The notes below the pieces were generated by a model. The model worked only from the letters and a program-made list of their open reading frames with translations, did no database searches and was not told the origin of the DNA. From contig NZ_RQYL01000004.1 in the NCBI RefSeq assembly GCF_003860125.1, positions 1-64,000 of the forward strand: 64,000 nucleotides of DNA, read 5' to 3'. Both the position numbers and the translations under genes were made by a program. This document shows positions 1-64,000 of the stretch, piece by piece (positions within the stretch are counted from its first letter, which is position 1; every line of letters begins with the position of its first letter). Origin of the DNA: Fretibacterium sp. OH1220_COT-178. GTDB lineage: Bacteria; Synergistota; Synergistia; Synergistales; Aminobacteriaceae.

Positions 1-230
1 AATTCCTCATGCCTCCATTATCCAAGAGGCTCCTGTCCTGAGGGGGGGACATTCTCTCGGTCCCGCTAAGGGATGACATTATCACAGTCCGGCGACACCG
101 AGCCTCGTCTCGGGCTTGACTTTTTTCTCCTTTTCCTGCAAAGTGGGCACGGATGGATTGGGTTTTCTTCTTCGATGTGGCGCTTCGAGGGCATATTTTT
201 CGAGATCGGATTGCAGGGAGGTTGTTTTTG
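1..230. other. Intergenic region upstream of glpX
   Basis: I see no convincing gene in this stretch; all three plus-strand frames close within about 75 bases of the left edge. Bases around 95-126 hold an imperfect GC-rich hairpin followed by a run of six T, which could terminate a gene lying left of the window. A TTGACT box at 116-121 could be a -35 element, but no good -10 follows at the usual distance. The ribosome binding site AGGGAGG at 215-221 belongs to glpX. Confidence 0.4.
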
Positions 231-1232
231 ATGTCGCTCTTCGCTTCGGATAAGAATTTGGCGCTCGAGTTGGTCCGCGGGACGGAGGCTGCGGTCATGG
301 CCAGCGGCCGCTGGTTTGGGCGAGGCAGCAAGAACGATGTGGACCGCGCTGCCGTCGAGGCCATGCGCTACATGCTCAACAGCGTCAGTATGAAGGGGAC
401 CGTCGTCATCGGGGAAGGAGAAAAGGACGAGGCTCCGATGCTCTTCAACGGGGAGGAACTGGGGCTGGGAGACGGGCCGGAGGTGGACATCGCCGTCGAC
501 CCCATCGATGGTACGCGGCTGATGGCCTGCGGCCTGGGCGGGGCCATTAGCGTCGTCGCCGCCGCGGACAGGAACAGCATGTTCAGCCCTCAGGATCTCT
601 TCTATCTGGACAAGATTGTGACGGGGCCTGAGGCCGCCGATTTTATCGACATCGAGGCGCCGGTTCACGTCAACCTGCGCCGCGTCGCCAAGGCCAAGAA
701 CAAGGATGTCGAGGACGTCACGGTCGTGATGTTGGACCGTCCCCGAAACGATGCCATCCGCGAGGAGGTCTGTAAACTCGGCGCCCGCATTCGTCTGATC
801 CCCGACGGAGACGTCAGCGGGGCTCTGACCACCTGTTGGACGGATGCCACGGCCGATCTGCTGCTGGGCTCCGGAGGTTCTCCGGAGGCCGTCATCACTG
901 CCTGTGCGGTCAAGTGTCTGGGAGGCAACATGCAGTGCCGTCCCTACTTCCGCAATGAGGAGGACGAGGAGAAAGCCAAGGCTCGGGGCCTGACGCGGCA
1001 CTCGGTCCTGGAGCTCGAGGATCTTGTGAAGGGCGACAACGTCTTCTTCGCCGCCACGGGGGCCTCGGATGGGGACATGCTGAGGGGCGTAAGGTATAAG
1101 GGAAAGCACATCCACACCTCCTCCATCTGTATGAGGGGCAAGAGCGGGACGGTGCGCCACATCTCCGCGGTTCACTCGCCCAAAAAGCTCTCCGAGTTGG
1201 GCAGTGCCATCGATTACAGCCCCAAGCATTGA
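231..1232 (+). CDS. glpX: Fructose-1,6-bisphosphatase, class II (GlpX)
   Basis: Hydrolyses fructose-1,6-bisphosphate to fructose-6-phosphate in gluconeogenesis, in the cytoplasm. The 333-residue product matches the usual class II length (about 330) and shows family signatures: an N-terminal LALELVRGTEAA segment, VVIGEGEKDEAPML for the metal site, and AVDPIDGTRLM, the Li+-sensitive phosphatase DPIDGT motif. The ATG at 231 was chosen over an in-frame ATG at 153 because AGGGAGG lies nine bases upstream and homologues begin close to this point. A ferredoxin gene follows 49 bases downstream in the same direction. An amino-acid fermenter needs this enzyme to build hexoses; the triose genes tpiA and pgk are elsewhere in the window. 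Confidence 0.95.
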   Translation: MSLFASDKNLALELVRGTEAAVMASGRWFGRGSKNDVDRAAVEAMRYMLNSVSMKGTVVIGEGEKDEAPMLFNGEELGLGDGPEVDIAVDPIDGTRLMACGLGGAISVVAAADRNSMFSPQDLFYLDKIVTGPEAADFIDIEAPVHVNLRRVAKAKNKDVEDVTVVMLDRPRNDAIREEVCKLGARIRLIPDGDVSGALTTCWTDATADLLLGSGGSPEAVITACAVKCLGGNMQCRPYFRNEEDEEKAKARGLTRHSVLELEDLVKGDNVFFAATGASDGDMLRGVRYKGKHIHTSSICMRGKSGTVRHISAVHSPKKLSELGSAIDYSPKH

Positions 1233-1281
1233 TCGGGGACTCGCGTTTTGGGGCGCCCGTCGGGAGGAAGGGGACGGGAGG

Positions 1282-1470
1282 ATGTCGGTAGCTGGGCTCA
1301 AGGCCCGTGTGCGAAGGGACGACTGCACGGCTTGCGGCCGTTGCGTGAAGGCCTGTCCTGTGGGAGCGATCGGCCTTCCCGAGGGGGGTGCGGAGGTGAA
1401 CGAATCCGCCTGCATCGGCTGTATGCGTTGCTACAGGGCTTGTCCTGCCCGAGCGATCGAGGCGGGATGA
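1282..1470 (+). CDS. Small 2[4Fe-4S] ferredoxin
   Basis: A 62-residue protein with two classic clusters of cysteines, CTACGRCVKACP and CIGCMRCYRACP, each ready to hold one [4Fe-4S] cluster, so a clostridial-type electron carrier of the cytoplasm. The start is uncertain: the ATG at 1282 directly follows GGGAGG, which is too close to be ideal, while the more distant CGGGAGGAAGGGG at 1261-1273 may be the real ribosome site. It follows glpX by 49 bases and is ended by a strong hairpin. Its redox partner cannot be told from context; such proteins usually serve oxidoreductases of amino-acid fermentation. Confidence 0.85.
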   Translation: MSVAGLKARVRRDDCTACGRCVKACPVGAIGLPEGGAEVNESACIGCMRCYRACPARAIEAG

Positions 1471-1471
1471 T

Positions 1472-1500
1472 TCGAGGGGCGCCGCATCGGCGCCCCTCGA
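1472..1500 (+). terminator. Perfect 13-bp hairpin after the ferredoxin gene
   Basis: TCGAGGGGCGCCG pairs exactly with CGGCGCCCCTCGA across a three-base loop. It starts two bases after the ferredoxin stop and lies before the convergent cobT stop at 1536, so it may end transcription from both sides. No T-tract follows on either strand, so termination strength is uncertain. Confidence 0.6.
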
Positions 1501-1535
1501 TGTTAGGAGAAAAAATGTTCACATCCCGAAAGCTT

Positions 1536-2636
1536 TTATGCCTTGAGTCCCTTTCTGTATTCGGACTCCAACGAGACTCCGTCGAAGGTTCCCATGCGGT
1601 TCATCACGGCCAGCGCATCGTCCACAATCTGCATGGCGACGGGGCAGCCCGTGCCCTCGCCCAGCCTCATTCCGAGGTTCAGCAGCGGGGTCAACCCCAG
1701 GGATTCGGCGGCGACCGCGTAACCGGGCTCCTTGGAGAGGTGTGAGGCGATCATGTAGCCCTTGGCGAGAGGGCAGAGCTTCGTTGCCAGTACCGCACCC
1801 GCAATCGATATGACTCCGTCGATGATGACGGGAAGGCGATGGACGGCTGCACCGATGAAGACGCCGGTCATCGCGGCGATGTCCAGCCCCCCGACGCAGG
1901 AGAGGATCTCCAGCGGATTGTCCGGGGCCGGACGATGAAACGCCAGGGCCTCGACGATGACCTTTTTTTTCTTCTCGAACGCCTGATCCGTCAGCCCGCC
2001 CCCGCGCCCAACGGCTGCGGCGGGGTCCTTCAGATCCAAAGCTGCCATGATGCAGGCCGACGCCGGCGTGGTGTTGCCCATCCCGACCTCGCCCGTCCCG
2101 ACGATCTCATACCCCTTGGCCCTTGCATCGCCCACCAGATCGATGCCCAGCTCGACGGCCCTTCGTGCCGTCTCGGGCGTCATCGCACGGCAGCGGGCGA
2201 AATTCTCCGTCCCATTCGGCATCAGACGGTGCGAGGCGTCGATTTTGGGATGCGGAGCCAGCTCCTTAACCCCGAGGTCGAGCAAACGGAGTTCGACGCC
2301 GACGTGTCCGCAGAGCACGTCGATGCCGCAACCGGACTCGTTGGCATAAAATTCCATCAGGGCCTTGGTGAAGTATTGTGGGGAGCCCGAGACTCCTTCG
2401 TCGTAGATGCCGTGGTCGGAGCCGAAGAGAAAATGAATTTTGCGCTGGGCCGTGTTGTGGAGCTGGCCGGTGATGCCGGCCATTCGGATGGCGATGGCCT
2501 CCAGTTCTCCCAGGCTGCCGGCGGGCTTGAGAAGGCGGTTTTGATGCTCTGCCGCCGCCTTCATCGCGTTTTCGTCGAGCGGGCGGACAAGGCCTAAAGC
2601 CTCGTCGAGGGACAACGCAATTTTCGTGCCGTTCAT
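1536..2636 (-). CDS. cobT: Nicotinate-nucleotide-dimethylbenzimidazole phosphoribosyltransferase (CobT)
   Basis: Makes alpha-ribazole phosphate, the activated lower ligand of cobalamin, from nicotinate mononucleotide and dimethylbenzimidazole. About 366 residues, as in the family. Seen motifs include the N-terminal LLKPAGSLGELE segment, FGSDHGI, the GEVGMGNTTPAS nucleotide/base-binding loop and, near the C-terminus, EGTGCPVAM with the conserved glutamate. Start: ATG at 2636 is preceded by AAGGGAG at a long 14-base spacing; the alternative ATG at 2660 adds eight residues and has AGGA upstream, so the exact start is open. It is transcribed divergently from cbiB and the other cobalamin genes, sharing a short AT-rich control region. 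cobS and cobU are not in this window. Confidence 0.93.
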   Translation of the reverse strand: MNGTKIALSLDEALGLVRPLDENAMKAAAEHQNRLLKPAGSLGELEAIAIRMAGITGQLHNTAQRKIHFLFGSDHGIYDEGVSGSPQYFTKALMEFYANESGCGIDVLCGHVGVELRLLDLGVKELAPHPKIDASHRLMPNGTENFARCRAMTPETARRAVELGIDLVGDARAKGYEIVGTGEVGMGNTTPASACIMAALDLKDPAAAVGRGGGLTDQAFEKKKKVIVEALAFHRPAPDNPLEILSCVGGLDIAAMTGVFIGAAVHRLPVIIDGVISIAGAVLATKLCPLAKGYMIASHLSKEPGYAVAAESLGLTPLLNLGMRLGEGTGCPVAMQIVDDALAVMNRMGTFDGVSLESEYRKGLKA

Positions 2637-2690
2637 ATCGATTTTCCGGGCTCCCTTCATTTTCCTGAAATTCCTGCCTGTAGTTGATTG

Positions 2691-2696
2691 TATAAT
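2691..2696 (+). promoter_or_regulatory. Candidate -10 box in the cobT/cbiB divergent region
   Basis: An exact TATAAT lies 38 bases before the cbiB start, in a short AT-rich patch that contrasts with the GC-rich surroundings. The overlapping reverse reading gives TATTAT on the minus strand, so the same patch could serve cobT. No good -35 box was found at 16-18 bases. I saw no cobalamin riboswitch (no B12 box) in the leader. Confidence 0.45.
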
Positions 2697-2733
2697 AAAA
2701 AAAGAAAAACTGCGGATACGGAGAATAAACTTG

Positions 2734-3708
2734 ATGAACTTCGTTTGTGTCCTGGGCGCGGCTCTGTTGTTGGACGTTCTTTTGGGGGACCCCAAAGGGT
2801 TGCCTCACCCCGTCGTCGGGATCGGCCGTTGTGTCCGATTTTGGGAAAAGTACCTCTATCCCAAGCCCGGGCAGGGGGGAGGCCGTCGGCGTGGAGCCCT
2901 GTTTTGTGCCGCGGTGCTGGTGACGGTGCTCGCGATCGCCGGACTGTCCATGTCGGTCGCCTCCCTGTTCCCGGGGGGGCCCCTCGTGGTGGAAGTCTAC
3001 CTGCTTTATGCGGCTCTCGCCTGGCGTTCCCTGAAGGACGAGACCCTGCCGATCGCAACCGCGCTCTTCGGAGGGGACCTCGAAGCGGCCCGTTCGGCGC
3101 TGTCCCGCGTCGTCGGACGCGACACCGATCGGCTCGACATGCCCGGAGTGGTGCGTGCGGCCGTGGAGACCATTGCGGAGAACGCTGTGGATGGAGTCCT
3201 GTCCGTGTTGTTTTTTGTGGCCCTTGGCTACTTCCTCGGCGGCAGGGCAGGGGCCGTGTCCTGTGCCTGGGGGTTCAAGGCGGCCAGCACCCTGGACTCC
3301 ATGGTGGGCTACGAAAACGCACGCTACAAGGATTTCGGATGGGCGAGCGCAAGGCTGGACGATGTCCTCAATTTCCTCCCGGCCCGTATGGGCGGCATCG
3401 TCACCGTACTTGCAGGCGGCTGTTTGGGCTACCCCCTTTTTCGGGGGGCGCGCATCTTTATGCGCGACAGGAAAAACCATAGAAGTCCCAACAGCGCGCA
3501 CGGCGAAAGCGCTTTTGCCGGTTTGCTGGGACTCCGTCTGGGCGGCGGTGCCTTCTATGGCAACGTCTTTGCAGAAAAGCCCTGGATTGGAGATCCCCTT
3601 CGGGAACCCGTGCCGGAGGACATCCTTCGCTCCCACGTCCTGCTGGATGCGTCGGTCGCCCTGTTCATCCTGCTGACCGGTGCGGCCATGGTCGCCCTTG
3701 ATGCTTGA
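2734..3708 (+). CDS. cbiB: Adenosylcobinamide-phosphate synthase (CbiB/CobD family)
   Basis: Integral membrane enzyme that attaches (R)-1-amino-2-propanol phosphate (or a related ethanolamine) to adenosylcobyric acid. The 324-residue product is family-sized, opens with a hydrophobic helix and the signature LLGDPKGLPHPVVGIGR, and carries VRAAVETIAENAVDGVLSV and the KAASTLDSMVGY segment typical of CbiB. ATG at 2734 was preferred because CGGAG lies ten bases upstream and homologues begin with this hydrophobic segment. It is the first gene of a plus-strand cobalamin run (cbiB, CobD-like aminotransferase, cobQ), 45 bases ahead of the next gene, and sits opposite cobT. Confidence 0.93.
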   Translation: MNFVCVLGAALLLDVLLGDPKGLPHPVVGIGRCVRFWEKYLYPKPGQGGGRRRGALFCAAVLVTVLAIAGLSMSVASLFPGGPLVVEVYLLYAALAWRSLKDETLPIATALFGGDLEAARSALSRVVGRDTDRLDMPGVVRAAVETIAENAVDGVLSVLFFVALGYFLGGRAGAVSCAWGFKAASTLDSMVGYENARYKDFGWASARLDDVLNFLPARMGGIVTVLAGGCLGYPLFRGARIFMRDRKNHRSPNSAHGESAFAGLLGLRLGGGAFYGNVFAEKPWIGDPLREPVPEDILRSHVLLDASVALFILLTGAAMVALDA

Positions 3709-3753
3709 CTCCGTCATCGTGCATAACCTGGGCTTCCCCGCCGGAGGGACGAA

Positions 3754-4788
3754 ATGACCGATTCGAGCTGGGGCTTCGCGATTCGGGCGCATGGGGCGAA
3801 CCCGGAAAAACTTTACGCGGCGATGGGGATCCCCATGCCGGGTCGGGTCATCGATTTCAGCACCAACACGAATGCACTGCCCTGGCCGGAGGGGGTGGAC
3901 ATCGATCTGTCCCGTTGCCTTTCCGCCTATCCCGACGACGAGGTCCTCGAACTTCGCTCCCTCGTGGCGGAGCGCGAGGGGTGCGCCCTGGACGAGCTGC
4001 TCTTCACCAACGGCTCCAACGAGGCTCTTTATCTTTTGACCTCCCTCTTTTCCGGAAGGCAGGCTGCGGTGCTCCAGCCGACCTATGGAGAGTACCGGCG
4101 AGCTCTTGAGGCTTTCGGGGTGACGACGACCGATCTTTTCAATCTTGCGGATGTGGAGAACGTCTTTTTTGATCTGGTCGTCCTCTGCAATCCCTCCAAT
4201 CCCACCGGAGCGTACATTCCCTTCGGCGAGCTGGAACGTCTTGCCCGAGAGAATCCACACACGCTCTTTGTGGTCGACCAGGCCTATATCGACTTCCTGC
4301 TTCCGGAAAGAGAGCGCGTTCTTCTCGATTTTCGTGCTTTTCCCAACCTTTTGCTTCTCCGGTCGTTGACGAAGCTCTACCACCTATGCGGGGCCCGAAT
4401 CGGTTACGTCCTGGCGTCTTCGGACTGGATCGTACGGCTCAAGGCACGCCAGCCCACCTGGAGCGTCAATGCGGTCGCCCAGGCGGTCTGTTCGGCGTTT
4501 ATGAGAAATGAGGCCATTCTTCGCGAGACGCGGGCCTTTTACGCGACGGAGACGCCGCGTTTCATGAACGCATTGAGCCGATCCGGGATCCGGGTGCGGC
4601 CCTCGCGCGTACATTTCTTTCTGATCGAGACGGACGACGACTCGCGGGTCATTCGCGGACTCCTGGAGCGGGGGCTCGTGGTGAGGCACACGCGCAGCTT
4701 TCCCGGCTTGGACGGAAGATGCATCCGCGTGGCGACGCGGCTTCCTGAGGAGAACGATCTGCTGGTCCGGGCGTTGTCCGAGCTTTGA
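3754..4788 (+). CDS. cobD: CobD-like PLP enzyme (threonine-phosphate decarboxylase / aminotransferase fold)
   Basis: Class I/II PLP fold enzyme of 344 residues, most likely the L-threonine-O-3-phosphate decarboxylase that makes the aminopropanol phosphate used by CbiB. Visible motifs are IDFSTNTNALPWP near the N-terminus, FTNGSNEALYLL, CNPSNPTGAY, VDQAYIDF and SLTKLYHLCGARIGY, whose lysine should bind PLP. A strong CGGAGGG site precedes ATG 3754. HisC-type histidinol-phosphate aminotransferases share this fold, so sequence alone leaves some doubt. The position between cbiB and cobQ favours the cobalamin role. Confidence 0.8.
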   Translation: MTDSSWGFAIRAHGANPEKLYAAMGIPMPGRVIDFSTNTNALPWPEGVDIDLSRCLSAYPDDEVLELRSLVAEREGCALDELLFTNGSNEALYLLTSLFSGRQAAVLQPTYGEYRRALEAFGVTTTDLFNLADVENVFFDLVVLCNPSNPTGAYIPFGELERLARENPHTLFVVDQAYIDFLLPERERVLLDFRAFPNLLLLRSLTKLYHLCGARIGYVLASSDWIVRLKARQPTWSVNAVAQAVCSAFMRNEAILRETRAFYATETPRFMNALSRSGIRVRPSRVHFFLIETDDDSRVIRGLLERGLVVRHTRSFPGLDGRCIRVATRLPEENDLLVRALSEL

Positions 4789-4820
4789 CGGCGTTTGCAT
4801 GAACAAGGAGAGCGATCTTG

Positions 4821-6305
4821 ATGAAGGGAATCATGATACAGGGCACCAGCAGCGATGCCGGAAAGAGCTTTTTGGTGACCGGACTTTGCCGTCTGCTTGC
4901 TGACCGGGGCATTCGGGTCTGCCCGTTCAAGTCTCAGAACATGTCCAACAACTCCTGCGTCACGTGGGACGGCCTGGAGATCAGCCGCGCGCAGGCCGTC
5001 CAGGCGGAGGCCGCACGGCTTCGGCCCGAGGCCTTCATGAACCCCATCCTTTTGAAGCCGCGCCGGGACACCTGTTCCGAGATCGTTCTGGAGGGACGGC
5101 CCTTCGAGGCCCCGGCGGATCGGGAGTATTACCGCACCTTCACGATGACCCGAGGAATCGAGGCGGTCCGGCGCGCGCTGGGGCACATCGCCGGCCACTT
5201 CGATGCCGTGGTGATCGAGGGGGCGGGCAGCCCGGCCGAGGTGAACCTGAACGCCACGGAAATCGTGAACATGCGCGTCGCCCGGGAGGCGGACGTGCCT
5301 GTCCTGCTGGTGACGGACGTCGACCGCGGTGGTTCCCTGGCCTCGGTCGTCGGAACGCTCGAGCTGCTGGGTTCGGACCGGTCCCGGGTGAAGGGCGTGG
5401 TCTTCAACAAGTTCCGGGGGGATCCCGCACTGTTCTCTCCCGCCATTCAATGGCTGGAGGCGCGTAACGGCGTTCGGGTCGCCGGAGTGATGCCGTGGGT
5501 TGGGGGGGCCTCCATAGCAGGCGAGGATTCCCTGAGCCTTCGCTGGGGGCGAGGAGGGGGCGGCGCGGATCTCATGGTCGGCGTGGTCCGATTCCCGGGG
5601 ATTGCCAACTTCACGGACCTCGACCCCTTCGAGTTCGAGCCGGACGTCGAGCTGATCGGGCTGGATGAGGAGACCCCGGCCAAAGTCCTGCGGTCCCTGG
5701 ACGCGATCGTCCTTCCCGGCTCCAGGAACGCCGCTTGGGATATGGCCTGGCTGCGCGAGACGGGACTGGCCGAGAGGCTGCGCGCGTTCGTGGACGGAGG
5801 AGGCTCCGTGTTCGGCCTCGGCGGCGGATTCCAGATGATGGGGCGCCGCTTGGAGCGGCCGGGGAGGGAGACGGGTAAAATCGGCGGCTTGGGCCTCCTT
5901 CCCGCGGTCACGGACTTGGGAGAGGAATCCGGCGTGGTCCGCATCTCGGGGAAGGTCAATCCGGAACTTGTTTTGGAGGTCATTCCCGTCGAGGGGTATC
6001 GGACTTGCGTCGGCCGGACGCAGGCCGAGGACGGCGTGCCCTGCGTCCCCCTTTTTCTCGCCGAGGGGCGCACGGAGGGACTGGCCTTGCCGGGGCTGCG
6101 GGTTGCGGGCACGTCCCTTTGCGGCGTCTTCGAAAACGATCGCTTTCGAGCCCTCTGGCTCAACGCTCTTCGCAACGGGCGCGGTTTGGAGGAACGTGCG
6201 GCCGTCGATACGGCGGGGATGAAGGAACGTGCCTACGATACGCTCGCCCGTGCGGTCGAGGAGCACCTTGACGTCGCTTGGATCCTGGAGCAGATGGGGC
6301 TTTGA
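4821..6305 (+). CDS. cobQ: Cobyric acid synthase (CobQ/CbiP) with altered amidotransferase residues
   Basis: Amidates four peripheral side chains of adenosylcobyrinate diamide. The 494-residue length is normal. The N-terminal synthetase half is intact: GTSSDAGKSFLVTGLCR nucleotide loop, PFKSQNMSNNS, QAVQAEA, VIEGAGSPAEVNL and VTDVDRGG. The C-terminal glutamine amidotransferase half is clearly recognisable but has lost key residues. The expected G-(I/L)-C-G-G-(Y/F)-Q-M nucleophile elbow reads GLGGGFQMM with glycine at about residue 334, and the usual GTYLHG reads GTSLCG with cysteine at about 434 instead of the catalytic histidine. It may therefore use free ammonia. ATG 4821 has AAGGAG ten bases upstream; TTG 4818 is possible. 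It ends ten bases from the convergent amrS stop. Confidence 0.92.
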   Translation: MKGIMIQGTSSDAGKSFLVTGLCRLLADRGIRVCPFKSQNMSNNSCVTWDGLEISRAQAVQAEAARLRPEAFMNPILLKPRRDTCSEIVLEGRPFEAPADREYYRTFTMTRGIEAVRRALGHIAGHFDAVVIEGAGSPAEVNLNATEIVNMRVAREADVPVLLVTDVDRGGSLASVVGTLELLGSDRSRVKGVVFNKFRGDPALFSPAIQWLEARNGVRVAGVMPWVGGASIAGEDSLSLRWGRGGGGADLMVGVVRFPGIANFTDLDPFEFEPDVELIGLDEETPAKVLRSLDAIVLPGSRNAAWDMAWLRETGLAERLRAFVDGGGSVFGLGGGFQMMGRRLERPGRETGKIGGLGLLPAVTDLGEESGVVRISGKVNPELVLEVIPVEGYRTCVGRTQAEDGVPCVPLFLAEGRTEGLALPGLRVAGTSLCGVFENDRFRALWLNALRNGRGLEERAAVDTAGMKERAYDTLARAVEEHLDVAWILEQMGL

Positions 6306-6315
6306 GCGAGCGGCC

Positions 6316-7194
6316 TCAGCGCACGTTCCCCAGGTGGACGTGAAGCAGTTTTCTCCGTGCCCGGTCGGCCAGTGCGCGCAGCAGTCCGATATCGGTTGGG
6401 GGCGCGGCGTAACGCCAGGCGGGAAAATAACGCGAGAGGTGCAGCGGTATGGACGGAGACAGGGAGGCGATCCAGTCCGTCATGGCGTCGAAGCCCTCTT
6501 CCGTGTCGACGATTCCGGGGACGACGAGGTGGGTCAATTCCACGTGAACCCCGCCCCGAACCCAGGCGGCTATATTGGCTTTGACGGCCTCGAGGGAGCC
6601 CCCGAGACTTTTGTAATGCTGCGGGTCGAAGGACTTCAGGTCGATGTTGGCGGCGTCCGTCCAAGGCCGAAGTTCCGCGGCAACCTGTCCGCTCATGGCG
6701 CCGTTCGTGACGAGGACGAGGGCAATCCCGTTCTCCTTCAGCAGGGGGGCCGCCGTGAGAATGTATTCCGCCTGGAGGGTGGGCTCGTTGTAGGTGAATG
6801 CGACGGAGGGGATGCCCAGGTTCCGGACCTCGCGCGCCAGTTCCTCCGGCGGCAGGAGGAGCGTCCGTTGCAGCAGACCCTCCGGACTCTTGGGATGGGC
6901 GATCTCGTGATTCTGGCAGAAGGGGCAGGCCATCGTACAGCCCGCGCTCCCCAGCGAATAGATGAGCGTTCCGGGCCGCCAATGGACCAGAGGCTTCTTC
7001 TCGACAGGATCGACGGCGCGAGAGCAGAAACGCCCCAGCCAAGGAGAGACGAGCGTGCCGGACCGATTTGCCCGAACTCCGCAAAAACCGGCCGTGCCGG
7101 GGGGAAGCGTGCAGCCCCGAAAGCAAAGCCGGCAAAGTACCTTGCTTTCCTCGTCCCGGGCCCACCATCGCGGTACGATTCCATTTCTTTCCAT
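6316..7194 (-). CDS. amrS: AmmeMemoRadiSam-system radical SAM enzyme (AmrS)
   Basis: Radical S-adenosylmethionine protein related to pyruvate-formate-lyase activases; the AmmeMemoRadiSam system is widespread but its substrate is unsettled. The 292-residue product has the family's N-terminal CRLCFRGCTLPPGTAGFCGVR cysteine segment, the CxxxCxxC cluster motif in GCTMACPFCQNHEIAH, and downstream FTYNEPT and NIDLKSF. It ends at HVHLGNVR, whereas family members normally continue with a short tail containing a CxxC pair, so the C-terminus looks shortened. The stop lies ten bases from the cobQ stop. The partner AmmeMemo genes are not in the window. A hairpin separates it from the aminotransferase upstream. 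Confidence 0.85.
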   Translation of the reverse strand: MERNGIVPRWWARDEESKVLCRLCFRGCTLPPGTAGFCGVRANRSGTLVSPWLGRFCSRAVDPVEKKPLVHWRPGTLIYSLGSAGCTMACPFCQNHEIAHPKSPEGLLQRTLLLPPEELAREVRNLGIPSVAFTYNEPTLQAEYILTAAPLLKENGIALVLVTNGAMSGQVAAELRPWTDAANIDLKSFDPQHYKSLGGSLEAVKANIAAWVRGGVHVELTHLVVPGIVDTEEGFDAMTDWIASLSPSIPLHLSRYFPAWRYAAPPTDIGLLRALADRARRKLLHVHLGNVR

Positions 7195-7237
7195 AGTCCT
7201 TCCCCCCCTCGTTCGTGATGTCTCCGTGCCGCAGGAT

Positions 7238-7270
7238 GCAAAAGACGCCGCTCGACGCGGCGTCTTTTGC
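7238..7270 (-). terminator. 14-bp hairpin after the aminotransferase gene
   Basis: GCAAAAGACGCCGC pairs perfectly with GCGGCGTCTTTTGC around a five-base loop. Located 24 bases beyond the stop of the minus-strand aminotransferase and before the amrS start, with TTTT inside the 3' arm on the minus strand. Likely an intrinsic terminator for the aminotransferase. Confidence 0.7.
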
Positions 7271-7293
7271 GAAAAATTGCCTTCTTGAGCGTT

Positions 7294-8514
7294 CTATCGG
7301 GCGGCCAGCTTCATCTCCTGGATGGCTTGAGCCAGACGGGTCACGCCCTCTTCTATGACGTCGGGCTGCGAATAGGTATAGTTGACCCTTGCGGCATGGA
7401 TGCCCGCCTCGGGATTGAGGCAGAACGAGGCTCCGGGGAGGATGGCTACCTTCTTCTCCAGTGCTTTTCTGGCAAGCTCATCGCTGTCGATGCCTCCGGT
7501 GTTCAGCCAGTAAAAGAAGCCCCCCTCGGGCTTTACCCAGGTGATGCCCTGAGGTGCCAGGTGCTTCCGGAAGCTCTCCTCCATGGCGTCCCGCTTCATC
7601 CGATAGTTTTTGATGATGTTCGGAAGATGGGCGTCCAGGTATCCCTTACGGCAGTATTCGTAGGTCAGTACCTGAGAGATGCTGCTGGAACAGAGATCGG
7701 TCGACTGTTTGAAGATAGCCATCTGGCGGATGATGCTTTTGGACCCGCTGACCCAGCCGAGACGGACGCCGGGGGAGAGGATCTTGGAGAAGGACCCCGC
7801 GTAGACGGTATTGCCCGCTTTGTCGAAGGAGAAGATGCTGGGGAGATGTTCTCCGTCGAAACGCACGTAGCCGTAGGGATCGTCCTCGAAGATGGCCAGG
7901 TCGTAACGGTCCGCGATCTCCGCCAGTTCCCTGCGCCGCTCAAGGGTCATGGTGGATCCCGCGGGGTTCTGGAAGTTGACGATCGTGTAGATGAACTTGG
8001 GCTTCTTGCCCTCTTTGAGCAGGCTCTCGATGAGGGCGGGCAGCTTGGAGACGTCCATGCCCTCGCCGTCGACGGGAACGCTGGCAAACTGTGCGCCATG
8101 GTTGTAGAAGGTCGTCAGGGCGGCCATATAGGAGGGGTCCTCGACGATGACCACATCGCCGGGGTCGATCATGACCCATGCAAAGAGATCCAGGACCTGC
8201 TGCGAACCGGTCGTGATCAGAATTTCATCCAGGGAGAGCTCTCGCCCCAGCCTTGGAGCCGTCCATTGGTTCAGAAAGTTGCGAAGCGGGTCGTAGCCCT
8301 CCGTCGTACCGTATTGGAGCATCGTTGCCCCATCGCTGACCAGCTTTTCCGCCCCCTCGGCAAACTGCTCGATGGGAAAGACCTCGGGTGCAGGCATTCC
8401 CCCCGCGAAGGAGATCATTCCCGGCTGCTTGATCACCTTAAGAAGCTCCCTGACCGGAGAGGGACGCGTCTTGCAAGCCGCCGTGCTGAATTTCTTTTTC
8501 CAATTGTCGTTCAT
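7294..8514 (-). CDS. PLP-dependent aminotransferase (MocR/LysN-like fold class I)
   Basis: Transfers amino groups between amino acids and 2-oxo acids in the cytoplasm. The 406-residue protein has ISFAGGMPAPEVFP near the start, LQYGTTEGYDPLR, ITTGSQQVLDL, the PLP-pocket asparagine in NFQNPAGST, FEDDPYGYVRF, and AGSFSKILSPGVRLGW with the Schiff-base lysine. This pattern is typical of 2-aminoadipate, branched-chain or aromatic aminotransferases of the LysN/ARO8 group; exact substrate cannot be read. AAGGAGG sits seven bases before ATG 8514. It stands alone between two minus-strand genes and probably feeds amino-acid fermentation. Confidence 0.88.
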   Translation of the reverse strand: MNDNWKKKFSTAACKTRPSPVRELLKVIKQPGMISFAGGMPAPEVFPIEQFAEGAEKLVSDGATMLQYGTTEGYDPLRNFLNQWTAPRLGRELSLDEILITTGSQQVLDLFAWVMIDPGDVVIVEDPSYMAALTTFYNHGAQFASVPVDGEGMDVSKLPALIESLLKEGKKPKFIYTIVNFQNPAGSTMTLERRRELAEIADRYDLAIFEDDPYGYVRFDGEHLPSIFSFDKAGNTVYAGSFSKILSPGVRLGWVSGSKSIIRQMAIFKQSTDLCSSSISQVLTYEYCRKGYLDAHLPNIIKNYRMKRDAMEESFRKHLAPQGITWVKPEGGFFYWLNTGGIDSDELARKALEKKVAILPGASFCLNPEAGIHAARVNYTYSQPDVIEEGVTRLAQAIQEMKLAAR

Positions 8515-8652
8515 TTTGACTCCTCCTTGACGGATAACGGGTTTTCCGGCACGCGCGCCGGAGCACTGCGCGAGGTCGGAGAAGACAAGGCTCCTCGGTG
8601 TCGTTGGGTTGAGTATATCATCCGAAGTGGTTTTTAAAAAGATTCACCCTTG

Positions 8653-9294
8653 CTATTGCCTTCCTTTTTCGATCCTTTCGGCCCTCTCCCGGAGATGTCT
8701 GAGGCGACGCTCGGTGGGTGGGTGCGAGTTGAAGCCGCTCCTTCCCGTAGCGTAGCCGTTGTCCTTGAAGCTCTTCATCGCATTGTAGAGGCCCCAGGGG
8801 CTGTAGCCCGCCTTGACCGCAAGGTCCATGCCGTAGTCATCGGCCTCGACCTCCTGTTCGCGGCTGAAGCCGCTCTCGGCCAGGTTCATCCCGACGGCCC
8901 CGACAATCTGGGCCGCGTCGCCGGCCTGACCGAGCAAAGCGCCAAGGATATTCCATCCGATGTTGCGCTGCATGCCCCGGCTGTAGTGTCCCCGTCGGAC
9001 GTGCCCGACTTCGTGTCCCAAAATTCCGGCAATCTCGTCGGCTGTCGAGAGGATACGCATCAATCCATAGGTGACGTGAACGGTAAATCTCTTCTGAGAT
9101 TCGAACTTCACCCAGGCGTTTGGGGCCTCGTCCTTTTCGTAGGTCAAGGCTACATCCTTGATATCGGCGGCTGCGGCGATGCGTCGCCACGCCGCCTCCA
9201 CGGTCGCAGCGTCGATGGCGGCTACAGCCCTTCCCGGAGTAAGAAAAACTGTCAGGAAAAGCAGCATCGTGAGAAACGACGATACTCGTCTCAT
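8653..9294 (-). CDS. Secreted M48-family zinc metallopeptidase
   Basis: A 213-residue exported protease. An N-terminal signal peptide (MRRVSS followed by a leucine-rich stretch, cleavage after about AVAA) leads to an M48 catalytic domain with HEVGHVRRGH (HExxH zinc site) and, downstream, the third zinc ligand within SREQEVEADDYGM. The C-terminal SHPPTERRLRHL is the usual M48 ending (HPxxxxRi). The start at 9294 has AAGGAGG eight bases upstream. Family members help with envelope protein quality control (BepA/LoiP type), but this one lacks a TPR domain. It is transcribed toward the aminotransferase and away from the RelA/SpoT-like gene. Confidence 0.88.
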   Translation of the reverse strand: MRRVSSFLTMLLFLTVFLTPGRAVAAIDAATVEAAWRRIAAAADIKDVALTYEKDEAPNAWVKFESQKRFTVHVTYGLMRILSTADEIAGILGHEVGHVRRGHYSRGMQRNIGWNILGALLGQAGDAAQIVGAVGMNLAESGFSREQEVEADDYGMDLAVKAGYSPWGLYNAMKSFKDNGYATGRSGFNSHPPTERRLRHLRERAERIEKGRQ

Positions 9295-9665
9295 GGATAC
9301 GACCTCCTTGTGTCGATGTTTCCCTTCGGCCCCCCGCGGCTGGGGGGATGTTGCCCCCATTTTATCGCATATCGGATGGCGAGAAGTAAGCTGAATTCGG
9401 CAAATTTGGCTCTCGATCCCTGCTGGAGTCCCCCGGTGAATTTTGTGTACGGCAGGAACAGTTTTTTGCTTTTTGGGGCGCATCCGTCACTTGCGGAAAA
9501 ATATTGCCCCCAATGGACGATATGTTTTCTTTCGGCCCGCGGCACCTCACGGATTTGAGGTGCTCCCGAGCTTTTCAATAGGGGATTCCTGGGTTATACT
9601 CTAGGCTGAGTGACTCTCGCGCAGATCATTAACAAAAGCGTGCAGTTCATTTTTGGACGGTGATT
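9295..9665. other. Divergent intergenic region, M48 protease / RelA-SpoT-like gene
   Basis: About 370 bases without a plausible gene. It contains a G/C-block hairpin around 9331-9348 within the minus-strand leader of the protease, two copies of TTGCCCCCA about 155 bases apart, a hairpin GCACCTCA/TGAGGTGC at 9542-9563, and a plus-strand promoter just after it. A minus-strand TAAAAT box near 9360 could be the -10 of the protease gene. Confidence 0.4.
9572..9600 (+). promoter_or_regulatory. Sigma-70-type promoter of the RelA/SpoT-like gene
   Basis: TTTTCA at 9572-9577 and TATACT at 9595-9600 are separated by exactly 17 bases. It lies about 65 bases before the start codon, directly after the hairpin at 9542-9563. 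Likely drives the plus-strand run to about 13.1 kb. Confidence 0.55.
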
Positions 9666-10760
9666 GTGTTGGATAGACGTCATGTCGACGAACTCAGCAT
9701 CCGCTATGTCGAGAAGCTTTCCCTCTACGAGGAATACGCCTCGCGAGTGCGCAATTTGGTTCAGGACCTGATCGAACGGGAGGATATCGAGGTTTACAGT
9801 ATCGAGGGATGGGCGAAGCCCCCCGTGGATGTGGTCCGTGCTCCGGGCGCGCGAGGGGATGAGAGGGACGTGGAGTTGGGTTCCGTTCCGGACCTGGTTA
9901 CGGTTCGGGTTCTTCTGCGTTTTCCCGAGGACGTCTATAAGGTGGAGGAGATCATTCAGAGCGAGTTTGATGTCGATCATTCCCGCTCCATCACATCGAG
10001 CGGACTGGAGGACCCTTTCCGTTTCGGGTATCCCGCCGTTGTCTATACCCTTGCACTCTCGACGAACCGATCCTCCTTACGGGAGTGGGGAAAGTACAGG
10101 GACATCAGCTTTCGGCTGGAACTGCGTACCATGCTGCAGCAGGCTTGGGCCACCATCGCTCCGCGAGTCAATCTAAACGTCGACTCGGTATCCGAGAAGA
10201 AACTCAAACGCAGGCTCGTCCGCCTGGCCGCGCTTCTCGAGGAGGCGGACGAGGGCTTCCTGTCCTTGTGGGAGGAGGCCAAGGAGGTTGCCGTCCTGGT
10301 CCCCCCGAGCTCGGATTCCGCAGAACTCCGGGAGACCACTTTGACGGCCGAACGGATTTTCGGGGAGGAGGAGCTTTACGCCTTCTTCAAGGCGGAGCCG
10401 AACCTGATGAGCCGATGGAACTCCCTGGCGGTGAAGGCCGGTTTTCCCATCTTCGTTCCGGCTCCCGATTACCTGAAGGAGAGTTTTGACTACCTTTATC
10501 TCATCCTTAGGACGGCGGGAATCGATACGATATCGGAGGTCCGTCGCTTCCTGGAGGAGATGGAGGAGAACGAACTGGGCTTGCAGCAGCTTCGGACCAT
10601 ACGCGAGGCCTTTGCCAAGGAAAGCTCGGCTTGGAGGGTAGATCCGTTTTCGGCGATCTTCCTCCTCGTTCTGAACCTCAAATGGGATGTGCTGAAGGAT
10701 AAGGACCTCGTGCACCTGAACATCAAACGGGGCTCCGACCGTATCGGGGGTATCGATTAA
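9666..10760 (+). CDS. Divergent RelA/SpoT-domain protein, probably not a normal (p)ppGpp synthetase
   Basis: A 364-residue cytoplasmic protein with the outline of a RelA/SpoT nucleotidyltransferase domain: PDLVTVRVLLRF (cf. DLxAxRI), GYPAVVY (cf. GYRSxHY), then YRDISFRLELRTMLQQAWATI followed by RRLVRLAALLEEADEGF, which parallels the FEIQIRTxLQHAWAEIEH...RLAxLLExADEEF block of stand-alone synthetases. Several catalytic positions are changed: E(I/V)Q in that block reads RLE, and HAWAEIEH reads QAWATIAP. The C-terminal 170 residues show no domain I recognise. GGACGG lies just ahead of GTG 9666; GTG 9660 would overlap that site. plsY follows 66 bases downstream. Confidence 0.65.
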   Translation: MLDRRHVDELSIRYVEKLSLYEEYASRVRNLVQDLIEREDIEVYSIEGWAKPPVDVVRAPGARGDERDVELGSVPDLVTVRVLLRFPEDVYKVEEIIQSEFDVDHSRSITSSGLEDPFRFGYPAVVYTLALSTNRSSLREWGKYRDISFRLELRTMLQQAWATIAPRVNLNVDSVSEKKLKRRLVRLAALLEEADEGFLSLWEEAKEVAVLVPPSSDSAELRETTLTAERIFGEEELYAFFKAEPNLMSRWNSLAVKAGFPIFVPAPDYLKESFDYLYLILRTAGIDTISEVRRFLEEMEENELGLQQLRTIREAFAKESSAWRVDPFSAIFLLVLNLKWDVLKDKDLVHLNIKRGSDRIGGID

Positions 10761-10826
10761 CCCCGGACAGGAGCGTTCGGGAGAGAGGCGTACGACGTTG
10801 ATTGTTTGTCTGGGGAGGAATGGACG

Positions 10827-11423
10827 ATGCGGGTCGCAATGCTCTGGATGATCGTCTCCTACTTTATCGGTTCTTTGCCGACGGGCTATTTGGCGGCCCG
10901 CATTTTCAGAGGAGTCGACATACGTACGGTCGGCTCCGGGGCTATTGGAGCAACCAACGTGCGTCGCCTGATGGGGCAAAGGTGGGCGGTCTGCGTTACC
11001 GTCATTGATATGCTCAAGGGGGCGCTGGCGTTGCTCCTCACCGCGAACTCGGCTTCCTCCGCTCCCTGGATGCTCTCGCTCTCGGCGTTTTGTGTCGTTC
11101 TGGGGCACAATTATCCGGTTTGGCTGAAGTTCAAAGGCGGCAAAGGCGTCGCGACGACGTACGGAACCATGTTCTTCCTTTGGCCTTACAACTCCTTCGC
11201 GATCGTCCTGATGTGCGGTGCCGTTTGGTATGCGGTCATGACGACCTCCCGTTACGTCTCCCTGGCCTCCATGACCTCTCTGCTGGCCATGCCTTTATTC
11301 TTTTGGATGCTGGACGCCCCCCTTTCCTTTATTCTCCTCGCCCTCTTCCTCGCCTTGCTGGCGGTGTTTCGGCACCGCTCTAATATCGGCAGGCTCTTAC
11401 GGGGACGGGAAAATTCGCTCTGA
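10827..11423 (+). CDS. plsY: Glycerol-3-phosphate acyltransferase PlsY
   Basis: Membrane enzyme that transfers the acyl group of acyl-phosphate to glycerol-3-phosphate, the first step of phospholipid synthesis. The 198-residue protein has several membrane helices and the three PlsY motifs: SYFIGSLPTGYLAA with GSGAIGATNVRR, GHNYPVWLKFKGGKGVATTYG, and a final HRSNIGRLLRG. ATG 10827 was chosen because GGGGAGGA ends eight bases before it. It sits in a plus-strand run between the RelA/SpoT-like gene and a TauE permease, with no clear functional link to either. Confidence 0.95.
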   Translation: MRVAMLWMIVSYFIGSLPTGYLAARIFRGVDIRTVGSGAIGATNVRRLMGQRWAVCVTVIDMLKGALALLLTANSASSAPWMLSLSAFCVVLGHNYPVWLKFKGGKGVATTYGTMFFLWPYNSFAIVLMCGAVWYAVMTTSRYVSLASMTSLLAMPLFFWMLDAPLSFILLALFLALLAVFRHRSNIGRLLRGRENSL

Positions 11424-11569
11424 TCCGCTGAGTCTTTTCGTCGTGCTCCATGTGGGCGGGCCTGCAGCTTGCCGCCCCTCCCGTCGTTTTCTTTCGGTGT
11501 CCAAGGGCCATTCAATCACTCGAAAAGGCAGTTGTTGAATTTTTTCCGCTCTGTCGGCCTTCTGGCCGT

Positions 11570-12334
11570 ATGGAGCGTTGTTTTGAGACAGGGGGCCTCG
11601 GGGTGAGGGAGTTTTGTTTTGCGGCCGTGGTGTTCGCCACCTATTGCATTCAGGGGGTTACGGGGTTCGGAGGAACGGTACTGGCCTTGCCGTTTGCCGT
11701 TCGGCTCGTTGCCGATCCGCGCGTGGTTGTCCCCGTCCTGACGCTTCAGTCCCTCATTTTTTGTGCGTGTTTTCTCCTGATGGATCGTTCCGGCGTCGTA
11801 TGGCGGAAGGTTGGAATCATGGTTTTTTATCTCTCGCTGGGCGCTCCGGTCGGCGTGTTTTTTTTCAAGTCCATACCGCCCTCGACCTTCAAGCCCGTTC
11901 TGGGGGCCCTCATCGTCGCCATAGCCCTGTGGGGGATTGCGCGTGCACGGTGTGCCCGTTTGGCTCGTTTCGTTCCGGGGCCCATCCTGAGTCGACTCAT
12001 GCTTGTCCTCGGGGGCGCCGTACAGGGTAGCTTCGGTTCGGGCGGTCCCTTTGTCATGCTCTACGCGGAGACCGCGTTCAAGGACAAGGGAGAGTTTCGC
12101 ACCTCCCTGCTGGCCCTTTGGTTTCTCAGTAACCTGATCGTCGTGCCGCAGTATTTTCTGGCGGGAATCGACGTCCCTCAAGTCCTTTCCCTGACCGCCT
12201 GGAGCATTCCGGCGGTGCTTGTGGGGCTTATCTTGAGTCTTCCATTGCACAGGCGGCTTGGGCAGAGATCCTTCCTTCTGGTGCTCTACGCTTTCCTTTT
12301 CCTGGCGGGGCTGTTCACCCTCCTCGCGGCTTGA
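11570..12334 (+). CDS. TauE/SafE-family membrane permease
   Basis: Predicted transporter or exporter of sulfur compounds or small organic acids; substrate unknown. About 254 residues with seven or eight hydrophobic segments and the family's glycine-rich QGVTGFGGTVLALPF near the N-terminus and GGAVQGSFGSGGPF in the middle, the two inverted halves of the TauE fold. The start is uncertain: ATG 11570 has no good ribosome site, while GTG 11603 has AGGGGG eight bases upstream. The last four bases overlap the TTG start of the next gene. A GC-rich inverted repeat between 11454 and 11477 could terminate plsY. Confidence 0.82.
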   Translation: MERCFETGGLGVREFCFAAVVFATYCIQGVTGFGGTVLALPFAVRLVADPRVVVPVLTLQSLIFCACFLLMDRSGVVWRKVGIMVFYLSLGAPVGVFFFKSIPPSTFKPVLGALIVAIALWGIARARCARLARFVPGPILSRLMLVLGGAVQGSFGSGGPFVMLYAETAFKDKGEFRTSLLALWFLSNLIVVPQYFLAGIDVPQVLSLTAWSIPAVLVGLILSLPLHRRLGQRSFLLVLYAFLFLAGLFTLLAA

Positions 12335-13092
12335 TCGTGGCGGCCGGCGAAACGGAGGAACGGTTCGTCCTGGACCTGGGGCCGCTGGGGGGCGGGAGCT
12401 GTCTGTGCACCGTACGGAGAAGTGTACGCGCCAGGCGACTGCGCTTGATCGTCAACGGTACGGGGCTGACGTTGGTGGTGCCGATGGGGCATCCTCCCCT
12501 CCGGGAGGTCGATGCCCTTCTTGAGCCTCATAAAGCCTGGATCGTCAAAAGCCTCGAAAGGGTGCACATTTCATCCGTGGCTCGTCACGCCGGTGACGTG
12601 GAGGAAGCCCCGCCAAAGCGGATTCTTCTGAGGGCGCTGGGGGAGGAATGGCGCGTCGTTGCGGCGGATTCCCCCGAGGAACGCCTGTCCGCAAAGGACG
12701 GCTTTTTGCGTTTGCCGCAGGACTTCCGTAAGGAGGAGGCCTTCGCCGCCCTAAGGCGCTGGGTGCTCCTCCGGGCCCGCCGGGCTTTGCCCCCTCTCCT
12801 GATGGAGCTGGCCATGGAGCATGGGCTCGCCGTGGGAGGCGTCTCGGTCAAGGCAATGAGGAGCCGATGGGGGAGCTGTTCGTCCAAGGGCAATATCAGC
12901 CTGAACTCCCGCTTGCTGTTTCTTCCCCCCAATCTGGTGAGGCATGTCCTTCTGCACGAGCTCTGTCACATTACGGAGATGAATCATGCACGGACCTTTC
13001 ACGACCGCCTGCGGGAGATGGACCCCGAGGCGGAACGCCACGCCGCCGAGCTCAAAGGAGGCTGGGGGTTGGTGCCGCGATGGGCGCGTTAA
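12331..13092 (+). CDS. YgjP-type M48-like metal-dependent hydrolase
   Basis: A 253-residue soluble protein of the YgjP (DUF45, WLM-like) family, predicted zinc peptidase. The diagnostic C-terminal block is complete: SRWGSCSSKGNISLNSRLLF, HELCHITEMNHARTFH with the HExxH metal site, and a closing hydrophilic tail. The N-terminal RRSVRARRLRLIV segment is also usual. TTG 12331 overlaps the TGA of the permease gene (translational coupling); GTG 12337 is an alternative. Its stop overlaps, on the opposite strand, the stop of a small cysteine-rich gene. Physiological substrate is not known for the family. Confidence 0.85.
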   Translation: MIVAAGETEERFVLDLGPLGGGSCLCTVRRSVRARRLRLIVNGTGLTLVVPMGHPPLREVDALLEPHKAWIVKSLERVHISSVARHAGDVEEAPPKRILLRALGEEWRVVAADSPEERLSAKDGFLRLPQDFRKEEAFAALRRWVLLRARRALPPLLMELAMEHGLAVGGVSVKAMRSRWGSCSSKGNISLNSRLLFLPPNLVRHVLLHELCHITEMNHARTFHDRLREMDPEAERHAAELKGGWGLVPRWAR

Positions 13093-13241
13093 TTTTTTTC
13101 CGGGTTCGTCTTCCTCGAGGACATGCAGCGGCCGCAACCGTGGCATCCCTTGGGGCAGGGCCTCGAGGTTCGGGTACGGCAATGGATGGCAAAAAAGATG
13201 CAGAACACGGTGACGCAGATCACGATCAAACCCCATGGCAT
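13089..13241 (-). CDS. Tiny Cys-rich single-helix membrane protein (FeoB-associated-like)
   Basis: A 50-residue product that is easy to overlook. Residues 4-19 form one hydrophobic helix (GLIVICVTVFCIFFAI), followed by a short loop with cysteines spaced as CPKGCHGCGRC and a charged tail. This layout resembles the FeoB-associated Cys-rich membrane proteins, but no feo gene is near. ATG 13241 is well supported: AAGGGGA lies eight bases upstream. It is the last gene of a minus-strand trio with the DUF362 ferredoxin protein 104 bases upstream. Its stop overlaps that of ygjP on the other strand. A role in metal or cluster handling is inference. Confidence 0.65.
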   Translation of the reverse strand: MPWGLIVICVTVFCIFFAIHCRTRTSRPCPKGCHGCGRCMSSRKTNPEKN

Positions 13242-13345
13242 GCGGTCGATCCCCTTCGCTTATTTTTCCAAGACGCGAAAGCAGCCGAAGAAAGTCCTGC
13301 TCCGTGCAACCTCGGAGGAGGGGGCTTCATCCCCGATTTCCGTCG

Positions 13346-14509
13346 CTATCTTGCTTTCAGCCGAGCACCCAGGCGCTCGATCGTTCGGAGCCAGCGGATG
13401 ACCGGGCTTTCACGGAACTCGATGGCCTGGACGGGACACATCTCGTGGCAACAGTAGCAGCGAATGCATTTTCCGTAGTCGAAGCTCAGAGTGCGGTTGG
13501 AATGGATCAGAGCCCCGGCGGCACAGACGGCCTCGCAGCGGCCGCAACCGATACAGCGGGAGGGAACGTGGACCGGACGGGATGTCAGGGCACGCTCCCA
13601 AATCCGGGCAAAGGGCAGGCGGGGCAGGAGCCTCAGTCCGCGAGGGGTCGGGATGTCCACGTTCGGAAAGACGTGATCCGGGGCAAAGTCCCCCGCCAAA
13701 TCGTCCTCGTTCAGGACGCACTGCGGGAGCCCCCTTTTTTTCGCCGCCAGCCACAGGGGAAAGTCCTCCGGAGCCGCTCCCATCATTCGGCCCAGCCAGA
13801 GGTCCAGCGCCAAAGCGTCCTTGGAAGCGGCCAGAACCCCGTAGGGTCGAGGCTTTCCGCTCGTCGGCCCCATACCGTCCATGCCGATGATGCCGTCCAG
13901 GATCGTCAGGGCCGGGGCGATTCCGTCATGGATGTCCAGAAGCAGGGCAGCAAAACGCTCGCAACTCAGGCCCACGTCGTAATGCCAGGAGGCCTTGCGC
14001 CGTCCGACGACGCAGCCAAAAAGGTTCTTCACGCCGAGCGTCAGAAGCATCTGGCCATGCGTCTTCATTTTGGGCAGATTGATGATTGCGTCGGCCTCCA
14101 GGACCTGACGGGAGATCTCGATCTTGCGGAATTCGGCGCCCTGTTTCGCGGGCATCGGGACCGGGTCCGTCAGTTCGACACAGGGGATCCCGAGTTCCCG
14201 GGCCACACTCATGAACCCGGCCCTCTCGGCTGCGGGCACGAAGGACTCGATTCCCGGACTGTCCGCGATGAAGGGACGACCTCCTGACTCCAGAACCTGC
14301 CGGGCTACCGCGCGGACGACCGACGGATCCGTCGTGACACGCCGTTCGGGCGCGTGTCCGGCCACGAGATTGACCTTCAGAAGAACCCTGTCCCCGCGTG
14401 CAACGAAACGGCCGATACCGCCGAAGTGCTCGAAGGCCGCCCGGACGGCCGAATCGACCTGGGAAAGATCGTAGCTCGATCGGCGGAGCAACAGAACCTT
14501 GCCGGACAT
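13346..14509 (-). CDS. DUF362 protein with C-terminal 2[4Fe-4S] ferredoxin domain
   Basis: A 387-residue protein. The N-terminal 300 residues are a DUF362 domain (VLLKVNLV, ADSPG, INLPKMKTHGQMLLTLGVKNLFG, DGIIGMDGMGPTSG). The C-terminal part carries two [4Fe-4S] motifs, CIGCGRCEAVC and CIRCYCCHEMC. Family members are common in anaerobes; the function is not firmly known, and a redox or methyl-transfer role is often guessed. ATG 14509 gives the expected N-terminus; its ribosome site is weak (CAGGG). It lies 20 bases after a small membrane protein gene and is followed by the Cys-rich micro-protein. Confidence 0.88.
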   Translation of the reverse strand: MSGKVLLLRRSSYDLSQVDSAVRAAFEHFGGIGRFVARGDRVLLKVNLVAGHAPERRVTTDPSVVRAVARQVLESGGRPFIADSPGIESFVPAAERAGFMSVARELGIPCVELTDPVPMPAKQGAEFRKIEISRQVLEADAIINLPKMKTHGQMLLTLGVKNLFGCVVGRRKASWHYDVGLSCERFAALLLDIHDGIAPALTILDGIIGMDGMGPTSGKPRPYGVLAASKDALALDLWLGRMMGAAPEDFPLWLAAKKRGLPQCVLNEDDLAGDFAPDHVFPNVDIPTPRGLRLLPRLPFARIWERALTSRPVHVPSRCIGCGRCEAVCAAGALIHSNRTLSFDYGKCIRCYCCHEMCPVQAIEFRESPVIRWLRTIERLGARLKAR

Positions 14510-14529
14510 CCCTGCCGTGGACACCCCTT

Positions 14530-14844
14530 TCAGGACTCTGCCCGGAGCTGTTCCCGAGTTTTTCGCTCGGTCTCCCGGTCGATCCGACTGTTGCGGAAAT
14601 AAAGGGCCGTCTCTATGGCCACAAGCGTAAAGTTGATGGAGTAGGGGATGAGCAGGAAGGCTCGAAATCCGTCGACCAGATAGACCTTTGCTATTCCGGC
14701 CGAGTAGCCAAGCAGGATCACCGAGAGAAAACCCAGGCTCTTTCCCCTGGCTGTACGTGCCCTCCAGGATTTGAGGATGGACAGAGGCCAGGCGGCTCCA
14801 AAGCAGACCAACATCATCGTCTCCAGAAAATGAACCCAATTCAC
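14530..14844 (-). CDS. Small membrane protein, PQ-loop-like
   Basis: A 104-residue protein with three hydrophobic segments. The opening FGAAWPLSILKSWRARTARGKSLGFL followed by GYSAGIAKV resembles half of a PQ-loop/SWEET-type transporter, where a proline lies in the first helix. No specific function can be given. GTG 14844 is chosen because AAAGGAG lies ten bases upstream. It is the first gene of the minus-strand group with the DUF362 protein, 20 bases apart, so the two are probably co-transcribed. Confidence 0.7.
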   Translation of the reverse strand: MNWVHFLETMMLVCFGAAWPLSILKSWRARTARGKSLGFLSVILLGYSAGIAKVYLVDGFRAFLLIPYSINFTLVAIETALYFRNSRIDRETERKTREQLRAES

Positions 14845-14896
14845 GAAGGGTGAGCTCCTTTCGGTTCCGCGCTCTCTTTCACGAGGCTGCGGGAGG

Positions 14897-14936
14897 TCGT
14901 TTCGTTCGAGGCCCCATCATAGCACATCGTTTCGTT
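14897..14936 (-). promoter_or_regulatory. Direct repeats around a minus-strand extended -10
   Basis: TCGTTTCGTT occurs at 14897-14906 and again at 14927-14936, 30 bases apart (about three helical turns), both followed by GAGG with one base of difference. Between them the minus strand reads TGCTATGAT, an extended -10, at 14916-14924. This could be the promoter of the small membrane protein/DUF362 unit with an operator overlapping it. Confidence 0.35.
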
Positions 14937-15039
14937 GAGGTGGAGTGCAGACGCCTCGGCACCTTTTCTCATTTCAATTTCTGGTTTACACTATACAACC
15001 GGAGTTCGTCCATTCTACGATGGAAGCGGAGGCGTTGCC

Positions 15040-16215
15040 GTGCAAGCATTCGATTATTCTTTTGACCTCGACGGCTATATTTCCAAAGAGCGTTTCGCCC
15101 GGTTGAAGGCGTTCTCGGCAGACAAGGAAACTCCTTTTGTAGTGCTCTCCCTCGGGGTCGTCGCCGGAAAATACGACAGCCTGAGGAAGGCCATGCCCTA
15201 TGCGGACATCTACTATGCGATCAAGGCGAATCCGGAAAAGGAGATCCTTAAGCTACTCATCGAACGGGGCAGTTGCTTCGATATAGCCTCTATCCATGAG
15301 CTGGATCTGATGCTGAATCTGGGGGCGGCTCCGGACCGGCTGAGCTATGGGAACACGATCAAGAAAGCGCGGGATATCCGTTACGCCTACGATAAGGGGG
15401 TTCGCCTCTTTGCCTCGGACTCCGAGGGCGATGTGCGCAAGCTGGCGGCCAACGCTCCGGGGAGTGACGTATTCTTCCGGATCCTGGCGGACGGGAGGGG
15501 AGCGGACTGGCCCCTGTCCCGAAAATTCGGAGCCCAACCCGAGGTGATCTTCGATAACATCCTGCTGGCGAAGACTTTAGGGCTGAATCCCAGAGGAATA
15601 TCCTTCCACGTGGGATCCCAGCAGAAGGACGTGACCCAGTGGCGCATGGCCATCGAAACCTGCAAGGAGCTCTTCGAGGCCACGGCGGATCGGGGAATTG
15701 CACTGGATCTGATCAATATGGGGGGCGGGCTGCCGGCGCACTATCGGACCCCGATCGAGGAGACCTACGTCTATGCCGCCGAGATCACGGACTACCTGAG
15801 GGAGTTCTTCGGAGACGAGTTTCCCCGAATCATCATTGAGCCGGGGCGCTATATGGCCGGCGACGCCGGTGTGCTCGTCACGGAGGTCGTCCTGGTGTCC
15901 CATAAGGAGCGGGAGGGCGGGCTCCCCTGGATTTACCTGGACGTCGGAAAGTTCGGCGGGCTCATCGAGACCATCGGCGAGAGCCTGCGCTACCCCATCT
16001 ACTCCGAGCGGACGGGGGAGAGCCGGGACTACATCCTGGCCGGGCCGACCTGCGACAGCATGGACGTGCTCTACGAGAAAAATCTGGTCCGTCTTCCCGT
16101 GAATGTGGATGAGGGAGACAGGCTTTACGTCTTTACGACGGGGGCCTATACCCAGACCTACAGCTCCGTCTTCTTCAACGGTTTTCCCCCCTTGAGGAGC
16201 TACGTCGTCGAGTGA
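15040..16215 (+). CDS. Ornithine/lysine decarboxylase-like fold III PLP enzyme
   Basis: A 391-residue alanine-racemase-fold PLP decarboxylase, probably producing a diamine (putrescine or cadaverine) from ornithine or lysine. Motifs: YYAIKANPEKEIL with the PLP lysine near the N-terminus, SFHVGSQQ, INMGGGLPAHY, EPGRYMAGDAG and GPTCDSMDVL, whose CDSxD element forms the active site across the dimer. GTG 15040 was chosen because CGGAGG lies seven bases upstream. The nearby arginine locus would supply ornithine, but there is no direct operon link. Diaminopimelate or carboxynorspermidine decarboxylase are less likely alternatives. The gene ends five bases before a convergent membrane-protein stop. 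Confidence 0.85.
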   Translation: MQAFDYSFDLDGYISKERFARLKAFSADKETPFVVLSLGVVAGKYDSLRKAMPYADIYYAIKANPEKEILKLLIERGSCFDIASIHELDLMLNLGAAPDRLSYGNTIKKARDIRYAYDKGVRLFASDSEGDVRKLAANAPGSDVFFRILADGRGADWPLSRKFGAQPEVIFDNILLAKTLGLNPRGISFHVGSQQKDVTQWRMAIETCKELFEATADRGIALDLINMGGGLPAHYRTPIEETYVYAAEITDYLREFFGDEFPRIIIEPGRYMAGDAGVLVTEVVLVSHKEREGGLPWIYLDVGKFGGLIETIGESLRYPIYSERTGESRDYILAGPTCDSMDVLYEKNLVRLPVNVDEGDRLYVFTTGAYTQTYSSVFFNGFPPLRSYVVE

Positions 16216-16220
16216 CGGAC

Positions 16221-16694
16221 TCAGAGGTCGAGGCCCATCCATCGCACCAGCCAGGGGTAGACCTCCTTGATTGGGGCGGGATTGATGCTGTATACGATGA
16301 ACGCTCCCATCGCCATGGTGAAGTGAAAAACGGAAAGGAAGAAGCCCCGATAACGATCGGCACGGGCTATCCGTGCCAAGGCGTATTCGCAGCAGACGAA
16401 GCCGGTGATGAAATAAAGGGCTTTTCCCGTGGCCGGGTTCTGGGCATAGGCCATGCAGCGCAGGACGCACCAGGCCGTCCAGCCGGTCAGGATCCAGGTG
16501 AGGATCAGGGAGATCAGGATTTGGACGAGCAGCGAGATGGGGGTGCCCAGACGTCCCATCGGGGAGGCTCCGTTTTCCATGTCCTCCAGTGCGTCGTAGA
16601 CGGGATGGAGCAGGGGCATGACATAGCGTGGCACCAGATCCGATAGGGCCCATGTCGCAAATACGAGCCAGCCGGCAAAGTCGAGGTAGTGCAC
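16221..16694 (-). CDS. Integral membrane protein of unknown function
   Basis: A 157-residue protein with about four hydrophobic segments (near residues 6-25, 60-80, 95-115, 125-147). No family is recognised. GTG 16694 is strongly supported by AAGGAGG six bases upstream; longer in-frame starts have no ribosome site. It converges with the decarboxylase gene, five bases between stops, and is divergent from the YjfB-like micro-gene. Confidence 0.7.
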   Translation of the reverse strand: MHYLDFAGWLVFATWALSDLVPRYVMPLLHPVYDALEDMENGASPMGRLGTPISLLVQILISLILTWILTGWTAWCVLRCMAYAQNPATGKALYFITGFVCCEYALARIARADRYRGFFLSVFHFTMAMGAFIVYSINPAPIKEVYPWLVRWMGLDL

Positions 16695-16770
16695 GATAGG
16701 CCTCCTTAATATAAAATGGGTCCGTTCCCCTGTCGGGACGGGGGGTTCAAGCCTTGAGGAGGTGAGCAAC

Positions 16771-16941
16771 CTGGAAATATCCGAAAGCATTGCGCGCTAT
16801 TCCATGGACATGGCCGCCGTACGGGTGAGCAGCGCCGTGCAGGCGTCGATGTTGAAGAACGTGATGGAGCTCGAGCGGGCGACCATGGCTCAACTCCTGC
16901 AGTCTATGGGGGTGGGCGGGGCGCTGGACGTCCAGGCGTAG
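16771..16941 (+). CDS. YjfB-like small putative motility protein
   Basis: A 56-residue amphipathic protein (59 if GTG 16762 is used). The pattern ISESIARYSMDMAAVRVSSAVQ then MLKNVMELERATMAQLLQSM matches the YjfB family, which is tied loosely to motility in Firmicutes but without a known mechanism. An exact AGGAGGTGA, a full complement to the 16S 3' end, lies at 16757-16765. This makes GTG 16762 impossible to initiate well but suits the CTG at 16771 five bases after it, so a rare CTG start is proposed. The gene stands alone with a wobble-rich hairpin downstream. Confidence 0.6.
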   Translation: MEISESIARYSMDMAAVRVSSAVQASMLKNVMELERATMAQLLQSMGVGGALDVQA

Positions 16942-16966
16942 GCGTCTCGCGAAGCTCTTTCGTGAG

Positions 16967-16992
16967 GGCATATCCCTTTTGGGGGGTGTGCC
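16967..16992. terminator. Hairpin between the YjfB-like gene and the CdaR-like gene
   Basis: GGCATATCCC pairs with GGGGTGTGCC using two G-U pairs around a six-base loop containing TTTT. It lies between two converging stops and is the only candidate terminator there. No clear T-tract follows. Confidence 0.4.
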
Positions 16993-17009
16993 TTCATCGT
17001 TCTCGGTCG

Positions 17010-18434
17010 CTACGGCGAAATCTGCATCTTGCGTTTCCCGGTGGAACGGGATGAGTTGATGTTGCGTGTCGTTTGCGGAAAGATGTCGTGTACGGGATCG
17101 CTTGTGGGGTCTTCCGGATCCCTTGTCAACGGAGGCGATGGGCGGCGGCAGCGGGCCTTCATCTTGGCTCTCTGCCGTTTTTCGGCGTCCGTAGTATCGG
17201 GTGAGAGGATGTCGGCAAGCAGGCAAGCCACGTACATCTCGAGAAATTCGTGGAAGGATTGCAGGGATTTTCCGGTAAGCTTTCGGATCCGATTGAGCCG
17301 ATAGCTCAGGGTGTTTCTGTGGATATGGAGCTCGTCGGCAGTGCTCTGATGATGAAAAAAGTTCTTGACGTAGGCCAGGATCGTCTTTCTCAGGTCCTTG
17401 TCGTCGGGGGACAGTTCGATCTGGGAAAGCCGATCGGATACGAAACGCCTTTGCCGATCAAGTGGAAGGCTGGAGAGGAGATACTCGAAACGCAGGTCCT
17501 GGATATCATAAACCCCGGGACGACGGAAGAGCGTCTTCCCAAGATGTACCGCCTCCCATGCGCTGCGGTAGGAAAAGGAGAGTTCGGGCACCCCTTCGAA
17601 GAAAAATCCGATCCCGATCACCGCAGACAGTTTCTTTTCCGTCAGCTTTTTAAGGACGAGAAGGGAGTTGTCGTTGACTCGCTGGTAGACTTTCTCCTTG
17701 TCGTTTCGGATCTGAGGGGAGATGGAGCAGAAAATGGCGTATTTGTCGCTTTTCAGGGAGATGGAAACGTCGTTGGGATGATTGAATATGCCCCTTATAT
17801 CCATCAGAATGCGATTTTTCAGCGCCTGGATGAAGCTCTCGGCCTCTCCGCCGCTTTCCCAGGAGTTTTTGCCCCATTGTTCACGGGTGAATCGTTTGAA
17901 GTGATGGATGTCGAATACGATGGGAACGTAAAGAAAGTCCGGAGCAAAGCCGAGACAGCGGGCTCTTGTCTCGAGCATGCCGAGATCGCTGATGCCGGGG
18001 ACGTAATTGACGAAGTCGGAGATAACGTCCTGAATGGCATTTTCCTTGAGGAAAGCGGTCTGCAACCGTTGCCGTTCTTTCAGGACCATCTCGATCTGCC
18101 GCTTTATGGCCAGGGCAAAAGGACGCACACAACCGGCCTCCCCCAGGACTTCCACGGAGCCCACCACCTCCATGCACGCATCGAACAGGGGAACGGCGAT
18201 TCCTGAGCCGTCGATCTTCTCTGCATTGTGCTGCAGTGCAGCCCTTTTCCTTTCCTGGGCAGGTTTCTCCAGAAGTGCAAGGCATAGTTTTCGGGGTGTT
18301 CCCAGGAGAGACGCGGAGGAGGCGCTGATGACGAGCCCCAGAGCATTTGTGACGATCAGGGGAAAGGATACGATTTGCGTCATGGTGTTGACAACTTCCT
18401 GTGCGATGCCTTTGAAGGTATCGGAGTCGAGCAT
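17010..18434 (-). CDS. CdaR/PucR-family transcription regulator
   Basis: A 474-residue regulator. The first 130 residues resemble the sugar-diacid-recognition domain (MLDSDTFKGIAQEVVNTMTQIVSFP, VTNALGLVISAS). A middle GGDEF-like segment follows, then the PucR-type HTH around residue 385-420 (ELHIHRNTLSYRLNRIRKLTG). After the HTH there is an unusual basic, low-complexity tail of about 65 residues (many K, R, P, S, T). ATG 18434 has AGGAGG eight bases upstream. It is divergent from the amidinotransferase gene that opens the arginine locus, 202 bases apart, and is the obvious candidate controller of it. The ligand is unknown; arginine or a related compound is inference. Confidence 0.85.
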   Translation of the reverse strand: MLDSDTFKGIAQEVVNTMTQIVSFPLIVTNALGLVISASSASLLGTPRKLCLALLEKPAQERKRAALQHNAEKIDGSGIAVPLFDACMEVVGSVEVLGEAGCVRPFALAIKRQIEMVLKERQRLQTAFLKENAIQDVISDFVNYVPGISDLGMLETRARCLGFAPDFLYVPIVFDIHHFKRFTREQWGKNSWESGGEAESFIQALKNRILMDIRGIFNHPNDVSISLKSDKYAIFCSISPQIRNDKEKVYQRVNDNSLLVLKKLTEKKLSAVIGIGFFFEGVPELSFSYRSAWEAVHLGKTLFRRPGVYDIQDLRFEYLLSSLPLDRQRRFVSDRLSQIELSPDDKDLRKTILAYVKNFFHHQSTADELHIHRNTLSYRLNRIRKLTGKSLQSFHEFLEMYVACLLADILSPDTTDAEKRQRAKMKARCRRPSPPLTRDPEDPTSDPVHDIFPQTTRNINSSRSTGKRKMQISP

Positions 18435-18468
18435 CAATCAAACCTCCTGTGCAAAACGCATAAAAAAC

Positions 18469-18485
18469 GAATTGCAAAGCAATTC
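18469..18485. promoter_or_regulatory. Perfect palindrome, possible operator
   Basis: GAATTGC and GCAATTC are separated by AAA, a perfect 7-3-7 dyad located 35 bases upstream of the regulator start and about 40 bases before a TATAAC box (18527-18532) that could be the -10 for the amidinotransferase direction. Good position for autoregulation and divergent control. Confidence 0.4.
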
Positions 18486-18636
18486 ATGTCTGTGGATTTT
18501 CAACGGTGCAAGACCGTCTTAAATTGTATAACATGACTGCGTTGGGAAACAAGTGTCTCGCATTAATGCCACGATATTCAGATTTTAGGGAGCCTGTTTT
18601 CGTGGCCTTTTTGCACAAAAAAGGAGGATAAGCAGA

Positions 18637-19788
18637 ATGGCAAAGGTAGTTAATTCGTGGAATGACTTCGATCCTCTGAAGCATGTCATCGTCGGGCGTG
18701 CGGACAATTGTTGCATCGCGCCGTCCGAGCCCGCATCGAAGGCGAAGGTTCCCCTGGACAGCCCCATGCGCGGCATGACCGGCCCCCGTCCTCTGGACAC
18801 GGTCGAGAAGGCAAACGCCCAGCTCGATAATCTGGTCAAGATCCTCGAGAAGCACGGCGTCAAGGTTGACCGCCCGGAGCCCATCCAGTGGAACCAGGCC
18901 GTCGTGACGCCGCACTTCATGACCGGAAGCATGTTCGGATGCATGCCTCCGCGCGACGTCCTCCTCACGATCGGCAGCGACATCATCTGCGCCCCCATGT
19001 CCTTCCGTTCCCGCTTCTTCGAGTATCTGGCCTACTCCAAGAATCTGCGCACATACTTCGATCAGGATCCCGACTTCCGCTGGTTCTTCGCTCCGCGCCC
19101 CGAGCTGGGGGACGCCAGCTACGACATGCACTACTATGACGGCGACATCACCGAGGACGTGCTGCTCGAGCGCACGGCGAAACTCGAGATGGTCACCACG
19201 GAGCATGAGATTCTCTTCGACGCGGCGGATGTCCTGCGCCTGGGCAAGGACCTGTTCATCCAGCACGGCCTGACGACCAACCGCAAGGCCATGGAGTGGA
19301 TTCGCCGCATGTACCCGGACTTCCGCATCCACGCGGTGAACTTCCCCGGGGATCCCTATCCCATCCATATCGACGCTACCTTCGTGCCGCTGCGTCCCGG
19401 TCTTATCCTGAACAACCCGCACCGCAAGCTGCCGGCCGACCAGAGGAAGATCTTCGAGGCGAACGGCTGGGAGATCGTGGAAGCGGCGATGCCCGCCCAC
19501 AAGGAGCCCCCGGCGCTCTGCTACTCCAGCGTGTGGCTGTCCATGAACTGCCTCGTTCTCGACCACAAGACCGTTCTCGTGGAGGCGAGCGAGGTCCATC
19601 AGCTGGAGCAGATGGACAAGCTGGGAATGAACGTCATCCCCGTGCCCTTCCGCGACGCCTATCCCTTCGGCGGCGGTCTCCACTGCGCGACGGCGGACGT
19701 CTACCGCGAGGGCAAGTGCGAGGACTACTTCCCCAAGCAGGTGGCGGATCCCACGCTCGTCGAGTTCGGCAAGATGAGGAATGGTTAA
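18637..19788 (+). CDS. Amidinotransferase (glycine/inosamine amidinotransferase family)
   Basis: A 383-residue enzyme of the guanidino-group-modifying superfamily. It most resembles arginine:glycine amidinotransferases, which move the amidino group of arginine to an amine and release ornithine. Seen active-site elements: EILFDAADVLRLG (Asp), FPGDPYPIHIDATFVPL (His), GLILNNPHRK, and a C-terminal GGGLHCATADV with the nucleophilic Cys at about residue 350. AAGGAGG stands ahead of ATG 18637. Codon use is very biased to C/G, suggesting high expression. It is the first gene of the arginine locus, followed by a hairpin region and a symporter. The acceptor amine is not known, and arginine hydrolysis is another possibility. 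Confidence 0.85.
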   Translation: MAKVVNSWNDFDPLKHVIVGRADNCCIAPSEPASKAKVPLDSPMRGMTGPRPLDTVEKANAQLDNLVKILEKHGVKVDRPEPIQWNQAVVTPHFMTGSMFGCMPPRDVLLTIGSDIICAPMSFRSRFFEYLAYSKNLRTYFDQDPDFRWFFAPRPELGDASYDMHYYDGDITEDVLLERTAKLEMVTTEHEILFDAADVLRLGKDLFIQHGLTTNRKAMEWIRRMYPDFRIHAVNFPGDPYPIHIDATFVPLRPGLILNNPHRKLPADQRKIFEANGWEIVEAAMPAHKEPPALCYSSVWLSMNCLVLDHKTVLVEASEVHQLEQMDKLGMNVIPVPFRDAYPFGGGLHCATADVYREGKCEDYFPKQVADPTLVEFGKMRNG

Positions 19789-19837
19789 AAAGCTGCGATC
19801 TGATCTAAAGAAGGTTTCGGTCTAGCATAACGTTTTT

Positions 19838-19904
19838 GGAGGTTTGCCTGGCTGCCATAGTCATTGAGCTCGACAAACCTCCTTTTTCGTCCGCCAGGCT
19901 TTTT
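19838..19904 (+). terminator. Two overlapping, mutually exclusive hairpins, each with a T-tract
   Basis: Hairpin A pairs GGAGGTTTG (19838-19846) with CAAACCTCC (19874-19882), followed by five T. Hairpin B pairs GCCTGGC (19846-19852) with GCCAGGC (19893-19899), followed by five T. The 5' arm of B lies in the loop of A, so only one can form unless a pseudoknot arises. Position between the amidinotransferase stop and the symporter genes suggests a terminator with read-through control. Confidence 0.6.
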
Positions 19905-19932
19905 AAAATATTTGCTGAATAAGGAGGATGCC

Positions 19933-20049
19933 ATGCTGGGTTCATGGACCTTGGATGCATTCGCGATAGGCAGCGTTATCCTTTTTGCCGTTCCGATCAT
20001 TGCCTGTATCCGCAGGCAAATTAAACAGGGAAAAGGGAAGTGTGACTGA
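19933..20049 (+). CDS. Small symporter accessory membrane protein
   Basis: A 38-residue protein with one hydrophobic helix (about residues 9-26, DAFAIGSVILFAVPIIACI) and a short basic tail (RRQIKQGKGK). It is too small to transport anything alone. AAGGAGG lies five bases before ATG 19933. Its TGA overlaps the ATG of the sodium/solute symporter by one base, so the two are translationally coupled. Tiny proteins placed like this before SSS-family transporters are known and thought to assist them; the exact role here is inferred from context. Confidence 0.75.
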   Translation: MLGSWTLDAFAIGSVILFAVPIIACIRRQIKQGKGKCD

Positions 20050-21581
20050 TGACCAGCGTAGCCATTTACAGATGGGCCATCTTTTTTCTGGCGTCGGCCA
20101 TACTTATTGGAGTGGGCTGGTGGACCAACGTCAGGCTCAAGAAAAAAGCAGCGACGGCTCACCTGTCCAGTGAGGACGAGAAGGCGTTCCTGCTCGGCAG
20201 CAACGAGATGGGCCCCTTCATAGCGGCCGGCACCCTTATGGCAACGGGCTACAGCGGCTGGGGCTTTATAGGCTCGCCGGGGACGGCCTATGCCTACGGG
20301 ACCATCGAGGTTCTTGCGAACTTCTTCTTCGCTCCGGCCATTACCTTCGGCTCGCTCTTCTTCGCGGGCTTCATGCGCAAACATGGCGAAAAATACGGGG
20401 CGCTGACCGTGCCGGAGTACCTTGCCAATACCCACAGGGGCTCGCACGGCATGCGCCGTCTCGTTCACTTCTTGGCAGCCATTGCTACCTTCATATTCAT
20501 GTCGGTCTACATGATAGGCCAGATTCGCGCCGTCGCGAGCGTCGCGTCGGAATGGCTCGGGACGTCGGTCCATATCTCGGCCGTCATCTTCATGGCGGTC
20601 GTCATGATCTTCACCATGCAGGGCGGGCTTCTGGCCGTGGCGATCACCGACACGATCATGTGCTGCGGCATGGTCATCGCCTCGGCCATCGTCTACTACG
20701 TCATAATGCAGGATGTGTCGCTCACGGAGCTCATCGCCAAGGTCAGCGAGATCAATCCGGAGTTCATGAACCCCACCACGTCGAATCCCTACGGCAATCC
20801 CAAGTACAGCGTGTTCCTCGTCTTCGTGTACGCCATGCTCTTCACTACGGTTTTGCCCTACATGTCGGTTCGCTTTCTCGCCATGAAGAAGAATATGAAT
20901 ATCCCGCTCGTCGCGCTCTTCATGGCACCGATGGGGTTTGCCATGAGCTTTGTCCCCATGGTCGGTATCTACATGTTCTACAAGGATCCCACCTGGCCGC
21001 AGACCCTGGCGGCTGGTGCTCCGGCGGGCGCGCACGTTGCGGATCACGCGATGCCGGTCTTTTTGAACACCTACCTGTCGCCTGCCGTGGCCAGCATCAT
21101 ATCCCTGTTCATCATATTCGCGATGCTGTCCACCATAAGTTCCGTGCTTCAGGTGCAGGCATCGGCACTTTCGCACGACCTCTTCGTCTCGGCTGCGGGC
21201 AGGGAGTCGAAATATGCCAACACCCTCAACCGCGGCGCTGTCGTCGTCACGACGGTGTTGGGCATCGTGTTGACCTTCTTCGCCCCTCAGGGCATGTTGA
21301 ACCGTATCGCCTACATAGGCACCGGAGGCCTCATCTCGATGCTGGTCGGGCCGACCATAATCAGGACGTTTATCGACGGCAACCTGTTGACCTGTCTGCT
21401 CTCGATGGCCACGGGGTTCTTTGCCAATGTCTACCTCGTTATCTACGGCGGGCTCGGATGGGTCGAGGCGCCGATCATTGCAGGCATCGGCGGCTCGCTG
21501 GTCTACATGATCGTCGGCTACATCACCAACGGGATGCGCCGCGAACCCTTACCCTTGCCGATCGCCGAATCGACGAACTGA
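20049..21581 (+). CDS. Sodium:solute symporter family (SSS) transporter
   Basis: A 510-residue polytopic membrane protein with about 13 hydrophobic segments, typical for SSS/PutP-like carriers using the Na+ gradient. Family landmarks include FIAAGTLMATGYSGWGFIGSPG in the first helices, TVPEYLANTHRG, QGGLLAVAITDTIM, and FIIFAMLSTISSVLQVQASALSHDLF where the sodium-site serines of helix 8 lie. The start overlaps the stop of the 38-residue gene. Between the amidinotransferase and arcA, it is likely to import arginine or a related guanidino compound; this is inference. A strong terminator follows. Confidence 0.9.
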   Translation: MTSVAIYRWAIFFLASAILIGVGWWTNVRLKKKAATAHLSSEDEKAFLLGSNEMGPFIAAGTLMATGYSGWGFIGSPGTAYAYGTIEVLANFFFAPAITFGSLFFAGFMRKHGEKYGALTVPEYLANTHRGSHGMRRLVHFLAAIATFIFMSVYMIGQIRAVASVASEWLGTSVHISAVIFMAVVMIFTMQGGLLAVAITDTIMCCGMVIASAIVYYVIMQDVSLTELIAKVSEINPEFMNPTTSNPYGNPKYSVFLVFVYAMLFTTVLPYMSVRFLAMKKNMNIPLVALFMAPMGFAMSFVPMVGIYMFYKDPTWPQTLAAGAPAGAHVADHAMPVFLNTYLSPAVASIISLFIIFAMLSTISSVLQVQASALSHDLFVSAAGRESKYANTLNRGAVVVTTVLGIVLTFFAPQGMLNRIAYIGTGGLISMLVGPTIIRTFIDGNLLTCLLSMATGFFANVYLVIYGGLGWVEAPIIAGIGGSLVYMIVGYITNGMRREPLPLPIAESTN

Positions 21582-21603
21582 CGCCTGGCGTCGGATGGTA
21601 CCG

Positions 21604-21673
21604 CGCCGGAAAATGCGCTGTGGGGAGGTATTCTTTCGTCCCCGGCTCTGAAGCGCATTTGCCGGCGTTTTTT
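21604..21673 (+). terminator. Strong branched terminator after the symporter
   Basis: CGCCGG-A-AAATGCGCT pairs with AGCGCATTT-G-CCGGCG with one mismatch, enclosing a small inner hairpin (GGGGA/TCCCC), and is followed by six T. A clear intrinsic terminator splitting the arginine locus into two transcription units. Confidence 0.85.
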
Positions 21674-21680
21674 AAGTAGT

Positions 21681-21694
21681 ATCCTTATCAGGAT
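21681..21694. promoter_or_regulatory. Inverted repeat upstream of arcA
   Basis: ATCCT and AGGAT flank a TATC core. It follows the symporter terminator directly and precedes arcA by about 75 bases. Could be an operator for the arcA unit; no matching -35/-10 pair is certain. Confidence 0.25.
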
Positions 21695-21768
21695 TAGGAA
21701 AAAGGAGGACGGAGGCGGTATTTGCTGCTTTCATGCAGGCATATGGACCGCCACGAGAAAGAAGCGAC

Positions 21769-22989
21769 ATGAAAAAAATTCAGGTGTTCTCCGAAATAGG
21801 AAGGCTGAAACAGGTTATCCTCCACAGGCCTGGCAACGAGCTCTGCAACATCTCCCCCGATCTGATGACGGATTTCCTGTTCGATGAGGTTCCGTTCCTG
21901 CGGGGCGCGATTGCGGAGCACGACGCCTTTGCCGCCAAGCTCAGGGATTGCGGGGCCGAGGTGATCTACCTTGAGGATCTCGCTTCGGAGGCCATCGAGA
22001 ACGGCGGGGTGCGCGAGGCGTTTGTGGACGAGTTCATCGGCGAGACCTATGTGACTTCCAAAGACGAAATCCGGATGCTCAAGGATTTCCTGCTGAGCAT
22101 TCCCAAGACGCGGGATATGGTGCTGCAGATCATGGCCGGCAACCGCCGCACCAGTTTCCCGAAGCGTGAATACACGTCGCTCGTCGACTTCGTGGACACG
22201 GAATACCCATTCATCACAAACCCGATGCCCAACCTCTATTTCACGAGGGACTCCTTCTCCATTATTGGTTCCGGCGTTTCGTTGAACCATATGTGGAGCG
22301 TCATCCGCAACCGGGAAACGCTCTTTGGGAAGTATATCTTCAAATATCACCCGCGCTTTCAAAACTCCGCCATCCCCTTTTACTACGACAGGGACATTCC
22401 GTACAATATCGAGGGCGGCGATCAGTTGGTCCTGAGCGATAAGGTCCTGGCGATCGGTATCTCGCAGCGCACCGAAGCGAGGGCCATCGAGATCTTCGCC
22501 GAGAAGCTCTTTGCGGGCCCCGATGGATTCGAGACGATCCTGGCGTTCAAGTTTCCCGCCAAGCGCGCCTTCATGCATCTGGACACGGTCTTCACCATGG
22601 TGGACCGGGATCTTTTTACAATACACCCGGAGATCCAGAAGCACCTCGAGGTCATCGCGGTGACGATGAAGAACGGGGAACTGAAGTTCGAGCATCAGGG
22701 GCGCGTGCTTGAAGATGTGCTTCAGAAGTACCTGCACCTCGATAAAGTCAGACTGCTGCCTTGCGGAGGAGGCGACCCCGTCGACGCGCCCAGCGAGCAG
22801 TGGAGCGACGGATCCAACACCTTCGCCGTCGCTCCAGGCGAGATTATCGTCTATGACCGCAATGTGGTCACGAACAAGCTCCTCGAGGATGCGGGTGCCA
22901 AGCTGCACGTCATACCGTCCGCCGAGCTCTCTCGGGGACGCGGAGGGCCTCGATGTATGACCATGCCCTTGTTCCGGGAAGAGATTTAA
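21769..22989 (+). CDS. arcA: Arginine deiminase
   Basis: Hydrolyses arginine to citrulline and ammonia, the first step of the ADI pathway. The 406-residue product has the family N-terminus [17 protein letters not shown], the substrate-site LYFTRDSFS, the EGGDQLVL segment, [10 protein letters not shown] with the catalytic histidine, and the C-terminal [13 protein letters not shown] with the nucleophilic Cys at about 396. ATG 21769 gives the usual N-terminus; its ribosome site (GAGAAAGAAG) is modest. An ATG at 21733 would add 12 residues. Ornithine carbamoyltransferase and carbamate kinase follow, completing the ATP-yielding pathway. Confidence 0.96.
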
Positions 22990-23117
22990 GCACAAAGAGA
23001 TTTATCGTAAAATGTAGAATGTCTTCGTGCGTTTCAGAGTTTTTTCATACTATTAACACAGCTCTTGGGTCACGCTCTTACATAAATCAAATTTTATTTG
23101 AGGAGGCAACACACGAA

Positions 23118-24110
23118 ATGAGCAAGAATTTGAGAGGCAAAAGCTTTTTGAAGCTCCTGGACTTCACACCGGAGGACGTCCGCTACCTTCTGGATCTGGC
23201 CAGGGACTTCAAAAGCCTGAAACGTACCGGGACGCCCCACCGCTACTTGGAGGGCAAGAACATCGTCCTGCTTTTCGAGAAGACCTCCACGCGGACGCGC
23301 TGCTCCTTCGAGGTGGCCGGTCTGGATCTGGGGATGGGGGTCACCTATCTGGATCCCGGCAGTTCCCAGATGGGTAAGAAGGAGAGCATCAGGGACACGG
23401 CTCGTGTTCTCGGCAGGATGTACGACGGCATCGAGTACCGGGGCTTCAGCCAGGAAATCGTGGAGGAGTTGGCCAAGTTCTCCGGAGTCCCGGTGTGGAA
23501 CGGCCTTACCGACGACTTCCATCCCACCCAGATGCTTGCGGACCTTATGACCATGGAGGAGCACTTCGGCCATCTCAAGGGGCTGAACTTCGTGTTCATG
23601 GGAGATGCCCGGAACAACGTCGCGAACTCCCTGATGATCGCGTGTGCTATGATGGGAGTCAACTTTACGGCCTGCGCCCCCAAGGATCTGTTCCCCAAGG
23701 CCGATCTGGTGGAAAAGGCGAAGGAGATCGCCAAGCGTCAGGGATGCACGATCCGCCTGGAGCCGGACGTCAAGACTGCGGTGACAGGAGCTCACGTGCT
23801 CTACACCGATATTTGGGTTTCCATGGGAGAGCCCGACGAGATTTGGGAGAGCCGGATCAAGTTGCTCTCGCCCTATCAGGTCAACAAGGCCGTGATGGAT
23901 ATGGCCGATCCGGAGGCGATCTTCCTGCACTGCCTGCCCTCCTTCCACGACAGGAAGACGTCCATCGGAGAGGACATCTACAAAAAATTTGGCCTGCCGG
24001 AGATGGAGGTCACGGACGAGGTTTTCGAGTCCGACCGCTCTAAGGTCTTCGATGAGGCCGAGAACAGGATGCACACCATCAAAGCCGTCGTCTACGCGAC
24101 GCTGTGCTAG
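23118..24110 (+). CDS. argF: Ornithine carbamoyltransferase (catabolic)
   Basis: Splits citrulline with phosphate into ornithine and carbamoyl phosphate in the ADI pathway (the same family catalyses the reverse in biosynthesis). The 330-residue product has the [15 protein letters not shown] carbamoyl-phosphate loop (STRTR), [12 protein letters not shown] (HPxQ), [13 protein letters not shown] and the ornithine-site HCLPSFHD (HCLP). ATG 23118 has AGGAGG 11 bases upstream, after a 128-base AT-rich gap from arcA that may hold its own promoter. The order arcA-argF-arcC and the 16-base gap to arcC support a catabolic role. Confidence 0.96.
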
Positions 24111-24126
24111 AGGAGGAAACGTAATT

Positions 24127-25062
24127 TTGAGCAGAGTTGTAGTGGCACTGGGAGGCAATGCCCTGGGGCATACTCCCGCAGCGCAGATCGAGGCGGTACG
24201 CAAGGCCGCTCCTTCCATCGTCGGGCTGATCGCGGCCGGACACCGTGTGGTCCTGGGGCATGGCAACGGCCCACAGGTGGGTATGATCGACAGCGCTCTG
24301 GACTATTCCGCCCACGGAACCCTTAAGACTCCGGAGATTCCGTTGGTGGAGTGCGGCGCCATGAGCCAGGGATATATCGGCTATCACCTGCAGCAGGCCC
24401 TGCAGGCGGAGCTCGAGAAGCAAAAAATTGCCAAGGACGTCGTAAGTGTTGTGACTCAGGTGGAGGTCAGTTCTGCAGATCCGTCTTTCAAGGATCCCTC
24501 CAAGCCCGTCGGCAATTTCTGCACCAAGGAAGAGGCCGAGCGGATCGGCAAGGAAAAGGGCTGGATCTTTATCGAAGATGCGGGCAGGGGCTACAGGCGG
24601 GTCGTTCCCTCCCCGGAGCCCATGCGCATTGTCGAGCTCGACGCCATCAAAAAGATGATGGACATGGATATGGTCGTCGTCGCCGTGGGCGGCGGGGGCA
24701 TCCCCGTCGTTCGTGACGGCGAACGGCTCAAGGGCATCGATGCGGTTATCGACAAGGACAAGAGTTCCGCTCGGCTGGCTGCGGACCTCGATGCCGACGC
24801 CCTGGTGATCCTCACTGCGGTGGACAAGGTCGCCATCCGTTTCAACAAGCCCGATCAGAAGGACCTAGACCGGCTGACGGTCACGGAGGCGAAGGAGTAC
24901 ATCGAACGGGGCGAGTTCGCCAAGGGCAGCATGCTGCCCAAGGTACAGGCCTGTTTGGCTTTCGTGGAAGGCAAGCCCGGACGCAAGGCCGTCATCACCT
25001 CTCTGGCGCTTGCCGGAGAAGCCTTGAAGGGCGGCGTGGGCACCGTTATCGAGGGACTGTAG
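24127..25062 (+). CDS. arcC: Carbamate kinase
   Basis: Converts carbamoyl phosphate and ADP to ATP, ammonia and CO2, the energy-yielding last step of the ADI pathway. The 311-residue product has VVALGGNALG at the start, VLGHGNGPQVGMI, VNFCTKEEA-like GNFCTKEEAE, GRGYRRVVPSPEP, AVGGGGIPVV and VIDKDKSSARLAADLDAD, all typical of the amino-acid-kinase fold carbamate kinases. The start is TTG 24127 with AGGAGG ten bases upstream; no ATG or GTG fits. It lies 16 bases after argF and is followed by a very long hairpin. Confidence 0.96.
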   Translation: MSRVVVALGGNALGHTPAAQIEAVRKAAPSIVGLIAAGHRVVLGHGNGPQVGMIDSALDYSAHGTLKTPEIPLVECGAMSQGYIGYHLQQALQAELEKQKIAKDVVSVVTQVEVSSADPSFKDPSKPVGNFCTKEEAERIGKEKGWIFIEDAGRGYRRVVPSPEPMRIVELDAIKKMMDMDMVVVAVGGGGIPVVRDGERLKGIDAVIDKDKSSARLAADLDADALVILTAVDKVAIRFNKPDQKDLDRLTVTEAKEYIERGEFAKGSMLPKVQACLAFVEGKPGRKAVITSLALAGEALKGGVGTVIEGL

Positions 25063-25081
25063 CAAAGCGGAGTCCCTTCCG

Positions 25082-25144
25082 TTTCTCCAAAGATAAAGCC
25101 GGGAACGAGCCTGAGCCTCGTTCCCGGCTTTATCTTTGGAGAAA
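25082..25144. terminator. 28-bp perfect bidirectional hairpin between arcC and gpt
   Basis: Bases 25082-25109 pair without a mismatch to 25117-25144 around a seven-base loop (CCTGAGC). The stem starts with TTTCTCC and ends GGAGAAA, so each strand ends its stem in an A/T-rich stretch. It sits exactly between the convergent stops of arcC (25062) and gpt (25147) and must stop transcription from both sides. Confidence 0.9.
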
Positions 25145-25146
25145 AC

Positions 25147-25632
25147 TCACGCGTCTTCGACCAAAGGTTTGCTGTAGGTGTACTCCGCATCCCAAGGGAA
25201 GAGGATCCAGGTATCCTGAGAAACCTCCATGATAAAGGTATCCACGAAAGGACGTCCCTCGGGTTTGGCGTAGACCGTGGCAAAGTAGGCGTTGGGCAGC
25301 AGGGAACGAACCACCTGGGAGGTCTTGCCGGTATCGACCAGGTCATCGATGATCAGCCAGTCTCTGCCGCCGCTGGGCGATTGGATGTCCTTCAAAATGT
25401 TGGGCTTTCCCTGGGTCCTGAGCGTGTAGCTCGAAATGCAGACCGTGTCCACAAGTTTGATGCTGAGCTCCCGTGCGATGATTGCCGAAGGGATGAGACC
25501 GCCCCTCGCGATCCCCACGATGCGCTCCCACTTCCTTATCCCGTGAAGCCGCGAAGCCAGAATCTTGCAATCCTGATGAATCTTTTCCCAGGATATGGAG
25601 CAGGTCTTGTGATAGCGCTCTTCGGAACCCAT
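25147..25632 (-). CDS. gpt: Xanthine-guanine phosphoribosyltransferase-like (Gpt)
   Basis: Purine salvage: joins xanthine, guanine or hypoxanthine to PRPP. The 161-residue product parallels enterobacterial Gpt over its length: ILASRLHGIRKWERIVGIARGGLIPSAIIARELSI, DTVCISSYT, the PRPP-binding WLIIDDLVDTGKTS, VYAKPEGRPFVDTF and the QDTWILFPWD ending. ATG 25632 has GGAGG eight bases upstream. It converges on arcC with a long shared terminator. The minus-strand leader before it holds two inverted repeats that might be regulatory. Confidence 0.92.
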   Translation of the reverse strand: MGSEERYHKTCSISWEKIHQDCKILASRLHGIRKWERIVGIARGGLIPSAIIARELSIKLVDTVCISSYTLRTQGKPNILKDIQSPSGGRDWLIIDDLVDTGKTSQVVRSLLPNAYFATVYAKPEGRPFVDTFIMEVSQDTWILFPWDAEYTYSKPLVEDA

Positions 25633-25947
25633 AACGATAACCTCCGTCAATGATTTGAAAAATTCCCCTCCATCTTTTGGGGAAAACAACGATCAGGAAA
25701 ATAGCCGTTTGCCCGATGTTTAAGTTCGCTTGTGGAGAGGGACAACCCCCGAAACCTCTCCTGTGAAAGGTGAGGAAAGGCAAGGCATTCCATTTAAAAG
25801 GACACGATGCCGGTTCGAGAAGAAGCATAGCATAAGCCAAGGCTTTTGTGTGCTCCTTTTGTCGTTTTTTGGGTTTGTCCTTTGCTTCCGATTGCGATAA
25901 AATTATGAACAGCAGCTCATTTCGTTTTAAGGAGGGTTTTGGTTCCT
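25633..25947. other. Intergenic region between gpt and the BMP-protein gene
   Basis: About 315 bases without a gene. Minus-strand leader features are the inverted repeat GGAGAGG/CCTCTCC (25734-25761, 14-base loop) and TTCCCC/GGGGAA (25663-25683). The sequence does not match a purine riboswitch that I recognise. The right end contains the promoter and ribosome site of the binding-protein gene. Confidence 0.4.
25875..25903 (+). promoter_or_regulatory. Sigma-70-type promoter of the BMP-protein gene
   Basis: TTGTCC at 25875-25880 and TAAAAT at 25898-25903 have a 17-base spacer. The start codon lies 45 bases further, after AAGGAGG at 25929-25935. Confidence 0.65.
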
Positions 25948-27033
25948 ATGAAAAAGCGAGGCCTGTTCATATTCATGTTGTGCGTTTTTCTGGCAGCGGG
26001 GGCCGCAGTGGCGGCCGAGCCTATCCCCCTTGAAAAAATCAACCCCAGTTACATCTATATCGGGCCGGTCGGAGACGGCGGCTGGACCTATATGCAGGAT
26101 GCCGGGCGCGAGAAGACCGACAAGGACTTCCCCGGCCTGAAAAGCACGATAGTCGAGTCCGTCCCCGAGGGCCCGGCCGTCGTGCCGGTCCTGGAGAAGC
26201 TCGTTCGTCAGGGAAAATCCAAGCTGATCTTTGCCTGTTCTTTCGGATATATGGATTTTGTGATGGATGTCGCCAAAAAGTACCCGGACGTCACCTTCAT
26301 GCACGTCTCCGGCTACAAGCGCGCCGACAACGTGGGAACGTTGTTCGGCCGCATGTATCAGCCCCGCTATCTTTCCGGGCTCGTTGCGGGAAGCATGAGC
26401 AAATCGGGCAACATCGGCTACGTCGCCGCGCACCCCATTCCCGAGGTCATCCGCATGATCAACGCTTTTACCTTGGGCGTCCGCAAGGTCAACCCCAAGG
26501 CTACGGTGAAGGTGATATGGCTGTTCTCCTGGTTCGATCCCGGCAAGGAGAAGGAGGCCGCAAAGGCCTTGATTGACGCCGGATGCGATGTCCTGGGCAT
26601 GCATGCGGACACCGGCGCCGTAGCTCAGGCTTGCGAGGAGGCCAAGGTGTACGTCGTCGGCTACAACAACGACATGAGCAAGTACGCGCCCACGATGCAC
26701 ATCACCGCACCGATCTGGAATTGGGAGAAAATGTTTGCGCCCATCGTACAGCAGGTTGCGGATGGAACCTGGAAGTCCGAGGCGATCTGGGCGGGGATGA
26801 AGGAGGGGGCGGTGGAGCTCGCTCCGTTCGGCCCCGCGGTCCCCGAGGATGTCCGTAAGCAGGTGATGGACGATCAGGAGAAAATCGTAAAAGGGGAGTG
26901 GGACGTTTTCACGGGCCCGATCAAGGATCAGAAGGGCGAGGTTCGGGTCAAAGAGGGCGAGAGCATGTCCGATTCCGATATCTGGAGCATGAACTGGTTT
27001 GTGGAGGGAGTTTCCGGGGAAATTCCGAGGTGA
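25948..27033 (+). CDS. BMP-family ABC substrate-binding protein
   Basis: A 361-residue exported binding protein of the basic-membrane-protein/PnrA family, which usually bind purine nucleosides. A signal peptide (KKRG, hydrophobic core, AAVAA cleavage site near residue 22) leads to YIYIGPVGDGGWTYMQDAGRE, FACSFGYMDFVMDVAKKYPDVTFMHVSGYK, FGRMYQPRYLSGLVAG and NIGYVAAHPIPEVIRMINAF, all characteristic. There is no lipobox cysteine, so it is probably periplasmic. ATG 25948 is 12 bases after AAGGAGG; TTG 25939 is possible. The matching ATPase and permease genes are not in the window. A hairpin follows the stop. Confidence 0.9.
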   Translation: MKKRGLFIFMLCVFLAAGAAVAAEPIPLEKINPSYIYIGPVGDGGWTYMQDAGREKTDKDFPGLKSTIVESVPEGPAVVPVLEKLVRQGKSKLIFACSFGYMDFVMDVAKKYPDVTFMHVSGYKRADNVGTLFGRMYQPRYLSGLVAGSMSKSGNIGYVAAHPIPEVIRMINAFTLGVRKVNPKATVKVIWLFSWFDPGKEKEAAKALIDAGCDVLGMHADTGAVAQACEEAKVYVVGYNNDMSKYAPTMHITAPIWNWEKMFAPIVQQVADGTWKSEAIWAGMKEGAVELAPFGPAVPEDVRKQVMDDQEKIVKGEWDVFTGPIKDQKGEVRVKEGESMSDSDIWSMNWFVEGVSGEIPR

Positions 27034-27042
27034 TTGTGCAAG

Positions 27043-27069
27043 CAAGGGCGCGCCCAAGGCGCGCCCTTG
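27043..27069 (+). terminator. 12-bp hairpin after the BMP-protein gene
   Basis: CAAGGGCGCGCC pairs exactly with GGCGCGCCCTTG around CAA, ten bases after the stop. Lacks a strong T-tract but is the natural end of this single-gene unit. Confidence 0.65.
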
Positions 27070-27099
27070 GCTTATGAATTGCGGGCTATAGCAAAAAGC

Positions 27100-27125
27100 A
27101 AAAAACGGAACCCCGAAGGATTCCG
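27100..27125 (-). terminator. TTCG-tetraloop terminator after rpmB
   Basis: On the minus strand CGGAATCC pairs with GGGTTCCG (one G-U pair) around a TTCG tetraloop, followed by six T and then more T. A textbook intrinsic terminator 14 bases past the rpmB stop. Confidence 0.9.
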
Positions 27126-27139
27126 CCCGTTTTGCCCGC

Positions 27140-27343
27140 TCAGGCGACGCTGGCCGCTCTCCTGACAAATCCGGATTTCAGACACTTCGTGCAGACGCGA
27201 ACCTTGAAGGTCGCTCCGTCGCCCGCGTCGATTCGGACGCTCTGAAGATTGACCAGCCAACGGCGGCGCGTGTGCCGATTCGAGTGGCTGACCGCATTCC
27301 CCGTTACGGGACCGCGCCCGCAGCACTGACAGACCTTTGCCAT
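27140..27343 (-). CDS. rpmB: 50S ribosomal protein L28
   Basis: A 67-residue ribosomal protein. It starts [28 protein letters not shown], the L28 signature, and continues LQSVR...[11 protein letters not shown]. Two cysteine pairs (CQCC, CTKC) make it the zinc-binding (C+) form. GGAGGGG lies before ATG 27343. Single-gene unit with its own terminator. Confidence 0.97.
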
Positions 27344-27527
27344 TGCAGTTCCCCTCCGTTTCTGTAACCTCGATCGACAAAGAGGGCTCTGCCCTCTCCC
27401 CGATTGATCGCTGCAGAATTTTGACCTCATGGATTTTACCATAACTTTGCCTGAAACGGGAAATGGACGAGGAATTTCTTGAAAAAATTTTTCGCCCTCT
27501 CCGCCTGTAAAACGGAGAATTTATCCA

Positions 27528-27556
27528 TTTACAGCATGCCGTAAAAGCTCTATCCT
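27528..27556 (+). promoter_or_regulatory. Candidate promoter of xseB
   Basis: TTTACA at 27528-27533 and TATCCT at 27551-27556 with a 17-base spacer, about 75 bases before the xseB start, in an AT-rich gap next to rpmB. Confidence 0.5.
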
Positions 27557-27629
27557 TATCTTGAAAGATCCCCGTACCTGAAGCAGGGGAGTCGTGCCGT
27601 CGTGCGTGATGTGGAGGGAGGAGAGGCCA

Positions 27630-27854
27630 TTGTCCTTCGGCAGAAATCTGGAGCGCCTGGATGAGGTGCTGAAACAGCTGGAGTCCGAACCGATGTCCCT
27701 GGATGAGGCGTTGGATGTTTTTGAACAGGGCGTATCTCTGGTTCGGGAAAATCGAGAGCTTCTGATGCGAGCGGAACAAAGGGTGAAGATCCTGACTCGC
27801 GAGGGGGAGGAGCCCTATGACGGGGCTCAAATCGCGGGTGAAAATGAAAACTAA
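27630..27854 (+). CDS. xseB: Exodeoxyribonuclease VII small subunit
   Basis: A 74-residue protein with the XseB helical hairpin: LERLDEVLKQLESEPMSLDEALDVFEQGVSLVRENRELL followed by a short acidic tail. It would assemble in several copies with XseA to form the single-strand exonuclease. TTG 27630 was chosen because GGAGG lies eight bases upstream; an upstream in-frame ATG would place the ribosome site inside the gene. xseA, usually adjacent, is not in the window. Confidence 0.88.
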   Translation: MSFGRNLERLDEVLKQLESEPMSLDEALDVFEQGVSLVRENRELLMRAEQRVKILTREGEEPYDGAQIAGENEN

Positions 27855-27874
27855 AGATTGAAAACTAGACTTTT

Positions 27875-27905
27875 TTGAGCGTTTTTCTACGTTCTGTGCT
27901 ATGCT
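27875..27905 (+). promoter_or_regulatory. Candidate promoter of gdhA
   Basis: TTGAGC at 27875-27880 and an extended -10, TGCTATGCT, with its hexamer at 27900-27905. The spacer is long (19), which an extended -10 can tolerate. About 100 bases before the gdhA start. Confidence 0.45.
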
Positions 27906-28006
27906 TTAGCCACTTATGCAGGAATGTCTGGACAGGATGCTTTGTGCGATCGCTCGGGTGTTCTTTTGCAGTTCCTTTGCGACAAAATTGTGTGGAGGTG
28001 TCTGTA

Positions 28007-29284
28007 ATGTCTGCAACGAGAAGGACGGCTACTAATGTGTTGCTGGATACCGCGCTGAAAAATTTTTATGGTGCGGCGGAGGAGATGGGCCTCAAAGATA
28101 AGCTGATTTCCATTTTAAGCCACTCCGAGCGCAGGCTTGAGGTCTCCGTTCCGGTCGAGATGGACGACGGTTCCGTTCAGGTGTTCAAGGGGTACAGGGT
28201 TCAACATTCCACGGCGCTTGGCCCGGCCAAGGGCGGAATTCGCTTCCATCCCGACGTTGACGCAGATGAATGCGAGGCGCTGGCTATGCTGATGACCTGG
28301 AAGTGCTCTTTGGCGGGCATTCCCTATGGCGGTGGCAAAGGAGGGATCAGCTGCGACCCTCTGGTCCTCTCCGTGAAGGAGAAGGAGCGTATGTCTCGGG
28401 CTTTTGCGGCTCGGATCGCTCCGATCGTGGGCACCTGGCAGGATGTTCCGGCCCCGGATGTCAACACCGGCGGTCAGGAAATGGTCTGGTTTATGGACAC
28501 GATCGGCAAGATGCGTGGGCAGGTCGAGCCCGGTATCTTTACCGGCAAGCCGATTTTGTATTGGGGCTCGAAGGGGCGCAATGAGGCTACAGGGCGTGGA
28601 GTCGCCACCTGTGGACTGGAATTGATGAAGGTCCTGGGCAAGAATCCCGAGGATATGCGAGTGTCCATTCAGGGCTTCGGCAACGTCGGTAGCTATACGG
28701 CGAAGACGCTTGCGGATGCGGGCGCAAAAGTTGTTGCCATCAGTGATATCACGGGAACCTATTATTCTCCCAAGGGCATCGATCTCAAGAAGGCCTTCGC
28801 ACAGATTCAGTCCCATCCCAAGAAGCTGCTGGAGGGTTTTACCTGCGAGGGCTGCGAGAAACTGGGAATCTCGGATGTTCTTTTCGTGGATTGCGACTTC
28901 CTGTTCCCCTGCGCGCTCGATGGCGTTCTGAACGACAAGACGGCGGACAAGGTGAAGGCCAAGTACGTGGTCGAGGGAGCCAATGGCCCTGTAACGCCCG
29001 ATGGCGACAAAATCCTTGCGGACAAGGGCGTGATGCTCGTCCCTGACTTTCTGGCAAATTCCGGCGGCGTTATCGGCTCCTATTTCGAGTGGGCGCAGAA
29101 CCTGCAGGGGTTCTTCTGGACGGAGGAGGAGTACAACAACCGCTTGATCCACATCATGAAGGGCAACTTCAAGCGAGTCTGGGACTATGCACAGGCCAAG
29201 AACGTCAAGATGCGTCGTGCCGCTTTTATGACCGCCATTCAGCGGGTGGCCGACGTGGAAGAGTTGCGCGGCATTTTCCTGTAG
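28007..29284 (+). CDS. gdhA: Glutamate dehydrogenase
   Basis: Oxidative deamination of glutamate to 2-oxoglutarate (or the reverse), central to amino-acid fermentation. The 425-residue product has the substrate-site KGYRVQHSTALGPAKGGIRFHPDV, the catalytic-lysine loop PYGGGKGGISCDP, APDVNTGGQEM, the Rossmann SIQGFGNVGSYTAKTLADAGAKVVAISD and VVEGANGPVTPDGD. This is the GDH-1 hexameric type; the Asp after the Rossmann strand (VVAISD) suggests NAD use, as inference. GGAGGTG lies eight bases before ATG 28007. An M20 peptidase follows after 27 bases and is probably co-transcribed. Confidence 0.97.
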   Translation: MSATRRTATNVLLDTALKNFYGAAEEMGLKDKLISILSHSERRLEVSVPVEMDDGSVQVFKGYRVQHSTALGPAKGGIRFHPDVDADECEALAMLMTWKCSLAGIPYGGGKGGISCDPLVLSVKEKERMSRAFAARIAPIVGTWQDVPAPDVNTGGQEMVWFMDTIGKMRGQVEPGIFTGKPILYWGSKGRNEATGRGVATCGLELMKVLGKNPEDMRVSIQGFGNVGSYTAKTLADAGAKVVAISDITGTYYSPKGIDLKKAFAQIQSHPKKLLEGFTCEGCEKLGISDVLFVDCDFLFPCALDGVLNDKTADKVKAKYVVEGANGPVTPDGDKILADKGVMLVPDFLANSGGVIGSYFEWAQNLQGFFWTEEEYNNRLIHIMKGNFKRVWDYAQAKNVKMRRAAFMTAIQRVADVEELRGIFL

Positions 29285-29311
29285 GGTCGGGCTGTAGGAG
29301 GGTAGGGCACG

Positions 29312-30535
29312 TTGAAAGGTAAAGTGTGGGCGGAGGTCGAACGTTTTCGGGACGATATGGTCGAGGCCCTCGGTCGTATTTGTCGGATTCCCGCCGTCTC
29401 TCCTCATAATGGGGGAGCGGGCGAGGAGGAAAAGGCCAGAGAGATCGAAAGGCTCGTCAAGGAGCTGGGACTTGGAGAGGTGCGCTGGCACCGGGTCGAG
29501 GACGATAAGTCCCCGACGGGCAATCGACCTTCCCTGTTTCTGGAGGTCCCCGGAAAACGGCGGCGTCGCCTCTGTATTCTGACTCACACCGATATCGTTC
29601 CGGAAGGGGACCGTTCCCTCTGGACGCTTGATCCCTACCAACCCGAGCTACGGGATTCACGTCTCTATGGCCGAGGGGTCAGCGACAACGGCATGACGCT
29701 CATTGCCTCGATCTATGCGCTCAAGGCACTTGCCGAAGCCGGAGTCAGCCCCGAGTTCTCCGTTTGCCTGGTGTTTGCGGCGGACGAGGAGATGGGGAGC
29801 AATTTTGGCCTCAAGCCCCTTCTTGATCGCGGACTCTTCCGGGAGGACGACCTCGTGATCGCGCCGGACGGCGGCAACGATGCAGGCGATTTCGTCGAGG
29901 TTTCCGAGAAGGCCAACCTGAAGCTTGCTTTTACGGTCACGGGACGTCAGGCTCATGCCAGTCTGCCCCATACGGGACTGAACGCCTGCAGGGCGGCAAA
30001 TATCCTGGCCGTCGAGGTGGACGAGGCGCTGCACAAGGCATTTCCGGACGAGGATCCGCTCTTCGATCCGCCCGTCTCGACCTTCGAGCCGACCCGCCGC
30101 TTTGCCAACGTCCCCAACACGAACACGGTGCCCGGCAAGGAGCGCTTTGAGTTCGACTGTCGCGTTCTTCCCTCCGTCTCGCTGGACAAGGTGCTGGAGG
30201 TCGTGGAGCGGGTGCGAAAAGACGTAGAGATGCAGACCGGCGCGTCGATCGAGCTGAAAGTGGGACGAAGCGATGCGGCCCCCCCCACGTCGCCGGACAG
30301 CGACATCGTAAAACTGCTCTGCGGCAGCATTCGAGAGGTCCTCGGAATCGAGCCTAAGCTTGGGGGAATCGGAGGCGGTACCTTCGCTGCTCTCTTCCGC
30401 AGAAAAGGCATACCTGCGGTCGTGTGGCAACAGGAATGCGCCGGGGTCGCCCATCAACCGGACGAATATACGGAGATCGAGTACCTCGTCAACAATGCGA
30501 AGATCTTCGCGATGATGATGATGGGCGGAGCCTGA
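29312..30535 (+). CDS. M20-family metallopeptidase / deacylase
   Basis: A 407-residue di-zinc enzyme of the ArgE/DapE/CPG2 group. Metal and catalytic residues are visible: LTHTDIVPEGD (HxD), GRGVSDNGM (bridging Asp), FAADEEMGS (catalytic and metal Glu), APDGG, and the C-terminal CAGVAHQPDEY histidine. The middle dimerisation domain includes GRQAHASLPHTG. Substrate unclear: it could release amino acids from N-acyl or dipeptide forms. TTG 29312 has GGAGGG nine bases upstream. Placement 27 bases after gdhA suggests a shared role in amino-acid use. Confidence 0.88.
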   Translation: MKGKVWAEVERFRDDMVEALGRICRIPAVSPHNGGAGEEEKAREIERLVKELGLGEVRWHRVEDDKSPTGNRPSLFLEVPGKRRRRLCILTHTDIVPEGDRSLWTLDPYQPELRDSRLYGRGVSDNGMTLIASIYALKALAEAGVSPEFSVCLVFAADEEMGSNFGLKPLLDRGLFREDDLVIAPDGGNDAGDFVEVSEKANLKLAFTVTGRQAHASLPHTGLNACRAANILAVEVDEALHKAFPDEDPLFDPPVSTFEPTRRFANVPNTNTVPGKERFEFDCRVLPSVSLDKVLEVVERVRKDVEMQTGASIELKVGRSDAAPPTSPDSDIVKLLCGSIREVLGIEPKLGGIGGGTFAALFRRKGIPAVVWQQECAGVAHQPDEYTEIEYLVNNAKIFAMMMMGGA

Positions 30536-30573
30536 CTCTCCGAGGCCCGGAAAATAAAAAACACTCAACATTC

Positions 30574-30601
30574 AAGGGGGCCGAAGATCAAGGGCCCCCT
30601 T
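30574..30601. terminator. Hairpin between M20 peptidase and ABC binding-protein genes
   Basis: AAGGGGGCC pairs with GGCCCCCTT around a ten-base loop. Lies between convergent stops (30535 and 30639). On the minus strand it is followed after about ten bases by TTTTTTATTTT. Likely bidirectional. Confidence 0.75.
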
Positions 30602-30638
30602 CTTCAAATAGAAGAGTAGAGTCTCGAGCTCCGCTGAG

Positions 30639-31691
30639 TTATTGTGCGTGTCTCATGAGCGCGTTGTATTGTTCGTCGTTCAGGTCTATGGAATAGAACA
30701 GTTTGTAGAAGTCTTTGATCTCTCGTGCCGGATCGGACGTGTATCGGTCGGGGTGGAGCAGGCGTCCCAGCCACTGAATGCCCATCAGGCGATTGACCGA
30801 TGGAGGATTGGAGACAAAACTGTAGGGGGCGGAGGGAATTTTATATACGCGTCCCTTCTTGACCGCCTGGACCTCGCTCCATATCGCGTCCGTCGTGATC
30901 ATCTCGTACAACGCGTCGGAATCGGCGAGGACGACCTCGGGGTTCCAGGATAAGACCTGTTCCATGGACACCGTACTGCCGCTTCCCCTGGAGTTCGGTT
31001 CGACATCCGCCACGTTGACCGCGCCGACCTTTTCCAGGACCTCTGCGTGGAACGAGCCGCGGGCGTTGGTGTTCAGCCCCGTCTTGCCGGAGGCCCAGTA
31101 GACGCGGACCCGCTCGGCGTCCTTCAATTCCTTCCGCACGGAGGCCGCATGATCGAGACGCTTGCGGCAATAGGCGCCGAGCGTCTCTGCGCGCTCGGTA
31201 TCGCCGGTCAGGGTTCCCAGCAGGGCGTAGGCCTCGGGCAAGGTATCGAGCGTTGCCCGCACGAAGGCCACGGGCATGTTTAATTGCCTTTGCAGGCCGT
31301 CCATGTCCTCTCGAATGGTCTTCTTGGCCTCGCCGACGTCGACGACGACCTCCGGGCCGGCGGCGATGAGCGCCTCCATGTTGAGATTTGCGTTCTTGCC
31401 GTAAAACTGGCCAAATTTAGGAAGGCCCCAGTAGCGCTCGTTGATGTAAAGACGAGCCTCCTCGGAGAAGTCCGCCGCGATGCCGGCCAGCTTATCCGGG
31501 CAGAGGGTGTAGAGAAAAATCTGCGCCAGAGGTCCCGAAGGAGCTACTTTTTGGACCGTCTGCGGAACCGGGACCGTCCGCCCGGCCGAATCGGTGAAGC
31601 TGCGCGCCGTCTCCGAGGCCGAGCAAGGCACCGAGCCGATGAGAAGCGCGATCATCGACAAAAGGAACAAACGCCGTAAAGCCTTTCTCAT
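30639..31691 (-). CDS. ABC substrate-binding protein, FecB/TroA-like (metal, oxyanion or cobalamin class)
   Basis: A 350-residue exported binding protein. A signal peptide (RKALRR, hydrophobic core, cleavage near CSA) is followed by the two-lobed helical-backbone fold: FTDSAGRTVPVPQTVQKVAPSGPLAQ at the start and MEQVLSWNPEVVLADS near the C-lobe. This class II type binds iron complexes, B12, or molybdate/tungstate (MolA). ATG 31691 has AAAGGAG upstream. It is the last gene of a five-gene minus-strand operon, 34 bases after the ATPase gene. The operon's ModE-like first gene favours an oxyanion substrate, but iron or B12 cannot be excluded. Confidence 0.82.
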   Translation of the reverse strand: MRKALRRLFLLSMIALLIGSVPCSASETARSFTDSAGRTVPVPQTVQKVAPSGPLAQIFLYTLCPDKLAGIAADFSEEARLYINERYWGLPKFGQFYGKNANLNMEALIAAGPEVVVDVGEAKKTIREDMDGLQRQLNMPVAFVRATLDTLPEAYALLGTLTGDTERAETLGAYCRKRLDHAASVRKELKDAERVRVYWASGKTGLNTNARGSFHAEVLEKVGAVNVADVEPNSRGSGSTVSMEQVLSWNPEVVLADSDALYEMITTDAIWSEVQAVKKGRVYKIPSAPYSFVSNPPSVNRLMGIQWLGRLLHPDRYTSDPAREIKDFYKLFYSIDLNDEQYNALMRHAQ

Positions 31692-31725
31692 GATGAATCT
31701 CTCCTTTCGATCGTGCGATCCTTCC

Positions 31726-32508
31726 TCAGGAATGCCCTCGTTTTGGGGTGCAGACGACCCCCGTCTTCAAGCGATGAAGCTCCAGCGGGACACCGTACAT
31801 TCGTTCCAGGATTTCTCGATCCAGGACCTCCTCGGGCAGCCCCATCCGCTCCGTCCGTCCGTCGAGCAGAACCAGAGCCGAATCGGCGAAGGCGAAGGTC
31901 TGGTCTGGGTTGTGAGTCGAAACGAGGATGAGGAACCCCTGGCCCGCCAGGTGACGGGCACAGTGCCATATCCGGATCTGATTGCCGTAATCGAGGCTCG
32001 AACAGGGCTCGTCCATCACCAGAATTTGCGCATTTTGGGCCAGGGCTCTGGCGATCAGAACCAATTGCAGCTCACCGCCGGAGAGGCGATGGCAGAGACG
32101 GTTCGCCAGGTGGGAGACTCCAACGGTATTCATGGCCTCCTCCGCCCGTCGTCTTTCCCGTCGGCCAGGGACGGAAAGGCAGCTCAGGCCGGGGGTGGTT
32201 CCCATCAGTACCGCCTCGAAGGCCGTGAGAGGAAGGGCCGCGGGACGTCCCTGGGGAATATAGGCGAAGGCACGGGCCCGTTCGCGGATACTGAGGCTTT
32301 TCAGATCCGCTCCCCCCACCTGTATCTTCCCGGCGGAGTAGGGGAGCAGGCCGAGAATACAGCGAAACAGGGTGCTTTTTCCTGCCCCGTTTCGCCCCAG
32401 GACGGCCAGCAGCGTCCCTGCCTCGACCGAGAAGGAGACGCCACGGAGGACGCGGCGCGTTCCGTAGTCCGCATGGAGGTTGCAGACGCCAAGATGCCGT
32501 TCCGTCAT
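31726..32508 (-). CDS. ABC transporter ATP-binding protein (FecE/BtuD type)
   Basis: A 260-residue ATPase. Walker A is GRNGAGKST, the Q-loop IPQG, the signature LSGGELQLVLIARAL, Walker B ILVMDEPCSSLD and the switch histidine STHNPDQ. Its C-terminal part (GLPEEVLDREILERMYGVPLELH) is typical of the iron/B12/Mol-type importers. The ATG overlaps the TGA of the permease gene by four bases, so translation is coupled. AGGAG lies nine bases upstream. Confidence 0.93.
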   Translation of the reverse strand: MTERHLGVCNLHADYGTRRVLRGVSFSVEAGTLLAVLGRNGAGKSTLFRCILGLLPYSAGKIQVGGADLKSLSIRERARAFAYIPQGRPAALPLTAFEAVLMGTTPGLSCLSVPGRRERRRAEEAMNTVGVSHLANRLCHRLSGGELQLVLIARALAQNAQILVMDEPCSSLDYGNQIRIWHCARHLAGQGFLILVSTHNPDQTFAFADSALVLLDGRTERMGLPEEVLDREILERMYGVPLELHRLKTGVVCTPKRGHS

Positions 32509-33509
32509 CTCGAGCGCTCCTGTCGAAGGATCAAGTAAAGAAAAAAAGGTGCTCCCGCAAAGGCGGTAAGAATCCCAATGGGCACCTCGCTCGTCGCCAT
32601 CATCCTGGAAAAGTCGTCGGCTATGGGCAAAAACGCGCCTCCCAGCAAAATGGAAGCCGGAATGCTGCGCCGACAATCGCTTCCGATGAGGGAGCGTGCG
32701 AGATGCGGGACGACCAGTCCCACCCATCCGATCATTCCGCTGACCGAGACGCAGGCCGCCGTCACGAAGGTCGCGCAGACTATGGCCGTGCAGCGCACAC
32801 GATGCACGTGAACCCCCATCGTCTGTGCCTCTTCGTCGCCGACCGACAGCACGTTGATGCGCCATCTCAAAAGGAGCAGGCAGAGCATTCCCAGGAGGAT
32901 CGGCGGAGCCGCGAAAGAAAGGTCCTGAGATCGGATGGAGGCCAGGGAGCCCATGAGCCAGTAGGTGATGACGGGAAGGGTATTGGCGGGATCCGCTACA
33001 AGCTTGAGAAAGGACACTCCTGCAGTGCAGAGGGAGCCGACCATGATGCCCGAGAGCAGAAGTCCCAAGACGGGGTTGCCGCGCACCCGAGAGGCGATCA
33101 GGACGACGAGTCCTACGGCAAGCAGCCCGGACAAGAAAGCGCAGACCGAAACCGCCAGGTAGCCGAGTTCCAGATAGAGTCCCAGAGCGGCGCCAAGCCC
33201 CGCACCGGCCGAGGCTCCGAGGAGATCGGGGGAGACCAGCGGATTTTGAAATACGCTCTGGTAGACCGCTCCGGAGCATGAAAGCCCTGCACCGATCAGG
33301 ATTCCCATGAGAACGCGCGGCAACCGCACTCCATAGAGTACCGTCTCCACCTGAGAAGCCCAGTCGGGCGTCAGAGGGAGCAGGGGCGCCGACAAGACGC
33401 GCACGACGGTGCCCGGAGCGATGAAATACCGGCCAAGGCCGAGGGAGATGACGGTCGAGGCCATAAACAATCCCGTCAAGAGAAGGAAACGACCTTTGGT
33501 GGATTTCAT
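32505..33509 (-). CDS. ABC transporter permease (FecCD/BtuC family)
   Basis: A 334-residue membrane protein with ten predicted helices, as for BtuC-type permeases. Motifs: VRLPRVLMGILIGAGLSCSGAVYQSVFQNPLVSPDLLGASAGAGLG (family hallmark), ANTLPVITYWLMGSL and GMIGWVGLVVPHLARSL, the coupling-loop region for the ATPase. It overlaps both neighbours by four bases (ATGA), so NTPase, permease and ATPase are translated as a coupled set. ATG 33509 has GGGGGGA six bases upstream. Confidence 0.93.
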   Translation of the reverse strand: MKSTKGRFLLLTGLFMASTVISLGLGRYFIAPGTVVRVLSAPLLPLTPDWASQVETVLYGVRLPRVLMGILIGAGLSCSGAVYQSVFQNPLVSPDLLGASAGAGLGAALGLYLELGYLAVSVCAFLSGLLAVGLVVLIASRVRGNPVLGLLLSGIMVGSLCTAGVSFLKLVADPANTLPVITYWLMGSLASIRSQDLSFAAPPILLGMLCLLLLRWRINVLSVGDEEAQTMGVHVHRVRCTAIVCATFVTAACVSVSGMIGWVGLVVPHLARSLIGSDCRRSIPASILLGGAFLPIADDFSRMMATSEVPIGILTAFAGAPFFLYLILRQERSR

Positions 33510-34123
33510 GAGCGTCCCCCCGGGAGGCGGTTGTTGTAGGGGAGGAGAAACTGACGTACAAGCCGCCCCGCCTCTCGTCGTGTTTCCGTCGTCACGGAGA
33601 AAAGCCGAGTGCGCGGGCTCGAGAGCAGAGCCTCGCGAAGCTCCCGATGGCGCCGCAGATATTCCTCGGGAAGCCCGAGCGTCCGGGCCAACTTCATGGC
33701 GTGAGCGGTGGATTTCAGCACTCCGATGCAGGGCACGCCTCCGTTCAGGACCTCCAGCAATCGTGCGTGAAATGCGTCGAGGAGGATTTCGGCTCCTCCG
33801 AACTCGTCGAGCAGAATGAGCCGCTTTTCGGCCGAGGAGGCCAGAAGCGCCAGCCCCGTACCGATGAACACCTCCGCTTGCCACCGCATTCTATCGCCAT
33901 CACGCTCCAGAAAGATGTTGGGCGCATCCGGAGCGTAGGGGAGTGAGGAATGCCCCGAAAAGTCGGGGGAGGTCAGAGAAAAGGCACGGGTGTTCGCATT
34001 TTCGTCGAGCAAGCGCCGTGTCACGAACCCTCCTGCCCAGGAGAGCAATGGCCCCAGTTCCGCCAACAACAGAGTCGTCTTCCCCACCCCCGAGGGGCCT
34101 TCGAGAAACAGGTGGCTGCACAT
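33506..34123 (-). CDS. Small P-loop NTPase (THEP1/NTPase_1-like)
   Basis: A 205-residue P-loop protein: LFLEGPSGVGKTTLLLAEL (Walker A) at the N-terminus, GGFVTRRLLDE soon after, and LILLDEFGGAEI (Walker B). The order and the GGF-x-T-R motif match the THEP1/NTPase_1 group of nucleoside triphosphatases. Its cellular substrate is unknown. Relatives have been noticed beside molybdenum-related genes. ATG 34123 follows the ModE-like stop by eight bases; the ribosome site is weak, so coupling is likely. Its TGA overlaps the permease start. Confidence 0.72.
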   Translation of the reverse strand: MCSHLFLEGPSGVGKTTLLLAELGPLLSWAGGFVTRRLLDENANTRAFSLTSPDFSGHSSLPYAPDAPNIFLERDGDRMRWQAEVFIGTGLALLASSAEKRLILLDEFGGAEILLDAFHARLLEVLNGGVPCIGVLKSTAHAMKLARTLGLPEEYLRRHRELREALLSSPRTRLFSVTTETRREAGRLVRQFLLPYNNRLPGGRS

Positions 34124-34131
34124 CGGGGCCT

Positions 34132-35049
34132 TTATCTCGCAGGCGGCAGAAGAACGTGAAAACAACTTTGAAAGGCTTCCTGCGCCATTCCCTGGACCAC
34201 CTTTTCAAATTTTCGGTAGGCCTCCAACAGAGCCCGGCCCTCCGCCGTAAGCGAGGAGCTGCCCCCATTTTTGCCTCCCTGTCGACGCAGGATCAATGGC
34301 GTTCCCCATTCGCTCTCCATGTCCCTGAGAATCTTCCAGCCCTTGCTGTAGGACATTCCCATCCTTTGGCAGGCCAGACGGACGGAGTGCGTTTCCTCGA
34401 TGAGAGAGAGGAGGTCCGAGGAGCCCTGTCCGAAAAAGGGCTTTCTCCGCACCAGACGGATGCGCAGTTCCGGAAAAACGGAGGGCTGCGGAACCTCGGA
34501 GGACTGGTCAAAGGGAAGGATTATCCCTCTATCCCGGACTTCGAGGGTGCTGAAAGTCCGGATATGGCGCTTCAGCGCCGCAAAGGGAGGCTGCTCCTCC
34601 ATCTCCTGGATCTGCAGGAGCTCGGGGATCAGCGCCGTCGAAAGGCCGATGGGATATCCCTCCTTTCCCTCGTGCGTCGGCACGACCGAAGGAGCGTTCG
34701 AGGCCAGAACCGCGGCGGCGGCATCCGTGGAGAAAAAGGGGTAGTCCGCCGATGCGAGCAGGACACGCTCGCACTTGCTCTGAAGATGGAGCAGCCCCTC
34801 CCTGAGCAGAAGAAAAGAGGGGCTGCCGGACTTGGGAGCGATGCAGAACGCGCTCATATGCGCTACATGTTTTTTCAGGGAGTCCAGACAGTCCGGAGGA
34901 GAGACCAGGACGACGAGATCCGCCCCCGCCCGTTGAAAGGTTCGCACTGCCCGATGTACGGGTGACGCCTTTTGTCCTCCTCCGCGAATCGGGGTCATGC
35001 CCTCATAGAGATTGGACCCGAAAACGATCAGCAGTGCCCCTGTCGCCAT
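34132..35049 (-). CDS. Fusion: nucleotidyltransferase-like domain + ModE-type DNA-binding domain
   Basis: A 305-residue two-domain protein. Residues 1 to about 180 have the pattern of a MobA/MocA or CofC-like nucleotidyltransferase (alternating strands and helices, [28 protein letters not shown]), but the usual GxSxRMG loop is not evident ([16 protein letters not shown] instead). Residues about 195-290 are a LysR-type winged helix as in Mod[35 protein letters not shown], then [12 protein letters not shown]. No molybdate-binding TOBE domain is present. GGGAGGA precedes ATG 35049. It leads the operon with the NTPase and ABC importer and so probably links molybdenum or tungsten state to uptake. 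Confidence 0.72.
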
Positions 35050-35080
35050 TTCTTTTCCTCCCTCGAGGCCGTTCTCACAA

Positions 35081-35098
35081 GTTGTTTTATAGAATAAC
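35081..35098. promoter_or_regulatory. AT-rich dyad upstream of the ModE-like operon
   Basis: GTTGTTTTATAGAATAAC is an imperfect 18-base palindrome centred on TATA (14 of 18 positions symmetrical). It overlaps a minus-strand TATAAA box and is 32 bases from the start of the ModE-like gene. ModE operators are AT-rich dyads of this general kind, so it is a reasonable autoregulatory site. Confidence 0.4.
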
Positions 35099-35219
35099 TC
35101 GTCTTTGAAATAATAGAGCAAAAAAATGGGGGCGTCAATCGACGGAGTGAGATGGGCTATAAAACAAAAAACAGGAGTAGGTTGGGGCTGCTTGGCGCTC
35201 TCCGAGGGCAAAACGCCCC

Positions 35220-35248
35220 TCGACGATTTCAGTCCCTCGGGGTATGAT
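35220..35248 (+). promoter_or_regulatory. Promoter of the amidohydrolase gene
   Basis: TCGACG at 35220-35225, 17-base spacer, TATGAT at 35243-35248. About 43 bases before the proposed TTG start. Confidence 0.5.
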
Positions 35249-35290
35249 AAAAGTCAGATTTTCAGTCCGCAAGAAGGGAAGACATTCCGA

Positions 35291-36160
35291 TTGAGAAGCG
35301 TCGACTTCCATATCCATCTTTATCCACCGGAGATCATTCGCGATGCGGAGTCCATATCACGACTCGAACCGTATTTCGATGCTCTGACCCACAATCGCGT
35401 GCACAAATGGGCCACGGTCGAGGACCTGTTGGCGCGTATGGAGCGCGACGACGTCGAGCGGGCGGTGGTGGGGGGCTTTGCCTTCCAAGATCTCGGACTC
35501 TGCCGTATCTGCAACGATTACATTATCGACGCGGTGGAAAAATATCCCGACAAACTGAGTGGCCTCTGTCTTGTCCCCCCTCTGGCACGAGGAGCCGAGG
35601 CGGAAGTGTTTCGCTGTGCGGAAGCCGGCTTGCTGGGGGTGGGGGAGCTCTTCCCCGAGGGACAGAACATCGACATCGCGGACCGCGATCAAACGTGGCG
35701 TCTCGCCGGAATCCTGCACGAGGCCAATCTCTGCGTGCTTTGGCATACGGCGGAACCCGTCGGACACGCCTATGTCGGCAAGGGGAATGTCGGGCCGAAA
35801 GAGGCCGCCGCGTTCTGCATGAACCACCCCGAGGTCAAGACGATCTTCGCGCACTTAGGCGGAGGCTTGTGGCTCTACGAACTGATGCCCGAGATGCGCC
35901 TCTATCTCAGAAACGCCCGTTACGATCTGGCGGCGTTGCCCTGGCTCTACGAGCCCGCCGTACTCAGAACGATCGAGAGCGCCGGAGTTGCCCATAAGTT
36001 TTTGATGGGGACCGATTTTCCCATCTTGGACTCCTCCCGATACGAGAGGATCTTTGCAGCTTCCGGTGCCGCTCCGGAGGTCTTGGAGCGTATCGCACGG
36101 GGGAATGGCTTGGAATTCCTGGCTTCCCTTGGACGCAACGGCAGGGGAGTGCAATATTGA
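35291..36160 (+). CDS. Amidohydrolase-2-family metal-dependent hydrolase
   Basis: A 289-residue TIM-barrel amidohydrolase. VDFHIHLYP gives the N-terminal HxH metal pair; CVLWHTAEP and KTIFAHLGGGLW supply further histidines; KFLMGTDFPILD has the final metal Asp. Members are hydrolases or decarboxylases of aromatic or cyclic acids; substrate not predictable. TTG 35291 is proposed because family proteins begin just before the HxH; AAGGGAAG is 12 bases upstream, so the start is soft, and longer in-frame starts exist. Its TGA overlaps the TTG start of the MFS gene. Confidence 0.8.
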   Translation: MRSVDFHIHLYPPEIIRDAESISRLEPYFDALTHNRVHKWATVEDLLARMERDDVERAVVGGFAFQDLGLCRICNDYIIDAVEKYPDKLSGLCLVPPLARGAEAEVFRCAEAGLLGVGELFPEGQNIDIADRDQTWRLAGILHEANLCVLWHTAEPVGHAYVGKGNVGPKEAAAFCMNHPEVKTIFAHLGGGLWLYELMPEMRLYLRNARYDLAALPWLYEPAVLRTIESAGVAHKFLMGTDFPILDSSRYERIFAASGAAPEVLERIARGNGLEFLASLGRNGRGVQY

Positions 36161-37389
36161 ACTCATCGGTATTCCGCTCCCTGCAGTCGCACAATTTCCG
36201 GCTCTTCATGAGCAGCCAGATCGTCTCCATGACAGGGATATGGATGCAGCGCATGGCGACGGTCTGGTTGGTGCTGTCGTTGACGGATTCTCCCTTTCTT
36301 TCCAGCACCAACGATTTTGCCAGCCAAGTCCCCATTCTTGTTCTGGGGCTTTTCTCCGGGGCTCTTGTCGACCGTATCGACAAGAGGCACTTGATTCAGG
36401 CGACTCAGTTTATGCTTCTTCTCCTTGCCCTGCTCATGAGCTTCTTGACCCTGAGCCGCTACGCGACCTATCCGATCATCCTTGCGATCAGCATCGTGCT
36501 GGGAGCCATCAACGCCTTCGACATGCCCGCCCGACAGGCCTGTATCAGCCAGATGGTCGATCGCCCCGAGCATCTGGCGAATGCCATCGCCTTGAACTCC
36601 GCTGTGTTCAATCTGTCCAGGGTCATCGGACCGACCGTGGCCGGATTCATCGTGGCGGGTGTAGGGGAGGGCTACTGCTACCTGCTGACGGGTATTGCTT
36701 TCATCGCACCGATCTATGCGCTGTCCGTCATGCGGCTGCCCCCTCAAAGAGCACCGGAACGCCGCGTCAACGTGGGAGAGTCCATTCGGGAGGGACTGGC
36801 TTACGTCGCCGGCAACGGGCACCTCAAAATCGTTCTGCTTCTGGTATGCGCGGTCAGCTTTCTGGGGATGCCGATCTACGTTACGTTCTCGGCCTTCGTC
36901 AAGATGGTCCTGAAGGAGGATGCCTCCTTCTTCGGACTCGTCCTTGGAGGTGTGGGACTGGGGGCTTTGTCTTCGACGATCCATATCGCCGCCGCACCCA
37001 ACATACGAGGCCTTCCCAAAAGAATCCTTTGGGCCCTTATCCTTATGGGCATAGGGCTTACGGCCATGGCTCTGATCCGAAATCGATGGGTTCTCATCGC
37101 GATGGCCATGCTGGTCGGCGGAGGGTTGGTCTACTCCACGACGGGCTGCAACACAATGCTTCAGACCTTCATCTCCGATGCCATGAGAGGCCGTGTGATG
37201 AGCCTTTACGTCATGGCCTTTTCCGGATTTGCCCCTCTGGGCAGCCTCGCCGCCGGCATCATCATGAACCGCATAAGCATCGTCGGAGCCATTTTTTCGC
37301 AAGGTGCGGCCTGTTTCCTTATGGCGCTCATCTACCTGTGCGCCGTCGAAACCCTGGATCGAAACATCGACCGCATCTATGGACGGTAG
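36157..37389 (+). CDS. Major facilitator transporter (MFS_3/EntS-like)
   Basis: A 410-residue permease with 12 predicted membrane helices. The N-terminal FRSLQSHNFRLFMSSQIVSMTGIWMQRMA and the loop VDRIDKRHLIQATQ are typical of the EntS-like group of MFS exporters; NAFDMPARQACISQMVDRPEHLANAIALNS is the strongly conserved helix 4-5 region. It is coupled to the amidohydrolase by a four-base overlap, with AGGGGAG eight bases before TTG 36157. The pair may hydrolyse and export, or detoxify, a small organic compound; this is inference. No terminator is seen downstream, where bases 37390-37485 hold a repeated TATAATGT. Confidence 0.88.
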   Translation: MNSSVFRSLQSHNFRLFMSSQIVSMTGIWMQRMATVWLVLSLTDSPFLSSTNDFASQVPILVLGLFSGALVDRIDKRHLIQATQFMLLLLALLMSFLTLSRYATYPIILAISIVLGAINAFDMPARQACISQMVDRPEHLANAIALNSAVFNLSRVIGPTVAGFIVAGVGEGYCYLLTGIAFIAPIYALSVMRLPPQRAPERRVNVGESIREGLAYVAGNGHLKIVLLLVCAVSFLGMPIYVTFSAFVKMVLKEDASFFGLVLGGVGLGALSSTIHIAAAPNIRGLPKRILWALILMGIGLTAMALIRNRWVLIAMAMLVGGGLVYSTTGCNTMLQTFISDAMRGRVMSLYVMAFSGFAPLGSLAAGIIMNRISIVGAIFSQGAACFLMALIYLCAVETLDRNIDRIYGR

Positions 37390-37485
37390 GCACCAACCAA
37401 ATATCTTCTGCGGGCTTGAGTAATTTATAATGTCCTATAATGTATCTTATGTTGCATTCAGTCTGGCATAAATGAATGAAATGCT

Positions 37486-38298
37486 TTAGTTCCATTTTCC
37501 TTCAATTCTAAGACAAGTACCTTCAACAACCAGAAGGGAAACAACTTCTTCTCCCAAAATAAACATTCCTGCAAACAATGGTAAAAAATCTATGGAGCTG
37601 CTTTCCCACGCTTGAATAAACCAACCGCCAAATGACAGCAAAATCGCGATAAGAATGAAGCCGCACAATTTTATTTCAGACAGAACAAACGCTACCTTGG
37701 CCCAGAAAAGACTATGAAGGAAAACTACCTGCAGTAGGAGGAAAAAAACAACCCCTAACGACACATATAAGATACCCCTGACAACCTCAAAGAGGTTAAA
37801 GAACCATATGATCCAGAAAAGCATGTGCAAAGCCAAAAATAAAAACTCGATCTCATGTTCAAATATCTTTCTAGGCCAGAGAATTCCTTTCACCTCTCTT
37901 TTTTGCTCCAACCCAAGACATGTGCGATAAATGACGGCCATGCCAAGAAATGTTCTCATGAGGATACTCACCCAAAGAGAAACATCCACGAATGTAATGT
38001 CATGTGCAAGATAATTTTTAACGAATCCAATAACCCCCAAAAGCCCTCCTAGAGAAAACACCCAAAAACACAGTCTTCCCCAAAAGAGCCTGTTAAAGAA
38101 AACAACTTCTATCAAGGAAAAAAGCATGACAACAACAAAACAAGCAAAAAGGAATCTCATACTCCAAGGGAAGGGCTTTATCCGTCTAAACATCAAGTAA
38201 ACAAAAGGAGTCACTACCCAGAGACACAAGAAAGAGAATTCAACCTTGCCCTTAAGAGGTGGATATTTTGACAGATGTCTCACGCTTATTATGGACAT
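37486..38298 (-). CDS. AT-rich orphan integral membrane protein
   Basis: A 270-residue protein with about seven to eight hydrophobic segments rich in F, L, W and V. No family is recognised. Its DNA is clearly poorer in G+C than every neighbour (A/T-rich third positions, many AAA and TTT), which suggests recent acquisition. AGGGAGA lies six bases before ATG 38298. It is followed by a 96-base AT-rich gap to the MFS gene. It might be cotranscribed with the chemoreceptor gene, 32 bases upstream, but the difference in composition argues for an insertion there. Confidence 0.7.
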   Translation of the reverse strand: MSIISVRHLSKYPPLKGKVEFSFLCLWVVTPFVYLMFRRIKPFPWSMRFLFACFVVVMLFSLIEVVFFNRLFWGRLCFWVFSLGGLLGVIGFVKNYLAHDITFVDVSLWVSILMRTFLGMAVIYRTCLGLEQKREVKGILWPRKIFEHEIEFLFLALHMLFWIIWFFNLFEVVRGILYVSLGVVFFLLLQVVFLHSLFWAKVAFVLSEIKLCGFILIAILLSFGGWFIQAWESSSIDFLPLFAGMFILGEEVVSLLVVEGTCLRIEGKWN

Positions 38299-38330
38299 CA
38301 GCGTCTCCCTGCATTTCAGCTAAATTGAAC

Positions 38331-39173
38331 TCAGAGGCGAATTTTTTTCAGATTTTGCTGCGCCTGAACGACGGCGGAGATCGTCGAGGCCATAGCGCCG
38401 ACCTTGTTCGCAGCCTGATGCATGACCTCAATGGCCTCGTCCATCTCTGCGGACGTTTGATTCAGCTTGTCCCCGGAGTCCCGAATCATCGCCTCCATGG
38501 ATTCCATGGTGGACTTGTTATTGGACAGGCAGTCGGAAAAGGAAGAAAGGGTGCGCTGGATGCTCTCGAAAAGGGAGTCGATGCTGCGCATGCTCTCCAT
38601 AGTCCCATGTACGGACCCGGATATCTCGTTCACCTTGGCGTCGATGGATTCGGAGGCGTCCTTGGTCTCCGCCGCCAACTCCTGAACATTGCGGGCGACG
38701 ACGGCGAATCCCCTGCCGTGTTCGCCTGCGCGCGCGGCCTCTATGGAGGCGTTGAGGGCCAAAAGATGGGTCTGTTTGGCGATACGTTGGATGTTTTTGG
38801 AGATCTTGCCGATCTCCAAAAACAGCTCCAAGGTCTTCAAGGTAGCGTTCAGGGTGTTTGAGACGTTGTCGCTCATGCCCTCGAGGGTCGTACCCGATCT
38901 TGCCATTTCCTCCATCAGGTTGGCGTTGATCGTGTTTATGGCCTCGACCCCCTGCTTCGCATCCCGACAACCGGCTTCGAAGTTCTCTCTCAAAGCCTGC
39001 AGAAGCGCATAGAGACGGGAGAAGCGATCGGACGTATCCTGGACCTGATCCTCCACCTTGAGGACGCGTGAAACGAGCACCTCGTCCAGCTGGGACATGA
39101 AGGAGTCCATCTGGACGTTGACAAAATAAGCTCCGGCGAGAGACCGTATCAGGGGCAGATTCTTCTGTGCCAT
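38331..39173 (-). CDS. Soluble methyl-accepting chemotaxis signalling protein
   Basis: A 280-residue cytoplasmic chemoreceptor. There is no membrane segment. The C-terminal half is the coiled-coil signalling domain with the hairpin tip around [31 protein letters not shown], the CheA/CheW contact. The N-terminal 90 residues carry no known sensor domain. The gene begins 18 bases after the stop of an ODP-type di-iron protein, as in the Treponema denticola ODP/OdpB pair, where the soluble receptor takes its signal from ODP. GGGAGA precedes ATG 39173. No cheA or cheW is in the window. Confidence 0.88.
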
Positions 39174-39191
39174 GGGGCTTCTCCCGTTGCG

Positions 39192-39965
39192 TCAATGCCC
39201 GTAAATCTGGTCGACGATATCCGATCCGCATCGGAGCCCCCCGAACCAATCGAGAAACCTCTTGACGTTCTCGCGCCCTTGGATCACGGCGCCGTGTTGG
39301 GGGGCAATCATCTCGATGTCCAGAGAGGACACGCGGCGCACCCAGCTTCGGCACGCGGCGTTGGAGGCCATGTAGCGCCGATGGAAGGCCTCCATGTACG
39401 GAAGATGGCTGTCGAAGTTTTCCACGACGGGATAGCGTTTCCCCTTCGGAAAAAGAGCCGCCCCGATATCCCCCGTGAAGAGGATCTTCGAGAGCGGATC
39501 GTACAAAGAAAAACAGCCCGTAGAATGAAGAAAATGGGAGGGGATCATCAACAATTCATTTCCTCCCTCCAGGCTGAGGCGCCCCCCCGCATCGGCGATG
39601 GGAACGATGCGCCGTTCGTCATAGACCCCAAAGTGTGGGAGGAAGCGCACCCAGAGTTCCGAGATGTGAACGACGGCCTTTTCCGCCATGGAAAGCCACA
39701 GCGTGATCCCCGACGAGACGTCGGGGTCCTGATGGGAGTAAAAGATATGCCGGATATCCTTCAAATCGACGAGTTCGGCCACGTTTGCCAGCACGCGCGG
39801 AAAGACGTGGGCTCCTCCTGGATCGAGAAGGACGATTTCCCTTCCGGAGGAGACGACGTACTGATTGGTCTGGACGGCCATCCCCTCCTCCTTTTCCTCC
39901 CACCCCAACATGATGAAGTGGTGGTTTTGCTGATCAAAAAGAGCGAAGGATTCCAACTGCTGCAC
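39192..39965 (-). CDS. ODP-type metallo-beta-lactamase-fold di-iron oxygen sensor
   Basis: A 257-residue metallo-beta-lactamase-fold protein of the ODP group (the oxygen-reductase half of FprA-type flavodiiron proteins, without the flavodoxin domain). Visible: QYVVSSGREIVLLDPGG, FYSHQDPDVSSGI (HxDxD-like iron site), PSHFLHSTG, LFTGDIG and IAPQHG, supplying the iron ligands. In T. denticola such a protein binds oxygen or iron and signals to a soluble chemoreceptor. Here the chemoreceptor gene follows by 18 bases. GTG 39965 has GGGAGGTG upstream. A flavoprotein gene lies 62 bases upstream. Confidence 0.85.
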   Translation of the reverse strand: MQQLESFALFDQQNHHFIMLGWEEKEEGMAVQTNQYVVSSGREIVLLDPGGAHVFPRVLANVAELVDLKDIRHIFYSHQDPDVSSGITLWLSMAEKAVVHISELWVRFLPHFGVYDERRIVPIADAGGRLSLEGGNELLMIPSHFLHSTGCFSLYDPLSKILFTGDIGAALFPKGKRYPVVENFDSHLPYMEAFHRRYMASNAACRSWVRRVSSLDIEMIAPQHGAVIQGRENVKRFLDWFGGLRCGSDIVDQIYGH

Positions 39966-40027
39966 AAAAATGCACCTCCCCCGAACGGAAACGCAGGAAA
40001 CGCTGCAAAGACCCTTTCAGCAACGGC

Positions 40028-41095
40028 TCATGCCTCGAAGAGCTCGGAGAGGATCTCCGGAACCCTTTCGATCCTCTTGACCCGGGTCACGTTGCTTCCG
40101 CAGAAGAAAAGCCCTTTTTCCCAATTCCCCTTATAGGCGTCGACCAGGGCCGCGGCAATGCAGAAAGTCTCGCGGGTCTTGCGATAGCGGCAGTGGGTCA
40201 GGCAATTGGCAAAGCAGGGGTTGCTGGCCACCTCCCCTTCCAGATACTTGGCCACGAAGGGATTGCGTATGGCCCTGCCGGGAAGCCCCGCGGGGCTGTG
40301 AATGAGCACGACATCGTCCTCGGTGGCGTCGATGTAAGCCTGCTTGAAGCGATCCGAGGCGTCCCCTTCTTCGGTGCAGGCGAAACGGGTCCCCATCTGG
40401 ACTCCTTTGGCCCCAAGCCCGAAAGCCCGAATAAGATCGCTGCGGTCCCAGATCCCTCCCGCCGCGATGACGGGGATGTCCGAGCGCATCTCCTCGGCCA
40501 CGAAACGCACCACTCCGGGCACCGCCGTCTTGAGAGACAATGCCGGATCGTAGACCTGCTCCATGGTCATGGCCCCCAGATGTCCGCCCGCCGTCGCGGG
40601 TTCCTCGACCACAAAGGCGTCGGGAAGGCGTCCGTATTGCTTCTCCCAGCGGCGCGTGATCAGGCTGGCCGCTTTTGCGGAGCTGACGATAGGCACCAAG
40701 GCCACGTCCGGAAAGTCTTTGGTGTATTCCGGCAGTCTGAGGGGCAGTCCTGCCCCGGAGATAATGATATCCGCCCCGCCCTCCGCAGCGGCACGAACCT
40801 GCGTGTCGTAGTCCGTCAACGCCACCATGCAGTTGACGGCAAGGATCCCCTCCCCGGCGATGGAACGGGCCTTCGCCAGCACTTCCTTGATCACGATGCT
40901 GTTGGCTTCGAAATAATTGTGCTTCGCAAGGCTGAAATGCGGTGAATCGTGGCAGAGGCCGACGCTCGCGATCGTTCCGATGGCGCCGCATCGGGCCACG
41001 TGTCCCGCGAGGTTCGCTCCAGAGATACCGACGCCCATCCCTCCCTGGATCAGAGGATAGCGCGCCTGATATTTTCCTATCCTTAAAACCGGCAT
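40028..41095 (-). CDS. Nitronate monooxygenase / 2-nitropropane dioxygenase-like FMN protein
   Basis: A 355-residue TIM-barrel flavoprotein. YPLIQGGMGVGISGANLAGHVA opens the FMN barrel; GADIIISGAGLPLRLPE, EEPATAGGHLG and PVIAAGGIWDRSDLIRAFGLGAKGVQMGTRF form the phosphate-binding part. The C-terminus holds cysteines (NPCFANCLTHC). Annotated members oxidise nitronates, but many in anaerobes, including FabK-like enoyl reductases, have other roles. ATG 41095 was preferred over GTG 41143 because AAGGTGAT lies seven bases upstream and the N-terminus then fits the family. It is 62 bases upstream of the ODP gene, same strand. Confidence 0.85.
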   Translation of the reverse strand: MPVLRIGKYQARYPLIQGGMGVGISGANLAGHVARCGAIGTIASVGLCHDSPHFSLAKHNYFEANSIVIKEVLAKARSIAGEGILAVNCMVALTDYDTQVRAAAEGGADIIISGAGLPLRLPEYTKDFPDVALVPIVSSAKAASLITRRWEKQYGRLPDAFVVEEPATAGGHLGAMTMEQVYDPALSLKTAVPGVVRFVAEEMRSDIPVIAAGGIWDRSDLIRAFGLGAKGVQMGTRFACTEEGDASDRFKQAYIDATEDDVVLIHSPAGLPGRAIRNPFVAKYLEGEVASNPCFANCLTHCRYRKTRETFCIAAALVDAYKGNWEKGLFFCGSNVTRVKRIERVPEILSELFEA

Positions 41096-41260
41096 GCCCG
41101 TGATCACCTTCAGCCCCACTCCTTTAATCTGTACGAACTTCACGATGCGAGGGACGAGAACACGAAGAAAAGCGACCTTCCCCCAGGAGGGTTACGGTTT
41201 TCCATCCATATCTCGCCGGCCGGATTTCCCGTTCGTTCCAAAGCACCCGGCATGCCCTAA

Positions 41261-41268
41261 AGTATAGC
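41261..41268 (-). promoter_or_regulatory. Extended -10 of the flavoprotein-ODP-chemoreceptor unit
   Basis: The minus strand reads TGCTATACT, an extended -10 element, about 170 bases before the ATG at 41095. The -35 region is weak. Confidence 0.4.
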
Positions 41269-41401
41269 ATGAAACGGACTCAAGGCCTTTGTATATCCCA
41301 GCTTTTTCGATTTTTTCGCATCAAGCGAGGCTTTTTTGCATTACAGCGGCGTCGTATCTCTCCTTTCTCCCTCCCCGGCTCCATCTCGAAAAAGAGGGGT
41401 A

Positions 41402-41435
41402 GAGGCGCGGGATGGCTGCAGAGTCGCCGCGCCTC
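41402..41435 (-). terminator. nrdJ terminator
   Basis: On the minus strand GAGGCGCGG pairs with CCGCGCCTC around a 16-base loop, followed after a few bases by CTCTTTTT. It begins two bases after the nrdJ stop. Confidence 0.75.
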
Positions 41436-41436
41436 G

Positions 41437-44022
41437 CTATTTGCAGGGACTGTACCCACAGCTGAAGCAATAGGCGCAGCCGGAGATCATCTCCATGGGC
41501 GAGCTGCACTCAGGACAGAATGCACCGCCCTCCCTCACGTTGCGGGCAACGTCTCCCCTCTCGATCAGCTTCTCCAACAGGAGCGCTATGGCGTCCGGAA
41601 TGGAGCGGGCCACATGTTCGTCGTCAAAGCCGAACATCCAATACTCCTTTCCGGAGAGTCCTTTCAGCGTATCGATGAAGTCCTCCAGCTTGCTCCCCGA
41701 GCGCAGGCCGATGGAGATGACCCGAGAGAGGGCCTCCGTCATGGCCTTGAGCTCCGAACCGCTCTTTCCGACGTTGATGAAGATCTCAAACGGGTCGTTG
41801 CCGTCGAAGTTCAGCGTAATGTAGATGCTGCCCCAGGGGGTGCTTTCCTTGATGGTCTTGCCGAAGACGACCAGGCCGGGGCGGGCCTTGACGCTCTGGC
41901 TGGCGAGCGTCTTCTCCTTCTCGTCCCCCTTCTTGATCTCTATCGGCTGGTAGGAGCGCGATCCGTCCCGATAAATGGTGATCCCCTTGCATCCCAGAGC
42001 ATAGCAGGATTCGTAGACGCGCCTCACGTCCTCCACGGTAGCCGCGTTCGGAAGGTTGACCGTCTTGCTGATGCCGCTGTCCACGATTCGGGCGAAGATC
42101 CCCGTAACCCTTACATGCTGGGCCGTCGAGATATCGTAGGCGGTCACAAAGCTCGTGTCCGACAAAGCCCCCGTGGTTCGATACTCCTCGCGCTGTTCCT
42201 CCGAGAGCAGTTTGTGCCAGAACTCCCTCTGCTCGGTGCCCGAGCCGTCCACCTTCGCAATGTGACGGTTCCACGACCAGGCAAAGTTGGGCTCGATCCC
42301 CGAGCTCGCGTCGAGGATCATCGATATGGATCCGGTCGGCGCGATGGAGAGGCGCCGGCTGTTCCGGAGCCGGCCGTTCACGAGATTTTTCAAAACGGCC
42401 TTCGTCTCATGGAAGGACAGCCCGGAGACGGGGCTGTCGAGTTCCGACAGCGTGTTGACCAAGGTCAGAGGAATCGTCTCGGACTCCTTCATATGAGACA
42501 GAAGCTGCGCGCACTCCTCCTTCGAGAGGCGCTCGAACCAGGATTCGCTGAAGAGAGTCCCCTCGCTGAAAAGGGCCTCCCCTCCCTCGATCTCCTTTTT
42601 GAACGTTCTGAAGAGATCTTGGACCAGCGCGTGTTCCGGGAAGGGATCCTTGCCTCCGTCGCTGACGATCTGAGCCGTTGCCGCCAGGGCGGAGGCCGCC
42701 AGGGCCCCCCCAAGATCCTTACAGTATTGCTCGAACTCGGGGCTCCCGTACACGATTCCCTGAAGGATCGAGGCGTCGGCCAGCCCCATGATGCCCAGTC
42801 CGACGGGACGTATTTTTCGGGTTCGCTCCCCGATTTTGGGCAGAGGATAACTGCATGCGTCGATGACGAGGTCCAGATAGTACATCGACCGGAAGACCTG
42901 ATTCCGGAAACCCGCCCAGTCGAACACCCCGTCCTTGACGAAGACCTCCACGTTGATGGAACCGAGGTTGCAGCTGGTGTAGTTGGGCAGAGGCTGCTCT
43001 CCGCATGGGTTGGTGGACTCGATCTCCCAGTCGGGATCCATTTTCAGAAGGTTGTCCTGACGGGCCCTGTCGATGAAGAAAACTCCAGGGTCCCCGCGCT
43101 TCCAGGCACTCTCGGAAATCTGTTCCATCAATTCCCGTGCTCTGAGCGTGCACACGACGCTCCCGTCGGCGCGGGAGTGCAGATCGAACGTTCCGTCGCG
43201 AGCGGCCTCCTGCATCAGCTTGTCCGATACGGCAACGGACACGTTGAAGTAGGAGAGCTTTCCGTCCTCGGTCTTGCAATCCACAAAACGGCGAATGTCC
43301 GGGTGGTCGTCGAACAACATGCCCATAAGTGCGGCGCGTCGCTTGCCGCCCTGCACCACGACGGCTCCCATGGTGTTCCAGGTCTCCATGAAGGAAACCG
43401 GTCCGGATGCCTTTCCCCCCGTCCCCCCGCCGATCTCGGAGCCAAACTCCCTTAGATGACCAAAATTGCCTCCGACTCCCCCACCGAACTTGCTGATCAC
43501 GCTCGCGTCCTTGACGGATTCGAAAATTCCTTCGATGCTGTCGGGGATGTTGATGACGAAACAGGCAAAAAGCTGTTGGTTTTTGGTCCTCGAGGAATGG
43601 ATGAGGACGTAGTCCTCGAAGGACATTGCATCCGCCCTCTTGTAAAGGACTTCAGCGAATTGGGGCTGGACCGTCAATCCTGCCGAGGAACTGAAGAGGC
43701 AGGGAGAATTGAAGAGAAAGCGGCGATTCAGAATGTCGCTGGCGATATTCTTCTCGAGGGTTCGAAGCCATTCCACGGCGCTCGGGTCCTCGGAGTCCAG
43801 ATAGAGGGTCTCGGCCGAGGCGATGGTGCGGGCGATGCGCCGGGCAAACTCCTCAAAACTCCGCTCCTTTCGAAGCGCGCCGATGGAGGCGTCGTAACGC
43901 TGAACGAAATAACGCTGCGCCAAAAGCCACATGGCGTTCTCCGAAAGTCGGGGGTCCGATGGAGTCTCCAGATGTTCCGGAGCGATGTGCGTGTCGAAAC
44001 GTTCTTTAAGCAAATAGTCCAA
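41437..44022 (-). CDS. nrdJ: Adenosylcobalamin-dependent ribonucleotide reductase (class II)
   Basis: Makes deoxyribonucleotides without oxygen using a B12 radical. The 861-residue product has class II marks: NSPCLF and the later STNPCGEQPLPNYTSCNLGSIN with the radical-site cysteine, FGGGVGGNFGHLR, GGKRRAALMGML, RPVGLGIMGLAD, SIAPTGSISMI and GIEPNFAW. The C-terminal tail CPECSSPM...CGYSPC carries the redox and zinc cysteines found in NrdJ. TTG 44022 has AAAGGAGAG nine bases upstream. It explains why the organism keeps cobalamin genes. Flanked by its own promoter box and terminator. Confidence 0.97.
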   Translation of the reverse strand: MDYLLKERFDTHIAPEHLETPSDPRLSENAMWLLAQRYFVQRYDASIGALRKERSFEEFARRIARTIASAETLYLDSEDPSAVEWLRTLEKNIASDILNRRFLFNSPCLFSSSAGLTVQPQFAEVLYKRADAMSFEDYVLIHSSRTKNQQLFACFVINIPDSIEGIFESVKDASVISKFGGGVGGNFGHLREFGSEIGGGTGGKASGPVSFMETWNTMGAVVVQGGKRRAALMGMLFDDHPDIRRFVDCKTEDGKLSYFNVSVAVSDKLMQEAARDGTFDLHSRADGSVVCTLRARELMEQISESAWKRGDPGVFFIDRARQDNLLKMDPDWEIESTNPCGEQPLPNYTSCNLGSINVEVFVKDGVFDWAGFRNQVFRSMYYLDLVIDACSYPLPKIGERTRKIRPVGLGIMGLADASILQGIVYGSPEFEQYCKDLGGALAASALAATAQIVSDGGKDPFPEHALVQDLFRTFKKEIEGGEALFSEGTLFSESWFERLSKEECAQLLSHMKESETIPLTLVNTLSELDSPVSGLSFHETKAVLKNLVNGRLRNSRRLSIAPTGSISMILDASSGIEPNFAWSWNRHIAKVDGSGTEQREFWHKLLSEEQREEYRTTGALSDTSFVTAYDISTAQHVRVTGIFARIVDSGISKTVNLPNAATVEDVRRVYESCYALGCKGITIYRDGSRSYQPIEIKKGDEKEKTLASQSVKARPGLVVFGKTIKESTPWGSIYITLNFDGNDPFEIFINVGKSGSELKAMTEALSRVISIGLRSGSKLEDFIDTLKGLSGKEYWMFGFDDEHVARSIPDAIALLLEKLIERGDVARNVREGGAFCPECSSPMEMISGCAYCFSCGYSPCK

Positions 44023-44056
44023 GATTCAACTCTCCTTTGGGCAAAGGTCCGCAGGA

Positions 44057-44062
44057 ATTATA
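44057..44062 (-). promoter_or_regulatory. -10 box of nrdJ
   Basis: An exact TATAAT on the minus strand, 35 bases before the nrdJ start. The -35 region (GTGTCG) is poor and falls inside the arm of the adjacent long hairpin. Confidence 0.45.
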
Positions 44063-44078
44063 CATGAGGGGGCAATGG

Positions 44079-44122
44079 ACGACACAGAAACCCCGATCTC
44101 ACGATCGGGGTTTCTGTGTCGT
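44079..44122. terminator. 20-bp perfect hairpin upstream of nrdJ
   Basis: Twenty bases (44079-44098) pair without mismatch to 44103-44122 around TCAC. It lies between the end of the large secreted-protein gene (44269) and nrdJ. No T-tract follows on the minus strand, yet the very stable stem probably separates the two units. It also sits where the nrdJ -35 box should be. Confidence 0.65.
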
Positions 44123-44268
44123 TTGCTTCCCGAATCTTATTCCATTTCCCGATCGGCAGCGGGCAACCTGCAATTTAAGCCCGGCGCGTGCTCAAACGAC
44201 GACGCATACGGTTTTTTGGGAATTGGATTGATGCGCCAATCCAAAGAAATGGAAAAACGAGGCTGTCA

Positions 44269-46248
44269 TTATCGGGCAACCGCCATCCAGACGATTTCCT
44301 GCCCTGCATAGTCCCCCTCGGCGGGCAGAATGTCCAGCCCCGCAGAGCCTCTGAGCTTCAATTGCTTGGCCTTTGCGGCCAGCTCGTCTCTGAAGGCGAC
44401 ATCCGCCACCGTGCCGAGATAGAGTACCCCGTCCTTCTTGAGAAGGACGACAGCCATATCCATCTCCTTGGCGATCTCCTCGAGAGCGGCGGCGTCGATC
44501 TCCGGATTGGCCTTGAATGCGGGTTCCGCGACTGTTTTGACGTTCAGCAGACGATCCAGAGGCGAGGGTTCCGAGGCCGACTTGAACTGGGAGGCGGCCT
44601 TCACGATCCGGGCCATCAGCCCCTTGTCCGCGGGGACATCGACAAGCGCGTGCTCGGCGAATGCGGTATCGAACCGGGGGGTCCATACACCGATGAAGGG
44701 TATGGACAGCTCCGCACCGAGCACGTCCTTTACGAGGCCCAACATCGCCGGATGCAGGTTCGCAAGGAGGTCGTGAAGGGGAGAGCTCCGATCGTTCACA
44801 GCTCCGTTCAGAAACGCCTGGATCGACTCGAAGTCGATGAAGGAGGTGCCCATCGAGGTTTTCTCCAGGAGGTCCTTCAATCTCTCCGAGAGCTCGGGAG
44901 CCTTGGAGAGGCTTTTCGGATCCTGCGTGCCCAGGAAGAAGGTCTCCCCCTTGATTCCCAGAAGGACGGGAGCGGGGAGCATCTGGGGATCGACCTGAAG
45001 CATCTTGTGCCATTCGGCCATCTCCACGGGAGCGGTGGGGACCATCATCGAGAAATCCTCGTGCTGGGTGACCTTCTCGAAGATCGAAAGGGCCGCGCCC
45101 TTCTGGCCGGTAACCGCAAGATACAGGCCCGGCATCTTGGCCCCGGCGAAGGAGGAGCTTCCGCCGCAGACCAGGGAGATGCTCCCCGAGAGAAGGTCCT
45201 CGATCTCGGTCTCGGTGATGCCGTAGCCCGCGAGCTTCTTCATCCCCTTCTTCCATACTTCTGCGATCTCGGGATAGATTTCGAAGTCCGACCCCTTGAT
45301 GGACAACTTCGAACTGAGCGCAAACAAGGGCCTGCCCGCTCCGGTCAGGAAGACGTCTCCTCCGGGAACCGGGACCAGCCGCCGCAGGCGATCCACATAG
45401 GCTTCGCTGAGGGCTTCTTCGACATTGGCCCAGAGGGAGACGATGAAGCGATCCGGCTTTTTGTCGAAATTGTACTCGACCTCCAGGGGGGCTTTGAAAT
45501 ATTTTTTGAGCACGTCCAGATCGAGGTCGTCGGGCTTTTTGTCCTTAGCCCCTTCTCGGGGCTTCTGCTCCATGGCAATCTTGACCAGGGCCGAAAAGTC
45601 GATGTGCAGGCGGGCAAAATCCTTGCCCTCGTGACGCGGTTTGACGGCAAGGCGATCCTCGGCTCCCTCGAGAGCCTTCAGGCTGTCCTCGAGATTTTGG
45701 GCGGAGAGACCGATGAGAAGAAGGCTGTCCTTGGCCGTAACGGCAACCTGACCGTTGATCAGAAAATAGGAGCCCTTTGTTCCCTTCTGAGGGACGGCAT
45801 TGAGCAGAGGACCAAGAGCCAACGCTCCGTCGCCGAGGATGAGGGACGTGATGTCCTCCGGCTTGGCCTTTCCCTCCTCAACGAGCTCCAATTTAGGCTG
45901 AAGCTCCGCGGGCAGAGCCATCGCAACCTGGAGGAACGGGACGAGGTTTTCGTCCATTCCGGTGACCAGAGCCGTGGTTTTTACGGGCATCTTGCTGACG
46001 ATGGCGGCGGCCATTCGGAAGCCGTTCAGGCTGTCCTCGTCCATAAGCGGAGCGAACAGCTCTATGTTCTTGTCGGAAAGGATGGTACGGGCCAATCCTC
46101 CGAGGTCGTCGACGTTCAGCACCGCATAGATGGAGTTGGCCGGTTTTGAGCTCAACGCCTTATCCGGCGTGGCCCCCCAGGCTGCGGACGTAAAAAACAC
46201 CGCAAGCAACACAAGCCCCCCCAGAATTTTTGCCCGAATTCCAGACAT
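44269..46248 (-). CDS. Large exported protein of unknown function
   Basis: A 659-residue protein with a signal peptide (SGIRAKI, hydrophobic core, cleavage near AAWGA) and no further membrane helix. The body is a mix of strands and helices with repeated themes such as SIYAVLNVDDLGGLA, LILGDGALALGP, FLTGAGRPLFALSS and VLLKKDGVLYLGT, giving an impression of two or three related halves. No known family is recognised; some members annotated as DUF3352-like share this feel. AAGGAGG lies nine bases before ATG 46248. It lies downstream of tpiA with a hairpin between. Confidence 0.75.
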   Translation of the reverse strand: MSGIRAKILGGLVLLAVFFTSAAWGATPDKALSSKPANSIYAVLNVDDLGGLARTILSDKNIELFAPLMDEDSLNGFRMAAAIVSKMPVKTTALVTGMDENLVPFLQVAMALPAELQPKLELVEEGKAKPEDITSLILGDGALALGPLLNAVPQKGTKGSYFLINGQVAVTAKDSLLLIGLSAQNLEDSLKALEGAEDRLAVKPRHEGKDFARLHIDFSALVKIAMEQKPREGAKDKKPDDLDLDVLKKYFKAPLEVEYNFDKKPDRFIVSLWANVEEALSEAYVDRLRRLVPVPGGDVFLTGAGRPLFALSSKLSIKGSDFEIYPEIAEVWKKGMKKLAGYGITETEIEDLLSGSISLVCGGSSSFAGAKMPGLYLAVTGQKGAALSIFEKVTQHEDFSMMVPTAPVEMAEWHKMLQVDPQMLPAPVLLGIKGETFFLGTQDPKSLSKAPELSERLKDLLEKTSMGTSFIDFESIQAFLNGAVNDRSSPLHDLLANLHPAMLGLVKDVLGAELSIPFIGVWTPRFDTAFAEHALVDVPADKGLMARIVKAASQFKSASEPSPLDRLLNVKTVAEPAFKANPEIDAAALEEIAKEMDMAVVLLKKDGVLYLGTVADVAFRDELAAKAKQLKLRGSAGLDILPAEGDYAGQEIVWMAVAR

Positions 46249-46284
46249 AGCGAACAGCCTCCTTAGCCTTGACATAAGAGTCGG

Positions 46285-46306
46285 GGATGAGGAAAGCTCC
46301 TCATCC
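46285..46306 (-). terminator. Hairpin after tpiA
   Basis: GGATGAGGA pairs with TCCTCATCC around AAGC, 21 bases beyond the tpiA stop on the minus strand. T-tract is weak (GACTCTTATG), so read-through into the next gene is possible. Confidence 0.55.
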
Positions 46307-46326
46307 GGGAAAATGACGCCCGCAGC

Positions 46327-47106
46327 CTATGCCTCGGCATAGGCCGTGTAGATCTCCAGAAAAGATTCCGCCTTCAGGGAGGCTCCCCCCACCAGAGCTC
46401 CGTCGATGGCCTCCATCGAAAGCAGCTCCTTGGCGTTTGCACCCTTAACGCTGCCCCCGTACAGGACCGCGGCATCGACCCCACCCTTCGCGAGGCCCGC
46501 TATCAGCTCCTTGCTCCAGGCGCAGACCTCCTGTGCCTCGTCCGCGGTCGCGGATTTCCCGGTTCCGATGGCCCACACCGGTTCGTAGGCGTAGACGATC
46601 CGGCCCAATTCATCGGCGGACAGAGGCTCCAAGGCGGAGCACAACTGGCGCCCCATCACCTCGAAGGCCCTGCCCGACTCCCGCTCCTCCAATGTCTCTC
46701 CGTAACAGAGGACGGGCGTCAGACCCGCAGCAAGACATGCCTTCGTTTTTTGGGCGATGAGGCCGTCGCTCTCCCCAAAGATATGGCGCCGTTCGCTGTG
46801 TCCGATGATGACGTGAGTTGCGCCGCACTCCTCGACCATGGGTATCGATACCTCGCCCGTAAAGGCGCCCTTGGGTTCGAAATGGACGTTCTGCGCGCCA
46901 AGAAGCGGGGCGGGACCCTCCATGGCCCGTATGGCCTCGCCCGCCGCCCAGAGCGCGGTGAAGGGCGGAAAGACAGCGACCTCCAACGCCTTTCCCACCA
47001 CGGCAGCGAGAGGCTTCGCGCTTTTTTCGAACTCGGCGAAAAAAGCCAGAGTTTCTCCCCGCGTCATGTTCATCTTCCAGTTTCCATAGAGTCGAATCTT
47101 TTTCAC
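46327..47106 (-). CDS. tpiA: Triosephosphate isomerase
   Basis: Interconverts dihydroxyacetone phosphate and glyceraldehyde-3-phosphate. The 259-residue product has YGNWKMN with the catalytic Lys, GAQNVHFEPKGAFTGEVS, IIGHSERRHIFGE with the catalytic His, AYEPVWAIGTGKSAT with the catalytic Glu, and VLYGGSVKGAN. GTG 47106 has AAGGAGG eight bases upstream. It follows pgk by 35 bases in the glycolytic block. Confidence 0.98.
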   Translation of the reverse strand: MKKIRLYGNWKMNMTRGETLAFFAEFEKSAKPLAAVVGKALEVAVFPPFTALWAAGEAIRAMEGPAPLLGAQNVHFEPKGAFTGEVSIPMVEECGATHVIIGHSERRHIFGESDGLIAQKTKACLAAGLTPVLCYGETLEERESGRAFEVMGRQLCSALEPLSADELGRIVYAYEPVWAIGTGKSATADEAQEVCAWSKELIAGLAKGGVDAAVLYGGSVKGANAKELLSMEAIDGALVGGASLKAESFLEIYTAYAEA

Positions 47107-47141
47107 AGACCCAACCTCCTTTTCTTGGGCAGTTCTGCAAA

Positions 47142-48329
47142 TCAACGGATCTCGAAGGGAGCCATACCGGGAAGCTTCTTTCCCTCGCAGTACTCCAGGC
47201 TCGCTCCGCCGCCCGTCGAGACGTGAGAGACCTTGGAGTCGAATCCGAACTCCCGCACGGCAGCGGCGGTGTCCCCTCCTCCGATGACCGTCACCGCCCC
47301 ATCCTTTGTGCAGTCTGCGACCGCCTGACACAAGGCCTTGGTTCCGCCGGCGAAAAGAGGATTTTCGAAGACCCCCATCGGCCCGTTCCACAGAACCGAC
47401 CGGGCTCCTTTCAGGGCCGAGGCGAACAGCTCTATCGTCTTCGGGCCGATGTCCAGCCCCATGAGCTCCGCAGGCATAGCGGAGGAGTCGGCAATTTTCG
47501 TCTCGGTGGCGTCCAGGCCGGAGGCGACCACACTGTCCAGAGGAAGGAGCAGCCGGACTCCCTTGGCCTTGGCCTCTTCCAGGGTCTCCCTGGCGAAGTC
47601 GAGCCGATCGGTCTCGCAGAGGGACCTGCCGATCTCGAGTCTTTGGGCCCTCAGGAAGGTGTAGGCCATCCCCCCGCCAACGAGGATCGTTGTGGCCTTG
47701 TCCAGAAGGTTGCCGACGACATCGATCTTATCGGAGACCTTCGCCCCCCCCAGGATCAGGACATAGGGCTTTTCAGGGTTTTCGCTGACGGCCCCGAGCA
47801 TCTCCCCCTCCTTCACAAGGAGGTCCCCGGCGAAGGAGGCGAGTAAAGGGATCACCCCGCTGGTGGAGGCGTCGGCCCGGTGCGCCGCACTGAAGGCGTC
47901 CATGACGAAGACGTCGAAGGGCTTCGCCAGCTCGGACGCAAAGTCGGGATCGTTCTTCTGTTCCTCGGGATGAAAACGCACGTTCTCGAGAAGGACGATC
48001 TCTCCCCGGGGCAGTGCCTCCATGGCGGCCCTCACCTTGGGACCAACACAGTCATCGACGAAGCGGACCCTCACACCGTAAGCGTTTTCCACGTCCGGGG
48101 CGATTTGCCTCAGGGAGAGGGAGGGATCAACCCCTCCCTTGGGGCGTCCGAAATGGGAGACCATCGCTACGGAGGCTCCCCCATCCAGAAGTCTGCCGAG
48201 GGTGCTCCAGTGAGCCCGGATTCTGGCGTCGTCAGAAACCCTTCCGTCCTTGAAGGGGACGTTGAAGTCGACCCGAACCAGTACTTTTTTATTCTCTATG
48301 TCCTTGCGCGCGAAGGTTTTCAACTGCAT
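47142..48329 (-). CDS. pgk: Phosphoglycerate kinase
   Basis: Transfers phosphate between 1,3-bisphosphoglycerate and ADP. The 395-residue product has VLVRVDFNVPFKDG, the SHFGRPKG substrate loop, LLENVRFHPEE, DAFSAAHRADAST, LGGAKVSDKI, VLWNGPMGVFE and the GGGDTAAA nucleotide loop. The HRxxAS element shows the usual D-A-F-x-x-x-H. Start ATG 48329 has GGGAGGG upstream and overlaps the end of whiA by 41 bases, a sign of coupling. Confidence 0.98.
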   Translation of the reverse strand: MQLKTFARKDIENKKVLVRVDFNVPFKDGRVSDDARIRAHWSTLGRLLDGGASVAMVSHFGRPKGGVDPSLSLRQIAPDVENAYGVRVRFVDDCVGPKVRAAMEALPRGEIVLLENVRFHPEEQKNDPDFASELAKPFDVFVMDAFSAAHRADASTSGVIPLLASFAGDLLVKEGEMLGAVSENPEKPYVLILGGAKVSDKIDVVGNLLDKATTILVGGGMAYTFLRAQRLEIGRSLCETDRLDFARETLEEAKAKGVRLLLPLDSVVASGLDATETKIADSSAMPAELMGLDIGPKTIELFASALKGARSVLWNGPMGVFENPLFAGGTKALCQAVADCTKDGAVTVIGGGDTAAAVREFGFDSKVSHVSTGGGASLEYCEGKKLPGMAPFEIR

Positions 48330-49263
48330 TTCCGTTCCCTCCCTGCGGTTCGTTTTTCGTGGGCTCGTCTCGTTTCATCGCCATGTTCTCGGCGTATTCG
48401 ATCAACCTCTGCCAACGATATTTTACCGTACTTTTGGTGATCGGAGGCGAGAGCCCCTCCCCCAGTTCCGAGAGCGAGACCTCAGGGTGATTCAGTCGGG
48501 CCTCGACCATCTGCCGCATCGGAGGGGGGAGCTGATCGAGCATCCCGGCGTCCCGAATCTTCAGGGCGAGCGCCATCTGTTCCTCCGCAACCCTGAGCGT
48601 CCGTTTGATGTTGGCCGTATCGCAGTTTCGGATCCTGTTCGCCCGATCCCGCATCGACCGCATGATGGCCTTGTCCTCCATCCGGAGGGAGATTCCCGTC
48701 AGCCCTATCTTGCTGAGGAACGTCACGATCTTTTGCTGATCTCTCAGGATCAGCTCATGAGTTCCGTGAAGCAGGCGCTTCTGCCAGGCCATTCGGGTCC
48801 TCTGCAGGATCCCCTTCAGAATTGCCGCAACGGCCGGAGAGGCCACGCGCAGAACCAGATAGTAGCCGGACTTGGGGATGTAGAGTCCTCCGCACCCTCC
48901 CCACAGACCACGCAGCCAGGCCCAATGAGGGGCGGCCAGAGGAACGGTATCCGAGAGCGCGGTCCCGTAGGACTCCAGCTCGTTCCGAAACCCGTCGGGC
49001 AATTGAAGCTGCACTCGGCCCTTCATGTCATAGGGCACAGAAAGGGCGTCCGCAACGTTCCATTGGGCGGCCCATGTGCTCTTTCGCCAGAGCCGGAGCA
49101 GCCGACGAACGGCCCAAAGCCTGGCGGTTCCCAGACGGAGGGGGTCGCCGCGATCGGAAAAAAGACCCGAGAGAAGTCCGGCGCACTCCCCGTCCACGAG
49201 CGGGGAGGGTTCGACGGGATAGGCACTCCACTCGTCCCAGAGCTCCTCGACCAAGGAGTTCAA
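48289..49263 (-). CDS. whiA: WhiA-family DNA-binding protein
   Basis: A 324-residue protein with an N-terminal LAGLIDADG-derived (homing-endonuclease-like) domain, here without catalytic motifs, and a C-terminal helix-turn-helix (RNCDTANIKRTLRVAEEQ, then NHPEVSLSELGEGLSPPITKSTVKYRWQRL). WhiA controls sporulation in Streptomyces and affects division in Bacillus; its role here is unknown. TTG 49263 overlaps the yvcK TGA by four bases and has GGAG seven bases upstream. The order rapZ-yvcK-whiA is highly conserved in Gram-positive bacteria; pgk follows. Confidence 0.9.
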   Translation of the reverse strand: MNSLVEELWDEWSAYPVEPSPLVDGECAGLLSGLFSDRGDPLRLGTARLWAVRRLLRLWRKSTWAAQWNVADALSVPYDMKGRVQLQLPDGFRNELESYGTALSDTVPLAAPHWAWLRGLWGGCGGLYIPKSGYYLVLRVASPAVAAILKGILQRTRMAWQKRLLHGTHELILRDQQKIVTFLSKIGLTGISLRMEDKAIMRSMRDRANRIRNCDTANIKRTLRVAEEQMALALKIRDAGMLDQLPPPMRQMVEARLNHPEVSLSELGEGLSPPITKSTVKYRWQRLIEYAENMAMKRDEPTKNEPQGGNGNAVENLRAQGHRE

Positions 49264-50372
49264 TCGGGTTCTCCAAGCTCCCGGCAGAGACGGAAGAGAA
49301 CGGCCGCCAATTTCTGGGAATCGTGCCGCAGAAGATTGGACTCCGTCACCCGCATCATGGGGACCTCGATACAGGTGCAACCCAGCCGACGCAGCGCACT
49401 TCGCTGATGCCGATCCAAGTAGAGGGGTTCCGCACCGTCCCGGCGGTACGCACAGACGATATCGTCCGGTATGGGATCGCTGTTGACGATGATGTAATCC
49501 GGAATCGAGCCCAAGGCTGCGGCGACCCATTCGAGATGTTGAAGGACGTTCATCCCCTCGGTCTCCTCCGGCTGGGTCATCAGGTTGCAGATGTATGCCT
49601 TCGGCGCATGGGATTCCCTCAGCCTGTTCGCGAAGTCGGGCAGGAGAAGGTTGGGGATCACGCTGGTGAAGAGGCTCCCGGGTCCGAGCAAAATCATCTC
49701 CGCGCCGTCCACTGCTTCCAGCACGTCATCGAGGGGGCGGGCGTTCTGGGGTTCGACCCAGATCTCCTTGAGGTGGCGACCGTGCCGGGAGATGTCGAGC
49801 TCGCCGCGCACGCGCTCTCCGTCCTCGGTCGTGCCGACAAGGGCTATGGCCTCTGTGGTCACGGGCAAAACCTTGCCGCGTATGGCCAGAAGATGGTTCA
49901 TCTGCTCGACGGCAAGCCGAAAATCGCCGCAGAGCTCCGACACCGCCAGAAGCAGCAAATTCCCCAAGCTGTGGCCGGCGAGTTCGCCCCGATCGAAACG
50001 AAAATCCAGCAGCCGCTTGAGCGAGTTGTCGTTCTCCGCCAGGGCCACCATGCAATTTCGAACATCTCCGGGCGGCAGAACCCCCCATTCGGTGCGGAGC
50101 CGACCGGAGCTTCCCCCCTCGTCCGTCACGGCGACAACGGCCGTGATATTTCGGGTGAAGGCCTTCATTCCCTTCAAAAGCGTCGAAAGCCCGGTTCCCC
50201 CGCCGACGGCGACGATGGAAGGCCCCGAGGACAGCCGGCGTGCGATGGCCCCCTGGAAAGGGTCTGTGGACCTGGCCCGTCTGCCGCGAAAAGGACGGAC
50301 GTCAAACACCACCATCAGGAAGAAGGTCGTGAACACCCCCAGCGCAAAGCCTAGAGCCCAATCGATCACCAT
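49260..50372 (-). CDS. yvcK: YvcK/GlmR-family gluconeogenesis factor with N-terminal membrane anchor
   Basis: A 370-residue protein. After a hydrophobic helix at residues 3-23 (IDWALGFALGVFTTFFLMVVF) comes the CofD-like domain: VAVGGGTGLSTLLKGMK, VAVTDEGGSSGRLRTEWG, PPGDVRNCMVAL, LLGPGSLFTSVIPNLL, CNLMTQPEETEG and VNSDPIP. In Bacillus it binds UDP-GlcNAc and is needed on gluconeogenic carbon, which suits an amino-acid user. The Bacillus protein lacks the N-terminal helix. ATG 50372 overlaps the rapZ end by seven bases. Confidence 0.92.
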   Translation of the reverse strand: MVIDWALGFALGVFTTFFLMVVFDVRPFRGRRARSTDPFQGAIARRLSSGPSIVAVGGGTGLSTLLKGMKAFTRNITAVVAVTDEGGSSGRLRTEWGVLPPGDVRNCMVALAENDNSLKRLLDFRFDRGELAGHSLGNLLLLAVSELCGDFRLAVEQMNHLLAIRGKVLPVTTEAIALVGTTEDGERVRGELDISRHGRHLKEIWVEPQNARPLDDVLEAVDGAEMILLGPGSLFTSVIPNLLLPDFANRLRESHAPKAYICNLMTQPEETEGMNVLQHLEWVAAALGSIPDYIIVNSDPIPDDIVCAYRRDGAEPLYLDRHQRSALRRLGCTCIEVPMMRVTESNLLRHDSQKLAAVLFRLCRELGEPD

Positions 50373-51256
50373 GACTGCACCCGTGCCTTGTCCCTGTGGA
50401 TGATCCCGACGCCGCCCCGAAGGTCCTCGTAGCGTCGGTACAGCCATTCCGCAATCGCCACGGAGCGATGCCTGCCCCCCGTGCATCCGATGGCTACGTG
50501 CAGTTGAGCCTTGCCCGTCTCCAGATAGCGGGGCACGACAAAATCCAGAAAACGGCCGCTTTGCTCCAGAAAATCCACGGTCTCGGGGAAGGAACGGAGA
50601 TAATCCCGGACGGCATCGTCCTCCCCCGTAAGGTTTTTCAGCTCGGGAACGTAGAAGGGATTGGGAAGGAAACGCACGTCCAGGACATAATTGCTGTCCT
50701 GGGGAACACCGTACTTGAAACCGAAGGAGCTGATGATCAGCGACGTTCCGTTTTCCGCATCGCCGCCGAATTCCTTGAGCAGGCGTTGCCGGTGCTGATG
50801 GAGGTCCATGAAGGACGTGTCGATAACCACGTTGGCCTGTTCGAGCAAAGGCGCGAGAAGTCTGCGTTCCCTACGTATTCCCTCCTGGATGGAGAGGTTT
50901 TCTCCCAGGGGATGGCGGCGGCGGGTCTGTTCGAAACGGCGGATCAGAGCCTCGTCCGACGTGTCCAAAAAGATGATCCGCACCCGCGGCATCGTGCTTC
51001 TGATGTCCTCGACCACCTTGAGAAATCCATCCGGGAGATCGACATTGCGGATATCTATCGTGGCGGCCACTCCCGTCTGCGATGCCTCACGATGTCCGGC
51101 CAACAGAAGGAAAAGCTGCGGCAGAAGGCTGGGAGGTATGTTGTCGATGGCGAAAAAGCCCAGATCCTCAAGTACCTTCAGAGCCGTAGTCTTGCCGGCT
51201 CCGGACATGCCCGTCACAATAACGAACTGTTTGACGCCCTCCGTATGCTCCTTCAA
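50366..51256 (-). CDS. rapZ: RNase adapter protein RapZ (YvcJ)
   Basis: A 296-residue nucleotide-binding protein. FVIVTGMSGAGKTTALKVLEDLGFFAIDN has the P-loop; LDTSDEALIRRFEQTRRRHPL and the C-terminal GCTGGRHRSVAIAEWL are family-specific. In E. coli it guides RNase E to the GlmZ RNA; in Bacillus the role differs. The start is uncertain: TTG 51256 follows a GGGGGGAAGA tract and gives family length; GTG 51295 would add 13 residues. It opens the rapZ-yvcK-whiA-pgk-tpiA block. Confidence 0.9.
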   Translation of the reverse strand: MKEHTEGVKQFVIVTGMSGAGKTTALKVLEDLGFFAIDNIPPSLLPQLFLLLAGHREASQTGVAATIDIRNVDLPDGFLKVVEDIRSTMPRVRIIFLDTSDEALIRRFEQTRRRHPLGENLSIQEGIRRERRLLAPLLEQANVVIDTSFMDLHQHRQRLLKEFGGDAENGTSLIISSFGFKYGVPQDSNYVLDVRFLPNPFYVPELKNLTGEDDAVRDYLRSFPETVDFLEQSGRFLDFVVPRYLETGKAQLHVAIGCTGGRHRSVAIAEWLYRRYEDLRGGVGIIHRDKARVQSW

Positions 51257-51426
51257 ATCTTCCCCCCCGATCGGACTGCCGCCGGATTCCTTCACGGGCC
51301 CGCCAGGATATTGTACACGCCAAGGTGAAAGAAGGGGCCCTTTTTTCTTTTCCTCCCCTTGCGCCGTTCTAAAAACCACCCTTAAAACCACCCCAATTCA
51401 GCGCCTTTTCCGTCCTCGCCATGAGA

Positions 51427-51432
51427 TATAAT
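51427..51432 (+). promoter_or_regulatory. -10 box before the alpha-2-macroglobulin gene
   Basis: An exact TATAAT 64 bases before the start of the large gene. The -35 region (CCTTTT) is weak. The divergent rapZ promoter should be in the same 240-base gap but was not located. A short tandem motif, ACCACCC and AACCACCCC, lies at 51375-51395. Confidence 0.4.
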
Positions 51433-51496
51433 CATGCGCAAGCAAGATTTCTTCCGTTGACCCTTATTCCGTTTTACAAGAAAAAGGAGGATGGAA

Positions 51497-54400
51497 ATGC
51501 GATTGAAGCAGGTTTGTCTCGTGCTGTTTCTGGTGCTGTTCTCGTGGGGGGCGGGCCCCGGAGAATGCGCTCTTCCCAAGGGCGTGCAGAGCTTTGCCCC
51601 CACGGGAAGAGTTGCGGACAACGTCTCCTTCCGTATCGTCTTCAAGGAACCCATGGTTTCTAAGAGCGAGGTCGGCAAGGCCATGGCCCCCAAGGATTTT
51701 CCCTTCAAGGTCCTGCCGGCGATCCAGGCCGAGGGCAAATGGCAGAATCCGCGAACCTTCACGGTCCGTCTGCTGGCGCCCCTGAAGAAGGGGACGGCCT
51801 ATTCCGCCGAGCTCCGCGAGGATCTGAAGAATCTCAAAGGAAACGCGATCGGCTCCGGGACGTTCCGCTTTCAGACCGACTCCCTCGTCCCCGAGGGAGT
51901 CCGGGGGGCGATGGGACCCAACGGTCAGGCCGCTCTCATCCTGGATTTCAACATGCCCGTGGCTCCCAAGCGTCTGAGAGGTTTTTTGAGCGTACTGGAC
52001 GAGTCGGGTAAGGAACTCTCTTACTTTTTTGGGGGGGAACACCCCTCCAGGACCATACGGGCCTCGGTCAATCTCAGGGACACAAGCAAGGCGCAAAAGC
52101 TGTTTGTGAAACTGAGCAAAGGACTGACCCCCCAGGAGGGGGACCTTGGGCTGGAGGAGGACCGCGTTTTTTCCGTGCTCTTCAAGCCGACGCTTCTGGT
52201 CCACCGCATGGCGGGCGAAGAGGGGGCGATCTCGATCCGCTGCAATTTCGAGGTGGACCTCGAGGCCGCGAGGGACTTCATCGCCGTGGAGCCGTCCGTC
52301 CCCTTCACCCTGAACTCCGGATACGACGGGGAGTTTACCCTGAACGGCGATTTCGGGCCGAGGAACCGATTTGTCCTCACCCTGCGCAAGGGACTGCCCG
52401 CCAAGAGCGGCGGTGTCGTCCTCGCGGAGGATTTTACCCAGGCCGTCATCATGCCGGACCTGGAGGCCTCCGTCTCCCTGCCCTCTCCCGGAATGTACCT
52501 GACGGCGACCGGAGGGGGGAGGATTCCCCTCGAGCTGGTCAACGTCAGAAAGCTTCAGGTGGATTTGTGGCGCCTCTACGAGAATAACATCCCCTACGTC
52601 ATTCGGGGGAGTTACGACTCCTTCCAGAGGGATCTGGCTAGACGCGTCTACAGCAAGGAGTTCGAACTCTCCCTGCCTCTGAACGAGCGGGTGCGCCGGG
52701 CTCTCTCCCTGGAGGAGCTCGGGGGGGGCAAACGAGGGCTTTTTCTGCTCTCCGCCCGGGACCTGGAGGGAGAGTATTGGGAGGAACAGACCCAGATCAT
52801 CAACCTGAGCGATATGGGCCTCGTGGCCCGCGTTTGGGAGGACGGCCTGCTGCTCTGGGCCAACACGCTCTCCTCCATCCAACCCGTCGAGGGAGCTGAA
52901 GTACGCATTTACAGCAGTTCCAAGCAGGTGATTGCCGAGGGGAAGACGGACGCGGACGGAATCTTCACGGTCCAGAGGCCGGAGCCCTGGGGGCAGGCGG
53001 AGGACGAGTCCCCCAGCCTGGCGGTCGTCAGCCGCGGAGACGACATCACCTTCGTCCGACTCAGCCGGGGGCTGATCTCCCAGGAGACCTTCGAGACCGC
53101 CGGTCGGCCCTGGCTGCGGTCCGGTTACGACGCGGCCCTCTTCTCCCCCAGGGACATCTACCGTTCGGGTGAGGAAGCGCAGTTCAAGGCGATCGTTCGC
53201 AACACCGACGTGATGCCCCCCAAACCCTTCCCCGTGCTCTTCATCGTGCGCGACCCCCTGAACCGAAAGGCCCGACAGGAGACGGTGCTCCTCAACGACG
53301 AGGGGGGGGCGCTCCTCACCCATGCGCTTCCCTCGAACGCCATGACGGGGCTCTGGAACGTCTCGGTCGTCGTTCCCGGCAAGGAGGACGAACCTTTGGC
53401 AAGGATGGGTTTCCACGTCGAGGACTTCGCTCCGCCGCGCATCGAGGTGAAGACCGAGACGGACTCCAAGTATGCGACTCATGGGCAAACAGTAGCGGTG
53501 GACGTCCTCGCCCGCTATCTTTTTGGTGTCGAGGGCGCGGGATTGCCGGCCAGGATGTTCTGGTCCGCCCGGTCGTCCGGGTTCGTTCCCACCCGCGCTC
53601 GGTGGAAGGGCTACAGCTTCGGAGACGATTCGAGGAAGTTCTCGCCCGTCGAGGGCGAATTCGACGAGGTGGTGCTCGACGACTCCGGCAAGGGGCAGTT
53701 CAGCCTCACGCTCGACGCCGACTGGCAGGCGCCGTCGACGATCGCACTGAACATGAGGGCCGAGGTCCAGGAGGACGGCGGACGGTGGGTCTCCAAGTCG
53801 CTGACGCTCCCCTACTATCCCGCCCCCTGGCTTCTGGGAATTGCGGCGCCCGAAGGGGTTTTGGCCGTCAAGAAGGATCTGGACTTCAAGATCGCAGCGA
53901 TCGATCCCGAGGAAAATCCCGCGGATCCCGGCGAGCTCACGGCGACCCTTTATCGCGTCTCCTGGAACTACAACCTGGTGGAGCTGGACGGGTATCGGCG
54001 CTGGCAGAGCTCCGAGGAGCTGACTCAGGTCGAGGAAAAATCCGTCTTCCTGAAGGATGGCACAGGAACGGTATCCTTCAATCCTAAACGATGGGGCACC
54101 TATCTGGTCCGGATTGCCGACGAGGGGGACAACGCCCGTGCGGCCTACCGCTTCTACGCGGACGACCCCGAGTACGCGGAGCGCGGCGGCTCTCAGTTGC
54201 TCGACCGGGTTGAGATCGATCTGGACAAGGAGTTTTATAAGGCTGGGGAAACCGCCAGGGTGACGCTGCGCTCGCCCTTCGAGGGGTTGTTGCTGTTCAA
54301 CGTCGAGGGGGCCAAGGAGATCTCCCGCAAGGTGCTGAAGGTCGACAAGGCGGAGACCGTCGTGGAGGTCCCCGTGACCGCGGACATGGTCCCGAACGCC

Positions 54401-56827
54401 TGGTGTACCGCATGGCTCATCCGTCCGGTCGTCGAGGAGGAGGCCTGGGGGAGCCATCGGGCCGTCGGTGTGGCGTGTCTGAAGGCGGATCTGGCCCCCT
54501 ATCGCCTGGATGTCGCCATGGAGGCACCCGAGAAGGCGGAACCTGCCGTAAGTCTGCCGGTGACGCTGACGCTCAAGGATTTCGAGGGAAGGCCGGCGAA
54601 GGCCGAGGTCTCCCTGGCGTTGGTGGACGATGCCGTGTTGGGGCTGACGGGCTACAGGACCCCGGACCTTCTGCACCACTTCTGGGGCCTGAAGGAGCTG
54701 AACTCCCAGGGATACGACCTCTATGATCTCCTCGTCCCCGTCGAGTCCCGTGGGACGGAGCTCCTGCATCCGGCGGGAGGTGCGGTCATGGCGGCACTTG
54801 CCGGTTCGGACACCGCCCAGCGCTTCAAGATCCTCTCTCTGTTCCAGGGCGTCCTCTCCGCGGACGCGTCGGGCGTCGTGAGGACGGAGTTGGCCCTGCC
54901 GGAGTTCAGCGGGCGCGGAAGGCTTTTTGCCGTCGTCGCCTCGGGCAACCGATTCGGGATGGCGGAACAGAAGGTCCAAATCGCCCGCAGCGTGGTGACG
55001 GAGGCCGACCTGCCCCGCTTTGCAGCGCCGAACGACGAGTTCAAAGCCCCGATTACGGTGTTCAACACCTCCGAGGAGAGCCGTGACGTCAAGATCGAGA
55101 TTCTGGTGCAGGGCGGATTGAAGCCCGCCGACTCGGAAAAGGTTCTCTCGATCGGTCCCAAGAGCTCCGTCCGATGGGAGACCTCCGTGAAGGCACTGGA
55201 CCCCGGAACGGCGGTCTGGAGCGTCCGGACCTCATGGGTCGAGGAAGGCGTGGAGAAATCTTTCGCTCAGGAGATCGAACTGCCGGTCCGCTCTCCGTGG
55301 CCCGTCGTCGCAAAATCGGGCTCCGGAACCTTCGAGGCCGGGGAGACCCGCATCGACATTCCGAAGAAGGATTTCGCGGGCGAACCCCTCGGCAGCCTGA
55401 CCCTTGCGGACTCTCCGACCGTGGACCTCACCCGGGCCGTCTCCTATCTTTTGAACTATCCTCACGGCTGCCTGGAACAGACTCTCTCCGTCGCCTGGCC
55501 CTTCCTGGTGCTTCCCGAGGCCGTGGCTCAGATCGATCCCCTTCTCGTCAACAACCTGCTGGTCAAGAACAAGGTCGACACCGCGATCGCCCGGATTCAG
55601 GCCATGCAGCTCTACGATGGTTCTTTTGGGCTGTGGCCTGGAAGCACCTCGACCTACAGTTGGGGCAGCGTCTATGCGGCGCACTTCCTCACCGAGGCGC
55701 GCAAGGCGGGCGTGAACTACCCCGAGGAGATGCTGCAAGGGGTCCTGAACTGGATGAAGCAGTTCCTGGCCTCCCTTCCCGGCAACCGTTATTCCACCGA
55801 GGAAAAGGACGACTTCACGGCCAAAGCCTACGCGGTCTACGTGCTGGCTTTGAATGGGGAAAAACCTCTCGGCTGGATCGAATATCTGAAGGAAAACCAG
55901 ATCAATATGTGGCCGTCCGGCCCCATCTGGCTTGCGGGCGCAACGGCCCTGATCGAGGGGCGGCCGGACGCGCTGCGTGCGTTGGGCACCGGAGAGGGCG
56001 GCAAGGCTTCTGCGGAATCCCGATACGCGACCCTGGAGTCCGAGGTGCGTAATTCCGCGCAGCTCCTCTCCCTCTGGACGGAGGTGGACCCCGGGGCCCC
56101 CGAGGTCGGGACCTTGGTCGCGCGTCTCCTGAAATACGGGAAGGAGAACCGCTGGTACGGTACTCAGGAAAATGCATCCGTCATGATGGCCCTGGGTCGG
56201 TACAGTCTGAAGGTCGGCTCCGAAAAGTCCCAGCTCGAGGGAGCCGTGCTCGACGCCGAGGGAAAGGAGCTGCTTCCCTTCAGAAGCGGTGCATCGTCCG
56301 CGATCGCGTTGGCCGATCTTCCCGCCTCCGGCGGTCTTCTCTCCCTCAAGGGAACCGGCAGGGGGTACTACAGCTGGACGATCACGGGAACGCCGAAAGA
56401 ACGCCCCGATCCCGAAAATCGTGGATTGGAGGTGCGAAGCGTCTGGCTCGATGAAAAGGGAAAGGAGCTCGACCTCGGGAAGCCCGTCCCCCAGGGCACA
56501 CGGATTCAGGTAGAACTGACCTTGAATCCCGGTTTGCCCATCGGCAATCTGGCCGTCTCCTGTCTGCTTCCCGCGGGGCTGGAGCTCGAGAACCCGAGAT
56601 TGTCGGACGCGGAGGAGGGGGCGCAGCCTTACGGCGTCCGCAGCGACATTCGGGACGACAGGCTGCTGATCTTCTTCGACCGCCTGTCCGGTCAGACGAC
56701 GTACCGTTTCCAGGTCCGTGCCGTCACGAAGGGAACCTTTACCGTACCGCCCATCTCGGCGGAGGGCATGTACGATCCGGATGTCCACTTCATCGGCGAG
56801 ACGCCCGCCGCGCTGACCGTTAAGTAA
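51497..56827 (+). CDS. Alpha-2-macroglobulin-family protein with thioester motif
   Basis: A very large (1776-residue) exported protease-trap protein. A signal peptide (MRLKQ, hydrophobic core to about residue 22) precedes a series of MG-type beta domains: an MG2-like part near residues 500-680 (VEGAEVRIYSSSKQ, YRSGEEAQFKAIVRN), the bait/central region, and LNYPHGCLEQTLSVAWPF with the CLEQ thioester Cys at about 1325. The thioester is followed by an alpha-barrel domain (YDGSFGLWPGSTSTYSWG). ATG 51497 has AGGAGG six bases upstream. Bacterial homologues usually sit next to the pbpC peptidoglycan synthase, which is missing here. There is no clear lipobox. Confidence 0.92.
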   Translation: MRLKQVCLVLFLVLFSWGAGPGECALPKGVQSFAPTGRVADNVSFRIVFKEPMVSKSEVGKAMAPKDFPFKVLPAIQAEGKWQNPRTFTVRLLAPLKKGTAYSAELREDLKNLKGNAIGSGTFRFQTDSLVPEGVRGAMGPNGQAALILDFNMPVAPKRLRGFLSVLDESGKELSYFFGGEHPSRTIRASVNLRDTSKAQKLFVKLSKGLTPQEGDLGLEEDRVFSVLFKPTLLVHRMAGEEGAISIRCNFEVDLEAARDFIAVEPSVPFTLNSGYDGEFTLNGDFGPRNRFVLTLRKGLPAKSGGVVLAEDFTQAVIMPDLEASVSLPSPGMYLTATGGGRIPLELVNVRKLQVDLWRLYENNIPYVIRGSYDSFQRDLARRVYSKEFELSLPLNERVRRALSLEELGGGKRGLFLLSARDLEGEYWEEQTQIINLSDMGLVARVWEDGLLLWANTLSSIQPVEGAEVRIYSSSKQVIAEGKTDADGIFTVQRPEPWGQAEDESPSLAVVSRGDDITFVRLSRGLISQETFETAGRPWLRSGYDAALFSPRDIYRSGEEAQFKAIVRNTDVMPPKPFPVLFIVRDPLNRKARQETVLLNDEGGALLTHALPSNAMTGLWNVSVVVPGKEDEPLARMGFHVEDFAPPRIEVKTETDSKYATHGQTVAVDVLARYLFGVEGAGLPARMFWSARSSGFVPTRARWKGYSFGDDSRKFSPVEGEFDEVVLDDSGKGQFSLTLDADWQAPSTIALNMRAEVQEDGGRWVSKSLTLPYYPAPWLLGIAAPEGVLAVKKDLDFKIAAIDPEENPADPGELTATLYRVSWNYNLVELDGYRRWQSSEELTQVEEKSVFLKDGTGTVSFNPKRWGTYLVRIADEGDNARAAYRFYADDPEYAERGGSQLLDRVEIDLDKEFYKAGETARVTLRSPFEGLLLFNVEGAKEISRKVLKVDKAETVVEVPVTADMVPNAWCTAWLIRPVVEEEAWGSHRAVGVACLKADLAPYRLDVAMEAPEKAEPAVSLPVTLTLKDFEGRPAKAEVSLALVDDAVLGLTGYRTPDLLHHFWGLKELNSQGYDLYDLLVPVESRGTELLHPAGGAVMAALAGSDTAQRFKILSLFQGVLSADASGVVRTELALPEFSGRGRLFAVVASGNRFGMAEQKVQIARSVVTEADLPRFAAPNDEFKAPITVFNTSEESRDVKIEILVQGGLKPADSEKVLSIGPKSSVRWETSVKALDPGTAVWSVRTSWVEEGVEKSFAQEIELPVRSPWPVVAKSGSGTFEAGETRIDIPKKDFAGEPLGSLTLADSPTVDLTRAVSYLLNYPHGCLEQTLSVAWPFLVLPEAVAQIDPLLVNNLLVKNKVDTAIARIQAMQLYDGSFGLWPGSTSTYSWGSVYAAHFLTEARKAGVNYPEEMLQGVLNWMKQFLASLPGNRYSTEEKDDFTAKAYAVYVLALNGEKPLGWIEYLKENQINMWPSGPIWLAGATALIEGRPDALRALGTGEGGKASAESRYATLESEVRNSAQLLSLWTEVDPGAPEVGTLVARLLKYGKENRWYGTQENASVMMALGRYSLKVGSEKSQLEGAVLDAEGKELLPFRSGASSAIALADLPASGGLLSLKGTGRGYYSWTITGTPKERPDPENRGLEVRSVWLDEKGKELDLGKPVPQGTRIQVELTLNPGLPIGNLAVSCLLPAGLELENPRLSDAEEGAQPYGVRSDIRDDRLLIFFDRLSGQTTYRFQVRAVTKGTFTVPPISAEGMYDPDVHFIGETPAALTVK

Positions 56828-56833
56828 CGAGCC

Positions 56834-56879
56834 TCATGCAGAAGGGGGGCCCCCGTGCAGGGGCCCCCCTTCTGCATGA
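56834..56879 (+). terminator. 20-bp perfect hairpin after the alpha-2-macroglobulin gene
   Basis: Bases 56834-56853 pair exactly with 56860-56879 around a six-base loop (CGTGCA). It starts six bases beyond the stop and includes runs of G and C. Forms one half of a back-to-back terminator pair with the hairpin at 56888. Confidence 0.8.
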
Positions 56880-56887
56880 AGACGAAC

Positions 56888-56914
56888 GCAGCCCCGCCGA
56901 TAAGGCGGGGCTGC
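56888..56914 (-). terminator. Terminator of the rplS operon
   Basis: GCAGCCCCGCC pairs with GGCGGGGCTGC around a five-base loop, 24 bases beyond the rplS stop on the minus strand, followed by GTTCGTCTTC. Confidence 0.7.
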
Positions 56915-56937
56915 GCAACAGAAAAGCGAGGAATCGT

Positions 56938-57291
56938 TTAGTCGAACTCGCGGCGTTCCTTGATGCGGGCGGCCTTTCCGCTCAGTTTGCGGAGGTAGTA
57001 GAGCTTGGCGCGTCGCACCTTGCCCAGACGCTTGACCTCGATCTTCTGGATGGAGGGGCAATGGAGGGGGAAGATCCTCTCGACTCCCACGCCATTCGAG
57101 ATCTTGCGAACCGTGAAGGTCTCGCTCAGCCCACCGTGCTGGCGGCCGATCACGATGCCCTCAAACACCTGGATGCGCTCACGAACGCCCTCCGTCACCT
57201 TCACATGGACGCGAAGAGTGTCGCCGGGGCGAAAATCCGGCACCCCCTCCGTCTTGACATACTTCTGCTCGACAAGGTTCAGTATATTCAC
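56938..57291 (-). CDS. rplS: 50S ribosomal protein L19
   Basis: A 117-residue ribosomal protein with the L19 signature: [59 protein letters not shown] and [30 protein letters not shown] 57291 has AAGGAGG ten bases upstream. Last gene of the ffh-rpsP-rimM-trmD-rplS run. Confidence 0.98.
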
Positions 57292-57341
57292 TTCCGCAGT
57301 TCCTCCTTCAGGAAAACAAAAGATTCAATTCAATTTTCAGT

Positions 57342-58511
57342 TCACCGCGCTCCCAGAAAACGATCCAAGGCAACGGCGACACGGATCGTCAGAGGGAGCG
57401 TCCCCTCCGATCCGAAGAGGCCGGTCCAGAGAACCTCGGGGCCCAACTCCCCGCAATCTTCCGCGGACTCGGGGAACAGAAAAAGCACGGGACCGCCACA
57501 CCCCAGACAACGGCGCTTGACCTCCAGGCCGTGCAACGCTCCGTCGCGTCGCTCGTTCAGGACCGCAACCTTCAAAAGGTCCTTGTCCTTCTCCTTCCGT
57601 TCGATCCACTCGAGAGCCCGCGCCAAAGAGCCGAAAACCTTTGGCGCGAACTCCTCGGGGAGGCCCGATATCGTCTCGAAGGCCCCGGGGTTGGGAACGA
57701 TGAAAACCGGCCGTCCCAAGCCGTAGGTCCGACATAACTGAACGACTTCGAAGACGTGTCCGGAGACGAAGGGAGCATCGTCCCCGATCAAGGCCAGATA
57801 GGCTCCTCCCCCGAGATAATCACGGATCGCAGCCCGGGAAAGAAGGTCGGGCCGACGGGCCAAAGTTCGTTCCACGGCCCGGGTACGCCGCCAAGCCCGG
57901 ATATCCGCGGCGTTTCCGCCCAGCAAAACTTTAGGAACATCCATCCCCTCCCAGGAGGCCGGCCGGGTATAATGGGGGTGGTCGAGCATTCCCCTGTAAA
58001 AGGAGTCCTCCGCAACCGCCTCGCCTCGGCCGACAACCCCCGGCACCAAACGGGACATCGCGTCGACGATAGCCATTGCGGGAATCTCCCCGCCGGTCAG
58101 AACGCAGTCCCCCACCGTTACTTCGAGATCCACCTCGCGCTCGACGAAGCGTTCGTCCAGCCCCTCGTAATGACCGCAGAGAATCACCACGTGGTCCTGG
58201 CTCGCGAGGGTCTCGATGACCTCCTGAGTCAATACGCACCCCTGTGGCGAGGGATACACCACGAAGGGACGAGCGGCCTTACCGCATTGCGAGGCAAAGC
58301 TCAGAGCGTCCGCCAAGGGCGGTGCGGCCAGGACCATGCCCCCCGATCCAAAGGAGTAATCGTCGATCTGACGATATCCTCCTCGACCGAAATTTCTGAG
58401 ATCGACGAGATCCACGCGGACAAGCCCTTTTTTTACAGCTCGTCCCAGGATGCTTGTCGAGAGAAAATCCCCGAAGAACTCGGGAAAGGCGGTCACGATA
58501 GTGACATGCAT
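57342..58511 (-). CDS. trmD: tRNA (guanine-37-N1)-methyltransferase TrmD fused to a second SPOUT-like domain
   Basis: Methylates G37 of tRNAs next to the anticodon. Residues 1 to about 235 are a complete TrmD: YPSPQG and CGHYEGLDERF in the knot, TVGDCVLTGGE, and DSFYRGMLDHPHYTRP. A further 150 residues follow, beginning AYLALIGDDAPFVSGHVFEVVQLCRTYGLGRPVFIVPN. These look like the TM1570-type RNA methyltransferase domain (Methyltrn_RNA_4), which in Thermotoga is a separate gene beside trmD. Typical TrmD is 230-260 residues; this one is 389. ATG 58511 overlaps the rimM TGA by one base. Confidence 0.92.
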   Translation of the reverse strand: MHVTIVTAFPEFFGDFLSTSILGRAVKKGLVRVDLVDLRNFGRGGYRQIDDYSFGSGGMVLAAPPLADALSFASQCGKAARPFVVYPSPQGCVLTQEVIETLASQDHVVILCGHYEGLDERFVEREVDLEVTVGDCVLTGGEIPAMAIVDAMSRLVPGVVGRGEAVAEDSFYRGMLDHPHYTRPASWEGMDVPKVLLGGNAADIRAWRRTRAVERTLARRPDLLSRAAIRDYLGGGAYLALIGDDAPFVSGHVFEVVQLCRTYGLGRPVFIVPNPGAFETISGLPEEFAPKVFGSLARALEWIERKEKDKDLLKVAVLNERRDGALHGLEVKRRCLGCGGPVLFLFPESAEDCGELGPEVLWTGLFGSEGTLPLTIRVAVALDRFLGAR

Positions 58512-59071
58512 CAATCCCAAAGCCCCTCGATCAGAGAGAGGCGTATCCGACCCTGCTCAAGATCGATATCCCGAACGAATTCCTCCACCGCCGGTACGTA
58601 ATGCAACCGTCCGTCGATCCCCCGAATTTCGTACGTCTCGCAAGCACCGGCCGAAAGGATATTCTCGACCGTACCCAGGGGATGGCCCTCCATGTCCTCC
58701 ACACTCAGGCCGATGAGGTCATCGATCCAAAAGCGTCCTTCCGGCAATTCGACGCGGTCCTCGGCCGCAATGAGAATCTGGGCACCCGATACGGCCTTGG
58801 CCTCATCCCGATCCCGAAGATCGCTTTCCAAGATCAAAGTGTCCCTGCCCTCGTTGAAACGAATGCGTCTCACCTCGAGCGTCCGCAAAAAAACGTCGCC
58901 CCTGTAGAGATCGACGGTATCCATCCTCTGAAAACGCTCTGGAAAATCCGTCAGGGGAACTATGGACAGCTCTCCTCGAATCCCATGGGGCGAGGAGACG
59001 CGTCCGATGACGACCTTACCCTCGGGAGGCCCTCCGGGGCTGGTCCCCTCACTCCTCGACGATGTCGACAT
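58511..59071 (-). CDS. rimM: Ribosome maturation factor RimM
   Basis: A 186-residue assembly factor for the 30S head. VVIGRVSSPHGIRGELSIVPLTDFPERF is the N-terminal RimM domain; the PRC-barrel domain follows (EGRFWIDDLIGLSVEDMEGHPLGTVENIL, YVPAVEEFVRDID). ATG 59071 has GGAGAG eight bases upstream and overlaps the end of khpA by 23 bases. The stop overlaps the trmD start. Confidence 0.96.
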   Translation of the reverse strand: MSTSSRSEGTSPGGPPEGKVVIGRVSSPHGIRGELSIVPLTDFPERFQRMDTVDLYRGDVFLRTLEVRRIRFNEGRDTLILESDLRDRDEAKAVSGAQILIAAEDRVELPEGRFWIDDLIGLSVEDMEGHPLGTVENILSAGACETYEIRGIDGRLHYVPAVEEFVRDIDLEQGRIRLSLIEGLWD

Positions 59072-59291
59072 CCACCCGCTCTCCGGCTTTGACGGCGGCC
59101 GCTTTGGCCAAAAGCCGAATCGCGTTTATCGTGGCCCCCCGTTTCCCGATGATCCGTCCGACGTCCTCATGGGCGACGCGAATCATGACCTTGATCCCAT
59201 TTTCCTCCTCACCGCACTCCACGCTGACGACCTCCGGCTGAGTTACGAGGTATTTGGCGATAAACTCGACGAGCTCCTTATAATTGACCAT
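59049..59291 (-). CDS. khpA: KH-domain RNA-binding protein (KhpA/YlqC)
   Basis: An 80-residue single KH-domain protein. The GxxG loop is GRIIGKRGATINAIR; the N-terminus has VNYKELVEFIAKYLV. In Firmicutes KhpA partners KhpB in RNA binding and cell elongation. AGGAGGTG lies before ATG 59291. Conserved position between rpsP and rimM. Confidence 0.95.
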   Translation of the reverse strand: MVNYKELVEFIAKYLVTQPEVVSVECGEEENGIKVMIRVAHEDVGRIIGKRGATINAIRLLAKAAAVKAGERVDVDIVEE

Positions 59292-59433
59292 TGTGGCACC
59301 TCCTACTTTTTTTGCAGGTGTATTAAGGGGTTGTTAAAGGGTAAAGGCTTTTCCAGACGACTTTTGCATCTATAAAATGGATTGGGGCGATGGGGCGCAT
59401 CACACCCCTGACCGAACCTCCGATTCAGACGGG

Positions 59434-59703
59434 CTAGCGGGCCTTGGCGCTCTCAAATTTCTCCCAGATGCCCTGTTTCTTCAAAAGTCCTCTGGCCGTA
59501 TCCGAGGGCTGGGCTCCGACGCTCAGCCAGTAGAGCGCGCGATCCTCGTTGATGGCCACGGCTGCCGGGTCCGTCATGGGATTGTAGGTCCCGATCAGTT
59601 CGATAAACTGACCGTCCCGAGGCGAACGCGAGTCCGCAACCACCAGCCTGTAAAACGGGGCTTTCTTCCTTCCTTGACGCGACAAACGAATTCGTACTGC
59701 CAT
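59434..59703 (-). CDS. rpsP: 30S ribosomal protein S16
   Basis: An 89-residue protein starting [34 protein letters not shown] and continuing [36 protein letters not shown] lies before ATG 59703. The 142-base gap to khpA contains no gene. Confidence 0.98.
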
Positions 59704-59814
59704 GTGTGGAACACCTCCTGAAAAAATCGAAAACGATGCGATATGCCATTCCAAAAACACCCTTGTCAAAAGGGCAAGACCCAAACGAGAGGAGCGCTCC
59801 CGACCGTCTCAACC

Positions 59815-61155
59815 TCAAAAAAAGCGTCCCGACCTTCCGAAGAGGGAGCGAAGATTGGGGCCTTTCCCCCCCGAAGAGAAGGTCTTGAAGAGTTTTTTCA
59901 TCTGCTCGTACTGCGCCAGCAGCTGATTTACCATTTGAACGGACGTCCCGGAACCCAAAGCGATGCGCCTTCGCCTCGAGCCCTTGATGATGCGGGGATT
60001 GAGACGTTCGGCGCGCGTCATGGACTGAATGATCGCCTTGTTGCGGCGAAGGATGGAATCGTCCATCTGAGACGCATCCAACCCTTTGATGCGCCCCACA
60101 CCGGGGATCATCTCCATCACCTTGCCCAGGGGGCCCATCTTTTCGATCTGCTGGAACTGAAGCAATAGGGTTTCCAGTGTGAACGCCTTGCCCTTGATGC
60201 TCTCGGCTATCCGGGCGGTATCCTCCGCACCGGCGGCCTGGACCTTCTCGAGCAGGCCCTGAATATCCCCCATGCCCATGATACGGCTCGCCATACGACG
60301 GGAATCGAAGACCTCCAGGGCATCCGTCCCCTCTCCGACCCCCGCGAATTTTACGGGAACGCCCGTCGCGGCCCGTATGGCCAAAGCCCCGCCGCCGCGG
60401 GCGTCGCCGTCCAGCTTGGTCAAGACCAATCCCGTCAGGCTCAACAGTTCGTGGAAGGAGCGTGCGACGTTGACGGCCTCTTGGCCCATCATCGCATCGA
60501 CCACCAGCAATTTTTCGTGCGGAGGCAGCGTCCCGGCAACGGAGGACAGCTCCTCCATCAGTTCCGGGTCCACATGAAGCCGCCCGGCCGTATCGAGCAA
60601 AATCACATCGTGCAGGCGGGAGGCTGCATATTGGGCCGCACCCCGCACGACCTTCAGGACATCCTGCTCCCCTTTTTCCGGGCCGAAAAAAGCGACCTTC
60701 GACTGCTCGGCCAGAACCCGCAGCTGATCCACGGCGGCAGGACGGCGAAGATCGCAGGCCACAACCAGCGGGCTATGAGAATCCTTGAGGCGTCGGGCCA
60801 GCTTGACGGTTGTCGTCGTCTTTCCGCTGCCCTGAAGGCCGACCATCAAGACCACGGTCGGTGGTTTCGGAGCGATGGCGAGTGGAGCCGGATCCCCCAT
60901 GAGGGCGATCAATTCCTCGTAGACGACGGTCGAGATGTGCTGCGCCGCGGAGATGGATTCCAGGACATCGAGCTGCACGGCCCGTTCCCTGATCCTCTCG
61001 ACAAGCTCACGGACAACCTTGAAGTCGACATCCGCCTCGAGGAGCGATTTGCGTATCTCCCGGAGCGCGAGATCGACGTCGGCCTCGGAGAGCTTTCCCT
61101 TACCGCGCAGCCGGGAAAGCGCGGACTCCAATTTTGTTTTCAGGGCCTCGAACAT
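59815..61155 (-). CDS. ffh: Signal recognition particle protein Ffh
   Basis: GTPase that binds 4.5S RNA and signal sequences for membrane targeting. The 446-residue product has the N domain (FEALKTKLESALSRLRGKGKLSEADVD), the G domain with VGLQGSGKTTTTVKLA, DLRRPAAVDQL, DTAGRLHVD, TKLDGDARGGGAL, and a C-terminal M domain rich in Met (MGPLGKVMEMIPG, SMTRAERLNP, GSGTSVQMVNQLLAQYEQM). GTG 61158 or ATG 61155; AAAGGAG is 7-10 bases upstream. Unusually, about 460 bases of repeats separate it from ylxM. Confidence 0.97.
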   Translation of the reverse strand: MFEALKTKLESALSRLRGKGKLSEADVDLALREIRKSLLEADVDFKVVRELVERIRERAVQLDVLESISAAQHISTVVYEELIALMGDPAPLAIAPKPPTVVLMVGLQGSGKTTTTVKLARRLKDSHSPLVVACDLRRPAAVDQLRVLAEQSKVAFFGPEKGEQDVLKVVRGAAQYAASRLHDVILLDTAGRLHVDPELMEELSSVAGTLPPHEKLLVVDAMMGQEAVNVARSFHELLSLTGLVLTKLDGDARGGGALAIRAATGVPVKFAGVGEGTDALEVFDSRRMASRIMGMGDIQGLLEKVQAAGAEDTARIAESIKGKAFTLETLLLQFQQIEKMGPLGKVMEMIPGVGRIKGLDASQMDDSILRRNKAIIQSMTRAERLNPRIIKGSRRRRIALGSGTSVQMVNQLLAQYEQMKKLFKTFSSGGKGPNLRSLFGRSGRFF

Positions 61156-61188
61156 CACATATCGACTCCTTTAGCAGGGAGCCGCCTC

Positions 61189-61260
61189 TTCGAGGGCGTC
61201 AGCCCTCGAATGGCGTGCTCTTCGCTATCTCGTTCAACGCAACAATTTGCGTTGAACGAG
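61189..61260. repeat. Two inverted repeats upstream of ffh
   Basis: TTCGAGGG/CCCTCGAA (61189-61210, six-base loop) and a 14-bp perfect stem CTCGTTCAACGCAA/TTGCGTTGAACGAG (61229-61260, loop CAAT). Either would form a stable hairpin in the ffh leader. The second runs directly into the tandem repeat. Confidence 0.65.
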
Positions 61261-61457
61261 GCGCAGGGAGTAGTTTCACAAAAAACAGTTCTGAGATAAC
61301 CGCACTTCCCGCCACATTCTCGCCTCAACCGCCGCGTTGGCTCAACGAGGCGCAGGGAGCAGTTTCACAAAAAAACAAAAAAACAGTTCTGAGACAACCG
61401 CACTTCCCGCCACATTCTCGCCTCAACCGCCGCGTTGGCCGAACGGGGCTCAGGGAG
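61254..61457. repeat. Tandem ~90-bp direct repeat (two full copies, one partial)
   Basis: The unit begins GAACGAGGCGCAGGGAG, contains TTTCACAAAAAACAGTTCTGAGA and ends in CTCAACCGCCGCGTTGG. Copy 1 starts about 61254, copy 2 about 61343 with nine extra A/C bases, and a partial third at 61441-61457. The copies differ at only a few positions. Each junction can fold into a small hairpin (CGTTG...CAACG). No good gene spans it. Confidence 0.85.
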
Positions 61458-61619
61458 TCATTACGAGTAAATGGCCTCGACGCGGACAAAAGCACATTCT
61501 CTCCGCTGCCAAAACTTGGTCCGACATGTCTCTCCGCACCCTTTGACGAGAAAACCGAGCGATCGACGCAACTCGCTGCGTCTTACCAGGTTCGTTGACC
61601 CTCAGATCGGGAAACGAAC

Positions 61620-61952
61620 TTATGCGTCGACCCCTTCCGGCCTTGAATGAAGGACCTCAAGCTCTTGTTCCAGCTCCCGAATCCGTCCTTCCAGACGTTC
61701 GACGATCTCGGCGAAACTCAGCTCTCGCTCGATGGTCTCAAGCCGATCCATAATACGCCGAACCAGGATATGCACAGCCTGGCGCGTCACCCCGAGGAAC
61801 TTGGCAACCTCGGCAGGCGCGAGGTCCGAGAAGTAGAGCATTTCGTAAACGCTCCTCTGACGCTCCGTCAAAAGAGGAGAATAAAGGTCGTAGAGCGCAT
61901 TGTAACGTATCCGCCGTTCCAGACGTTCCCTGTCGTCGTCCCAAGCGGCCAT
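61620..61952 (-). CDS. ylxM: YlxM/p13-like helix-turn-helix protein
   Basis: A 110-residue protein with a sigma-70-region-4-like HTH (LTERQRSVYEMLYFSDLAPAEVAKFLGVTRQAVHILVRRI) and a C-terminal coiled coil. YlxM is the usual neighbour of ffh and is thought to modulate SRP in Gram-positive bacteria. ATG 61952 has GGGGAGGA upstream. An exact consensus promoter lies 63 bases before it, so it is the first gene of the SRP/ribosomal block. Confidence 0.9.
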   Translation of the reverse strand: MAAWDDDRERLERRIRYNALYDLYSPLLTERQRSVYEMLYFSDLAPAEVAKFLGVTRQAVHILVRRIMDRLETIERELSFAEIVERLEGRIRELEQELEVLHSRPEGVDA

Positions 61953-62014
61953 ATTGCATCCTCCCCTTGCCCGGAACGATCGAGCTTGATCTGGATTTCT
62001 CCAGGCTACCAGGA

Positions 62015-62043
62015 ATTATAGAGACTTCCAAATATCTTGTCAA
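62015..62043 (-). promoter_or_regulatory. Exact-consensus sigma-70 promoter for the ylxM-ffh operon
   Basis: On the minus strand, TTGACA (62043-62038), a 17-base spacer and TATAAT (62020-62015): all twelve consensus bases at the ideal distance. It would give strong, constant expression of the signal-recognition and ribosomal block. Confidence 0.92.
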
Positions 62044-62092
62044 GTAAATTTGTTTTACGCCCTGAGCGTTTCGGAGGTGCCCGAACTCAAGT

Positions 62093-62872
62093 TCAGATGG
62101 ATTCCTTTGCGGGCTCCAAAGCGAGCGAGACGGGACAAAGGACCAGAGCGAATGACAGGTACCACAAGAACCAGTCCAACAGGGGCGACAGGAGCGGATC
62201 CGTGCGCACGTCCGCCAGAAACCATCGGGCCCCGAAGGCGTAAACGACCCCGAGGATCCAAGGCAGAAAGAATTCGGGGCGAAGCTTGTTTTGCACCCAT
62301 TCGGCATCAATTCGAAAACGCAGTCCCCACAAAGTCAGCCAAAAGCAGGGGGTAAAGACGGCGGACAGCACCAGAACCTTCAAGATTCCGCGGCCGGACC
62401 ACAGGTGCGAAAGTCTGGGCCAGCCCAAAAGTCCGATCAGAAATGTGCTGGCCACAACCAAAAGGACGACCTTCGGCCTATCGAAGTACTCCTCCACCTC
62501 GATGTCGGGCTCCCAACGCTGAGACGTCCGTCTGGGCGGGGTGCAGCCCTCGAAGTTCTTTTCTTTCTCGGGAACATAGGTCGCGGAAAAAGCGGGCTCG
62601 GGCTCCGGATCCGGCTGTTTGACGGTGGGGCGAAGCAAGTCTTCGTTGTGATTCCAGAGTCCCCTGCTCCGATCATATTGCCAGCGCGTCTCCGGATTGC
62701 CCAGCACCCTCCACGCCTCAAGCACGTCCTCAAAATGGCGCACCGCAGAAGGGTCGGGATTCATGTCGGGGGCATAAAGCCGGGCCATCCTTCGAAATGC
62801 CATCTTGATCTCTTGGTGGGAGGCCGTCTCCAGGACATTCAGCACAGTATAATAGTTCTTGAAGCTATCCAA
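62093..62872 (-). CDS. J-domain membrane protein with APD in place of HPD
   Basis: A 259-residue protein. Residues 5-65 are a clear J domain (FKNYYTVLNVLETASHQEIKMAFRRMARLY, then APDMNPDPSAVRHFEDVLEAWRVLGNPETRWQYD), but the invariant HPD tripeptide is APD at residues 34-36. A charged linker follows and then four hydrophobic segments in the C-terminal half (about residues 135-255). TTG 62872 has GGAGG only four bases upstream; a longer start at TTG 62920 has no ribosome site. Without the histidine it is unlikely to stimulate DnaK ATPase in the normal way. Confidence 0.8.
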   Translation of the reverse strand: MDSFKNYYTVLNVLETASHQEIKMAFRRMARLYAPDMNPDPSAVRHFEDVLEAWRVLGNPETRWQYDRSRGLWNHNEDLLRPTVKQPDPEPEPAFSATYVPEKEKNFEGCTPPRRTSQRWEPDIEVEEYFDRPKVVLLVVASTFLIGLLGWPRLSHLWSGRGILKVLVLSAVFTPCFWLTLWGLRFRIDAEWVQNKLRPEFFLPWILGVVYAFGARWFLADVRTDPLLSPLLDWFLWYLSFALVLCPVSLALEPAKESI

Positions 62873-62972
62873 TGGACCTCCATCCTTTCTGATCCCCTTC
62901 AAAACGGATAGGTATGACAAAGGACCGAATCGACCGGCATTCCTCTTCCGGCTGCCGCAAAAATGTCGGAGC

Positions 62973-63440
62973 TCAGAAGATTTCCCGTCTCAAGATCCTT
63001 CGTTCTTCGAGCGCACGCATCAGAGGAAGGCCTACAAGATAACAGGCCCCGGCCTGACCCAACCCCACGTAGAGACAGGTGGGCAAGAGAGGAGTTTCGA
63101 GAAGAATGTGCAGCATCCCTCCGATCATCAGCATATTCACCAGAACGGGGGGCAGTCCGGCCAGCCACAGCGTGGGCATACGGCGGCTCAAGACCGCAGC
63201 CAGGAGGGTTGCCCCGGTCCCCACGATCACGTCGAGCGCCCCATACCCCCCGAACAGATTGGCGACCAGGCATCCCACGGCCAGACCGGGAACCGCCTCG
63301 GGAAGAAAATAGGGCAGAAGCGTCAGCCCCTCGGAGAGGCGAAACTGGACCGGCCCGTAAGAAAGCGGTGCCAGCGAGACGGTAAGAACGGCGTATAGAG
63401 CGGCGATCATGCCGCCCGAGGCAATGGTTCTGAACTTCAT
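62973..63440 (-). CDS. queT: QueT-family transporter (ECF S component, queuosine precursor)
   Basis: A 155-residue membrane protein with about five helices. GGMIAALYAVLTVSLAPLSYGPVQFRLSEGLTLLPYFLPEAVPGLAVGCLVANLFGGYGALDVIVG is the QueT signature (SYGxxQFRxSExLxLLP). QueT proteins act as substrate-binding components for uptake of queuosine precursors such as preQ0/preQ1. AAGGAG is ten bases before ATG 63440. I saw no preQ1 riboswitch in the 70-base leader. Confidence 0.85.
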   Translation of the reverse strand: MKFRTIASGGMIAALYAVLTVSLAPLSYGPVQFRLSEGLTLLPYFLPEAVPGLAVGCLVANLFGGYGALDVIVGTGATLLAAVLSRRMPTLWLAGLPPVLVNMLMIGGMLHILLETPLLPTCLYVGLGQAGACYLVGLPLMRALEERRILRREIF

Positions 63441-63510
63441 CGAACGATAGCTCCTTGCAAAAAGTCTTGCACCCTTCCTCCTATTTCGCTATTTCGAGTG
63501 GGGAAGGAGA

Positions 63511-64000
63511 TCAAAAAAACTCGACCGTCCCTCCCAGCAACGGGACGAAGCGACAGTAGTCGTACCAGGTATCCGTGCAGCCACGGTCCTCCTTCCGACG
63601 CACGAGAAGTCTTTGCCCGCCCGTCGTCACATCCTTGGGCACAACCAGCCGCCCCTCCAGTGCGAGCTGTTCCTCCCAGAGGGGTTCCACCCGCTCGGAG
63701 GCCGCCGTAACGATGATACGATCGTATGGGGCTGCATCGGCGAAACCCATGCGGCCGTCGCCATGGATGACATGGACGGCAAATCCCAGGTCGGAAAGAC
63801 GCTTTCGAGCTCGTTCCGCCAGGAAGTCGATGCGTTCCACCGACCAGACTTGAAGCCCCATAAAGGACAGAATCGCGGACTGGTATCCCGATCCGGTCCC
63901 GATCTCGAGGACCTTCATACCGCTTCGTGCCTCCAAAAGCTCCGTCATTCTGGCCACGATATAAGGCTGGGAGATCGTCTGCCTGTCGCCTATGGGCAGG
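63511..64000 (-). CDS. pcm: Protein-L-isoaspartate O-methyltransferase, N-terminus cut by the window edge
   Basis: Repairs isoaspartyl damage in proteins using SAM. The visible 163 residues start LPIGDRQTISQPYIVARMTELLE and include the SAM-binding VLEIGTGSGYQSAILS, VIHGDGRMGFADAAPYDRIIVTAA and the closing GRLVVPK. The gene begins beyond base 64000, so the first residues are missing. It ends 70 bases before queT on the same strand. Confidence 0.92.
   Translation of the reverse strand, partial: LPIGDRQTISQPYIVARMTELLEARSGMKVLEIGTGSGYQSAILSFMGLQVWSVERIDFLAERARKRLSDLGFAVHVIHGDGRMGFADAAPYDRIIVTAASERVEPLWEEQLALEGRLVVPKDVTTGGQRLLVRRKEDRGCTDTWYDYCRFVPLLGGTVEFF

Follow-up and report, generated by a model that had tools for sequence, protein, structure and literature searches.

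Which ion is taken up by the importer operon at positions 30,639 to 35,049 of the window (the whole stretch of DNA that was analysed, 64,000 nucleotides from Fretibacterium sp. OH1220_COT-178), and how could this uptake be controlled by a ModE-type regulator that lacks the molybdate-binding TOBE domain? With a probability of roughly 0.72, we consider that the operon serves the uptake of molybdenum (possibly tungsten) and is governed by its own repressor, which would act on a 24-bp palindrome, control a regulon of four operons, and carry a MocA-like domain as its sensor.

A five-gene operon with a MolBCA-like importer

Five coupled genes, here named A to E, run on the minus strand from position 35,049 down to 30,639. 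The first, gene A (34,132 to 35,049), encodes a regulator fusion of 305 residues, assigned from Pfam, NCBIfam, PDB alignment, and a structure model. It is followed after 8 bases by gene B (33,506 to 34,123), a THEP1-like NTPase, and then by the parts of an ABC importer, namely a FecCD-class permease (gene C, 32,505 to 33,509), an ATPase (gene D, 31,726 to 32,508), and a periplasmic binding protein (gene E, 30,639 to 31,691), with an ATGA overlap at both the B-C and the C-D junction and 34 bases between genes D and E. The coordinates, overlaps, and short A-B gap bear out the tight coupling proposed in the original prediction, and the Pfam matches of genes B to E (NTPase_1, FecCD, ABC_tran, and Peripla_BP_2) agree with the succession of a THEP1-like NTPase and a FecCD-class importer that it described. 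The match of gene B to NTPase_1 (PF03266; 6.8e-9) reaches 36.2 bits against a cut-off of 23.9, and both the Walker A (GPSGVGKT) and the Walker B motif are intact. The same NTPase family adjoins such importers in three Clostridia loci (L143, L144, and L148), and in L016, a genome related to Fretibacterium, one of its members adjoins an HTH-only ModE; gene B presumably has a role in the operon.

The permease matches FecCD at 2.8e-84, and its nearest relative among solved structures is MolB (HI1471; 2nq2, 3e-60), ahead of FhuB (1.8e-47), HmuU (7e-47), and BtuC (2e-35). When the family profile of the binding protein was compared with the PDB, two structures with no assigned ligand (4pag and 4ovk) outranked MolA (3psa, 1.3e-26), which came first among binding proteins of known ligand and ahead of a B12 carrier (3e-11) and a heme carrier (7e-9). 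In addition, the importer missed the family cut-offs of IsdE (39 versus 299 bits), BtuF (31 versus 234 bits), and BtuC (PRK09535; 221 versus 461 bits). The binding protein thus does not cluster firmly with iron or B12 carriers, and an iron or B12 importer was rejected on the basis of these cut-offs and the PDB ranking. The rankings of MolB and MolA, the molybdenum linkage seen in a neighborhood survey, and an operator shared with molybdenum operons (see below) support the MolBCA-like importer that had been suggested, and its transported ion would be a molybdenum (possibly tungsten) oxyanion.

MolBC-A of Haemophilus influenzae is a low-affinity molybdate importer that operates in parallel to ModBC-A (PMC4031551). 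The window importer is likewise of class II, coexists with ModABC, and has MolB and MolA as its nearest relatives of known ligand, whereas its operon differs by the addition of a ModE-type fusion and an NTPase. The operon is not the genome's only molybdate importer, a candidate role that we rejected, since ModABC is encoded on contig C10 and a second mod-type set on contig C1. With these two systems in the host genome, the importer is redundant here, which speaks against a molybdenum function.

Spirochaetes carry related operons with the gene order ModE (HTH only)-FecCD-ATPase-methyltransferase-binding protein, several of which are situated inside selenium-dependent molybdenum hydroxylase clusters, next to yqeC, yqeB, xdhC, selD, and genes for the hydroxylase subunits. 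In the spirochaete order surveyed, the binding protein occurs in 86 of 139 genomes and MoeA_N in 2, a scarcity that counts against the molybdenum reading. As the sole marker of molybdenum use in Spirochaetes, MoeA_N is misleading, because molybdenum hydroxylase genes are present there and MoeA-like proteins with MoCF only exist elsewhere (in L026 and on C10 of the host genome; the spirochaete stretches examined showed none). These neighborhoods bear on whether the importer could have a different cargo, such as a metallophore or a selenium oxyanion that supplies selenium-dependent hydroxylases, in place of molybdate or tungstate. We regard such a cargo as quite unlikely: it would fit the proximity of binding-protein relatives to selD, yqeB, and yqeC, the ModABC already present in the genome, and the lack of MoeA_N in most spirochaete carriers, but the operator recurs at the modABC, moaA, and moeA loci, the nearest relatives of known ligand are MolB and MolA, and no ModB over the curated cut-off was found in eight spirochaete genomes that carry the binding protein.

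A ModE-type winged helix fused to a degenerate MocA-like domain

Gene A had been predicted to join a degenerate MobA/MocA-like nucleotidyltransferase domain to a ModE-type winged helix without a TOBE domain, and both halves of this description stood up to domain search and motif alignment. The winged helix (about residues 200-295; 34,180 to 34,452, minus strand) was recognized from sequence matches: residues 217-272 match HTH_1 in Pfam, the ModE domain of NCBIfam TIGR00637 is matched at 3.3e-16 (59 bits, under its cut-off of 98.5), and PDB entry 2ijl (8.7e-12) and E. coli ModE (3.5e-4) align over residues 195-286. The HTH is therefore related to ModE, and it is the sole ModE domain found in the host genome. 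No match to a TOBE domain was obtained for gene A in Pfam at E ≤ 10. The matches listed in the fold search (see below) are those of the N-terminal domain, with no ModE structures among them, and the assignment of the winged helix therefore relies on sequence evidence.

The N-terminal domain (residues 1-190; 34,480 to 35,049, minus strand) has a MocA/IspD fold according to alignment and the structure model, and Pfam places NTP_transf_3 over residues 31-150 (4.7e-9, above the cut-off). In the AlphaFold2 model of the fusion (pLDDT 89.6), this domain matched MocA-like 3d5n (4.7e-10), Rv0371c (6.8e-9), and CofC-like structures in Foldseek, and a VIA comparison with IspD gave Z scores up to 20.8 with an rmsd of 2.4 over 171 residues. 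While the domain thus passes as MocA/MobA by fold, it does not by the defining motifs LAAGxSxRMGxxK and DxDTP. The LAAGxSxRMG-K nucleotide loop (residues 9-23), its lysine, and the DTP motif (residues 179-186) are gone, loop residues 19-24 are poorly ordered in the model (pLDDT under 50), and D102-x-P104 and G131-x-P133 are retained in the alignment. The domain shares the nucleotidyltransferase fold with MocA (TIGR03310) and the DVU_1551 family (NF045665), intact members of which take part in maturing the cofactor of molybdenum hydroxylases, but it differs from them in its missing motifs, in its fusion to a DNA-binding domain, and in scoring far under both family cut-offs (32 versus 186 bits for TIGR03310, the molybdenum cofactor cytidylyltransferase). 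The possibility that the fusion is the only MocA of the host was rejected, as a separate MocA-like protein with an intact loop (LPAAGLSRRMG) is encoded on C19. With this protein and MobA on C13, the host need not rely on the fusion for catalysis. Given the lost loop, lysine, and DTP motif and the intact enzymes encoded elsewhere, the N-terminal domain is probably a pseudo-enzyme sensor.

The same fusion is present in at least 12 genomes of Clostridia and Synergistota. A scan of genome contigs with the window protein as a single sequence gave no match; a profile scan gave 44 loci, with more fusions in Christensenella, Lachnospiraceae, Oscillospiraceae, Peptococcaceae, and others, and a few more came from a set of 394 genomes of a single clostridial order. 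Among 188 genomes of Synergistota, the full fusion is found in 2, the host and Synergistaceae OttesenSCG-928-I11 (L021, identical to L017). The latter belongs to the same order as the host, and a Fretibacterium MAG (L032, identical to L016) belongs to the same family. In the window and in L022, L029, L036, and L178, the fusion has a FecCD-type importer or the binding protein of one in its vicinity. In 10 of the 13 fusions compared (window included), loop, lysine, and DTP motif have disappeared together, with the DxP aspartate kept in most, while three Clostridia fusions (L024, L025, and L177) retain both the AAGxSSRMG-FKP loop and DTP, and a fourth fusion (L027) retains the loop. In the tree, the window protein clusters with L028, L029, and L036 (support 95/96), all of them degenerate. 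The intact and degenerate states require two changes on this tree, with which a single origin of loop loss would still be compatible.

The intact relatives raise the question of whether the fusion could be a bifunctional "trigger enzyme", a nucleotidyltransferase still active on Moco that turns into a repressor whenever it is idle, as those relatives with an intact loop may be. For the window protein, this appears very unlikely. The motifs kept in the three Clostridia fusions, the loop of L027, and the DxP and GxP of the window protein would be in keeping with such a function; however, the window protein itself is without the loop, lysine, and DTP, its loop region is disordered in the model, and the genome has its intact-loop MocA-like protein elsewhere. 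A pseudo-enzyme sensor therefore remains our preferred reading of the domain.

It had been claimed that no regulator working in this way was described. A literature search, which covered few subscription papers, found no published MocA- or MobA-ModE fusion, and to this extent the claim holds. It needs two qualifications, namely that the fusion already occurs in the genomes counted above and that ModE proteins without TOBE were noted in Desulfovibrio in 2004, as a DNA-binding domain only, with molybdenum sensing not clear (PMC545781). In the part of that report that deals with them, the Desulfovibrio proteins are single-domain and no MocA-like fusion is mentioned, whereas the window protein is a fusion. 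The ModE/TudE and TaoR-like regulators listed for gut microbes, all with one or two TOBE domains (PMC11980592), resemble the fusion in that they are HTH-containing regulators for molybdenum or tungsten.

A predicted operator and regulon

A 24-bp palindrome, CGAnTnnTTTyNNrAAAnnAnTCG, recurs upstream of spirochaete and clostridial genes for ModE proteins or importers. With a matrix of ten sites from Spirochaetes and Clostridia, in which no sequence of the window or of Synergistota was included, the best site of the 64-kb window is CGAGTTATTCTATAAAACAACTTG (35,078 to 35,101, minus strand). Its score of 22.1 exceeds the maximum of 16.3 in 20 simulated windows, and the runner-up in the window (position 8623, score 16.5) is at noise level. 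A match statistic obtained with a pattern fitted to the window site itself was given no weight. The predicted operator begins 8 bases past the -10 box of a promoter predicted from consensus match only (TTGACG-17-TATTAT; 35,110 to 35,138, minus strand), that is, just downstream of the operon promoter. A link of the motif to molybdate that does not involve the importer comes from Mediterraneibacter and Ruminococcus, where the motif immediately precedes modA in a neighborhood with an HTH-only ModE and xdh/yqeB/yqeC. As HTH-only relatives in Spirochaetes and Lachnospiraceae share this operator, DNA targeting does not require the N-terminal domain.

An E. coli-type ModE operator was rejected, as no match to the E. 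coli-type box was found in the 64-kb window when 3 mismatches were allowed and a different palindrome is present instead. The published E. coli consensus, as given in the 2004 report, is ATCGNTATATA-N6-TATATANCGAT (PMC545781), and the same source gives cgGTCACg-N14-cGTGACCg as the Desulfovibrio ModE operator, which is also not of the E. coli type. Nevertheless, E. coli ModE and the fusion are alike in their winged-helix family and in a palindromic site that has CG close to both termini, and the predicted regulon of the fusion, like that of E. coli ModE, comprises molybdate uptake and molybdenum genes. The fusion differs from E. coli ModE in its operator and in having an N-terminal MocA-like domain in place of TOBE domains.

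To delineate this regulon, 1.48 Mb (52%) of the host genome was scanned with the matrix, including about 220 kb chosen for molybdenum, MobA-like, or solute-binding genes, with contigs C34, C24, and C21 put into the scan in the knowledge that they carry binding-protein relatives. Four sites scored above 17 in the scanned part, all of them before molybdenum-type or MolBCA-like operons, and the maximum in three second-order simulations of the same size was 16.0. Besides the site of the window operon, these are C10:26143, before moaA-moaC-MOSC-moeA-like-modA-modB-modC-mogA; C1:73605, before DUF4213/364-methyltransferase-FecCD/SBP remnant-moeA-second mod importer-modD; and C34:1541, before a second SBP-FecCD-ABC operon. 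In the other roughly 1.1 Mb scanned, apart from the window and the chosen stretches, no match reached 15. The fusion may thus govern four operons, which would be the MolBCA-like importer, moaA-moaC-MOSC-moeA-like-modABC, moeA with the second mod importer and modD, and the further FecCD importer.

The winged helix would bind the palindrome beside the transcription start, and the fusion most likely acts as a transcriptional repressor under molybdenum sufficiency, as judged from the operator position and the known behavior of the ModE family. E. coli ModE both activates and represses, and the C34 site lies about 136 bp upstream of its gene, both of which would suit a regulator that is an activator at some targets instead of a general repressor. 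At the window operon, however, the site 8 bases after the predicted -10 box is in a typical repressor position, and we consider this alternative unlikely.

A candidate sensor of the molybdenum cofactor

With its motifs lost, the MocA-like domain would most likely replace TOBE as the sensor of (i) molybdopterin, (ii) Moco, or (iii) a Moco-loaded partner, its ligand thus being the molybdenum cofactor or a precursor. The use of the same operator by HTH-only relatives speaks against a sensor role of the domain, and the sensor may also act in trans; for these reasons, we put this sensing step at about even odds.

Alternatively, the domain could be a vestige or scaffold, with the winged helix governed by a partner such as the NTPase or a Moco-binding protein. 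We find this somewhat unlikely, although HTH-only ModE proteins that share the operator are encoded at the start of the spirochaete importer operons and before modA in Lachnospiraceae, and one is paired with the NTPase in the Fretibacterium-related genome. Against it stand the confident predicted fold and the residues C93, D102, P104, D171, and G173, which are common to most fusions despite only 30-36% identity and suggest continued selection on the N-terminal domain. Extending the sensor reading to the whole regulator family of Clostridia and Synergistota, so that an inactive MocA domain responds to the cofactor, as molybdopterin or Moco, instead of the molybdate ion and the intact relatives are enzyme-regulators that gave rise to the sensor, is a tentative proposal that we hold at slightly less than an even chance.

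The factor that represses mol transcription in H. influenzae was unknown as of 2014 (PMC4031551). The operon described here brings together a candidate sensor in fused form, a defined (predicted) operator, four operons as its predicted regulon, and relatives whose enzyme domains range from apparently intact to degenerate, by which both sensing by ModE proteins without TOBE (PMC545781) and the repression of mol-type importers (PMC4031551) become directly testable. A large set of importers similar to iron and B12 transporters would thereby be given a regulon and a probable substrate. If the proposed sensing is true, the final product of cofactor maturation would govern metal uptake.

Operator sites and a promoter-flanking repeat

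An exact 11-bp inverted repeat, TTGTTTTATAG, was found by sequence match at 35082-35092 (+) and 35157-35167 (-) (2 matches observed versus 0.2 expected), and its arms flank the predicted promoter of the window operon, with one arm lying within the predicted operator. Elsewhere in the same genome, the top-scoring operator site of the 1.48 Mb scanned is located on contig C34 (L239:1541-1564), ~136 bp upstream of a second, more distant operon annotated, by homology only, as encoding a solute-binding protein, FecCD permease, and ABC ATPase. A weak operator-like palindrome upstream of an aminotransferase-like gene in the window (8623-8646) scored 16.5, which is within the noise of simulated sequences.

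An operator also heads a moeA/modD operon on contig C1, within which an open frame (C1:75127-76008; L142:2628-3509) begins as a FecCD permease and continues as a MolA-like binding protein, of which it has the C-terminal two thirds. This joined frame is apparently a collapsed second importer.

Related operons and fusions in other genomes

The Lachnospiraceae form of the operator, CGATTGCTTTTNNAAAAGCAATCG, lies 5' of modA and precedes modABC, with genes for an HTH-only ModE and a selenium-dependent hydroxylase as neighbors (loci L030-L045 and L055). MolBCA-like importer operons of Spirochaetes and Clostridia regularly include a class I methyltransferase (L047:12090-12758, L022:2108-2833, and L020:1384-2124). 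The usual MocA fusion of Synergistota, seen at L018:9231-10313, L019:1414-3075, and in many other genomes of the phylum, appears to carry a DVU_1551-type extra C-terminal region in place of ModE.

Molybdenum enzymes and cofactor genes

Although MoeA_N was found in only 2 of 139 genomes of the spirochaete order that includes G198, genes for molybdenum hydroxylase, yqeB, yqeC, and selD were present in the inspected genomes of that order. In the window's own genome, a formate-dehydrogenase-like molybdopterin oxidoreductase (C13:30247-31515) contains a single in-frame TGA, which probably encodes selenocysteine.
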